The notes beneath the pieces are model-generated. The model worked only from the letters and a program-made list of their open reading frames with translations. It had not been told where the DNA came from and ran no database searches. A program made the translations under genes and the position numbers. 40,265 bases of DNA from Thermogemmatispora onikobensis (lineage in GTDB: Bacteria; Chloroflexota; Ktedonobacteria; Ktedonobacterales; Ktedonobacteraceae). Shown one piece after another: positions 1-40,265 of this stretch (its first letter is position 1; each line of letters begins with the position of its first letter). The stretch covers positions 1 through 40,265 of the forward strand of contig NZ_BDGT01000042.1 in the NCBI RefSeq assembly GCF_001748285.1, in the 5' to 3' direction.

Positions 1-926
1 GACTGATCGATCATGTAATCGATGCGCGGCGCCTGGGGCTGACTGGCTGCAGCGACCAGCTCATTGAAGACCAGAAACAGCTCAAACGGATGCTGCGAGC
101 CGACAATCAGGTCATCATCGGCATAGCGCCGATCGTTGAAATGGAAGCCACCCAGGATCTCCTCATCAAGAAGGAAAGCCACAATATGGGCCAGGTTGGT
201 TCCCTGGGGATGATGCCCGGTATCAACCAGGACGCGCGCCTGCGGCCCCAGCTTGCGCGCCAGGGTATAGGCCATCCCCCAATCGGCCAGATCGGTATGG
301 TAGAAAGCCGGCTCAAAAAACTTATATTCGATCAAAAGGCGCATACCGGGCGCAAGAGCGGCGTAAATCTCGGCCAGAGTCTCCTCCAGGCGGTGCTTGC
401 GGGCTCGCAGATCGTCCTGGCCGGGGTAGTTTGTCCCATCAGCCAGCCAGAGGCTGATTGTATCTGACTGCACCTCGCGCGCGATCTGAATGCACTCCAG
501 GACATGCTCCACAGCGCGACGGCGCACCGCGGGATCAGGGTGGCAGAGGCTGCCAAAACGATACTCCTCATCCTGAAAGAGATTGGGATTGACCGCTCCG
601 ATGCGCACGCCTAGCTCGGCGGCATAGGCTTTGACTGCCGCCCAATCGTCTTCTTTATCCCAGGGAATATGAATGGCCACCCGCGGGCAGACCCCCGTCA
701 GGCGATGAACCAGGGCCGCATCGGCCAGCTTTTCGCGTAAATTGCGGGCCGCCCCAGGCCAGTGGAAGACCTTAAAACGGGTTCCTGAGTCTCCGTAGCC
801 CCAGGAAGGCGTCTCGATGGTAAAGCCTTTGATAGCTTCCAGCACATGGCGCCGCTCTGGTAATGCTTCGCTGGCGAGCTGAGCGTGGCCAGTGCCAGTG
901 GTCGGCTGATCCTGTTCCTGCTTCAA
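1..926 (-). CDS. rhaI: L-rhamnose isomerase, RhaI type (partial, 3' end off the left edge)
   Basis: Metal-dependent TIM-barrel isomerase converting L-rhamnose to L-rhamnulose in the cytoplasm. About 308 residues are in the window. Seen: [50 protein letters not shown] and GSQHPFEL. E200, D235, H238, H262, D270 and D272 have the same spacing as the metal ligands of the Pseudomonas stutzeri-type L-rhamnose isomerase as I recall them, which separates it from E. coli RhaA. Start: TTG at 926 with a near-perfect ribosome site (AAGGAGGT, 931-938) 4 bases upstream; no ATG fits the N-terminus. It is the last gene visible in the sugar operon, 176 bases after the binding-protein gene. Only the C-terminal part is missing. 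Confidence in the family is high; exact sugar specificity is inferred. Confidence 0.9.
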
Positions 927-1102
927 GCGAACCTCCTTCACATCGCGACACAGCGTTAGCTCGGGGCTGGCACAGCGAGCCACGGGACGATGCCCGCGGG
1001 CACCAGGCCGCTCCGCCGGCCAGCCCGACCGGGTCCAGGTCAGATCAGAGCAGGTGGCACAGCCTGCGCAGTGCAGGCTGCGCCGCGACGCCCTCAGCAG
1101 CC

Positions 1103-2134
1103 TCAGAAGTTGAACTGATCGATGTTGTCCTTATTAAAGACCGTCGGCGGACCGAGCAGGACCACATTGTTGGGGCCGATAGTCTTCGTGCCGAGCTTGC
1201 CAGCATTGAAGCTCTCGCCCGGCTTCCCGGTGATTTTGCCCTCCACCAGGGCTGCTGCCGCATAGTAGGCCAGATAGCCCAAATCAGCAGGGTTCCACAG
1301 AGCAAACTCCGGGCACGTCCCATCCTTGACATACTTGCGCATCAGATTCGGTGTCCCCAGCCCGGTCAGCATGACCTTGCCGCCCTTGCCTACCGATTCG
1401 ATAGCGCGCGCCGCGGCAGCCAGGCCGACCGTTGTCGGCGAAATGATCCCTTTGAGGTTGGGGTAAGCCTGCAGCAGCCCCAGGGTCTCCTGGAAACTCT
1501 TCTGGTCATCATCATTACCGTATGCAATCTTGACCAGATGCATATTCTTGTACTGGGGTTTCGTCAGCTCATCCTTCATGTACCCGATCCAGGTGTTCTG
1601 GTTGGTGGCCGTGCTGGCCGCCGAGAGGATGGCGATATCGCCGCTATAGTTGATCAGCTTTCCCAGAATCTGGACCTCGATCCGCCCGATATCCTCGGAA
1701 TTGGCCTGATTCACAAAGATCTGACGCGCATCGGAAGCGACATCTGAGTCATAGCTGACCACCTTAATTCCCTGCTGCATCGCGCGCTTGAGGGCCGGCG
1801 CCAGGGCGTTAGGATCGTTGGCCGAGACCACAATAGCGCTCACATGCTGCTCCGTCAGCGTGTTAATAAACGGCACCTGTGCCGCTGCGCTATTCTCCGT
1901 CGGGCCAACCTGCTTGAACTGCCCCTTCAGCTCTGAGGCAGCCTGCTTGGCGCCGTTGGCCGCGGTATCGAAATAGGGATTGTTGATCGCCTTGGGGAGA
2001 AAGGCAACATTGAGCGAAGGGGAGCCTCCGCCCGAGCTGCCACTCCCGCTACTGCTGCTGCCACCGCAGGCAGCCAGCATCAGCAGCATTGCTACAGACA
2101 GAGCGCTGAGCAGTGTGCGCAACAGCGTCTTCAC
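1103..2134 (-). CDS. rhaS: Rhamnose-type sugar ABC transporter, substrate-binding lipoprotein
   Basis: Periplasmic-binding-protein family 4 (RbsB/RhaS-like) lipoprotein that would capture the sugar outside the membrane and deliver it to the two permeases. The N-terminus is a lipoprotein signal: KTLLRTLL, a hydrophobic stretch, then the lipobox LAAC followed by a Gly/Ser linker (about residues 18-37). Ligand-domain signatures include [25 protein letters not shown] and VVSYDSDV. I place the start at the GTG at 2134, because AAGGAGGAGG lies 6 bases upstream and the signal peptide begins there; an ATG 75 bases further upstream would add a charged, non-signal extension. Mature length about 320 residues, normal for the family. 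Adjacent rhaI makes rhamnose the likely ligand; an autoinducer-2-like ligand cannot be excluded from sequence alone. Confidence 0.88.
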
Positions 2135-2287
2135 TGTTTTCCTCCTCCTTACCAACGCTCCCACAAGCGGAGCGTCCTGGTGTGGTAGTGGTGATGACAA
2201 CCAACACATCTATCCCGAGACAGGGCAGAGCACCACCCCAGACGAGGGTCGAGTCAGCGCCGGGCCAGCCCGATCAGGCCAGTCGAG

Positions 2288-3475
2288 CTAGCGGCGCTGC
2301 CTTCCCTCGCGGGCAGCAGCCCCTGTCTCTTCAGGCGCAGCGCGCGCGCTGGGGGCCAGCCCGCCAGCAGGCCCCTCGGCAGCCGCGTGCCTGCGCGAGG
2401 CCGCCTCCTGCAAACGCCGGACCACATTAGGTCCCAGTACCGAAAGGATGAGCAAGGCGCCCACGGCAATATTCTGGATATCGCCGCTGATATCCGCCAG
2501 GCCCAGCGCATTGCGCAGCACTCCGATGATCAGGAGCGAGAGCACCACGCCGGGCAGGCTGCCGCTGCCACCGAAGATATTGACTCCACCCAGCAGGACA
2601 ATCGTCACCACATCCAACTCAAAGCCGAGGGCGTTATCAGCACGCGCGTTGGAGAAACGCGCCGTGAAGACCACACCGGCCAGGGCCGCTACCAGGCCCG
2701 AGAGGACAAAGAGCAGCAACTTGATATTGTCAACGCGGATACCGGCAAAGCGAGCCGCCTCCTTGTTACTGCCAATGGCATAGATCTGCCGGCCCAGCGT
2801 ACTGCGATGCAAAAGCAAGGAGAAGAGCAGCGCCAAAGCCACGAAGAGTACGAACGGCCAGGGGATCAGAGTGCCCGGGACCGTGCCAAAGCCAAAGTTC
2901 GTGAAGGCCGGCGGGAAATTGCTCACCGCCTGGTCGCCCATGACTACATAGGCCAGGCCGCGAAAGAGAGCCAATGTCCCAAGCGTGACCACCAGCGACG
3001 GCAGGCCGAGGCGCGTGACCGCCAGACCATTAACCAGGCCGCAAAGGGCCCCAATCAACAAGACCAGGGCGATGGCCAGACCCAGCGGCCAGCCGTGGCT
3101 CCAGGTATAGCCCAGCACGACGCTGGCCAGTCCGAGAATCGAGGCCACCGAGAGATCGATCTCGCCAGCGATGACGATCAGCGTCATGGTCAGGGCCATC
3201 AGGGCCTTCTCCATCATGTCGCCGATCAGCAGCGAGAAGTTGGACAGGCTTAGAAAATAGGGCGAGAGCGTACTTCCCAGCGCCAGAGACAGTACCAGCA
3301 GCACCAGCAGCAGCGCCTCCCACGAGCGCACCCAGGCCGGGAGACGAGCCAGACCACCGCCCGAGGCCGCTGCTTGCCACTCCTCTTTTGCCAGAACGGA
3401 GGCTGAGGGAGCAGCCGCTGAGGGCGCTTCGAGACCGAGCGCAGGCCGCTTCTTGCCTTCGGATGAATCGCTCAT
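2288..3475 (-). CDS. rhaQ: Rhamnose-type sugar ABC transporter permease (second)
   Basis: Branched-chain/ribose-type inner-membrane permease (RbsC/RhaP/RhaQ family). A cytoplasmic N-terminal extension of about 45 residues rich in Ala/Ser precedes some 8-10 hydrophobic segments. Family signatures seen: IAGEIDLSVASILGLAS, GLPSLVVTLGTLALFRGLAYV, the cytoplasmic loop GRQIYAIGSNKEAARFAGI (contact with the ATPase) and LLGGVNIFGGSGS. The charged C-terminal tail (RRHAAAEGPAGG onward) is unusually long. Its ATG overlaps the stop of the preceding permease in an ATGA arrangement, so the two are probably translationally coupled and form a heterodimeric pore. The 153 bases between its stop and the binding-protein start show no clear hairpin. 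Confidence 0.88.
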   Translation of the reverse strand: MSDSSEGKKRPALGLEAPSAAAPSASVLAKEEWQAAASGGGLARLPAWVRSWEALLLVLLVLSLALGSTLSPYFLSLSNFSLLIGDMMEKALMALTMTLIVIAGEIDLSVASILGLASVVLGYTWSHGWPLGLAIALVLLIGALCGLVNGLAVTRLGLPSLVVTLGTLALFRGLAYVVMGDQAVSNFPPAFTNFGFGTVPGTLIPWPFVLFVALALLFSLLLHRSTLGRQIYAIGSNKEAARFAGIRVDNIKLLLFVLSGLVAALAGVVFTARFSNARADNALGFELDVVTIVLLGGVNIFGGSGSLPGVVLSLLIIGVLRNALGLADISGDIQNIAVGALLILSVLGPNVVRRLQEAASRRHAAAEGPAGGLAPSARAAPEETGAAAREGRQRR

Positions 3476-4512
3476 CGTTGCCTCCCACTGAGCAGGCGGC
3501 GCTGGAGCCAGCGCGTAATCAGAGCATCCAGCGTCACCGCTGCCAGAATAGCAGCGCCATCGATCGCCTGCAGCCAGAACTGCGATAGCCTCAGCAAGGT
3601 CAAAGCATTATCGATCGTCCCGAGCACGATCGCGCCCAACATCGCCCCCAGGATGGTCCCGGAGCCGCCGAAGATATTCACTCCACCGACGACGACCGCG
3701 GCGATCACCTGCAGCTCCAGGCCAGTGGCCGCCCCCGAGTCGACCGTCGCAAAGCGCGCTCCCCAGAGCACTCCCGCGAAGCCGCTCAAGAGGCCACAGA
3801 GCAGAAAGGTCAGGAAAATCAAACGCTCACTGCGCAAGCCAGCCAGGCGCGCCGCCTCGGGATTGCTCCCCAGGGCATATAGCTCGCGACCGGTGCGAGC
3901 GGCCCGTAGCAGATAGGCAAAGAGCAGCGCGATGGCCGCCGCAAAAATGATCAGGGCCGGGATGCCCAGAATATGGGTGGTGGCCAGGGAGAGGAAGCTA
4001 TCTGGCACGTCGTAAGCGCTCACCTGCGTGCCGCCGGCGATATATGAGTCGAGGCCGCGGTAGAGATAGAGCGTCCCCAGGGTTGCCACAATGGCCGGCA
4101 CCCGTCCCAGCGCCACAATCAGGCCGTTGATCGCCCCCAGCACGGCCCCCAGGAGGCAGCCGAGCAAGACAATCAGAATCACTGGCGTCTGCGGATGGTT
4201 CTTCAGGACGTCGGCGCAGACAAAGGCGGTCATGCCGACGGTCGAGCCAACCGAGAGGTCTACATTGCGCGTCAGGATCACCATTGTCTCGCCGACCGCG
4301 ACAATAGCCAGGATGGCGATCGAGAGCAGAATCTGTTCGAAATTGCCCGGCGTCAGGAAGCGGGGCGTTTGCAGACCGACCAGGGCAATAATGACGAGGA
4401 GCACGACGATCAGGCCCAGCTCTCGCACGCGGCCCACCAGGGCTACAAGACGCTTGCCGCCAGAACGCGCGCGCCAGCGCGACTCTTCAACACGGGTCGT
4501 TGTTGTGCTCAT
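3472..4512 (-). CDS. rhaP: Rhamnose-type sugar ABC transporter permease (first)
   Basis: Second RbsC-family permease of the same transporter. After a 30-residue polar N-terminus come multiple membrane segments with MVILTRNVDLSVGSTVGM, GRVPAIVATLGTLYLYRGL, GRELYALGSNPEAARLAGL and VVGGVNIFGGSGT. The start is the ATG at 4512 (MSTTTTRVEE), preceded by GAGGTAAGGGC and 13 bases after the ATPase stop. A start 93 bases upstream would overlap the ATPase gene and add a non-hydrophobic Arg-rich stretch, so I reject it. Resulting length 346 residues, normal for the family. Ends with the ATGA overlap into the next permease. Confidence 0.88.
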   Translation of the reverse strand: MSTTTTRVEESRWRARSGGKRLVALVGRVRELGLIVVLLVIIALVGLQTPRFLTPGNFEQILLSIAILAIVAVGETMVILTRNVDLSVGSTVGMTAFVCADVLKNHPQTPVILIVLLGCLLGAVLGAINGLIVALGRVPAIVATLGTLYLYRGLDSYIAGGTQVSAYDVPDSFLSLATTHILGIPALIIFAAAIALLFAYLLRAARTGRELYALGSNPEAARLAGLRSERLIFLTFLLCGLLSGFAGVLWGARFATVDSGAATGLELQVIAAVVVGGVNIFGGSGTILGAMLGAIVLGTIDNALTLLRLSQFWLQAIDGAAILAAVTLDALITRWLQRRLLSGRQR

Positions 4513-4525
4513 GCCCTTACCTCGC

Positions 4526-6049
4526 TCATCTGCTCTGTCTGTTCTGTCCCGTTGCTGCCAGCATGACTTTCTCCTGATCGGCCTCGGCGCGACTGAACAG
4601 CCCACTGACGCGGCCCTCGTGCATGACGAGCACCCGGTCCGACATGGCCAGAATCTCTGGTAGCTCGCTGGAGATCAGGAGGATGGCCAGACCGCGCGCG
4701 GCTAATTCGGAGATGATGCGATGGACCTCGGCCTTGGCGCCAATGTCGATGCCGCGCGTTGGCTCATCAAGGATGAGGATGCGTGGCTCGGTCGCCAGCC
4801 ATTTGCCCAAGACCACCTTTTGCTGATTGCCGCCCGAGAGGGCGCGCACCGGCTGAGTCAGGCGCCCCCCTCGCACGCGCAGACGCTCAGCGTAGTCGGC
4901 GGCGATCTTCAGTTCCTGGCGCGATCTGATCAGCGAGAAGCGCGCGACGCGCTGCAAAATAGAAAGGGTCATATTTCTGGCAATGGAGAAATCGAGGACG
5001 AGGCCCTGCTGATGGCGATCTTCGGGAACATAGGCGATGCCATAACGCATGGCATCACGCGGGGAGCGAATGCTGACCGGGCGCCCGTCAACCAGGATTT
5101 GGCCGCTCTCGGCCTGATCGATGCCGAAGAGTACACGCGCTACCTCGGTGCGACCCGCCCCGACCAGACCAGCCAGCCCGAGGATCTCGCCACGTCGCAG
5201 CTGGAAGCTCACGTCGCGGAAGACGCCGGCACGGGTCAAATGGCGCACCTCCAGCACCACTTCGCCGATCGCCGCCTCCTCCTTGGGGAAGAGGGCCGCC
5301 AGCTCGCGCCCTACCATGTGGCGAACGATCTCTTCAGCGGTCAGAGCCTGAGCCGAAGCTGTGATGACGCGCTGCCCGTCGCGCAAGACCGTCACGCGGC
5401 TGGCCAGACGAAAGACCTCCTCCAGGCGATGGCTGACAAAGAGAATCGCCACCTGCCGCGCCCGCAATTGTTCGACAATGGCGAAGAGGTCCTCGACCTC
5501 GCGCGGCGAGAGCGACGCCGTCGGCTCATCCATGATCAAAACACGGGCATCCTGCGATAAGGCCCGCGCAATCTCTACCAACTGCCGATCAGCTACCGAG
5601 AGACCCCGCACCGGCAGATAGACATTCAGCTCGACTCCCAGCGACTGCAGTAGCTGCTCTACTTCGTGATACATGCGGCGCCAATCAATGCGCCCCAGGC
5701 GATCGCGCGGTTGGTGGCCCATGAAAACGTTCTCGGCCACGTCCAAATCGGGGAAAAGGGTCGGTTCCTGATGAATGACAGCAATACCTGCGGCCTGGGC
5801 CTGCGCGGGACTGCGCAGCTCGACCGCCTCGCCGTTGATTTTGAGGAGACCACGATCGGGGCGGTGCACGCCTGCCAGAATCTTTACCAGCGTGCTTTTG
5901 CCGGCACCATTTTCGCCCACCAGAGCATGAACCTCGCCCGCATAGAGACTCAAGTCCACCTCTTTGAGGGCCTGAATGGCACCAAAGCGCTTGCTAACGC
6001 CGACCAGCTCGATTACGGGCACCGCCGCCTGCGGCGCGGCAACTTCCAT
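4526..6049 (-). CDS. rhaT: Rhamnose-type sugar ABC transporter, double ATPase
   Basis: Duplicated ABC ATPase of the RbsA/MglA/RhaT type (507 residues) that energises sugar import. First domain: Walker A GENGAGKST (about residues 46-54), Q-loop VIHQEPTLFPDL, signature LSVADRQLVEIARALS, Walker B VLIMDEPTASLS. Second domain: the degenerate Walker A GLVGAGRTE normal in this family, PEDRHQQGLVLDFSI, signature LSGGNQQKVVLGKWL, Walker B ILILDEPTRGIDIGAKAEV. ATG at 6049 follows AGGGGGAACT. It is the first gene of the operon, about 150 bases downstream of the promoter and LacI-type operator. rhaT here follows the rhizobial ABC transporter naming, not the E. coli symporter. The sugar is inferred from the linked rhaI. 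Confidence 0.88.
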   Translation of the reverse strand: MEVAAPQAAVPVIELVGVSKRFGAIQALKEVDLSLYAGEVHALVGENGAGKSTLVKILAGVHRPDRGLLKINGEAVELRSPAQAQAAGIAVIHQEPTLFPDLDVAENVFMGHQPRDRLGRIDWRRMYHEVEQLLQSLGVELNVYLPVRGLSVADRQLVEIARALSQDARVLIMDEPTASLSPREVEDLFAIVEQLRARQVAILFVSHRLEEVFRLASRVTVLRDGQRVITASAQALTAEEIVRHMVGRELAALFPKEEAAIGEVVLEVRHLTRAGVFRDVSFQLRRGEILGLAGLVGAGRTEVARVLFGIDQAESGQILVDGRPVSIRSPRDAMRYGIAYVPEDRHQQGLVLDFSIARNMTLSILQRVARFSLIRSRQELKIAADYAERLRVRGGRLTQPVRALSGGNQQKVVLGKWLATEPRILILDEPTRGIDIGAKAEVHRIISELAARGLAILLISSELPEILAMSDRVLVMHEGRVSGLFSRAEADQEKVMLAATGQNRQSR

Positions 6050-6187
6050 AGTTCCCCCTGGTGAGTGTCTTTCGCTGACGATCAGTTCTACACTCTATCC
6101 GCTGATCAGTCCGACGATCAGGCAATCGGCCAGTCAGTGGGCCTGGTCATTGGCCCGCCCTGGCCGGGGTATATGGGCCGGCTGCTG

Positions 6188-6203
6188 ATTGAAACGTTTC
6201 AAT
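6188..6203. promoter_or_regulatory. LacI-family operator of the rhamnose operon
   Basis: Perfect 16-bp palindrome ATTGAAACGTTTCAAT with a central CG, the form bound by LacI/GalR repressors. It begins 6 bases downstream of the -10 box of the minus-strand promoter, so it covers the expected transcription start and a bound repressor would block initiation. The LacI-family gene divergent to the operon is the obvious candidate ligand-responsive repressor (inference). Confidence 0.85.
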
Positions 6204-6209
6204 GGTGAG

Positions 6210-6238
6210 AGTATAATCGAGGCCAGCCCGATTGTCAA
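6210..6238 (-). promoter_or_regulatory. Sigma-70 promoter of the rhamnose operon
   Basis: On the minus strand: -35 TTGACA (6233-6238), 17-base spacer, -10 TATACT (6210-6215). This is a 6/6 and 5/6 match with ideal spacing. Transcription should start near 6203, inside the operator, giving a leader of about 150 bases before the ATPase ATG. Confidence 0.85.
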
Positions 6239-6567
6239 GGGGAAACGCGCCTTTGTTTGGCGGGTGCGCGGCAGAAAGATGGCCACCAGGCGGACGGCCA
6301 GGTAGATAGCCAGAGGGCAGACAATTGTGGCATACTATTTTGTGATGCAGTCAGGTCAGTCAGCAGAGGAAGAGGCTTCCGCGGCGCTCCTGACTGCCAG
6401 CAGCCCGGAGGGCGGGTCGAGGTCCTTCTTCTTTTTGGAGGCTTCGACTCGACCGGGATGACATAGCGAAGAGACCCCACCCCAGCGCGCAGGAGTTGCC
6501 TGTGCTTGAGAGGAGCGACAGCCAGATTGCCTGCGGCATCAGGGGTTTGCCTTATCATTACTATCAT

Positions 6568-6587
6568 CTTTCTTTCTTTCTTTCTTT
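6568..6587 (+). repeat. (CTTT)5 tetranucleotide repeat
   Basis: Five uninterrupted CTTT units, 37 bases before the start codon of the LacI-family gene and probably within its untranslated leader. Such runs can change length by slippage; any effect on expression is speculation. Confidence 0.8.
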
Positions 6588-6623
6588 CCTGATGGATCTC
6601 GCTTCTGTCTACGGAGTGCGTGC

Positions 6624-7688
6624 ATGCCAAGTATTCGTGAGGTAGCCGAGCGGGCCGGTGTCTCGCTCGGGACCGTCTCTAACGTCTTGAATCATCCCGA
6701 GCTGGTAGCAGAAGAGACAAGGCAGCGTGTGCAGCGCATCATTGACGAGCTGGGCTTTGTGCGCAATGGCTCGGCGCGCCAGCTCCGCGCCGGGCGCAGC
6801 CTCTATATCGGCCTGGTTGTGCTCGACGTGGCGAATCCCTTCTTTACCGAAGTGGCGCGCGGCGTCGAAGATGCAGCCAGCGAGGCTGGCTACGTCGTCA
6901 TTCTCTGCAATTCAGACGATTCGTTCGAGCGCGAGGCCCATTATTTGCGTGTGCTGGAAGAGCAGCGCGCGCACGGGGTGCTGATCACCCCTGTGCTCGA
7001 TGACCCTACCCACCTCTATCGCCTGCGCAAGCGCGGCATCTCTGTGGTCCTGCTGGACCGCCCCAGTCGGCAGCCCGATCTGTGCTCGGTGGCCGTCGAC
7101 GATGTACATGGGGGCGAGCTGGCGGCAGAGCATCTGCTGGCCCAGGGACACGAGCGTATCGCCTTTGTGAACGGTCCGCAGTCGATTCGCCAATGTGCTG
7201 ACCGCCTGGAGGGTGTACAGCGGGCGGTGCGTGCGGCGGGTGCTGATCCGGCCCAGGTGATCTTAGAAGTGGCACGGCCCTTCCTGAATGCCCGCGAGGG
7301 AGAGCGCGCCGTCGAGCAGATTCTGAGTGTGAGCGAGGCCGAGCGCCCAACAGCGATTTTCTGCGCTAACGATCTGCTGGCCCTGGGAGTCATGCGCGGC
7401 CTCACCAGGCGCGGCTTTGCGATCCCGCGCGACTTTGCGCTCGTCGGCTACGACGATGTTGATTTTGCCGGCATGCTCTCGACGCCACTGACCTCGGTGC
7501 GCCAGCCCAAGTATCAGCTTGGCCGCAGCGCTGCCGAACTGCTCCTGGATGAGGCCGATCATCCCTCGACCCACGAGCACCGCCAACTTACTTACCAGCC
7601 CGAGCTGATCGTGCGCGAATCTAGCAGCTACCGTCGTCCGCAGGGTTCCTATTTCACGCGCCCGCCTGTCTCTCCCACCTCCCCCTGA
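6624..7688 (+). CDS. LacI-family transcriptional regulator, probable rhamnose operon repressor
   Basis: Cytoplasmic ligand-responsive DNA-binding protein of 354 residues. The N-terminal LacI helix-turn-helix (IREVAERAGVSLGTVSNVLN, residues 4-23) and hinge (QLRAGRS) are followed by a periplasmic-binding-protein-like effector domain: IGLVVLDVANPFFTEVARGVE, GVLITPVLDD, VAVDDVHGGELAAEHLL, FCANDLLALGVMRGL, VGYDDVDFAGML. ATG at 6624 has GGAG about 8 bases upstream. It is divergent from the rhamnose operon, whose promoter carries a perfect LacI-type palindrome. The C-terminal 20 residues are Ser/Pro/Arg rich and probably disordered. The effector is inferred to be rhamnose or a metabolite of it. Confidence 0.9.
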   Translation: MPSIREVAERAGVSLGTVSNVLNHPELVAEETRQRVQRIIDELGFVRNGSARQLRAGRSLYIGLVVLDVANPFFTEVARGVEDAASEAGYVVILCNSDDSFEREAHYLRVLEEQRAHGVLITPVLDDPTHLYRLRKRGISVVLLDRPSRQPDLCSVAVDDVHGGELAAEHLLAQGHERIAFVNGPQSIRQCADRLEGVQRAVRAAGADPAQVILEVARPFLNAREGERAVEQILSVSEAERPTAIFCANDLLALGVMRGLTRRGFAIPRDFALVGYDDVDFAGMLSTPLTSVRQPKYQLGRSAAELLLDEADHPSTHEHRQLTYQPELIVRESSSYRRPQGSYFTRPPVSPTSP

Positions 7689-7772
7689 GCGCCTGTCTGT
7701 CTGCCTGCCGCTGCCTCTGCTTCGCCTCGTTCTCTGCTCGCTGCTTACCTCCCCTGTCTACGTTTCTCCCTC

Positions 7773-8948
7773 TTAACGTCGCCTGGTGGCCAGTTTCGCC
7801 AGGCGCTCGCCTGCTTGCAGTAAGGTCTCGTCGTTCTTGCAGAAGGAGAAGCGTAGATAGTTGCTCCCGATGTGGGCGTGTTCTGGACAATAGAAGGTTT
7901 CAGGAGGAATACCAGCGACGCCGATCTCGTTGATGAGATAGCGCGCGAATTCGAGCGGGGTGCCGTCGAAGACTGGCGAGAAGTCGGCCAGCACAAAGTA
8001 GGTGCCTTCGGGTACACGATAGGGGAGGCCCGCGGCATCAAGCGCTTGCAGGAGCAGCTGGCGCTTGTGCTCGTACAGCTCCTTCAGGCCGTGATAGTAG
8101 CTATCTGGCAGGCTCAGGGCGTAGGCAATGGCTTCTTGCGTGGGATGGTGCACGGCGAAGGTGATGAATTGATGGGCCCGGGCGACGCCGTCGACGAGGT
8201 CTGGATGGCCGTAGACCCAGCCGATCTTCCACCCGGTCGCACTGAAGGCTTTGCCCGAGCTGCTGACCGTCACGGTGCGCTCAAACATGCCAGGCAGGGT
8301 GGCAATGGGAATATGACGCGCCTCGTCGAAAACCAGGTGTTCGTAGACCTCGTCGGCGATCACGGTGACATCGTGTTCAATACAGAGTTCGGCGATGCAG
8401 GTTAGCTCTTCGCGTGTGAAGACGCGCCCACAGGGATTATGCGGTGTATTGAGGATGAGAGCGCGGGTCTTGCGTGTGAAGGCGGCGCGCAGCTCCGCGA
8501 GATCGAAGGTCCACCGAGGCGGATGCAACGGGACATAGACGGGCGTGGCGCCGGCCATGAGGATATTGGGTACATAGGAATCGTAGAATGGCTCGATGAC
8601 AATGACCTCATCGCCAGGATCAACCAGGCCCAAGACGGCGGCAAAGATCCCTTCGGTGGCGCCCGCCGTCACGATGACGCCGCGCTCAGGGTCGATCTCC
8701 AGACCATAGAAGCGCGCCGCATGGGCAGCCACGGCGCGGCGCAGCGAGGCTGTGCCCGGCCCCGGGGCGTACTGGTTGTACTGGCCGGCCTGCAAGGCCG
8801 TCACCAGGCGGGCAATGATGTCGGGAGGAGTATCGAAATCGGGTTTCCCCTGCCCTAGATTGAGAGCGTTGTGCTGCTGCGCCAGGACGTTGATCTCCGT
8901 AAAAATAGTGGTCCCAAAGCTCGCTACACGCCGAGCAGCAGTAGCCAT
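7773..8948 (-). CDS. Class I/II PLP-dependent aminotransferase (kynurenine/methionine aminotransferase-like)
   Basis: Fold-type I aminotransferase of 391 residues. Seen: LNLGQGKPDFDTPPDI, QYAPGPGTASLRRAVAAH, VTAGATEGIF, EPFYDSY, LNTPHNPCGRVF (Asn binding PLP), ADEVYEHLVFD (Asp on the pyridine N), the Schiff-base Lys in SSSGKAFSATGWKIGW, and the C-terminal carboxylate-binding Arg in NYLRFSFCK. The YAPGPG and TPHNP features fit the kynurenine aminotransferase/cysteine-S-conjugate lyase/methionine aminotransferase group, so the substrate is a neutral or aromatic amino acid; no salvage genes adjoin it to decide. It is convergent with the LacI-type gene and divergent from the phosphatase gene, with which it shares a promoter region. 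Confidence 0.85.
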   Translation of the reverse strand: MATAARRVASFGTTIFTEINVLAQQHNALNLGQGKPDFDTPPDIIARLVTALQAGQYNQYAPGPGTASLRRAVAAHAARFYGLEIDPERGVIVTAGATEGIFAAVLGLVDPGDEVIVIEPFYDSYVPNILMAGATPVYVPLHPPRWTFDLAELRAAFTRKTRALILNTPHNPCGRVFTREELTCIAELCIEHDVTVIADEVYEHLVFDEARHIPIATLPGMFERTVTVSSSGKAFSATGWKIGWVYGHPDLVDGVARAHQFITFAVHHPTQEAIAYALSLPDSYYHGLKELYEHKRQLLLQALDAAGLPYRVPEGTYFVLADFSPVFDGTPLEFARYLINEIGVAGIPPETFYCPEHAHIGSNYLRFSFCKNDETLLQAGERLAKLATRRR

Positions 8949-8979
8949 GCCTGTATGCTCCTCAAAAAGAGTTGATCAG

Positions 8980-9008
8980 TTGAGACTATTATACCTCTCT
9001 GGTATACT
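8980..9008 (+). promoter_or_regulatory. Sigma-70 promoter for the phosphatase gene
   Basis: TTGAGA (8980-8985), 17-base spacer, TATACT (9003-9008). On the opposite strand a perfect TATAAT (plus positions 8988-8993) lies inside this spacer and could be the -10 of the divergent aminotransferase gene, although its -35 is poor. The two promoters therefore overlap. Confidence 0.75.
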
Positions 9009-9018
9009 CCGAGTATAC
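9002..9018. promoter_or_regulatory. Palindromic operator candidate over the divergent promoters
   Basis: GTATACTC-C-GAGTATAC, a perfect 8-bp inverted repeat around one central base. It overlaps the plus-strand -10 box and covers the region upstream of the minus-strand -10. Placement and symmetry suggest a dimeric repressor site; the binding protein is not identified. Confidence 0.6.
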
Positions 9019-9180
9019 GCCGCCCTGGGGGAGGGAGGCGCGTGCTCTCGCTCGGAGCCTGACCTGAAGCTGCCTCGTCGGGGCAGTCTGGCGCCGGAGA
9101 GCTGGCTCTTCTGTTTGGGTCTTATCATCTCTGTCGGATCTGGCCAGTCTGGTATCTGCCAGGAAGTCAAACGGAGCAAG

Positions 9181-9726
9181 ATGGCTGTGGTGAGAGGATT
9201 GTACACCGTTGACTTGTTGAAGGATCAGCGCCTGAGCATCATGGGCCATCCAGCGGGCGGCGCGCTGCTGGAGCAGGCCATCAAGATGCTGCGCAGCGCT
9301 GGCGTCGATGTGCTGGTTTCGCTGCTGACGGGCGAGGAAATCGAAGAGATTGGCCTGCAGCACGAGGCGCAGACCTGCCGGGAGCAGGGGGTGCGCTATT
9401 TCCATTTCCCGATTGCCGATCTGCAGGGGCCGCCGCTGGATGGCGCCATTCAGGACCTGCTGAGCGAGCTGTATGGCCTGCTGAGCGCCGGTCACCATAT
9501 CGCCATCCACTGCCGTCTCGGCATCGGGCGCTCGGCTATGATCGCCGCCGCCCTGCTGGTGCGCGCCGGCTACTCGGTGCCGCTGGCCGTGGGCCTGCTG
9601 TCGTCGGCCCGTGGCTGCTTTGTGCCGCAGACGGCGACGCAGCTAGAATGGATCGAGGCCCTGGAGCGCTACTATCGCCAGCAGGGCCAGCCTTTCCTCG
9701 ACGATGCCGGAGCCGAGCTGGATTGA
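9181..9726 (+). CDS. Dual-specificity/tyrosine phosphatase-like protein
   Basis: Cysteine-dependent protein phosphatase fold, 181 residues. The P-loop HCRLGIGRSAMIAAALLVRA carries the CX5R signature with Ser after the Arg, and the general-acid loop is seen as FHFPIADLQGPP (Asp). The pattern of ADLQGPP followed by IHCRLGIGRS is typical of compact bacterial and archaeal dual-specificity phosphatases. ATG at 9181 follows CGGAG; upstream in-frame starts lie before or within the promoter at 8980-9008. The natural substrate (phosphoprotein, phosphoinositide-like or small phosphate ester) cannot be told from sequence. It ends 62 bases before the convergent amidohydrolase gene. Confidence 0.82.
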   Translation: MAVVRGLYTVDLLKDQRLSIMGHPAGGALLEQAIKMLRSAGVDVLVSLLTGEEIEEIGLQHEAQTCREQGVRYFHFPIADLQGPPLDGAIQDLLSELYGLLSAGHHIAIHCRLGIGRSAMIAAALLVRAGYSVPLAVGLLSSARGCFVPQTATQLEWIEALERYYRQQGQPFLDDAGAELD

Positions 9727-9738
9727 GCTGGGCATGGG

Positions 9739-9761
9739 CCGCTGCCCACGGAGGGCAGCGG
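9739..9761. terminator. Strong hairpin in a convergent intergenic gap (terminator-like, no T-tract)
   Basis: Perfect 9-bp GC-rich stem CCGCTGCCC/GGGCAGCGG with a 5-base loop, between the convergent phosphatase and amidohydrolase genes. No T-run follows on either strand, so it is not a canonical intrinsic terminator; it may act as a pause or mRNA 3'-end stabiliser. Confidence 0.4.
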
Positions 9762-9788
9762 TCTGGCGATCCCAGTCAGGGGCCAGGG

Positions 9789-11399
9789 CTAGACTTCTCC
9801 GTAGACCGGCAGGCCGCCAACGATGGTGGCCTGGATGCCATTGCTGACGAGGCGCTCGGGCGGAATCTGGAAGGGATCTTCTGGCAAGACCACGGCGTCC
9901 CCGAACTTGCCGACGCTGAGCGAGCCTTTGTCATCTTCCTCAGCCCCGGCATAGGCCGCCCCAAGGGTGTAGCCATAGAGGGCCGCCCTCAGCGGCAGGA
10001 CCTGCTCCGGCAGCCAGGAGGGACGCCCACTTTCGGGATCGGTGCGTTTCACGGCGGCGTAGATGATGCGCAGCGGCTCAAATAGCTCGACGGGCGCATC
10101 CGAACCAAGGGCGAGCGGGATACCACGCTCGTGCATGGTGCGGTAGATGTAGGCTTGCCGATGGCGCGCCCCCCAGTAGCGTTCGGCGATGTCCCGATCG
10201 GCCACGGCATGGTAAGGCTGCACGGAGGCAATCACGCCCAGACGGTGCATCCGCTCCAGGTCGCTGGGGTGAATGAGCTGGACATGCTCCAGACGATAGC
10301 GCAGACGCCTGCCCATGCTCCCGCCCTGCCCGGCGAGCTGATGCTGAGCCAGCTCGATGGCGTCAAGCGCCACACGGGCCGCGCGATCGCCAATAGCGTG
10401 GATGGCGATGATCAAATCTAGCTCGCTGGCCTCCCTGACCAGGGTCCGCATCTGCTCCTCGGGCGTAGCCAGAATCCCATAGTTTGAGGGGCTACCCTCG
10501 TAGCTTTCGAGCATGGCGGCGGTCTGCGAACCAAGGGTACCATCGGCGAAGATCTTGATTCCGCCAATACGCAAGAGGGCATCCTCTTCGTCCGCCTTGA
10601 GCAGACCGGCCCGCAGCTCGGGCAAAGGATGGCGCTGAAGGATCATGCGCACGCGCAGGGGTAGCCGTCCCTCTGTGCGCAGGGAGGCCAGAAGCTCATA
10701 GACTCCACGATCTTCGATGTCGTGGATGGCTGTAATGCCCGAGCGCAGGAGCGCTGCACAGGTTTCCTCTAGCAGTTGGCATGCCAGCGAGGGAGAAGGC
10801 GCAGCAATGAGCCGCGCGACCAGCTCCATCGCCGCCCCTTCTTGCAAGATGCCGGTTGGCTGGCCGCTGCCATCGCGCAGAATCGCACCGCCGGGTGGAT
10901 CAGGCGTCTCGGCGCTGATACCCGCTCGTTCCAGAGCCAGCGAATTCACCCAGAGTAGATGGCCGTCCTTGCTCCAGAGGGCCACGGGATGCTCGGGCGC
11001 CGCTGCATCAAGCACCGCTCTGGTGGGAAAGGCGCGCCCCGGCCAGCGATTGCGATCCCATTGGCTGCCAACGACCCACTCACCGAGGGGCGTGCGGGCC
11101 GCGCGCTCGCGCACCAGCTGCGCCACCTCGTCGGCGCTCGTGCAGGCCGCTGCATCGATGTCATGGGACCGGTAAGCAGTGGCCTGCAGATGAATATGAG
11201 CATCGATGAAGCCCGGCAGCACGGTCTTGCCGCGCAGGTCGAACAGCTCGGCCTGCGCTCCAGCGGCCCGCCGTACCTCTTCATTGTCTCCAACCGCCAC
11301 AATACGCCCGCTTTCGCGCTCGACCGCCAGGGCCTGCGCCCGGGGTCGGGCCGCGTCCATCGTATAGAGATTGCCGTTGAGATAGGCGATGCGGCTCAT
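9789..11399 (-). CDS. YtcJ-like amidohydrolase (Amidohydro_3 family)
   Basis: Metal-dependent hydrolase of the amidohydrolase superfamily, 536 residues, no signal peptide, so cytoplasmic. Seen in order: small beta-sandwich strand ILNG-like AYLNGNLYTMD, VLPGFIDAHIHL (HxH metal ligands), GEWVVGSQWDRNRWPG, HPVALWSKDGHLLWVNS, GGIKIFADGTLGSQTA, IAIHAIGDRAARVALDA, YRLEHVQL, LALGSDAPVE (metal Asp). Substrate unknown; relatives hydrolyse N-substituted formamides or exoenzyme-type amides. Start: ATG at 11399 (MSRIAYLNG) is preferred, 2 bases after the upstream stop and with AAAGGA upstream; an ATG at 11411 sits too close to that site. Probably cotranscribed with the RsmC-like gene. Confidence 0.83.
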   Translation of the reverse strand: MSRIAYLNGNLYTMDAARPRAQALAVERESGRIVAVGDNEEVRRAAGAQAELFDLRGKTVLPGFIDAHIHLQATAYRSHDIDAAACTSADEVAQLVRERAARTPLGEWVVGSQWDRNRWPGRAFPTRAVLDAAAPEHPVALWSKDGHLLWVNSLALERAGISAETPDPPGGAILRDGSGQPTGILQEGAAMELVARLIAAPSPSLACQLLEETCAALLRSGITAIHDIEDRGVYELLASLRTEGRLPLRVRMILQRHPLPELRAGLLKADEEDALLRIGGIKIFADGTLGSQTAAMLESYEGSPSNYGILATPEEQMRTLVREASELDLIIAIHAIGDRAARVALDAIELAQHQLAGQGGSMGRRLRYRLEHVQLIHPSDLERMHRLGVIASVQPYHAVADRDIAERYWGARHRQAYIYRTMHERGIPLALGSDAPVELFEPLRIIYAAVKRTDPESGRPSWLPEQVLPLRAALYGYTLGAAYAGAEEDDKGSLSVGKFGDAVVLPEDPFQIPPERLVSNGIQATIVGGLPVYGEV

Positions 11400-11401
11400 G
11401 C

Positions 11402-12484
11402 TCAGCGCCATCCTTTATAGAGTTGGGTTAGCTCATCAACACGCTCGCGCTCGCCGCGCCGTCCAGGGCGCAGGGGCGAGGTAGCGCGCAGGACCTTGTA
11501 GCGACTGTTGCCGCCGACCTCCTGCACGTCCTCAAAGCACTCCTCCAGCACCGGCTCGTACTTCAAGAAGCGATTGGCCACCAGGTAGAAACGCCCACGT
11601 CGATGGTGCAGAAGGCGAGCGCTTTCGCGAATAAAGCGCTCGCCGACGGCCTTCGTATTCACCCCCCAGACATGGAACGGGGGATTGGTCGCGATCAGAC
11701 TGAAGCGCTGCCCAGTCACGGCGCTGGTAGCATCGCTGGCCAGGGCCTGGGCATTGCTCAGACCCTTTTCCTGCAGCCGCTGCTGCGCCAGAGCCACCGC
11801 CGCCAGGCTGGCATCAACCAGGGTGACGCTGCCTTTGCGGGCACGCTCGGCAATATGCAGGCCAATATAGCCGGCGCCACAACCCAGGTCGAGCGCCACA
11901 TCGGTCACGTAGACCTCCAGCGAGTCTAGTAAGAGGCGCGTCCCTTCGTCCAGCTCACCGCCGGCAAAGACCTCGCGCTGCGGCCAGACCGGCGGCTCCG
12001 CCGGCAAAGGCGTCTCGGCGGTCTTCTCCGCCGCTACCACGCGCCAGCCCTTGCTGATCTCCACCGTCTCCAGATTGCCAAAGGACTCGCGCATCCGTCG
12101 CGCAATCGAGAGGATGCCCCGGTCCTTGGCACCGGTCACATAGAGACGCCCGCCAGGCTTGAGGGCGTAGCGCGCGGCCTCCAGCCCATAGTAGACCCAG
12201 GCTTTGGAGGGCTGATAAAGCAGATTCATGACCGCTACATCTATGGTATTCGGCGAAGTTTCTCGCGTATACTCATGGAAAGGAATATGTTGTAACTGGC
12301 TGCGGGCAGGGGCAGCGTACGCTTGTTCAAGGGCGCCGACGTTGTCTTCTGCCAGGATGATTCGCCCACGGCTGAGCTGACGCGCGGCCACCTGGACAAA
12401 GGGGTCCGCCGCTGAATTCAAGATCAGTAAGCGCTGCTCAGCTTGCAAAGGAACGTTGTCAGCTAAGAGTTGAGGATGGAGCAT
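11402..12484 (-). CDS. RsmC/RlmG-like class I SAM methyltransferase
   Basis: 360-residue protein with two tandem Rossmann-like halves, as in 16S rRNA (guanine-N2)-methyltransferases RsmC/RlmG. The N-terminal half is degenerate (LLILNSAADPF, VMNLLYQPSKAWVYYGLEAA, LKPGGRLYVTGAKDRGI). The C-terminal half is catalytic: motif I DLGCGAGYIGL (about residue 200), then SLIATNPPFHVWG with the NPPF motif IV of N-methyltransferases. The predicted substrate is a guanine exocyclic amine in rRNA (family knowledge). Start: ATG at 12484 has AGAGGG 8 bases upstream; another ATG at 12490 overlaps the start of the divergent gene. It runs into the amidohydrolase gene. Confidence 0.85.
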   Translation of the reverse strand: MLHPQLLADNVPLQAEQRLLILNSAADPFVQVAARQLSRGRIILAEDNVGALEQAYAAPARSQLQHIPFHEYTRETSPNTIDVAVMNLLYQPSKAWVYYGLEAARYALKPGGRLYVTGAKDRGILSIARRMRESFGNLETVEISKGWRVVAAEKTAETPLPAEPPVWPQREVFAGGELDEGTRLLLDSLEVYVTDVALDLGCGAGYIGLHIAERARKGSVTLVDASLAAVALAQQRLQEKGLSNAQALASDATSAVTGQRFSLIATNPPFHVWGVNTKAVGERFIRESARLLHHRRGRFYLVANRFLKYEPVLEECFEDVQEVGGNSRYKVLRATSPLRPGRRGERERVDELTQLYKGWR

Positions 12485-12488
12485 ACGC

Positions 12489-13157
12489 ATGGCCCTCTAC
12501 GTTGATACTGCTTTCATAGATGATATCACGAATGTGGCCCGCACGGTACCTTTGTCCGGCGCAACCACTAACCCCACATTGCTGCTGGCCGCCCGCGAGC
12601 GCGGTCAGCAGCTTTCGCCCCGCCAGGTGCTGGAGGCGCTGCTGGAGGCCCTCAGCGGCCATGTTTTCATGCAGCCCGGCGCCAACGAGGAAGAGGAGAT
12701 GTATCGCGAGGCCCTCAGCTACATCGAAATGGCCCCCGAGCGCGTTATTCCTAAAATTCCAATGAACCAGGTGGGAATGCGCGTGGCCCGCCGCCTGAGT
12801 AGCCAGGGCTATGCGCTGGCCTTTACCGCCGTCACAACCGTGCCCCAGACCTATTGCGCTCTTCAGGTGCGCGCCGACTTCGTCATCCCCTACTACAACC
12901 GCCTGGAACGCTCGGGGATCGATGCCGCCACCCGTATCGCTCAGATGGCCTCGCTCTGCCGCGCTCAGGAGCCAGCAACTACGCGCGTGCTGGTGGCAAG
13001 CATTAAGACTCCCGAGGAGGCCGCCCGCGCTCTGCTGGCCGGCGCTCACGACCTGACCGCTCCCCCCCAGGTACTGCTCGATTTGATCAGCGATCCCCTC
13101 AGCGAGGAGGCCATCCAGCGCTTCAATCGCGACTGGGAGAAGATGAACAAACTGTAA
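12489..13157 (+). CDS. Transaldolase/fructose-6-phosphate aldolase-like protein
   Basis: 222-residue TIM-barrel class I aldolase of the TalC/FSA branch. Seen: LYVDTAFIDDI, SGATTNPTLLL (the TTNP signature), the Schiff-base Lys in VIPKIPMN, AFTAVTTVPQTYCAL and DFVIPYYNRLERSGID. The length fits the short FSA/TalC group rather than classical transaldolases. It could act in the pentose phosphate pathway or on fructose 6-phosphate; sequence does not decide. ATG at 12489 has GGAG at 12478-12481. Its start lies 4 bases from the preferred start of the divergent RsmC-like gene, so its promoter must be within that gene. No convincing promoter was found. Confidence 0.82.
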   Translation: MALYVDTAFIDDITNVARTVPLSGATTNPTLLLAARERGQQLSPRQVLEALLEALSGHVFMQPGANEEEEMYREALSYIEMAPERVIPKIPMNQVGMRVARRLSSQGYALAFTAVTTVPQTYCALQVRADFVIPYYNRLERSGIDAATRIAQMASLCRAQEPATTRVLVASIKTPEEAARALLAGAHDLTAPPQVLLDLISDPLSEEAIQRFNRDWEKMNKL

Positions 13158-13662
13158 TCGTTGACGCTCTACCAGCACGCGCTATCGATGAAAGAATGTT
13201 CATAGCCCAGCCCCACACGTTCATGCGATTGTCATCTGAGCGCGCTATTATGTAGGCGTAACGAGCTTCAGAGAACGGTTCCGCGGGCGCGAGGCACACG
13301 TGGGGGGGGATAGTAGAGAAACGGGACTCCTGGGGTCAGGTAACGTGGCAGGGTGGCACGTCTCTCTGGGCAGTTCTCCGTCATCTCACTACTACTACTT
13401 GCTCGACACGGATCGGCGCAACGTGGTGAGGGTGGTTACTTCGGAAGCCTGAAGGGCGCCTCCCCTTCAGGCTTTTTTTCGTCCCGCCTTCTCCCCTTCT
13501 CCTCAGCGCTCCTTCATCTCCTCCCTCTCTCACGAACGACCACGCCCGCTTATACTCCCCTGGCGACCGGCTTCGCTCTCTCACCCGCCACTCAGCCTGC
13601 CTCCGGTTCATCCATCTTCCTTCGACGCTGCCCCGCGCTGCCGCCGATCTCGCGATCCTTTA
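13158..13662. other. Intergenic region with structured RNA potential and a terminator
   Basis: 505 bases between convergent genes. The 5' part (about 13255-13445) has several mutually compatible pairings (13311-13324 with 13378-13394; ACGTG 13343-13347 with CACGT 13357-13361; CGAGC 13262-13266 with GCTCG 13401-13405). It also has an imperfect direct repeat, AACGTGGC-AGGGTGGCAC (13342-13359) and AACGTGGTGAGGGTGGTTAC (13420-13439). It ends in the intrinsic terminator at 13446. The rest (13481-13662) is pyrimidine rich with no gene. It may be the aldolase 3' UTR or a separate small RNA. Confidence 0.5.
13446..13480 (+). terminator. Intrinsic terminator
   Basis: Perfect 11-bp stem AGCCTGAAGGG/CCCTTCAGGCT (13446-13456, 13463-13473) with a 6-base loop, followed by a run of T to 13479. 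It is 290 bases downstream of the aldolase stop, so either that mRNA has a long 3' tail or a separate transcript ends here. Confidence 0.88.
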
Positions 13663-15348
13663 CTATCGGCGCCGGCGCCAGCGATTGCGCACCTCTTCCC
13701 AACAAGCGCGCAGCTGAGCCATCCGCGCGGTCTCAGGCTCTTGCCGGCCATAGCGCGCCGGCAGATAAGCCCCTGTGAGCATCCCCAGGCGCGGATCAGC
13801 CAGAGGAGTCTTGGCTTCCAGACGCTGCCGATACTCCAGGGGCGTCTCGCTGGGCAGGCGCGGATACCCTTGCTGCCGGGCCTCCTCCAGGAGGGCCCGA
13901 TAGATGGCCCGCATGCTCGCCAGGCTCTTTGTCGCTTCATGTCGTGCTCTTTGCTGCAAGCGCCAGCGCGCACTCGCCGCCTGCCGTCCGCGCAGCAGTA
14001 CCTCTTGCATCCTCCTCAGCAGGGCCTGCAGCAATGCCCAGATCTGGCCCCAGAAGAGGGCTGTCGACCACAGGCTCTCATGGCGCTCCTCTAGCTCCCC
14101 TCGCTCATAGAGGCGCACCCGCCGCTGGCGCAAGCTTCTGCCGACCAGCCGAACGCAGCCAACGGCGATCAGGAGCAAGAAGAGCAGCACCAGGAGGCGG
14201 CTGGCCAGCAGCAGGCTCGCTGGCAGGTCCGCGCCTTCTTCTGGTGGTCTCAGGCCCGGCTGGCCTGGTCCTCGCGGCGGATGGATGACCAGCTCGTGAC
14301 TTTGAAAATGGAGAGCCTGCAGCAGCCAGACCAGCGGCGAGAGTAGCCAGACGATGAGCTGGGCAAGGCCGCGCACAAGCCAATCATACGGGATCGCCAG
14401 AAGCGTCAGTTCGCGGTGGAGGACCTCCAAGAGGCTGGCCCCCGCCAGGACGACAACCGCCAGACTGAGGAGTGCGATGAGCAGGCCCAGGCCCAGGAAG
14501 AAGAGCAGGATGGCTTGCTCCTGTTCCTGAGCACTGCCCTCCAGGCCGAGAGGATGGAGGCGGCGCTCCGCGATGGCCTGCGCCAGCGCCTGCGCTAAGA
14601 GCGCGCCGTAGATAAAGAGCGGGACGAGCAGGAAGAAAACGAGCGTGCCCGCACTGGCCAGAGCGTGATCAGTCTCGCTACCAGGCCCAAGATGGACGAG
14701 GATCGCCAGTAAGAGCAGCAGGCCACTGCCGATGAAGGCTCGACGCACCAGCGCAGGCTCCGCCTCCTGACGCGCGCGCCTCGCCCCCCGCCAGATCAGC
14801 AGCGTGGCGCAGAGGAAAATGGCCAGACAGCGGTAGGCGGCAGGTCGTAGAGCGAGCAGGTCGCGGCCCAGCGCGAGTAGCCAGGCCGGATGGTAGAGGG
14901 GAAAGGCTCCCGCATAGTTGTTGAGCCAGCAGAGACAAAGGGTGCTGGCGATCAGCAAGCCGACAATGAGACCTCGGCCCGGCAGGGGCTCGCCAGGACG
15001 GTCGAACTCGTCGAGCGGCGGCGTGCGGCGTACAAGGCGCAGCTCAGCAAGGCGTGTGAGCCAGAGGGTAGCCGCGCCGAGCGGGAAGAGCGCCCAGAGG
15101 GGGAACAGTGGGAAGGTGCTCATGAAGAGATGCAGCTCAGCCAGTACCTGGAGCCAGGCGGCCAGAGCGCAGACCTCAAGGGCCAGGCAGAGATAGGCGA
15201 CCAGACGCTCACCCGTTGTACGTACGGCTGGTAGATAGGCGGTACTCTGCGAAAGACGCCTGCGGCGCCGCCGCTCCGCGAGCGCGATGCGCGTTAATAG
15301 ATCATCTGGCGGCTGGCGCTCCCCATTCAATGGATCGTTCTGGCCCAC
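13663..15348 (-). CDS. Multi-pass membrane protein with C-terminal DUF4129 domain
   Basis: 561 residues. A basic N-terminus (RRRRRRLSQS) precedes roughly eight to ten hydrophobic segments, a periplasm-sized loop (VIHPPRGPGQPGLRPPEEGA), one more segment and a cytoplasmic tail. The last 100 residues match the DUF4129 pattern: MRAIYRALLEEARQQGYPRLPSETPLEYRQRL then GMLTGAYLPARYG. DUF4129 is often fused or linked to transglutaminase-like membrane proteins; none is adjacent here, so function is unknown. Start: I favour the GTG at 15348, with AGGGGGAAAGGC just upstream and about 100 bases downstream of a good promoter. A GTG at 15498 would lie upstream of that promoter. Confidence 0.75.
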   Translation of the reverse strand: MGQNDPLNGERQPPDDLLTRIALAERRRRRRLSQSTAYLPAVRTTGERLVAYLCLALEVCALAAWLQVLAELHLFMSTFPLFPLWALFPLGAATLWLTRLAELRLVRRTPPLDEFDRPGEPLPGRGLIVGLLIASTLCLCWLNNYAGAFPLYHPAWLLALGRDLLALRPAAYRCLAIFLCATLLIWRGARRARQEAEPALVRRAFIGSGLLLLLAILVHLGPGSETDHALASAGTLVFFLLVPLFIYGALLAQALAQAIAERRLHPLGLEGSAQEQEQAILLFFLGLGLLIALLSLAVVVLAGASLLEVLHRELTLLAIPYDWLVRGLAQLIVWLLSPLVWLLQALHFQSHELVIHPPRGPGQPGLRPPEEGADLPASLLLASRLLVLLFLLLIAVGCVRLVGRSLRQRRVRLYERGELEERHESLWSTALFWGQIWALLQALLRRMQEVLLRGRQAASARWRLQQRARHEATKSLASMRAIYRALLEEARQQGYPRLPSETPLEYRQRLEAKTPLADPRLGMLTGAYLPARYGRQEPETARMAQLRACWEEVRNRWRRRR

Positions 15349-15456
15349 GCCTTTCCCCCTCGCAGCAGGCCGAGACGGCCTGCGCTGCGACGTGCTCTGC
15401 AACAGCGAGTCGCCTTCTGGGCGAGAGCAGCCCTCACCTCTGAAGTTTTCCCCTGC

Positions 15457-15486
15457 ATTGTATCGCGGGGGCGGAGGAAGCTGCAA
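15457..15486 (-). promoter_or_regulatory. Promoter of the DUF4129 gene
   Basis: Minus strand: TTGCAG (15481-15486), 18-base spacer, TACAAT (15457-15462). It supports translation from the internal GTG at 15348. Confidence 0.65.
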
Positions 15487-15587
15487 GCTGGCCCGCACTC
15501 CCTCTCACTGCGCCTGTCACTTGCTCTGACCTGAGCTGACTATGCCCCACAGCTGAGCGCCAGGCCGTTCTATAATTTCAGAGTAGC

Positions 15588-15611
15588 ATATCAATATATC
15601 AGTGTATATCA
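15588..15611 (+). repeat. Three ATATCA direct repeats before the DNA methylase gene
   Basis: ATATCA occurs at 15588-15593, 15596-15601 and 15606-15611; the last two sit in the longer repeat TATATCAG at a 10-base period. They lie just downstream of the -10 at 15571-15576 and about 100 bases before the methylase start. A regulator-binding array is possible but unproven. Confidence 0.5.
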
Positions 15612-15708
15612 GCGCAGGCGCCAGGCCCGGCGGTAAATCGCCAGGCCAGCGTCCGGCAGCGGTTTCAGAGCTGGTTGTCTCTCATCAGCAGGAGCGAAGA
15701 GAAGAGCG

Positions 15709-18441
15709 ATGTCGTCATCCCAGTTCCTGTCGTCAGCATCGGCGCTGGTCGCCGCCCCTTCACGTCCTTCTCGGCGCCAGCCAGCGATCGTACGCCAGTG
15801 CAATCGCCTGGCAAAGCAGCTGGCCGTCCTGGCCACGAATCGTGTGCGCCCTCTCTGCGAGCAGGCTGTCCAGGCGGGCGAATGGGACGCGCTCGCCGAA
15901 CCGACAGGGTTAGCTCTGCCTCCCGAGGAGAGCGTCGACCTCTACACACAGGGTCTCTGCTGTCTGGCTCTGACTGCGGCTCTGGCCAGATCGATCAGCA
16001 AGCGCGAGTCCGAGCAGGATCAAAACGAGCTGATCTCTGTGCTCTCCTGGCTGCCGCTCTCGCTACAGGACCCTTTCAAGCAGATGCTCCTGGCCGTTCC
16101 CCTGGCCCAGACCATCGCCGAGCTGCAGGAGCTGAGTGCAGCCGCCCTCTCCTTATCGGCAGGCGAGCAACTGGCGACGCGCGCCACGGCGCCGACGTTG
16201 CAGGCGCTACAGCAAGATCCACTCATCTACTGCTACGAGCAGTTCCTGCGTCACTACCGTCCCAGCCTGCGCAACGCCGGCAGCATCTACGCTACACCGG
16301 CGCCAGTAGTCTCCTACATGGTGCGCAGCGTCGACCTCGTGCTGAAGCAAGCCTTCGCCTTACGTCAGGGCCTGGTCGAGTTGGGCAGCTTCGAGGTCAT
16401 CGATCCTGCGGTTGGTAGCGGCGCTTTCCTGCACGGCCTGATTGAGTTTCTCTATAGTCAGCTCGGCCAACGGGCCGAGCTGGAGCGCTGGTCACACTTT
16501 GTGGTCGAGCAGCTTTTGCCCAATCTGCGCGGCTATGAACTCCTGCCAGCTCCCTGGCTGGTGGCCTACCTCAGCCTTGGTCTCAAGCTGGCCGCCTGCG
16601 GCTACGACCTGCGCCAGCGGCCCGGTCAACTCAGTCTTGCCCTTGGGGACGGTCTGCTCTGGCTGGCTCGCGAACCGGCCCATACCGGCCTGCCTGTGCT
16701 CATCGGCAACCCTCCCTATGGCAACTTCGGGCGCCCCACACGCTACCCCTGGCTGCGCCTTCTGCTTCAGGATTACAAGCGCGACCTGGGCGAACGCAAG
16801 CTGAACCTGGATGATGACTTCATCAAGTTTATTCGCTGCGGCCAGTGGTACATCGAGCAAGCTGGCTGCGGTTTGCTGGCCTTCATTACGAGCCATACTT
16901 ATCTTGACGGCCTGACCCACCGCCGCATGCGCGAGAGTTTGCTCGCCAGCTTTGACGAGATCTATCTGCTTGATCTGCACGGCAACAGCCAGCGAGCAAC
17001 CCCAGCCGGGGACGGGGACGCAGAACCCGATGAGAACGTTTTCCCCATCCGCCAGGGCGTGGCCATCGGCCTTTTTGTCCGGCACCGGGACGCTGCCCGC
17101 TCTCGGCGGACCGCACCCAGACGGGCGACTGTCCACTACGCGGCCCTGCGTGGCAGCCGCCGCGAGAAGTACGCCCGTCTGGAGAGGATGGACCTGGCAA
17201 GCACCCCCTGGCAACGCCTGCAGCCGCAGCCCCGCCTCTACTTCTTTGTACCGCGCATTCTGACTCGCCTGGCCGAATGGGAGCGCTACCCAGCACTGCC
17301 AGAGATCTTCCCGATCTACGGCACAGGAATCAAAACCCACCTTGACGCCGTGCTCGTTGGCCCTTCCGACGAAGCCATCGCCAGCCAGATTGCCACCTAT
17401 CTGGCCGAGCACGGCCAGGAAGAACAGGCCCAGGGGACGAGAGCAGCCTCCGACGAGCGACGTCGCGGCACGCCGCAGCACAAGGCCCGGCTCCTGCGCC
17501 AGCTCAGCGGGCTGCCACCTCAACAGCTCTACCGCGACTACGCTTATCGCCCCTTCGACACGCGCCGTATCGCCTATTGGCCTCCAGCCATCGAAGCCGG
17601 CGACCACCGCTTTGCCCTGATGCGCCACGCCCTCCCGCCCAATATCCTGCTGGTCACAACGCGCCAGCTGAGCCAGGGCAGCTTCCAGCACGTCTTTGTC
17701 AGCCAGACCCTCACCGATATGTGCCTGCTTTCAAGCGCAACCCGCGAATGCGCCTACGTTTTCCCCCTCTACCTGTTCGAGTTTGAGGAGGCACCGGAAG
17801 AGGCAGGCACGGGGGCACGAGCGCGAGCACGAGCGCGAGCACGAGCAGCGCGCCCCAATCTGTCCCCTGCCTTCATTGCCGCTCTCGCGAGCCGCCTCAA
17901 CCTGCGCTTCGTGCCCTGGGGGAGCGGCGACCTGCTCAGCAGCTTTGGACCGGAGGCCGTGCTGGCCTACCTGTACGCCATTCTCCATGCGTCCATCTAC
18001 CGCCAGCGCTACAGCGAGCAGCTCAGTAGCGACTTTCCGCGCTGTCCTCTGCCTGCGCATCGCACCAGCTTTCGCCTGCTCTATTGCATTGGCAGCCGCC
18101 TGCTCAAGCTACACCTGCAGACCAGCCTTCCCCATCCCTCGGCCTACCTTTTGCCTCCCGCCCAGGCCCAGGCCAGGCGCCTGCGGATCGAGTTCGTGCA
18201 CTACACAGCGGACGGGCGGCTCTGGTTAAACGCCCAGCAGGCTCTGGAGGGCCTGCCGCCCGAGTGCTGGCGTTTCCGCATTGGGCATTACCAGATCAGC
18301 GCGCGCTGGCTACAGGAGCGCCTCGGGCAGGAGCTGACTCCCGCTGAGTATGAGCGCTACCGCCTGCTACTGGCCATCCTCACCGAGACGCAGGAGCTGA
18401 TGGCCCAAAGCAGCAGCGCTCTGGAAGCATTGCTTCCCTGA
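15709..18441 (+). CDS. Type ISP-like N6-adenine DNA methyltransferase with target-recognition domain, no nuclease or helicase
   Basis: 910 residues. After a helical N-terminus of about 165 residues come the ISP-type coupler motif (DPLIYCYEQFL, SIYATPAPVVSYMVRSVD, 170-210), SAM motif I DPAVGSGAF (232-240), catalytic motif IV GNPPYGNF (333-340), LNLDDDFIKFIRCGQWYIE, AFITSHTYLDGLTHRRMR, LDLHGNS (421-427), ENVFPIRQGVAIGLFV, YRPFDTRRIAYW, and a C-terminal type ISP specificity-like domain (ALEGLPPECWRFRIGHYQIS to ERYRLLLAILTETQELM, about 825-900). Known ISP restriction enzymes are near 1500 residues with N-terminal Mrr nuclease and helicase; these are absent here and from the flanks. All methylase motifs are intact, so it probably methylates adenine at one target without matched cleavage. 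An Ala-Arg repeat interrupts residues 703-712. Confidence 0.86.
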   Translation: MSSSQFLSSASALVAAPSRPSRRQPAIVRQCNRLAKQLAVLATNRVRPLCEQAVQAGEWDALAEPTGLALPPEESVDLYTQGLCCLALTAALARSISKRESEQDQNELISVLSWLPLSLQDPFKQMLLAVPLAQTIAELQELSAAALSLSAGEQLATRATAPTLQALQQDPLIYCYEQFLRHYRPSLRNAGSIYATPAPVVSYMVRSVDLVLKQAFALRQGLVELGSFEVIDPAVGSGAFLHGLIEFLYSQLGQRAELERWSHFVVEQLLPNLRGYELLPAPWLVAYLSLGLKLAACGYDLRQRPGQLSLALGDGLLWLAREPAHTGLPVLIGNPPYGNFGRPTRYPWLRLLLQDYKRDLGERKLNLDDDFIKFIRCGQWYIEQAGCGLLAFITSHTYLDGLTHRRMRESLLASFDEIYLLDLHGNSQRATPAGDGDAEPDENVFPIRQGVAIGLFVRHRDAARSRRTAPRRATVHYAALRGSRREKYARLERMDLASTPWQRLQPQPRLYFFVPRILTRLAEWERYPALPEIFPIYGTGIKTHLDAVLVGPSDEAIASQIATYLAEHGQEEQAQGTRAASDERRRGTPQHKARLLRQLSGLPPQQLYRDYAYRPFDTRRIAYWPPAIEAGDHRFALMRHALPPNILLVTTRQLSQGSFQHVFVSQTLTDMCLLSSATRECAYVFPLYLFEFEEAPEEAGTGARARARARARAARPNLSPAFIAALASRLNLRFVPWGSGDLLSSFGPEAVLAYLYAILHASIYRQRYSEQLSSDFPRCPLPAHRTSFRLLYCIGSRLLKLHLQTSLPHPSAYLLPPAQAQARRLRIEFVHYTADGRLWLNAQQALEGLPPECWRFRIGHYQISARWLQERLGQELTPAEYERYRLLLAILTETQELMAQSSSALEALLP
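17815..17844 (+). repeat. Hexamer repeat (GCACGA/GCGCGA)5 inside the methylase gene
   Basis: Five hexamers alternating GCACGA and GCGCGA encode (Ala-Arg)5 in a linker just before the last part of the methylase catalytic region and its recognition domain. Being a multiple of three, length changes would stay in frame. Confidence 0.85.
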
Positions 18442-19031
18442 AAGAAGAAGAAAGAGAAGAGATGGACGCCCGGCGCAGCCAGCCGGCAGCTCGCCCCGGC
18501 CCTTGGGGGGGCTGCTCCAGCCGGCGACCAGAGCCAGAGTGGAGCCAGACAGAAGGTCCTACTGCCTGCGCAAAAGCCCACACTGACACGTCTAAAGACA
18601 GTGGCAGAGTGCTATAATTATACGGGCATCTACCACCCAGTCCATTCAGGCAGAGTCAAAGGTACCTGCCCGCTGAGTCAGAGAGAGAGCTTGCTCAACG
18701 AGCGGGCCAGCTCGTGCGGACCGAGTGGAGAGCGCTTTTGGACGGCCTTGAGCCGGAGCTGGTGCAGCAGCGAGGCTCAGCGCAAGCTGAACCACGTCGT
18801 TCTGTTCTGCTCCGCTCTGCACCGCTGGCCAGGTCCCAGCCAGCAGCGCAGCCCCGATGCGATCGGGCATGCACGAGGTCGCCACGCCAGCGGGTCGAGA
18901 AGTGCTCGCGACCGCTCCCCAAGCGAGCGGTTTGCTCTCCGCCGAGGGCGAGGGCATGCAATTGATCCTGGTATGAAGGAGACTGTAGTTCCTGTATTCA
19001 CGAGACGAGAGACGAGGGGGCTGTTGGTCAT
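18442..19031. other. Gene-free region upstream of the response regulator
   Basis: 590 bases without a supportable gene. A perfect -10 TATAAT at 18613-18618 has no good -35; if used, the receiver gene would have a leader of about 400 bases. A 7-bp hairpin ACCGCTC/GAGCGGT (18911-18917, 18925-18931) lies 100 bases before the gene and is followed only by a short T-run. No tRNA or riboswitch was recognised. Confidence 0.5.
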
Positions 19032-19403
19032 ATGGCCAAAAAGATCTTGATTATGGATGACGACCCCACCATCGCCGATCTCCTGACCGAGGCGCTCGCC
19101 GATGAGGGCTACGAGACCCACATGACGACGCAGAGCCTACGCTTCTACGACGCCGTACGCGAGCACGATCCCGATCTGATCCTGCTCGATATCATGATGC
19201 CCTATCTGGACGGACGGGATGAGCTGAAGCTGATGGAGATGTGGCTGGAGAAGAAGATCCCCGTGATCATCGTGACGGCCTATCCCAATGTGGCCCACGA
19301 AGAGCAGACCTTCCGCGACGCTGGCGTCGTGGAGATTGTCTCAAAGCCCTTTAACCTGGACGAGCTGGTCGAGCTGGTGCGCAAGACCATCGGCGAGCCG
19401 TGA
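19032..19403 (+). CDS. Stand-alone response regulator receiver protein
   Basis: 123-residue CheY-like receiver domain with no output domain. Seen: acidic pair in ILIMDDDPTIADLL (residues 6-19), phospho-acceptor Asp in LILLDIMMPYLDG, the switch Thr in VIIVTAYP and the conserved Lys in EIVSKPFNLDEL. It would be phosphorylated by a sensor kinase and act through protein contacts. No kinase is encoded nearby. It lies 65 bases upstream of plsX on the same strand and may be cotranscribed with it. ATG at 19032 has only a distant Shine-Dalgarno (GAGGGGG, 11-12 bases away). Confidence 0.9.
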   Translation: MAKKILIMDDDPTIADLLTEALADEGYETHMTTQSLRFYDAVREHDPDLILLDIMMPYLDGRDELKLMEMWLEKKIPVIIVTAYPNVAHEEQTFRDAGVVEIVSKPFNLDELVELVRKTIGEP

Positions 19404-19468
19404 TGGCAACGAGGACAACCAGAGCTACGAGAGCAAGAGCAGACTGAGGGCAAGAGGAGAGCAAGGCT

Positions 19469-20518
19469 ATGGAGGCGAAAGTGCGCGTCGCACTCGACGC
19501 AATGGGGGGGGATTACGCTCCCAGCGCCACAGTGCAGGGAGCGGTGGAGGCGGCGCGTGAGTACGGCATCGGCATTCAGCTTGTGGGTCACGAGGAGCAG
19601 ATTCGTGCCGAACTGGCGCGCTACGACATAGGCGGCCTCGATCTGGCAATCACCCACACTGACGAGGTCATCGCGATGGATGAGCACCCGGCCACCGCGG
19701 TGCGGCGCAAGAAAAATGCTTCGCTGGTGCTGGCCCTGGAGCTGGCACGTAGCGGCCAGGTTGTAGGAGCGGTCTCCGCCGGCAACAGCGGCGCCATGAT
19801 GGCCGCCTCGCTGTTCGTTCTGAAACGCATCGCCGGCGTCGATCGACCGGCCCTGGGGACGGTCATGCCCACGCGCACCGGCACGACCCTGGTCCTTGAC
19901 GTGGGAGCCAATACGGATTGTAAGCCCGAGTACCTGCAGCAGTTCGCCCTGATGGGCGCCGTCTACATGGAACGTCTCTTCCGCATCAACCGCCCACGGG
20001 TGGCCCTACTGGCCAACGGCGAAGAGGAGACCAAGGGCAACCAGCAGGTCCAGGAAGCCCACCATCTGCTCAAAGAGAGCGCCCCCCGCCTCGGATTGAA
20101 CTTTATCGGCAACATCGAAGGGCGCGATATTCCAGCAGGCGCTGCCGAGGTGGTGGTCTGCGATGGCTTCGTGGGCAATGTGGTCCTCAAGCTCAGCGAG
20201 GGGCTGGCCGAGACCCTCATCGCCATGCTACGCAGCCAGATGACCAGCAATCCGGTCAATACGCTGGCGGCGGCGGTGCTCAAGCCGAGCCTGAAGCAAC
20301 TCTTCAAACGCCTCGACTATGCCGAGTACGGCGGCGTCCCCCTCTTAGGCGTCAATGGCGTGGCGGTCATCGCTCATGGGCGTTCCAACGCTAAGGCCAT
20401 CAAAAACGCGCTGCGGGTGGCCCGCGAAACGGCGGAGCAGGGAGTAGTGACAGCCATCGCCGAGGGCCTGGCCAGGTTGGGAACCGGCGGCGAGCAACGA
20501 GCCGAGGCCGAGGTCTAA
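19469..20518 (+). CDS. plsX: Phosphate acyltransferase PlsX
   Basis: Converts acyl-ACP and phosphate to acyl-phosphate, the donor for PlsY in phospholipid synthesis; peripheral membrane enzyme. 349 residues, normal length. Seen: VRVALDAMGGDYAPS at the N-terminus, VSAGNSGAMMAAS, MPTRTGTTLVLDVGANTDCKPEYL, LANGEEETKGN, FIGNIEGRDIPAG, VVVCDGFVGNVVLKLSEG and the C-terminal GGVPLLGVNGVAVIAHGRSNAKAIKNAL. The usual partners (rpmF, fabH, acpP) are not adjacent; a lone receiver protein precedes it instead. ATG at 19469 follows an AGGAG-containing purine tract. Confidence 0.96.
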   Translation: MEAKVRVALDAMGGDYAPSATVQGAVEAAREYGIGIQLVGHEEQIRAELARYDIGGLDLAITHTDEVIAMDEHPATAVRRKKNASLVLALELARSGQVVGAVSAGNSGAMMAASLFVLKRIAGVDRPALGTVMPTRTGTTLVLDVGANTDCKPEYLQQFALMGAVYMERLFRINRPRVALLANGEEETKGNQQVQEAHHLLKESAPRLGLNFIGNIEGRDIPAGAAEVVVCDGFVGNVVLKLSEGLAETLIAMLRSQMTSNPVNTLAAAVLKPSLKQLFKRLDYAEYGGVPLLGVNGVAVIAHGRSNAKAIKNALRVARETAEQGVVTAIAEGLARLGTGGEQRAEAEV

Positions 20519-20706
20519 GCAGCCGCGACCCGGCCCGGCTGGTCTGTCCTGGAGCGAGGGGTGGGAGGAGAGAGAAGCAGCGCTTGAGAGAGGTCACCCA
20601 CTGCCAGCCGCTGGTCCCGGCGCTGAGGTTACACCGCGCGCAGTCTGCGCAGGTTGGTTGTAACGGCGGGCGGGGGCCTCTCCCGACACTGAGAGGGAAA
20701 GAGGAG

Positions 20707-21072
20707 CTAGTCCTCGCGCAGGCTACGCTTCAACTCACGCACGAAGCCGACCAGACCTTCGAGCCAGGTCATCTCAGTTGAGGGGCCGGGCTTGCCCGCC
20801 TGAGCCTGATATTTCAGCCGGGCTTCGCGTAGCGCACGCACGCGCAGCTCGGCGGCCCGGTGCACATCGTAGGAGGCGCGGCGCCGCGGGTCGCCCAGGA
20901 CCTCGTAGGCCTCATTGATCAGCTTCATCCGCTGCTCGTATCTGGCCTGCATACCAGGTGCGTTCTGATTTGCATCAGGATGATAGCGGCGCACCAGGCG
21001 CAGATAAGCGCGCCTGATCTCCTCGGGCGAGGCAGTTGGTGCTACTTCCAGAATAGAATAATAGTCCTGCAT
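20707..21072 (-). CDS. Small J-domain (DnaJ-like) protein
   Basis: 121 residues: an N-terminal J-domain ([18 protein letters not shown], the HPD tripeptide in [28 protein letters not shown]) and a basic/amphipathic tail without zinc-finger or C-terminal substrate domains. It could stimulate an Hsp70 ATPase as a specialised co-chaperone; its partner is unknown. Start: ATG at 21072 has GAGGT 6 bases upstream and gives the usual J-domain N-terminus. An ATG at 21084 overlapping the dut stop (ATGA) is the alternative. It is downstream of and probably cotranscribed with dut; convergent with plsX. Confidence 0.85.
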
Positions 21073-21080
21073 CGCTGACC

Positions 21081-21530
21081 TCATTCACCCGTACTGCCGA
21101 AGCCGCCCCGCCCTGGCCCCAGGGCCGTCACCTCCTGCCAGCAGGCCAGAGCCACCGGAATGAAAATACCCTGAGCGATGCGCTCACCGCGCTTGATCAG
21201 AACTGGCTCATCGCGGAAGTTATAGACCTGGATCAGTATCTCGTCGCCCTCGCCGCAGTAGTCCTGATCGATGATGCCCACCCCATGAGGGATCAGCAGC
21301 CCCTTGCGTCGCGGCGTACTGCTGCGCAGGGTCACCAGGAGCAGATAGCCCGGTGGCGTGCGCACAATGACGTTGCCCGGAATGAAACCGAGATCACGGG
21401 GTGCGATCTCTGTATCCTGACGGCAGAGGAGATCAAAGCCAACCGAGCCAGCGGTGGCGTAGGTTGGCAACGGCAGGGCTGGGTCCACACGTTTGATCGC
21501 CACGTCGAGCGGTTGCAGATACTTGTTCAT
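21081..21530 (-). CDS. dut: dUTP diphosphatase
   Basis: Trimeric dUTPase, hydrolysing dUTP to dUMP and pyrophosphate to keep uracil out of DNA. 149 residues from the ATG at 21530. Seen: motif 1 [10 protein letters not shown], motif 2 [16 protein letters not shown] (the usual RSS), motif 3 [14 protein letters not shown], motif 4 [12 protein letters not shown] and motif 5 GRGGFGSTG at the C-terminus. The ATG lies 7 bases from the -10 box, so the message is predicted to be leaderless or nearly so. A TTG 36 bases upstream is part of the -35 box and cannot be the start of that transcript. Confidence 0.94.
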
Positions 21531-21537
21531 TTCTGCT

Positions 21538-21566
21538 ATTCTAGAAAAGAGCTTCTGTGACGTCAA
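21538..21566 (-). promoter_or_regulatory. Promoter of dut (leaderless architecture)
   Basis: Minus strand: TTGACG (21561-21566), exactly 17 bases, TAGAAT (21538-21543). Seven bases after the -10 comes the dut ATG, so transcription should begin at or within a base or two of the start codon. No Shine-Dalgarno precedes that ATG. Confidence 0.75.
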
Positions 21567-21653
21567 GAGAAGGTGCTGGATTTCCTTGTTGAGAGAAATG
21601 GGTGGTCAGCGTCGCCGGGCGCCGGCGGCGGCTTTCCTACCTTTGCCACTGCT

Positions 21654-22094
21654 ATGTCGGGCCGCAGCCTGGTGTTGAGTCTCAAACTCAAGTTGCTTGG
21701 GCTGGTGCTCTTGCTCTGCCTGGCCGTCAGCACGACGGTGTATGCTGCCAGTTCAACCTATCACGCTGTACAGCATCTGCAGCAACAGCGCGCCCTGGTC
21801 AAAGCGGGGGATGTGCGCAGCATTCGCCCCTGGATGACGATTCCCTACGTAGCCCACCTCTGCCACGTACCAGCCGGGTACCTCTATCGGGCCTTGCATG
21901 TTCCAGCGACGCCCTCCGTACAACATCTGACCCTCCACGCACTGTCTCTGCGTACAAAACGCCCTGTTGACGAGTTGATTCGCACGCTGCAGCAGGCGAT
22001 CGAGACCTACCGCCAGCAGCACCACGGGCCGAACAGTCCCCAGATGACAGAGCCTGCGGCATCCTCTGCACTGGCAAAGGGAGAATGGCCATGA
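21654..22094 (+). CDS. Small membrane-anchored protein of unknown function, coupled to DedA
   Basis: 146 residues from the ATG at 21654. A basic N-terminus and hydrophobic segment (LVLSLKLKLLGLVLLLCLAVS, ending TTVYA) suggest a signal anchor or signal peptide. The remainder holds two helix-turn-helix-like repeats: RPWMTIPYVAHLCHVPAGYL and TLHALSLRTKRPVDELIRTL, then a Gln/His-rich end. I recall similar WMTIPYIA-type domains in other hypothetical proteins but no function. The start is uncertain: a GTG at 21573 would add 27 residues before the hydrophobic segment. Its stop overlaps the DedA start (ATGA), implying coupled translation and possibly a physical partner. Confidence 0.65.
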   Translation: MSGRSLVLSLKLKLLGLVLLLCLAVSTTVYAASSTYHAVQHLQQQRALVKAGDVRSIRPWMTIPYVAHLCHVPAGYLYRALHVPATPSVQHLTLHALSLRTKRPVDELIRTLQQAIETYRQQHHGPNSPQMTEPAASSALAKGEWP

Positions 22095-22807
22095 GCGCCC
22101 TGCTTCCCTACCTGGTGAACTGGTTGCAAGAGTACGGCTATCCAGCTCTGTGGGGCCTGGTCTTTCTGGGCGCCGCCGGTATCCCACTCCCGATCACCCT
22201 GCTCTTGCTGGCCGCCGGGGCCTTCGCAGTCCTGGGAGACTATAACCTCGGCTTGCTAGCCCTGCTGGCAGTCAGCGCCGCTGTGGCCGGCGATAGCGTC
22301 GGCTACAGCCTCGGTCGCCGCTGGGGAGGCCGCCTGCTTGACTACCTGGAACACTCGCCACAACACTGGATTCCACAGCAGGCCCTCAAGCGCGCACGTC
22401 AGCTCTTCCATCGGCGCGGCGGCTGGGCCATCTTCCTCGGTCGCACCGTCTTCTCGGCTTTCGGCGTGCCGATTACGCTCCTCTCAGGGGCAGAACGCTA
22501 TCCGTACCGCAAGTTTCTACTCTTCGATGCCCTCGGCGAGCTGGTGGGCGTCGGCCTGCCCCTCAGCCTCGGCTTTCTCTTCGGCGCCAGCTGGGAGGCC
22601 GTAGGCGAGATTCTGGGGATGGTCTCGCTGCTCTTGCTGACCCTGGCCCTGGCTACCTGGCTGAGCTATCGCTTGCTGCTGCTGCTGCGCCGCCTGCGGG
22701 CAACTCACGCCGAACCACAGCCCCGACCACACCCCCAGCTCGAAGAGCCAGAACGGGCCGCTTCCCCCGGGGCCGCCTCCGGCTCCTCGGGTTCCCTGCC
22801 ACTTTAG
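22091..22807 (+). CDS. DedA family (VTT/SNARE-associated) membrane protein
   Basis: 238 residues, inner membrane. Seen: NWLQEYGYPALWGLVFLGAAGIPLP (the DedA E/D-G-x-P entry region), AGDSVGYSLGRRWGGRLLDYL, FLGRTVFSAFGVPITLLSGAERYPYRKFLLFDALGE (the F-x-x-R-x-x-P-like core with a charged helix) and LSLGFLFGASW. The C-terminal 45 residues are Pro/Ser-rich and probably cytoplasmic. DedA proteins are linked to lipid scrambling/undecaprenyl phosphate recycling and membrane homeostasis. ATG at 22091 has AGGGAG about 8 bases upstream and overlaps the previous stop; an ATG at 22085 is too close to that site. Confidence 0.87.
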   Translation: MSALLPYLVNWLQEYGYPALWGLVFLGAAGIPLPITLLLLAAGAFAVLGDYNLGLLALLAVSAAVAGDSVGYSLGRRWGGRLLDYLEHSPQHWIPQQALKRARQLFHRRGGWAIFLGRTVFSAFGVPITLLSGAERYPYRKFLLFDALGELVGVGLPLSLGFLFGASWEAVGEILGMVSLLLLTLALATWLSYRLLLLLRRLRATHAEPQPRPHPQLEEPERAASPGAASGSSGSLPL

Positions 22808-23156
22808 CCTACCCTCAAGCGTATGTAATAATGATCGCAACGTTGAAAAAGTATACGCCTCTTACAGCTAAAGTCTTTTTTTCTTGTAGAGCATCTTTAA
22901 GTATTCAATGCTGTCACAGACTGGCACGGAAGGGAACCTTTAGGGTATAATTGGAATAGCGCTGGAATATTTCTGGGCCGTACTGTGTTCCTATCGGTAG
23001 AAGCAACGTGTCTCATCTTACATCTTTCTCCTACCCGGCGTCAGACCTGGTCTCTCTCAGGTCGAAGGCTCGCTTTCCCTGCGTGTAGGGTCAGACAGCC
23101 TCACAGCCGCTATCTTGCTGCTTAAGATAGACACTACCTTTTCATGGAGGGCGCAT
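22808..23156. other. Leader region of the sigma factor gene
   Basis: 349 bases. A perfect -10 TATAAT lies at 22946-22951 in the sequence AGGGTATAATTGG, but its -35 is unclear (CTGGCA/TGGCAC about 18-19 bases upstream). If used it gives a leader of about 200 bases. A T-run at about 22875-22882 follows only a weak 6-bp pairing (GCGTAT/ATACGC), so it is at best a poor terminator for the DedA gene. Confidence 0.5.
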
Positions 23157-24407
23157 ATGTTAGACCTGGAGCGTGCCGACACGGGAAATGCGCTTACCTT
23201 AGATGACCAGCCCACACAAGACAATCCAGATCTGGAGAAGCAACTTGATCAGTTGCTTACGAAGGATCTTGAATATATAGATTTTGATGACGACAACGAC
23301 GACGACGCTGTTGTTGATGGAGAGGAGGAACCTGGCAAGGACGAAGAGCCTGAGCTGGACGAGGACCTCAGCGTTCTAGAGCCAGCAGCCCTGGAGTTAG
23401 AAGAGATGCCTGATATGCATGAAGATCTGACGCAATTGCCAGGTTCGCCTGAGCTAGAAGATACCGCCTCGCTGCTCTCTCTTCCTTCCCTGCCTGCGAC
23501 TCGCGGGGGTGCAGTACGTCGCCCCGGCGGGCGCCGGCGCCGCTCCGACTATGCGGACGAGAGCACAGCGAGCGCTCTAGACACCGGCGAATCGGATGCC
23601 GTGATGGCATATCTGCGCGAGATCGGGCGTGTGCCGATGATCTCGCACGAGCGCGAAATCGAGCTGGCCAAGCGCATCGAGATGGGTGACCGCGAGGCCA
23701 AGAAGCAGTTCATTCTGGCCAATCTGCGCCTGGTTGTCAGCATCGCCAAGCGCTATGTCGGGCGTGGTCTGAGCCTGCTCGATCTGATCCAGGAGGGCAA
23801 CATCGGGTTGATCCGCGCCGTACAGCGCTATGACTGGCGTCGCGGCCATCGCTTCTCGACGCATGCCACCTGGTGGATTCGCCAGGCCATCAGTCGCGCG
23901 GTGGCTGATAAAGGGCGCACGATCCGTTTGCCCGTCTATGTGAATACGGCTCTGAACCGCATCCGTCGCGAGCGTCAGCGCTTGCTGCAGGAGTTGGGCC
24001 GTGAGCCGACCGAGCAGGAGCTGGCCGAGGCGACGGGGCTGGACCCCATCCGCATGCAGGAGCTGCAGTCGGCCCCGGGCGCCCCCGTCTCCCTGGAGCT
24101 GCCCGTCGGCGAGGATGAGGAGCAGGAGCTGGGCGATGTGCTGGCTGACACTGAGTCCGCTTCACCAGAAGATATTGCGACAACTCAGACGCTGAAGGAT
24201 GAGGTCCAGCGCGTGCTGGAGTCGGTGCTGACGCCGCGTGAGCGCCTGGTGCTACAGTTGCGCTTCGGCCTGGGCAATGGTCAGGCCCATCCGCTGGAGC
24301 AGGTGGGCCGCGAACTGGGGATTACGCGCGAGCGCGTACGCCAGATCGAGGCCGGCGCTCTGGCGAAGCTGCGCCAGCCGCCAGTCCTGGAGCGCCTGCG
24401 CGGCTGA
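23157..24407 (+). CDS. RNA polymerase sigma-70 family factor, RpoD/SigA-like
   Basis: 416 residues. The N-terminal 135 residues are very acidic and low-complexity (DFDDDNDDDAVVDGEEE), followed by a basic patch (RRPGGRRRRS). Then region 1.2 (SDAVMAYLREIGRVPMIS, 146-163), 2.1-2.4 (NLRLVVSIAKRYVGRGLSLLDLIQEGN to THATWWIRQAISRAVADKGRTIRLP, 189-259), region 3 (RERQRLLQELGREPTEQELA) and region 4.2 helix-turn-helix (LEQVGRELGITRERVRQIEAGALAKL, 380-405). This is a group 1 or 2 sigma factor recognising standard promoters such as those seen here. DKGRTIRLPVY differs slightly from textbook RpoD, so it may be a paralogue of the primary factor. ATG at 23157 has GGAGGGC upstream. Confidence 0.9.
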   Translation: MLDLERADTGNALTLDDQPTQDNPDLEKQLDQLLTKDLEYIDFDDDNDDDAVVDGEEEPGKDEEPELDEDLSVLEPAALELEEMPDMHEDLTQLPGSPELEDTASLLSLPSLPATRGGAVRRPGGRRRRSDYADESTASALDTGESDAVMAYLREIGRVPMISHEREIELAKRIEMGDREAKKQFILANLRLVVSIAKRYVGRGLSLLDLIQEGNIGLIRAVQRYDWRRGHRFSTHATWWIRQAISRAVADKGRTIRLPVYVNTALNRIRRERQRLLQELGREPTEQELAEATGLDPIRMQELQSAPGAPVSLELPVGEDEEQELGDVLADTESASPEDIATTQTLKDEVQRVLESVLTPRERLVLQLRFGLGNGQAHPLEQVGRELGITRERVRQIEAGALAKLRQPPVLERLRG

Positions 24408-24785
24408 TCCGCTGACACAGCTGAATTTCTCTGCACACGCCGCTCATCCTCGTGCTCTGCTCGTTGTTCCCCAGGCCGGAAGGCCCTGCTCTGGTGCCTG
24501 GCGCGCAGCGCTGGCTGCCCGGCTTCTATCTACCTGCACCACGCTTGCCAGGTGCTTCTCCGGTAAGTGCGGTCAGCGGGTCGCGCTGGTCAGGCGCTTG
24601 CTCTCCAGCAGATTGATCTTCCTCCAGTAGTGGAACCGAGCCCATCTGCGCCACAGTAATGGCGAAGACCACAGAGCAGGAAAGGCTGCCCTCTGCGGAA
24701 GAGGTACCTTTCCTGCTCTGTTTTCTTGTGTATTGGCAACTGCGCTGTTTGCCTTCCCTGGTCCTCTGGCCTGGCTCGCTGGCGC
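24408..24785. other. 3' region between the sigma factor and peptidase genes
   Basis: 378 bases between convergent genes. The only clear element is the strong terminator at 24671; the 263 bases between the sigma stop and that hairpin show no supportable gene. Confidence 0.6.
24671..24730 (+). terminator. Long-stem intrinsic terminator of the sigma factor transcript
   Basis: A 15-bp perfect inverted repeat (24671-24685 and 24707-24721, arms ACAGAGCAGGAAAGG and complement). Its loop contains a second small stem CCTCT/AGAGG, and it is followed by TTTTCTT. The T-rich flank is on the plus strand only, so it should stop transcription from the sigma factor side. Confidence 0.88.
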
Positions 24786-26165
24786 TCAGGACTCCGCTCC
24801 GTAGAGCTGCAAGAAGCGCGCGACGGTGCGCATCCCTTTGAAGAATTGTTTGAGGGAGTATTTTTCGTTGGGCGAGTGGAGATTGTCATCGGGCAGGCCA
24901 AAGCCCATGAGGACAATGGGAACCTGCAGGATGTCGTTAAAGAGGGCCGCAATGGGAATGGAACCGCCTTCGCGAATGAAGATCGGCTCGCGTCCGTAGG
25001 TCTCTTTGAGGGCCGCTGAGGCAGCCCGCATGACGGGGGCATCGAGCGAGACGAGTACGCCCTCGCCAGCATGGATTTTGTGGACGGTGACCTCGACGTC
25101 GGGCGGGGCCAGCTCTTTGACACGCCGTTCGAAGAGGCGATAGACCTCTTCGGCTTTGAGTCCAAGGTCGGCTGGGATGCGCATGCTGATCTTGGCTTTG
25201 CCGCTGGCGGGAATGACGGTCTTGGGGCCTTCGCCGCTGAAGCCACCGACGAAGCCGTGAATTTCCAGAGTCGGTCTGGCCCAGATGCGCTGTAGCGGCG
25301 GATACTCTGGCTCGCCAGAGAACTGGGCCACGCCCATCTCTTCGCGCAGGGCCTCGGCCAGGTGAAGGGGATCTTCTTGCCAGAAACGCTCTTCCTGCGG
25401 CGGCGCCTGCCGCTGGCGATCGTAGAGACCGGGCATGTGGATGTGCCCATGCACGTCTTTGAGACCGGCAATGATGAGGGCCAGGGCATGGAAGGGGTTT
25501 GGAGCTATGCCTCCATAGGTGCCTGAGTGCAGGTCACGTACGGCTCCACGCGCTTCGACTTCGGTGTAGAGGATGCCGCGCAGGCCCGTGATGAGGGCCG
25601 GCAGGTCGGGCGCCGGCATATGGGTGTCGCAGATAAAGGCGGCGTCGCACTTCAAGCGCTCGGGATAGTTGCGGACGTAGTGCTCGATGGCTTCGCCTCC
25701 GGTCTCCTCTTCTCCTTCGATGAGGACGCGCACGTTGACGGGCAGCCCTCCCTCGGTGGTGATGAGGGTCTCCAGGGCTTTGAAGACGAGCATGGTCTGC
25801 CCTTTGTCATCGCAGGCCCCTCGACAGTAGAGATTCTCGCCGCGAATGGTCGGCTCGAAGGGCGGCGTCTGCCAGAGTTCGATGGGATCAACGGGCTGGA
25901 CATCATAATGTCCATAGATAAGGAGAGTGGGCCGGCCCGCCGCTTTGAGCCATTCGCCATAGACCAGCGGATGGCCCTGGGTTTCGATGAGACGGACGTT
26001 GTCAAGACCAATGCTGCGCAATTGGGCGGCGGCGTACTCGGCTGCCCGGCGCACGTCAGCAGCGTACTCGGGGAGGGCACTGATGCTGGGGATTCGCAGC
26101 CACCCTTTGAGATCTTCCAGGAAACGCTGCTCATGCTCTGCTATATACGCTTCTATCTGCATCAT
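24786..26165 (-). CDS. M20 family dipeptidase/metallopeptidase
   Basis: 459-residue dizinc peptidase of the M20 family (CNDP/dipeptidase branch), cytoplasmic. Seen: WLRIPSISALPEY, metal ligands in LLIYGHYDVQPVDPIELWQ, GACDDKGQTM, IEGEEETGGEAI (catalytic Glu pair), CDTHMPAPDLPAL, HSGTYGGIAPNPFHAL (dimerisation-domain His), IREGGSIPIAA and the final zinc His in LHSPNEKYSL. It likely cleaves di- or tripeptides from the N-terminus. Start: ATG ATG at 26165/26162, preceded by GGAAGAG at proper distance; an upstream ATG at 26195 has no such site. Confidence 0.9.
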   Translation of the reverse strand: MMQIEAYIAEHEQRFLEDLKGWLRIPSISALPEYAADVRRAAEYAAAQLRSIGLDNVRLIETQGHPLVYGEWLKAAGRPTLLIYGHYDVQPVDPIELWQTPPFEPTIRGENLYCRGACDDKGQTMLVFKALETLITTEGGLPVNVRVLIEGEEETGGEAIEHYVRNYPERLKCDAAFICDTHMPAPDLPALITGLRGILYTEVEARGAVRDLHSGTYGGIAPNPFHALALIIAGLKDVHGHIHMPGLYDRQRQAPPQEERFWQEDPLHLAEALREEMGVAQFSGEPEYPPLQRIWARPTLEIHGFVGGFSGEGPKTVIPASGKAKISMRIPADLGLKAEEVYRLFERRVKELAPPDVEVTVHKIHAGEGVLVSLDAPVMRAASAALKETYGREPIFIREGGSIPIAALFNDILQVPIVLMGFGLPDDNLHSPNEKYSLKQFFKGMRTVARFLQLYGAES

Positions 26166-26430
26166 GATAACTCTTCCTTCCTGAAGCGTCTGCAAGGGAA
26201 ATCTGCCTGTTATGGTAGCAGGATCAGGCTGGCTTTGTCCAGAGCGAGCTTTCTACCAGCCAGCAATGGGAGGGTTGAGGGGGATCTGCCCTTGCCGCTT
26301 CCGGGAGCAGCGCGCAGAATAGAGAGAGAAAGAGGGTTTGGGACTGTTGTGTTTTTGGGTCAGTCAGTCAGTCCCCCTACCACCAGGTGGAACGGGCTGA
26401 CTGGCTGCTAAGGAAGGAGTTGTCTCGTCT

Positions 26431-27084
26431 ATGTGCGGGCGCTTTACGTTGATTACTGATCTGCAAACGATCGCTGAGGTCTTCGGGGTGCCGGCCACAC
26501 TGGAGGCTCAGCCACGCTACAATATCGCTCCCTCGCAGGAGGTGGTGGCGATCTTGCATGAGGGAGCGCGCCAGATGGCCTGGCTGCGCTGGGGCCTGAT
26601 CCCTTCCTGGGCCAGAGAGGAGGCTATCGGCAACCGGATGATTAATGCACGCGCGGAGACGCTGGCCGAGAAGCCGAGCTTTAAGCACTTGCTGCGCTCG
26701 CGCCGCTGCCTGGTGGTGGCCGACGGCTTCTATGAGTGGCAGCAGGCCAATGGCACGAAGAGGCCGATGTATGTGACGCTGCGCGATCGCTCTCCTTTCG
26801 CTTTCGCCGGCCTGTGGGATCAGTGGAGCGCCGCCGATGGCCGCGTGCTGCGTACGTGCACGATTGTGACGACAGAGCCGAATGCGCTGCTGGCGACAAT
26901 TCATAATCGGATGCCGGTGATTCTTCCGCGCGAGGCCTGCGAGCGCTGGCTCGATCCGACGCTGCAGGAGGCGGAGGCGCTCTTGCCTTTGCTGCGCCCT
27001 TATCCTGCGGAGGAGATGCAGGCCCGCCCGGTCTCGCGCCTGGTCAACGATCCCCACAACGAGGGGGCGGCCTTGCTGGCTTGA
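26431..27084 (+). CDS. yedK: SOS response-associated peptidase / abasic-site crosslinking protein (SRAP, YedK-like)
   Basis: 217 residues. Catalytic Cys2 in MCGRF becomes N-terminal after Met removal and forms a thiazolidine crosslink with abasic sites in single-stranded DNA (family knowledge). Other family signatures: PRYNIAPSQEV, RWGLIPSWA, NARAETLAEKPSF, RCLVVADGFYEWQ (active-site Glu), CTIVTTEPNALLATIHNRMPVIL (active-site His). Full length. No LexA-type box was identified upstream. ATG at 26431 follows AAGGAAGGAG about 11 bases away. Confidence 0.94.
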   Translation: MCGRFTLITDLQTIAEVFGVPATLEAQPRYNIAPSQEVVAILHEGARQMAWLRWGLIPSWAREEAIGNRMINARAETLAEKPSFKHLLRSRRCLVVADGFYEWQQANGTKRPMYVTLRDRSPFAFAGLWDQWSAADGRVLRTCTIVTTEPNALLATIHNRMPVILPREACERWLDPTLQEAEALLPLLRPYPAEEMQARPVSRLVNDPHNEGAALLA

Positions 27085-27109
27085 GCGCCGGCGCCGCCGA
27101 CGCCGCGCC

Positions 27110-27139
27110 TTGCCAGTTGCACACCTGGCTGTCTATAAT
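27110..27139 (+). promoter_or_regulatory. Promoter of bioY
   Basis: TTGCCA (27110-27115), 18 bases, TATAAT (27134-27139). An inverted repeat TTGCACA-N16-TGTGCAG (27117-27123, 27140-27146) brackets the -10 box. The spacing resembles that of BirA-type biotin operators, although the half-sites differ from those known to me. Confidence 0.65.
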
Positions 27140-27265
27140 TGTGCAGAGGAAGAGGGACCCGCTGGGCCGTCAGCTTGCCAGAGCTGCAGGCCCGATCGGG
27201 TCCTTGCCTTTGCCTGCCTTCCAGGCAGTGCTGATCAGTATGTCCTTGAGAAAGGAGCGCCTTCG

Positions 27266-27898
27266 ATGGCTTCTGTGTCCGGTACAACCTTGGTGGATCG
27301 CGTGCTGCCGGCTCGCTCGCTGTCGCGTTCCGCCGCTCTGCTGCGCGATGGGATACTGGTGCTTGGCTTTAGTGCATTCATGGCCTTATGTGCTCGATTT
27401 TCTATTTATATTCCCTGGATTACACCAGTACCGATCACGCTGCAGACGTTGGGTGTGCTGCTGACGGGGGCGGTCCTGGGGAGCCGCCGCGGGGCTTTGG
27501 CCCTGCTAGCGTATCTGGCTGAGGGAGCGCTGGGCTTGCCGGTCTTCGCCGGAGGCGCTGGCGGGGCAGCGGTCTTGCTCGGCTATACTGGCGGCTATCT
27601 GTGGTCCTATCCGCTGGCAGCCTGGGCTACGGGCTGGCTGTGCGAGCGGGGGCTGGATCGCCGCTATCTGACCGCCGCGCTGGCGATGCTGCCCGGCTCG
27701 CTGATGATCTATGCCGTGGGTGTGCCCTGGTTGGCTCTGGTGCTGCATCTGGGGCTGGGCCAGGCCCTGCTGCTCGGGATGGTGCCCTTTTTGATCGGCG
27801 ATACGCTGAAGCTCTTGCTGGCAGCGGCCTTGCTGCCCTCGGCCTGGCTGCTGCTGCGCCTGGGACCGCAGCGCGACCCAGGGGCCTCGTCCCGTTGA
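27266..27898 (+). CDS. bioY: Biotin transporter BioY (S component)
   Basis: 210-residue integral membrane substrate-binding subunit of an ECF-type biotin importer. Seen: LVLGFSAFMALCARFSIYIP, TPVPITLQTLGVLLTGAVLGSRRGALALLAYLAEGALGLPVFAGG (the canonical BioY core) and GYTGGYLWSYPLAAWATGWL, plus five to six hydrophobic helices and a short basic tail. No bioM/bioN ATPase or T component is adjacent, so it would act alone or use a shared ECF module. ATG at 27266 has AAAGGAGC upstream; in-frame upstream sequence is not BioY-like. Ends at the terminator at 27936. Confidence 0.92.
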   Translation: MASVSGTTLVDRVLPARSLSRSAALLRDGILVLGFSAFMALCARFSIYIPWITPVPITLQTLGVLLTGAVLGSRRGALALLAYLAEGALGLPVFAGGAGGAAVLLGYTGGYLWSYPLAAWATGWLCERGLDRRYLTAALAMLPGSLMIYAVGVPWLALVLHLGLGQALLLGMVPFLIGDTLKLLLAAALLPSAWLLLRLGPQRDPGASSR

Positions 27899-27935
27899 GA
27901 GGCAGCAAGGCCGCTCGTTCGCCAGGTCAGGTCGT

Positions 27936-27971
27936 GAGGCTCCGGCCAGGCCCGGAGCCTCTTTTGTTGTT
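27936..27971 (+). terminator. Intrinsic terminator after bioY
   Basis: 10-bp perfect stem GAGGCTCCGG/CCGGAGCCTC (27936-27945, 27952-27961) with a 6-base loop, followed by TTTTGTTGTT. It separates bioY from the next gene on the same strand. Confidence 0.85.
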
Positions 27972-28007
27972 GGCATTGGTCCTTGTGCTGAACATGAGGA
28001 GGAGATC

Positions 28008-28769
28008 GTGAGCATGCCATTGGACCCGGAGGCTTTTGATGTTGAAGGCACCTTTGAGGTTTCCGACTACCACTACTTCTACGATCCGCTGCTGACGGAG
28101 GAGCGCAGCGAGCAGGAGGTGGCCCTGATCTGGCGGCTGCTTGGGCTGCAGCCAGAGGTGCCGGTGCTCGATCTGGCCTGCGGCTATGGCCGGATCGCCA
28201 ACCGGCTGGCGGCTCGTGGCTGCCGGGTGAGCGGGCTGGACCAGAGCGTGGCTTTTCTGGCTCAGGCGCGCGCCGAGGCCGGGCAGCGGGGACTGGCGGT
28301 CGACTACCGTCAGGGCGATATGCGCTCATTGCCAGCAGAGTGGACGGGCCGCTTTGCCGCGGTCTTGAGCTGGTTCACCTCTTTCGGCTACTTCAGCGAC
28401 GAGGAGAATCACCAGGTGCTGGCAGAGATTGCCCGCGTGCTGCAGCCCGGCGGACGGCTGTTGCTCGATCTGCAGAATCGCGAGCGTTTGCTCCGTGAGT
28501 CCCAGCGGACAAGAGTCTTGGAGCGCGACGGGGCCTGGCAGATCGATCAGCTGCGCTACGATGTGCTCAGCGGACGCCTGCACACCCGGCGTGTGATCCT
28601 GCGCGACGGGCGCCAGCGCGAGACGCATTTCTTTGTGCGTCTGCTCACTCTGCCCGAGTTGGCGGACTGGCTGCGCCAGGCTGGTTTCAGCCGGGTGGAA
28701 GCCTATGACGAGGCAGGCGCCCCGTTCAGCCTGGAGAGTCGACGCCTGCTGACGGTGGCCACCAGGTAG
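28008..28769 (+). CDS. Class I SAM-dependent methyltransferase
   Basis: 253-residue cytoplasmic methyltransferase of the Methyltransf_11/25 type. Seen: motif I VLDLACGYGRIANRLAARG (about residues 53-71), the acidic SAM-ribose residue in VSGLDQSVAFLAQA, YRQGDMRSLP, VLSWFTSFGYFSDEENHQVLAEIARVLQPGGRLLLDL (post-motifs). The C-terminal beta-rich half (RVILRDGRQRETHFFVRLL) is typical of small-molecule methyltransferases; substrate unknown. Start: GTG at 28008 follows AGGAGGAGAT closely; an ATG 6 bases later is equally possible. Lies between the bioY terminator and the convergent DUF512 gene. Confidence 0.82.
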   Translation: MSMPLDPEAFDVEGTFEVSDYHYFYDPLLTEERSEQEVALIWRLLGLQPEVPVLDLACGYGRIANRLAARGCRVSGLDQSVAFLAQARAEAGQRGLAVDYRQGDMRSLPAEWTGRFAAVLSWFTSFGYFSDEENHQVLAEIARVLQPGGRLLLDLQNRERLLRESQRTRVLERDGAWQIDQLRYDVLSGRLHTRRVILRDGRQRETHFFVRLLTLPELADWLRQAGFSRVEAYDEAGAPFSLESRRLLTVATR

Positions 28770-28796
28770 AGAGGGAGGCCGCTCCCCGCTCGTCCA

Positions 28797-30203
28797 TCAG
28801 TGGGTCGCCAGGGCCGCCCACAGGCGCGGTGCCGGCAGACCGGCCAGCTCGCGGACGGCGGCCACGGTCTCCTGGGCATTGCGCACGAAGCGCGAGGCCA
28901 CTGGCAGGCGCTCTTGAAATTCTTCAACGGTCACATCGTCGAGAAAGCGCTCACCGGCGTTGTCAAGCATGATGCGTGGCAACAGGACCAGATCGCCAAG
29001 GTGCTCCTGCTCCAGGAGGGTGGCAAGGACATCCTGGCCGCAGAGCAGGCCGGCGACGGTGACCTGAGCGCCGAAAAAGCGGTTTTCGACGGCGACGACC
29101 TGCGCTTCCAGGCCCTCGATGCGGTTGAGGTCCGCCGCCAGGCGCTCGATAATGGGCCGGGCCATCGTCCCGGTGACCAGGGTCAGGCGCCGTGGCTGCG
29201 GCATGCGCGTGGGCAGGCGACGCCGCGCGCTCTCCCATTGATCGAGGAGGTAGCGCGTCATGCCCACGCCGTTTTCAATCTGGGCGTAGTCACCGTAATG
29301 AGCGGCGGGCGGAACCTCGCGGCCCGCGAGATAGTACCATTCGTCCGAGAGGTAGACAAAGGGATAGCCTTCGGGATGGCTGGCGGCAAAGCGCTGCTGA
29401 TGAGCCTCCACCTGGACCATGATTTGCTCCGCCTCCTGGCGCGTATAGGGGCGCAGCGGCGGCAGGTCACCGGTCTTGAGCAGGTTGTTATATTTGGTCA
29501 GGCCCACTGGCACCACGGAGATCGATTCGACGATGGGGCGCAGAGCCGCCAGGTCCTGAATGCTGCGCTCGAGGTGCTCGCCGTCGTTGATCCCCGGACA
29601 GAGGACGAGCTGGGTGTGACAGGTGATGTGCAGCTCCCCCAGACGCCGGATCTGCTCCAGAATCTCGCCAGCCCGCGGCCCATCAACCATCTTGCGCCGC
29701 AGCTCCGGCTCGGTCGTGTGGACCGAAACATAGAGCGGACTCAGACGCTGCTCGGCCAGACGCTGCCAGTCTTGCTCTTTGAGGTTGGTCAGGGTGATGA
29801 AGTTGCCGAAGAGGAAGGAGTAGCGATAGTCGTCGTCTTTGATGTAGAGGGTGGAGCGCAGGCCATGCGGTAGCCCCGGCTGCGAGGCATAGCGCGGCGG
29901 CAAGCCTTTGATAAAGCAAAAGACGCACTTATTGGCACACTGGCGAATAAACGGCGTCGGCTCCTCGCCGAAGATCAGACCCAGGCTCTCACCTTCCAGG
30001 CGTTCGATGGTGACCTCGTGCTGCTCCTGCTGGCGCTCGAAGACGATGGTCAGAACCTCGTCGGCGCTGTAAAACTGGTAATCGACCAGGTCGCGAATAA
30101 GATGGCCGTTGATCGTGCGGATGAGATCGCCGGGCTGCAGCCCCGCTCGGTCCGCAGGACTGTCGGGCACCACCTCACGCACCCAACCATAGAGTTTTGG
30201 CAT
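28797..30203 (-). CDS. DUF512 protein: PDZ domain fused to radical SAM domain
   Basis: 468 residues. N-terminal PDZ-like domain (VREVVPDSPADRAGLQPGDLIRTING, residues 8-33), then a radical-SAM-type cluster motif with Cys89, Cys93 and Cys96 (CANKCVFCF), barrel segments (LYIKDDDYRYSFLFGNFITLTNL, LYVSVHTTEPELR, QLVLCPGINDGEHLERSI, SVVPVGLTKY) and the DUF512 C-terminus (TLVTGTMARPIIERLA, VENRFFGAQVTVAGLLCGQD, LDDVTVEEF). The family is widespread in Firmicutes, Chloroflexota and related bacteria and has no firmly assigned reaction. ATG at 30203 follows GGAAGGAAG. Divergent from the XRE-TPR gene. Confidence 0.92.
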   Translation of the reverse strand: MPKLYGWVREVVPDSPADRAGLQPGDLIRTINGHLIRDLVDYQFYSADEVLTIVFERQQEQHEVTIERLEGESLGLIFGEEPTPFIRQCANKCVFCFIKGLPPRYASQPGLPHGLRSTLYIKDDDYRYSFLFGNFITLTNLKEQDWQRLAEQRLSPLYVSVHTTEPELRRKMVDGPRAGEILEQIRRLGELHITCHTQLVLCPGINDGEHLERSIQDLAALRPIVESISVVPVGLTKYNNLLKTGDLPPLRPYTRQEAEQIMVQVEAHQQRFAASHPEGYPFVYLSDEWYYLAGREVPPAAHYGDYAQIENGVGMTRYLLDQWESARRRLPTRMPQPRRLTLVTGTMARPIIERLAADLNRIEGLEAQVVAVENRFFGAQVTVAGLLCGQDVLATLLEQEHLGDLVLLPRIMLDNAGERFLDDVTVEEFQERLPVASRFVRNAQETVAAVRELAGLPAPRLWAALATH

Positions 30204-30735
30204 GAACGCTGCTTCCTTCCTTTATCGGCTATTGGGCTGGCAGTGGACCGGGCCACGGGGCGCGCTGCTCTGCCGAACACGCTGACGGCTCGCCCCCGGT
30301 TCGCTGGCTTTGGCCTTTCCTTCGCTGGCACTGGGAGGTATCGGCCAAGATTATACGGCTGACAGGGTCTGGACGTCAAATCATCTTCGCTCCCCTTTTG
30401 CCACCACCGGCCTACGGCAGACCCAGGCCCCATCTCTCGCTTCCTCCCCCGATCGTCCTATGGCCATCCCTCAAATTTGGCCAATTTTTGGGCCAGACCT
30501 GCCGCCCGCCGTCGCTCCCACCACATCCCCAATCTGCTCAGGAAGCTGTTTTCTGCGCCTTAGATCCTCCATTTCAGGCTCAGCAAATCTTCTACCTGCC
30601 GATATTATCAATATCGCTTGTCTGTTGACGATACATGTCAATCCGCTTATCCTCACAAAAAGAGGCAGGACTCAGAGGGGGTCTGCTGCCGCTCGCGTGA
30701 CGTCTGCCGTCAGGAAAGAAGCAGGAGGAAGGGAG
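30204..30735. other. Divergent intergenic region with palindromes
   Basis: 532 bases between the DUF512 and XRE-TPR genes. Near the right end are a palindrome CGATATT-ATC-AATATCG (30600-30616) and TTGAC-N7-GTCAA (30625-30641); the latter includes the -35 of a plus-strand promoter. The remainder (30204-30599) shows no supportable gene. Confidence 0.6.
30625..30653 (+). promoter_or_regulatory. Promoter with overlapping inverted repeats, XRE-TPR gene
   Basis: TTGACG (30625-30630), 17 bases, TATCCT (30648-30653), giving a leader of about 75 bases. TTGAC/GTCAA arms (30625-30629, 30637-30641) and the AT-rich palindrome at 30600-30616 are plausible regulator sites, perhaps for autoregulation by the XRE protein. 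Confidence 0.55.
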
Positions 30736-32007
30736 ATGAGTGCCCCAAACGATCCGTGGTGGGTCAAGATGGGCCTGCCCGCCTTTGAAGCTGGCCCCGA
30801 TGGCTATCCCCGGCCAGGCCAGGTGACCCGCTACTATCGCCAGCAGATGGTCAAAGCCTGTGGCTGGTTCTGGAGTCAGAAGGATCTCGCCCTGGCCCTG
30901 GGCCTGAGCGAGATCACCGTGCGCAAAATGGAGGCTACCGACATGGGTTTCGATTCGATCTCTCGACGCCGGGCCGTGGCTCGCTTGCTCAACATTCCCC
31001 CGGTGCTGTTCGCCCTGGCCGCCCACCCGGATGACTCCGCGCTGGTGGGTCCGCAACACGATCCCGCGACCTTTTTCATCTTGCACGGCTCGCCTCTCTT
31101 CACCGACAGCAATCTGCCCGACTGGCAGAGCGCCGGGCACTTCGTGCAAGAAGCCTGGATTCACCATCATCAGACCAGCGCTCGCCCCGATCTGGCCCGT
31201 CTGCACTGCCTGCTCAACGACCTCTACCGCCAGCTCCCTTTTACGATGGGGCCGGAGCGCACCAGCGCGCTGCAGCTCCTGACCAGCGCCCACATGCTCT
31301 ACAGCACGGCGCTCCGCGATCTCCAATGCTTTGAGCCGGCCCTCCAACAGGCCACCAAGGCCCTCCATTGGGCCCACCAGAGCAACGCCTACGACGCGAT
31401 GGCCGCAGTCTACTTCTGGGTCGGCCTGACCTTTTTAGATGCGAACGATCCCAAACAGGCGCTGAAGTACTTCGAAAAAAGCAAAGTGCTGCAGTCCCAG
31501 GCGCCGGCCTCCCTGAAGGCCGCGCTCTTGCTCCACTATGGCGTTGCGCGCGCCCTGACCGCGCGCAGCGAGCAAGAGCGGCGCTCGGCCCTGGCTCCCT
31601 TCGATCGCGCCGCCAGCCTCATCAGGAGCGGCCAGACCCAGGAAGATCCCTTCTTTGTCAAGGCCGACGTGGACCGCTATCACGTCGACCGCGCCCGTGC
31701 CCTGCTGTCGCTGGGGCGTCCCCGTGAGGCCCTGGCCGAGTTAGAGCAGCGCCGTCCCGCCTCTGAGTTGCGGCGCCGCAGCATCTACGCCATCATTCTG
31801 GAGGCTGAAGGCCAGTTCCAGTGCGGCGAGCTGGAGCAGGCGGCCTACCTCCTGAAGCAATGTCTCCCTCATGCTCGCGGGCTGCACTCCTTCCTCAACA
31901 TGCAACGCATCCAGGCCCTCTACAAGCGTCTGAAGACCTCGCCCGCCGCTCATACCCAGGCCATCGTGGAGCTGGGGAACCAGCTCGGGACGGACTTCCC
32001 AGGGTAG
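30736..32007 (+). CDS. XRE-type helix-turn-helix regulator with TPR-like repeats
   Basis: 423 residues. Residues 46-67 form a Cro/CI-type helix-turn-helix (WSQKDLALALGLSEITVRKMEA). After a conserved linker comes an all-helical C-terminal region of tetratricopeptide-like repeats (FEPALQQATKALHWAHQ, VYFWVGLTFLDANDPKQALKYFEKSK, RARALLSLGRPREALAELEQ, GQFQCGELEQAAYLLKQCL). The HTH-TPR layout is shared with RRNPP-type peptide sensors, but no peptide gene was found. Its DNA targets are unknown; its own promoter region has two palindromes. ATG at 30736 has AGGAGGAAGGGAG upstream. Convergent with the second DNA methylase gene, 51 bases away. Confidence 0.82.
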   Translation: MSAPNDPWWVKMGLPAFEAGPDGYPRPGQVTRYYRQQMVKACGWFWSQKDLALALGLSEITVRKMEATDMGFDSISRRRAVARLLNIPPVLFALAAHPDDSALVGPQHDPATFFILHGSPLFTDSNLPDWQSAGHFVQEAWIHHHQTSARPDLARLHCLLNDLYRQLPFTMGPERTSALQLLTSAHMLYSTALRDLQCFEPALQQATKALHWAHQSNAYDAMAAVYFWVGLTFLDANDPKQALKYFEKSKVLQSQAPASLKAALLLHYGVARALTARSEQERRSALAPFDRAASLIRSGQTQEDPFFVKADVDRYHVDRARALLSLGRPREALAELEQRRPASELRRRSIYAIILEAEGQFQCGELEQAAYLLKQCLPHARGLHSFLNMQRIQALYKRLKTSPAAHTQAIVELGNQLGTDFPG

Positions 32008-32058
32008 AGGATCTGCGTCCGAGACAGAAGACGGGGCCGGGCGTACTCGCCGCGCCGG

Positions 32059-34680
32059 TCACTCGCGCTCAAGCCAGCGCTCGACGGCGCTGAATGCTCG
32101 CAGTACTCCCTCCTTGATGGCAGGGGCGACCAGGGGGAAGCTCTGGGGAGCAAAGAGCAGGTCGCGCAGGTCACTGGCGCTCAGACCGTAGAGATGGGCC
32201 ACAATGGCATCGATCTCATTCTGAAGTTGCTGGCGTTCCTGGCGCCTCGCCAGTGACAGGACGGGCGCGTCTTCGCTCCCCAGTAGCTGGCCACGCAGGG
32301 CCTGAAAGGCGGGGTCAAGGCAGACAAGGCGAGCGACGCGGCGGGCGATGGCCCGGCAGTGCGGCTGATCCTCAGCGAAGTGGGGCACCGGTAGCTGGCG
32401 GACCTGAAACATGGTGAGATCGACCGTGATCTTGCGCCGGATCACGTAGTCAAGCACAAAGGAATTGAGGAGGCCGCAGAGGCAGGCCAGTTGCAGCGGC
32501 GAGAGGGCAGGCTCGTAGGCCCTGCTGAGCGGTTGGGCCGGCCCAGCGCTCAGCAGGGCCGCCAGCCGGTCCCGGTCGAGGCGCCAGGGACGGACGTAGG
32601 TCAGTGTATTGCCAAGAAAGCAGCCGGTGGGGAGAATGGTCGCGATCAGGCTGCGCTCATTGGTGCCACTGGCCACCCGCCGAAAGGCCAGGCGCGGCAC
32701 CTCGCAATCGAGGCGGACATCCCTGGCGCTCAGGGGGCCGCGGCCATGAGCGGCCAGCAGAGCTGCCACGCGCTCGTGGCGCCCGCTGTCAGGCAAGAGC
32801 TGGGGCCAGCGTTCCCTGGCCAGCGCATCCAGTGTCCGCTCCAGACGAGCCAGCTCGCTGCGCAGCAGGGCCGGCAGCCCGACGGCGGGGAGGACATAAT
32901 AGCGCGGCGCGGCAAAGGAGGCGCAGTACTGGTGGATGGTCTTCCCCTCGTAGAGGGGCCAGCCCTGGCCAGCACGGTTGAAGAGGGAGCGATCGCTCGT
33001 CAGATCGAACTCGCGCGCCAGCATCACCGACCAGGCGTCGGCCTCCTCTTCCGCCTGCTGCTCGCCAAGCAGCGGTCTGGCGCCATAGATGCGGCTGAGG
33101 AGATCGGCCTCGCCCTGAGTACGCAGCTCCAGCAGCGAGAGGGTTTCCGGGGCAAAGCGGGCGATCAGGGCGTAGGGCAGGCGAATGGTGAACCGCTCTT
33201 CGTCGCTCTCCAGAACAGCGGGATCACGCAGCATAAAGGCGGCCCGCACCTGGGCGGTAGGCTGGGGTCGCTCGCGCGCAAAAACCAGCAAGGCAAACTT
33301 GCAGCGGCTGTCGATAGGGAAGAGGGCGGCGCGGTTCTCAAAGCCCAGCAGCACGAGCAGGCGCCCCTCTTCCAAGAGCAAGCGGCGCAGGCCGGTGCTG
33401 CTCTGATCGGTATAGAGGCTGGCCGGCACCACGAGACCAGCGTGGCCGCCGGGACGTAGCAGGCGATAGGAGCGATCGACAAAGAGCTTATAACTGTTAA
33501 GGTCGCCACCGCTCGCTTTACCGCCACCGAGAGCAGCACGCTGAGCTGGATAGAGGCCGCTGGCCCGCACATAGCGGCTCAGCTCCACAGCCAGCTCATC
33601 GAAATCAACACCAGAGAGGCAGCGCTCGACCACCAAACGACGGTAGAGCAGCGACTCCTCGCAAGTTGCCTCCTGTGGCGCCTCCGCCGCACCAGAGGAG
33701 CAGACACAGGCTCGGGCCAGGTAGTCGCAGGCCGCCACCAAAAAGGCGCCTGTGCCCATTGCCGGATCGACGACCCTGAGCGCCAGCACCTCCTCGACGC
33801 CCCGGCAGCCTTTCACCAGCGGCTCCAGCGTCCGGCGCACCAGATAGGAGACCAGGGCGGGAGGCGTCGAGTAGCTGCCGCTGCTCTTGCGCCCGCTACC
33901 GGGAGCCAGATAGAGGTCGCCAGGGGAGATAGTACGGATAGGGCGCGCCACTGGGGAGAACCTCCGACCGTCGCAGCCCACCGAGGGGACAGTGAGCCGT
34001 GCAGGAAGAACGAAGCGCCGTCCCCGGTCCTGTACCTCGCACAGCGGCTCGCTGGCCAGGCGCGGCTCATAGGCCAGCAGATCCTCATAGAGCGCCGCCG
34101 GCGGCCAGATCCAGCCAGTCTCAGCGCTCACCTGCGCGGCGAGCGGGACAGACTTGAACAGGGCCAGGATCTGTGCCAGCGGCGCATCGGGCAGCGGCAG
34201 GGCTTCCAGATAGGGAGTAGTCGCGGGATCAAAGAGGCGGCCAGGATAGGGGGCCAGGGTCAGCCCACGCCGCCGACAGCCGGCGCGCAGGAGCGCCCAT
34301 CGCTGCTGCAAACCTCTCCAGAGGCGGTAAGCAGGAGCCTCGGCCCCCGCAGTCAGTTGCTCTCGCTCACCAAACGGGTCCTCTACTCCCAGGAGGCCGG
34401 CGCGTTCGAGGGTTTCGGTCACCAAGAGGCGATAGACCAGGCGCAGCGCCTGCGCACAGAGGCCCTCCAGATCCTCCAGAGCCAGCCTGGCCAGTTGCCC
34501 ATATTGAGCGCCCATTGTCGGCTCAGCCTCTCCCGCGAGCAGCCGCTGCGCCTGCCTGACCAGCGCCGTCAGCACCAGGACAATCGCCTCGCAGATACGC
34601 GCTTTCAGAGCCGCGACACCGACGGCAGCCTCCATCTCTCGCTGGTCGGTCACCGACGCCTTTTCAGGAGATCGATCCAT
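32059..34680 (-). CDS. Eco57I-type DNA adenine methylase-like protein lacking the catalytic NPPY segment
   Basis: 873 residues. N-terminal helical region (1-200), then SYSTPPALVSYLVRRTLEPL (269-288), SAM motif I VVDPAMGTGAFLVAA (303-317), motif II SGVDFDELAVELS (356-368), then directly DLNSYKLFVDRSYRLLRPGGHAGLVVPASLYTD (393-425), FENRAALFPIDSRCKFALLVFA, and the C-terminal recognition/tail motifs RRVASGTNERSLIATILP, CGLLNSFVLDYVIRRKI and RQLPVPHF. In this family the stretch between motif II and the NLYxLF-like block contains (N/D)PP(Y/W/F); here only about 25 Gly/Ala-rich residues remain and no such motif occurs anywhere. The reading frame is intact, so the protein may be made but should not transfer methyl groups. 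Start: ATG at 34680 fits the N-terminus; a clear Shine-Dalgarno is missing, and an ATG at 34857 is possible. Confidence 0.8.
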   Translation of the reverse strand: MDRSPEKASVTDQREMEAAVGVAALKARICEAIVLVLTALVRQAQRLLAGEAEPTMGAQYGQLARLALEDLEGLCAQALRLVYRLLVTETLERAGLLGVEDPFGEREQLTAGAEAPAYRLWRGLQQRWALLRAGCRRRGLTLAPYPGRLFDPATTPYLEALPLPDAPLAQILALFKSVPLAAQVSAETGWIWPPAALYEDLLAYEPRLASEPLCEVQDRGRRFVLPARLTVPSVGCDGRRFSPVARPIRTISPGDLYLAPGSGRKSSGSYSTPPALVSYLVRRTLEPLVKGCRGVEEVLALRVVDPAMGTGAFLVAACDYLARACVCSSGAAEAPQEATCEESLLYRRLVVERCLSGVDFDELAVELSRYVRASGLYPAQRAALGGGKASGGDLNSYKLFVDRSYRLLRPGGHAGLVVPASLYTDQSSTGLRRLLLEEGRLLVLLGFENRAALFPIDSRCKFALLVFARERPQPTAQVRAAFMLRDPAVLESDEERFTIRLPYALIARFAPETLSLLELRTQGEADLLSRIYGARPLLGEQQAEEEADAWSVMLAREFDLTSDRSLFNRAGQGWPLYEGKTIHQYCASFAAPRYYVLPAVGLPALLRSELARLERTLDALARERWPQLLPDSGRHERVAALLAAHGRGPLSARDVRLDCEVPRLAFRRVASGTNERSLIATILPTGCFLGNTLTYVRPWRLDRDRLAALLSAGPAQPLSRAYEPALSPLQLACLCGLLNSFVLDYVIRRKITVDLTMFQVRQLPVPHFAEDQPHCRAIARRVARLVCLDPAFQALRGQLLGSEDAPVLSLARRQERQQLQNEIDAIVAHLYGLSASDLRDLLFAPQSFPLVAPAIKEGVLRAFSAVERWLERE

Positions 34681-34942
34681 GCTTGCAACCCATTCAGACC
34701 TCTCTCTCGCCCCTGCCAGAGCACCAGAACAAGCAAGCCTGGCCGGGAGGGAGCAGAGCAAAGCCCCTCCTTCTTCAGCAGGCCAGCGAGGCAAGGAAGA
34801 GGAGCCTCGTGCCAGTCCAGGGGCCAGTGTCAATGGCTGCTTCGCGCACCACAGCATTGGCTCTTGTCAACAGCTGCAGAAACGGGCATGCTAAGACCAG
34901 CCAGCAGACCCCAAGCGAGCGAAAGCGAAAGGAGTCACCAGC

Positions 34943-35521
34943 GTGGAGCAATCCCCTGGACAGCAAGAGCTACATCAGATCCGTCGGCGTGATCGGGCTG
35001 TCAACGACGAAGGTTGGATACGCAACTTTCTTCACCGTGCCCCTGTAGGAGTACTGGCCACCATTGAGAGCGAGCAGCCCTTTCTCAACAGCAACCTCTT
35101 CGTCTACGACGAAGCCGCGCACGCCATCTATCTGCACACCGCCCCCAGCGGGCGGACACGCCGCAACATCGAAGGCAGCGAGCGCGTCTGCTTCACTGTC
35201 TACGAAATGGGGAGACTCCTGCCCGCCAAAACCGCCCTGGGCTTCAGCGTCGAATACGCCAGCGTCGTGGTCTTTGGGCAAGGGGCCATCATCCAGGACC
35301 GGGAGCGGGCCAGAGCAGCGCTCCACCTCCTGCTCAAAAAGTACGCTCCGCACCTGGAGCCGGGACGCGACTACCGGGCCGTCACCGATCAAGAGCTGCA
35401 GCGTACCAGCGTTTACGAGATCCGCATCACCGCCTGGAGCGGCAAAAAGAAAGAAGCAGCGCCGGACTTCGCCGGAGCCTACCGCTATGGAGACGAGCAG
35501 CAGACTCAACGGCAATCCTGA
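34943..35521 (+). CDS. Pyridoxamine 5'-phosphate oxidase-like flavin-binding protein
   Basis: 192 residues, split-barrel PPOX/NimA-like fold. Seen: WIRNFLHRAPVGVLATIESEQPFLNSNLFVYDEAAHAIYLHTA, then GRTRRNIEGSERVCFTVYEMGRLLPA and SVEYASVVVFGQGAII, the pattern of FMN-binding nitroimidazole-resistance-like proteins. The Cys/Arg-lined flavin pocket is expected; the physiological substrate is unknown. Start: GTG at 34943 with AAAGGAG 8 bases upstream. It diverges from the truncated methylase gene; no strong promoter was found in the 262 bases between (TTGTCA at 34864 lacks a good -10). Confidence 0.83.
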   Translation: MEQSPGQQELHQIRRRDRAVNDEGWIRNFLHRAPVGVLATIESEQPFLNSNLFVYDEAAHAIYLHTAPSGRTRRNIEGSERVCFTVYEMGRLLPAKTALGFSVEYASVVVFGQGAIIQDRERARAALHLLLKKYAPHLEPGRDYRAVTDQELQRTSVYEIRITAWSGKKKEAAPDFAGAYRYGDEQQTQRQS

Positions 35522-35576
35522 CGCTGCATCAGCTCAATTGGCAACCAGGCACATTGCCGCTTCTCTGCCAGCGCTC

Positions 35577-36542
35577 TCACACATGAATATCCCAGAAGAG
35601 CTGGCCACTCTGCATAATATCCGTGAAGGAGAGGACAAAGTCGTGCTGACTCTGTGGAACCTCATAGGGCAGGGTACCGCGAATCTTCTGCTGCGGCTCC
35701 ACTTTGCCGCTCGGCGGCGGACTGGCAAAATCCACAAAAGCCATCTCAATCTCGCGCCCCTCGGTATCGCGCAGCGTGAAATTGAAGCTTGACGCCACCT
35801 CCTGCTCACTATTTGAGATATTGACCAGCGTCACGTCAAGCAGCAGGTACTGATCACCAGCCTTGGGCTGATCGAAGCCCTGACCCGGCGAGGTCTGGAC
35901 CGAGTTCACGGTGATCCGCCAGATACTATTAAAAGTGACCGTCTCACCCACCTTATGATGGACGCTGCTGCTGCTACTACTACTACTCGTTGTGGAAGAC
36001 GAGGACGAAGAGGCCGACGTGGGTGTCGGAGAAGACCCCGTCGTCGTGCCACCGCTATTGGCAGCAGCAGCAGCGGTCGCGGTCGCATCAGTGCTACTGA
36101 GCGCCGTCGATGTCGTCGATGGAGTAGAACGATTAGCGGTGCTGGTCGTCTTGGGAGCAACAGTCAGCGTACCGATGACGTCGCCCAGCCCCAAACCCGC
36201 CAGAAAGACCACAACGAGGGCAATAATCCAGAGCCAGGTCAGGCCACGGCGCGGAGCCTGCGGCGTCGAAGGAGGGACTGGAACCAGTGCCCCCCCCGTC
36301 GTCGGAACTGTTGGCCAGAACGTTTGCCCCGGCCCAGGCGGCGGCGGCGGCGTGAGCGGCGAGGCTGGCACGATATTAGAGGAGCTGACTGTCGCAGCAT
36401 ACGGATCTGGCCGCGCCCACTGCTCATAACCAGGCAGCGAGGGCGAGCCTCCAGGAGGAGACGTCTGGCCCATCGACGGTGGCGGCACAGAGCCACCCCC
36501 AGGCGGCGTCTGATCAGGAGGAGGGGAAGGATACGACTGCAT
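35577..36542 (-). CDS. Membrane-anchored DUF4352 protein with Pro-rich and Ser/Thr-rich linkers
   Basis: 321 residues. A cytoplasmic Pro/Gly/Ser-rich N-terminus (1-98), one transmembrane segment (WLWIIALVVVFLAGLGLG, 103-120), an external Thr/Ser-rich linker (131-193, with runs of Ser), then a beta-rich DUF4352 domain (VGETVTFNSIWRITVNSV, GDQYLLLDVTLVNISN, FTLRDTEGREIEMAFVD, LPYEVPQSQHDFVLSF). DUF4352 domains are immunoglobulin-like, extracytoplasmic and of unknown ligand. ATG at 36542 follows AAAGGATCGTGT. The Ser/Thr linker is encoded by trinucleotide runs. Convergent with the PPOX gene. Confidence 0.85.
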   Translation of the reverse strand: MQSYPSPPPDQTPPGGGSVPPPSMGQTSPPGGSPSLPGYEQWARPDPYAATVSSSNIVPASPLTPPPPPGPGQTFWPTVPTTGGALVPVPPSTPQAPRRGLTWLWIIALVVVFLAGLGLGDVIGTLTVAPKTTSTANRSTPSTTSTALSSTDATATAAAAANSGGTTTGSSPTPTSASSSSSSTTSSSSSSSSVHHKVGETVTFNSIWRITVNSVQTSPGQGFDQPKAGDQYLLLDVTLVNISNSEQEVASSFNFTLRDTEGREIEMAFVDFASPPPSGKVEPQQKIRGTLPYEVPQSQHDFVLSFTDIMQSGQLFWDIHV

Positions 36543-36964
36543 ACACGATCCTTTCTACAGCCTTTGACCCTCTGTAACCGAATAGAGAGGCTTAATCACC
36601 CTGCTCCGGCGAGACACCTTTCCTAACTAGGATCTGAAAAGATGACTGAGGCCACTCTTTCCAGGAGAAAAGTGTCACACCCGTCTCATCTGTATTCTAG
36701 CATAGATCGCTCTCTATGAATACTCATTTGCCTGCTCAACCGAGGCTTTCGAACAAAAGTCAGGCTATTCGGCCCAGGCCAGAAGGCAGGAGACCTTGAC
36801 CGTGGCCCACCGTCAGGGATATGCTACCTACAGAGAGACAGCCAAGAACCAGAGCGAGAGCGAACAGACACAGCAAGGCCGCTCATTCACTCATCCGGCA
36901 GAGGCTCTTACGGAGGGTCTCAGCCGGGCAGCCAGTCAGCCAGGTCAGACAGAAGGAAGAACCC
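36543..36964. other. Divergent intergenic region, DUF4352 and nucleoside hydrolase genes
   Basis: 422 bases. On the minus strand a -10 TAGAAT (plus 36695-36700) lies next to an inverted repeat CATAGA-N6-TCTATG (36701-36718), in the place of the spacer; its -35 is weak. On the plus strand there is TTGACC (36796-36801), 18 bases, TATGCT (36820-36825). No other gene is seen. Confidence 0.5.
36796..36825 (+). promoter_or_regulatory. Candidate promoter of the nucleoside hydrolase gene
   Basis: TTGACC, 18-base spacer, TATGCT. A 5/6 and 4/6 match, giving a leader of about 130 bases; it argues for the internal ATG at 36965 rather than an upstream start. Confidence 0.5.
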
Positions 36965-37915
36965 ATGTCAAGCAAGCAGCCTCTGCGCCTCATCCTTGAC
37001 ACCGATCCAGGCATCGACGATGCCCTGGCCCTCCTGCTGGCCCTGGCCTCGTCCGAGGTCAGTCTGGAGGGTGTCACCACCGTCAGCGGCAACGTTCCGC
37101 TGGAGGACACCACGCGCAACGCGCTGGCCTTATTGGCCCTTGCCGGGCGCGAAGACATTCCTGTTGCAGCGGGAGCGGCGCGTCCCCTGGTGCGCGAGCC
37201 ATTTCACGCCGCCGAGGTCCACGGTCAACATGGTCTGGGGCGGGCCGAGCTGGCGGAGCCGACCGCAGGCCCTGTTGAGCAACCAGCCGCCACCTTTCTC
37301 AGCGAGCGCATCAAGGCAGCCCCGCGCGCCATCACCCTGGTTGCCGTAGGGCCGTTGACCAACCTGGCTCTGGCCGTCAGACTGGACCCAGAGATTGCCC
37401 ATCAGGTGCGCGAAGTTATCATCATGGGCGGCGCCCTGCGCGTCCCTGGCAACGTTACCCCAGCCGCCGAGTTCAACATCTACGCTGACCCCGAGGCCGC
37501 CCACATCGTCTTTCATGCCGGCTGGCCGTTGCGCCTCGTCAGCCTCGACACCACCCAGCAGGTTGGGCTTACTCATGCGCAGTTCGCCCCTCTCTGCCGG
37601 CCCGAGAGCCACATCGGGCGCTGCATCGCAGCCATGCTCACTCACTACTTTGAGGACTTCGCCCCGCGCGCCGGCTACGAGCGCTTCCACCTGCACGACC
37701 CGCTGGCGCTGGCCGCCGCCTTCCAGCCCGAGCTGTTTCGCTGGGAGCCAGTCTACGTCGACGTCGAGCTGAGCGGCCATCAAACCTCGGGGGCCACCGT
37801 GGCCTGGTTCCGTCGCCGTTCCGAGACCCCGCCGGCCAACGTCCTGGCAGCCACGGCAGTCGACGTCACAGGCTTCACCACCCTCTTCGTGGAACGGCTG
37901 GCGCGCCTGCTCTGA
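36965..37915 (+). CDS. Inosine-uridine-type nucleoside hydrolase
   Basis: 316 residues. N-terminal calcium-binding signature LILDTDPGIDDALALLLAL, GVTTVSGNVPLEDTTRNAL, a HGQHGLG ribose-loop-like motif, ITLVAVGPLTNLALAVRLDPEI, VIIMGGALRVPGNVTPAAEFNIYADPEAAHIVF and LHDPLALAAAF with the leaving-group His. Hydrolyses the N-glycosidic bond of nucleosides to base and ribose in the cytoplasm; base preference cannot be told. ATG at 36965 follows AAGGAAGAA, and upstream in-frame sequence is Arg-rich and unlike the family. Confidence 0.92.
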   Translation: MSSKQPLRLILDTDPGIDDALALLLALASSEVSLEGVTTVSGNVPLEDTTRNALALLALAGREDIPVAAGAARPLVREPFHAAEVHGQHGLGRAELAEPTAGPVEQPAATFLSERIKAAPRAITLVAVGPLTNLALAVRLDPEIAHQVREVIIMGGALRVPGNVTPAAEFNIYADPEAAHIVFHAGWPLRLVSLDTTQQVGLTHAQFAPLCRPESHIGRCIAAMLTHYFEDFAPRAGYERFHLHDPLALAAAFQPELFRWEPVYVDVELSGHQTSGATVAWFRRRSETPPANVLAATAVDVTGFTTLFVERLARLL

Positions 37916-38153
37916 ATGGTTCAGAACCAGCCCAGCTAGCTCCCCGCCTGTGCCTGTCGCCGCCCTCGCGGCCATGAATGAGCGACAGCCCGCGCTCTGA
38001 CCCATTCTGCGCCTGGACCGCAATCAGGCCGGGCCGGCAACCACACTTGCTGACCTCGACCCGTGTTCAGGCCCGGCACCATCAGGACCAGGAAGGACGG
38101 AAGATCAACCAGTGGAGCATGTTCAGCAGCAGTCATCACCGAGGAAAGAAAGA

Positions 38154-40265
38154 ATGACCAGCTCGCGCAGGCTCAATGAGCTGGCAAGCGCCCTGCGGGC
38201 CCAGGTACGTGGCGACGTGCGCTTTGACGCCGGCAGCCGCGCCATGTACTCGACCGACGCCTCCAACTACCGCCAGGTGCCACTAGGCGTCGTCCTGCCA
38301 CGCGATGCAGACGACGTCTGCGCCGCCATCGCCGTCTGCCGCGCCTACGATGTCCCCATCCTGGCGCGCGGCGGCGGCACCAGCACCGCTGGCCAGACCT
38401 GCAACGTTGCCGTCGTGCTCGACCTCTCGCGCCACATGCAGCATATTCTCAGCCTCGACCCCAGACAGCGCCTGGCGCGTGTTGAGCCGGGGGTAGTACT
38501 GGACGACCTGCGCCGGGCCGCCGAGCAACACCACCTGACCTTTGCCCCCGACCCTTCTACGCACAATCGCTGCACCCTGGGCGGCATGATCGGCAACAAC
38601 TCCTGCGGCACCCATTCGCTTATGGGTGGCAAAACGGTCGACAACATCGAAGAGCTGGAAATCCTGACCTACGACGGCCTACGCCTGCGCGTAGGTGCCA
38701 CCAGCGAAGAAGAGCTGGCCCAGATCATCGCCGCCGGAGGACGCCGTGGCGAGATATATGCCCGCCTCAAAGCCCTGCGCGACCGCTACGCTGACCTCAT
38801 TCGCCAGCGCTACCCGGCCATCCCGCGCCGCGTCTCCGGCTACAACCTCGACCAATTGCTCCCGGAGAATGGCTTTCATGTCGCCCGGGCCCTCGTCGGC
38901 AGTGAAAGCACCTGCGTCACCGTACTGGAGGCCACCGTACGCCTTGTGCCCAGTCCCCCGGAGCGAGTCCTGCTCGTCCTTGGCTATCCCGATTTCTTCC
39001 GCGCCTGCGACGAAGTGCCCGCCCTGCTTGAATTTCGGCCCATCGCCCTCGAAGGTCTCGACAAGGGCCTTGTCTCCGACAGCCGCCGCAAGGGTCTCAA
39101 TCTCGAACACCTGCACCTGCTGCCCGAAGGAGGCGGCTGGCTGCTGCTTGAATTTGGCGGACAGACCCGCGCTGAGGCCGAAGAGCAGGCCCGCGCCCTG
39201 ATGGCTCAGCTGCAGCGAAGGAGCAACCCGCCGCAGATGCGCCTCTGCCGCAGCCAGGACGAAGCGCGGGCCTTGTGGGAAGTGCGCGAATCGGCCCTTG
39301 GCGCCTCCACCTTCGTTCCGGGCCAACCGCTCAAATGGGAAGGCTGGGAAGATTCCGCTGTTCACCCGAGCCGTCTCGGCCCCTATCTGCGCGAGCTGCG
39401 CGCCCTCCTCGACCGCTACGGCTACCAGGCCAACTTCTATGGCCACTGCGGCGAAGGCTGCGTCCACATGCGCGCCAGCTTCGACCTGGAGAGCCAGGAA
39501 GGCATTCGCCAGTTTCGCGCCTTCATGGAAGAGGCCGCCGATCTCGTCGTGCGCTACGGCGGCTCGCTCTCCGGGGAGCACGGCGACGGGCAGGCCCGGG
39601 CCGAATTGCTGCCCAAAATGTTTGGGCCAGAACTACTAGAGGCTTTCCGCGAGTTCAAGGCCATTTGGGACCCCGCCGGACGCATGAACCCGGGCAAGGT
39701 CGTCAACCCCTACCGACTTGACCAGGACCTGCGTCACGCGCTGCCACTGCCACGTCCCGCCGCCACCTACTTTCGCTTCCCCGCCGATCATGGAGACTTC
39801 GCCCATGCCGTCATGCGCTGCGTCGGCGTCGGCAAATGTCGCCGCACCGACGGCGGCCTGATGTGCCCGAGCTACATGGTCACGCGCGAAGAAGCCCACT
39901 CCACCCGCGGACGCGCCCGCCTGCTCTTCGAGATGCTCTATGGAGACCCCTTGTACGGTGGCTGGCGCTCCGAGGAGGTGCGCCAGGCCCTCGACCTCTG
40001 CCTGGCCTGCAAGGGTTGCAAAAGCGAATGTCCCGTCAACGTAGACCTGGCCACCTACAAGGCCGAATTCCTGGCCCACTATTACACAGGCCGTCTGCGA
40101 CCGCCCAGCGCCTATCTCTTCGGCCTTATTCACCGCTGGGCCGCCCTGGGGGCACGCGCCCCAGAACTGGTGAATCTCTTGACCCAGGCGCCGCTGCTGA
40201 GCCAGCTACTCAAGCGGGCAAGCGGCATTGCTCCTGAGCGTCGCCTGCCGCGCCTGGCCCCGCTC
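38154..40265 (+). CDS. FAD-linked oxidase fused to Fe-S domain (D-2-hydroxyacid/glycolate dehydrogenase-like; partial, 3' end off the right edge)
   Basis: 704 residues in the window with no stop. N-terminal PCMH-type FAD-binding domain (VVLPRDADDVCAAIAVCRAYDVPILARGGGTSTAGQ, LGGMIGNNSCGTHSLMGGKTVDN), C-terminal FAD-oxidase domain (YGHCGEGCVHMRASFD, GGSLSGEHGDGQARAELLPKMFG, IWDPAGRMNPGKVV), then a ferredoxin-like domain with two 4Fe-4S motifs starting at Cys556 (CVGVGKC to MCPSY) and near residue 617 (CLACKGCKSECPVNVD). This is a GlcD-GlcF style fusion that oxidises a 2-hydroxyacid and passes electrons to the chain; a Cys-rich CCG domain is expected beyond the edge. ATG at 38154 follows GAGGAAAGAAAG. 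Substrate not identifiable. Confidence 0.9.
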   Translation, partial: MTSSRRLNELASALRAQVRGDVRFDAGSRAMYSTDASNYRQVPLGVVLPRDADDVCAAIAVCRAYDVPILARGGGTSTAGQTCNVAVVLDLSRHMQHILSLDPRQRLARVEPGVVLDDLRRAAEQHHLTFAPDPSTHNRCTLGGMIGNNSCGTHSLMGGKTVDNIEELEILTYDGLRLRVGATSEEELAQIIAAGGRRGEIYARLKALRDRYADLIRQRYPAIPRRVSGYNLDQLLPENGFHVARALVGSESTCVTVLEATVRLVPSPPERVLLVLGYPDFFRACDEVPALLEFRPIALEGLDKGLVSDSRRKGLNLEHLHLLPEGGGWLLLEFGGQTRAEAEEQARALMAQLQRRSNPPQMRLCRSQDEARALWEVRESALGASTFVPGQPLKWEGWEDSAVHPSRLGPYLRELRALLDRYGYQANFYGHCGEGCVHMRASFDLESQEGIRQFRAFMEEAADLVVRYGGSLSGEHGDGQARAELLPKMFGPELLEAFREFKAIWDPAGRMNPGKVVNPYRLDQDLRHALPLPRPAATYFRFPADHGDFAHAVMRCVGVGKCRRTDGGLMCPSYMVTREEAHSTRGRARLLFEMLYGDPLYGGWRSEEVRQALDLCLACKGCKSECPVNVDLATYKAEFLAHYYTGRLRPPSAYLFGLIHRWAALGARAPELVNLLTQAPLLSQLLKRASGIAPERRLPRLAPL

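What the first reader, a model, noticed from the sequence alone, without database searches (positions are those of the whole stretch)
33496..33576. DNA adenine methylase with its NPPY catalytic segment precisely missing in frame
The gene at 32059-34680 keeps SAM motif I, motif II, the NLYxLF-like block, FENR/LFP block and the whole C-terminal recognition region. Yet the segment that carries (N/D)PP(Y/W/F) in Eco57I-type methylases is replaced by about 25 Gly/Ala-rich residues (369-393). The only PP dipeptides are before motif I. There is no stop or frameshift over 873 codons, so it looks maintained rather than decayed. It could be a catalytically dead DNA-binding subunit (pseudo-methylase), perhaps working with another methylase, or a recent in-frame deletion.
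Basis: partly seen in the sequence, partly recalled or inferred. Interest (0 to 1): 0.75.

Follow-up and report, generated by a model that had tools for sequence, protein, structure and literature searches.

The report
Broken DNA methylase gene, recent deletion
In this bacterium (genus Thermogemmatispora) a DNA-methylating enzyme gene has lost a 732-base piece that holds its catalytic centre; close relatives keep the whole gene or have lost it altogether, so this is most likely ordinary gene decay and not a new kind of protein.

Summary
The gene is on the minus strand (34680-32059, 873 aa). It lacks the FDAVLGNPPWE motif of Eco57I-family adenine methyltransferases. Four of the five other Thermogemmatispora species held carry a full-length orthologue (about 1113-1141 aa) at the same conserved place. 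Against them this copy lacks 244 consecutive codons (732 bp), removing motif III (CGNSLIG) and motif IV (NPPW). The junction is at about 33580-33585, with 3-5 bp of microhomology. The "Gly/Ala-rich replacement" at residues 369-393 is native sequence that directly follows the deleted part in every orthologue. The missing piece is nowhere else in the genome. The closest species (about 92-96% nt identity in flanks) has lost the whole gene. dN/dS on this lineage (0.205) equals that of the intact lineages (0.205). If the gene has been neutral since the deletion, the neutral time is at most about 10% of the branch, so the lesion is recent; a frame without stops is then not surprising. A maintained pseudo-methylase is not formally excluded, but nothing specific supports it. 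Ordinary decay of a solitary methyltransferase; low interest.

The parts
32059..34680 (-). internally deleted Eco57I/DrmMI-like adenine DNA methyltransferase gene, 873 codons
   Evidence: orthologues of about 1113-1141 aa in four congeners
33586..34680 (-). retained N-terminal part (residues 1-365): N-terminal region, SGSYSTPPAL, SAM motif I DPAMGTGAFL, motif II GVDFDELAV
   Evidence: 57-70% identity to the four orthologues over residues 1-370
33580..33585 (-). deletion junction: 244 codons (732 bp) with CGNSLIG (motif III) and FDAVLGNPPWE (motif IV) missing here; CTG (3 bp; AACTG, 5 bp, in two relatives) microhomology
32062..33582 (-). retained C-terminal part (residues 367-873): last blocks of the catalytic domain (DLNSYKLF, LLRPGGHAGLVVP, FENR..LFP) and recognition region
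   Evidence: 73-83% identity to orthologues; PDB profile match to BsaXI and TaqI after their NPPF/NPPY

Best explanation
This is a formerly intact, solitary adenine DNA methyltransferase of the Eco57I/Type IIG/DrmMI kind. In this species it was broken by a recent single 732-bp deletion between very short repeats (CTG, 3-5 bp). The deletion happened to keep the frame, which one deletion in three does. It removed motif III and motif IV (NPPW), so the product cannot methylate and probably cannot form the normal methyltransferase fold; it is a young pseudogene. Shown: the missing segment, its presence in orthologues at the same locus, its absence elsewhere in the genome, whole-gene loss in the nearest species, and no long neutral period. 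Inferred: loss of activity, loss of fold, the slippage-type mechanism, and absence of a residual role.
For: Four congeners, including T. aurantia and T. tikiterensis, have full-length orthologues with FDAVLxNPPWE and the same flanking genes. The missing 244 codons are found nowhere else in the 5.56-Mb assembly; only diverged paralogues match. The closest species (G003) keeps only the first ~7 codons and has lost the rest of the gene, so the gene is dispensable in this clade. dN/dS on this lineage is 0.205 against 0.205 elsewhere. A neutral tail over 40% of the branch (the time since the split from G003) is 14 log units worse than none; the upper limit is about 10%. With neutrality since that split, 7.1 stops would be expected and none is seen (P about 0.0009), whereas a recent lesion at the limit expects about 2-3 (P about 0.08-0.17). 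The homologues aligned, from other phyla too, keep G-F-D....NPPW as invariant columns.
Against: The frame is open and the average constraint on the branch is not relaxed, so continuing selection on the shortened protein cannot be told from a very recent lesion. No reads were available to exclude a local assembly error. AlphaFold models of the intact and the deleted protein were of low confidence (mean pLDDT 43 and 46), so the folding argument rests on motif mapping, not on a model.
Confidence: 0.88

Rival explanations
1. Maintained pseudo-methyltransferase: a shortened protein that binds DNA through its recognition region, perhaps with another methyltransferase of the cell.
For: Open frame of 873 codons, no relaxation of dN/dS on the lineage, C-terminal part with low dN/dS (0.099 against 0.149, not significant); other intact Eco57I-type methyltransferases exist in the genome.
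Against: Only one genome has it; the sister species lost the whole gene; the deletion removes the stretch from motif II to just beyond motif IV, which by the motif mapping lies inside the catalytic domain; N-terminal dN/dS is if anything raised (0.43 against 0.285, not significant).
Confidence: 0.05
2. Assembly or sequencing artefact: the segment is present in the organism but was dropped from the contig.
For: Draft assembly in 112 contigs; no reads could be examined.
Against: The junction lies inside a contig and the two sides share only 3-5 bp, too short to make an assembler collapse them; the segment is on no other contig; the frame is kept.
Confidence: 0.06
3. The deletion predates the split from the sister species, and that species later lost the rest of an already dead gene.
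For: Both nearest species lack a working gene.
Against: It needs at least 40% of the branch as neutral, which is rejected under neutral decay, and 7 stops would be expected.
Confidence: 0.01

Closest known systems
Eco57I-family / Type IIG-like adenine methyltransferases (Pfam PF07669; PADLOC REase_MTase_IIG)
   Same: Motif I, motif II, the NLYxLF-like and FENR..LFP blocks and the C-terminal recognition region are kept; the best PADLOC model for both the deleted and the intact protein is REase_MTase_IIG PDLC03622.
   Different: Motifs III and IV are deleted; no nuclease domain was found by Pfam in the intact orthologue.
DrmMI, adenine methyltransferase of class 1 DISARM
   Same: The intact orthologue matches DrmMI models with E down to 6.1e-58.
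   Different: The neighbouring proteins scanned include no DISARM gene.
Solitary (orphan) methyltransferases under gene loss
   Same: Methyltransferase without a recognised adjacent nuclease, present in some congeners, lost or broken in others. That such genes come and go is, from my own knowledge, a common pattern; related papers were only located, not read.
   Different: Nothing of substance.

Membership tests
Eco57I-family adenine DNA methyltransferase (PF07669) | SAM-binding motif I and acidic motif II | tested here: met
   DPAMGTGAFL at 305 and GVDFDELAV
Eco57I-family adenine DNA methyltransferase (PF07669) | catalytic motif IV (N/D)PP(Y/W/F) | tested here: not met
   Absent in the window copy; present and invariant in the nine aligned homologues. 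The window copy descends from the family but is not a working member.
Type IIG restriction-modification enzyme | N-terminal nuclease domain fused to the methyltransferase | tested here: inconclusive
   No nuclease family found in the intact orthologue by Pfam; a diverged PD-(D/E)XK domain was not excluded
DISARM class 1 (DrmMI) | drmA, drmB, drmC genes next to the methyltransferase | tested here: not met
   PADLOC scan of nine flanking proteins and of the Type ISP-like protein of the window shows none
Pseudo-methyltransferase partner subunit | motif loss shared and conserved among orthologues | tested here: not met
   Four orthologues are intact, one genome lacks the gene
Pseudo-methyltransferase partner subunit | retained SAM or DNA binding and a phenotype | not testable with these tools
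   needs protein and mutants

The most novel reading that the evidence does not exclude
The 873-aa protein is kept by selection as a DNA-binding or regulatory pseudo-methyltransferase that folds without the strands around motifs III and IV.
Probability: 0.05. Interest if true: 0.5.

Novelty: new member of a known kind. Interest (0 to 1): 0.12.

Why it matters
It is a clear small case of loss of a solitary methyltransferase: intact in four species, recently broken in one, fully deleted in its sister, all at one conserved locus. It also shows that an open frame alone does not mean that a motif-less enzyme is maintained. If the rival were true, it would be a methyltransferase fold working without its catalytic strands, which would be surprising.

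Tried and rejected
The first genome-contig scan with the deleted protein found nothing because of its patterns; the orthologue alignment found the named congeners. AlphaFold of the intact and the deleted protein gave mean pLDDT 43 and 46, too low to compare folds, so no fold search was run. Translocation of the segment elsewhere in the genome was rejected. A deletion older than the split from the sister species was rejected under neutral decay. A DISARM context was rejected. One branch-model fit (gene SOSresp) did not converge (its likelihood was below that of the simpler model) and was ignored. Paper searches gave nothing specific on this gene.

Full report
What is there. The gene runs on the minus strand from 34680 to 32059 and encodes 873 residues without a stop. 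Pfam finds only the first part of an N6-methylase core and the last 40% of the Eco57I domain (profile 96-169 of 171). The best PADLOC models are Type IIG restriction-methyltransferases and DrmMI. The only PP dipeptides are at residues 193 and 273, before motif I at 305.

Relatives. A search of 101 genomes shows that four of five congeners carry the orthologue in two blocks, residues 1-370 and about 343/365-873 of the query, separated by a stretch that the window copy lacks. The congeners are Thermogemmatispora aurantia A1-2, T. tikiterensis T81 and two Thermogemmatispora MAGs. The alignment places the gap between GVDFDELAVE and LSRYVRAS. The missing part is 244 codons in three species and 253 in the fourth. 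It holds LARLSLWLF, NLRCGNSLIG (motif III), a variable insert, and FDAVLGNPPWEILKPNSREFF (motif IV).

Locus. The gene sits between the same genes in the four relatives, a PDZ/radical-SAM-like DUF512 protein gene on one side and a pyridoxamine-oxidase-like gene on the other. The aligned DNA blocks break at window 33580/33582 and nowhere else in the gene in three of the four relatives; the most diverged one has a further break. The missing DNA is not elsewhere in the genome; only diverged paralogues with their own NPPY/NPPW match. The two ends of the deletion share 3 bp (CTG), 5 bp (AACTG) in two relatives.

Sister species. G003 is the closest (96% identity in the DUF512 gene; about 92% over 11.7 kb). 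Its single-contig chromosome starts and ends inside this locus. It keeps the start codon and about six further codons of the gene (MDRSPEK), then jumps to sequence beyond the stop codon. So the whole gene was lost there.

Timing. A codon model on the shared 861 codons gives omega 0.205 on this lineage and 0.205 on the others (p = 0.99). If part of the branch is allowed to be neutral, the best fit is zero and the limit at a 1.92-log-unit drop is about 10% of the branch; 40% costs 14 log units. Flanking genes put the split from G003 at 40% of the branch. Under neutrality since that split 7.1 stops are expected; at the 10% limit about 2-3. Hence either the deletion is recent, or the shortened protein has been under constraint. 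The first is simpler, since no second genome carries the deletion and the nearest one has dropped the gene. The two losses are then independent.

Mechanism. Profile matches to solved structures show what is lost. In the enzymes of 8cxz and 7lni the block with motifs I and II runs up to a CDSL motif that matches the CGNSL of the orthologues. In BsaXI (8w0p) and TaqI (1g38) the NPPF/NPPY aligns with the deleted NPPW, and the block after it aligns with the retained DLNSYKLF...LVVP part. From general knowledge of the fold, the strand before NPPY lies next to the strand of motif I in the central sheet, so its loss should disrupt the sheet (inference). AlphaFold could not test this because the alignments were too shallow.

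Verdict. A recent deletion has broken a solitary Eco57I/DrmMI-like adenine methyltransferase. It is ordinary gene decay. That the frame survived has a one-in-three prior and needs no selection. Assembly error (about 6%) and a maintained pseudo-enzyme (about 5%) remain open.

Noticed in passing
window 15709-18441 (+): A second, complete methyltransferase gene (910 aa) with IGNPPYG at residue 334 and a Type ISP C-terminal specificity domain; PADLOC calls it REase_MTase_IIG.
   Followed up: partly
window 30507-32050; L072:119-343; G004:C143:5728-5853: A TPR-containing regulator-like gene (+ strand, about 30775-32007) directly beside the methylase is complete only here: cut down in G003, a remnant in G004, and absent in three other congeners, where the methylase end directly abuts the next gene region.
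   Followed up: partly
L072:1-120 and L073:13880-14000: The single-contig chromosome of the sister species starts and ends within this very locus, next to its methylase deletion; its pyridoxamine-oxidase-like gene also looks frameshifted there (141 of 192 codons matched), so the record may hold local sequence errors at its ends.
   Followed up: no
window 33586-34680 against 32062-33582: On this lineage the N-terminal part of the methylase has dN/dS 0.43 and the C-terminal part 0.10 (others 0.285 and 0.149); neither difference is significant.
   Followed up: no
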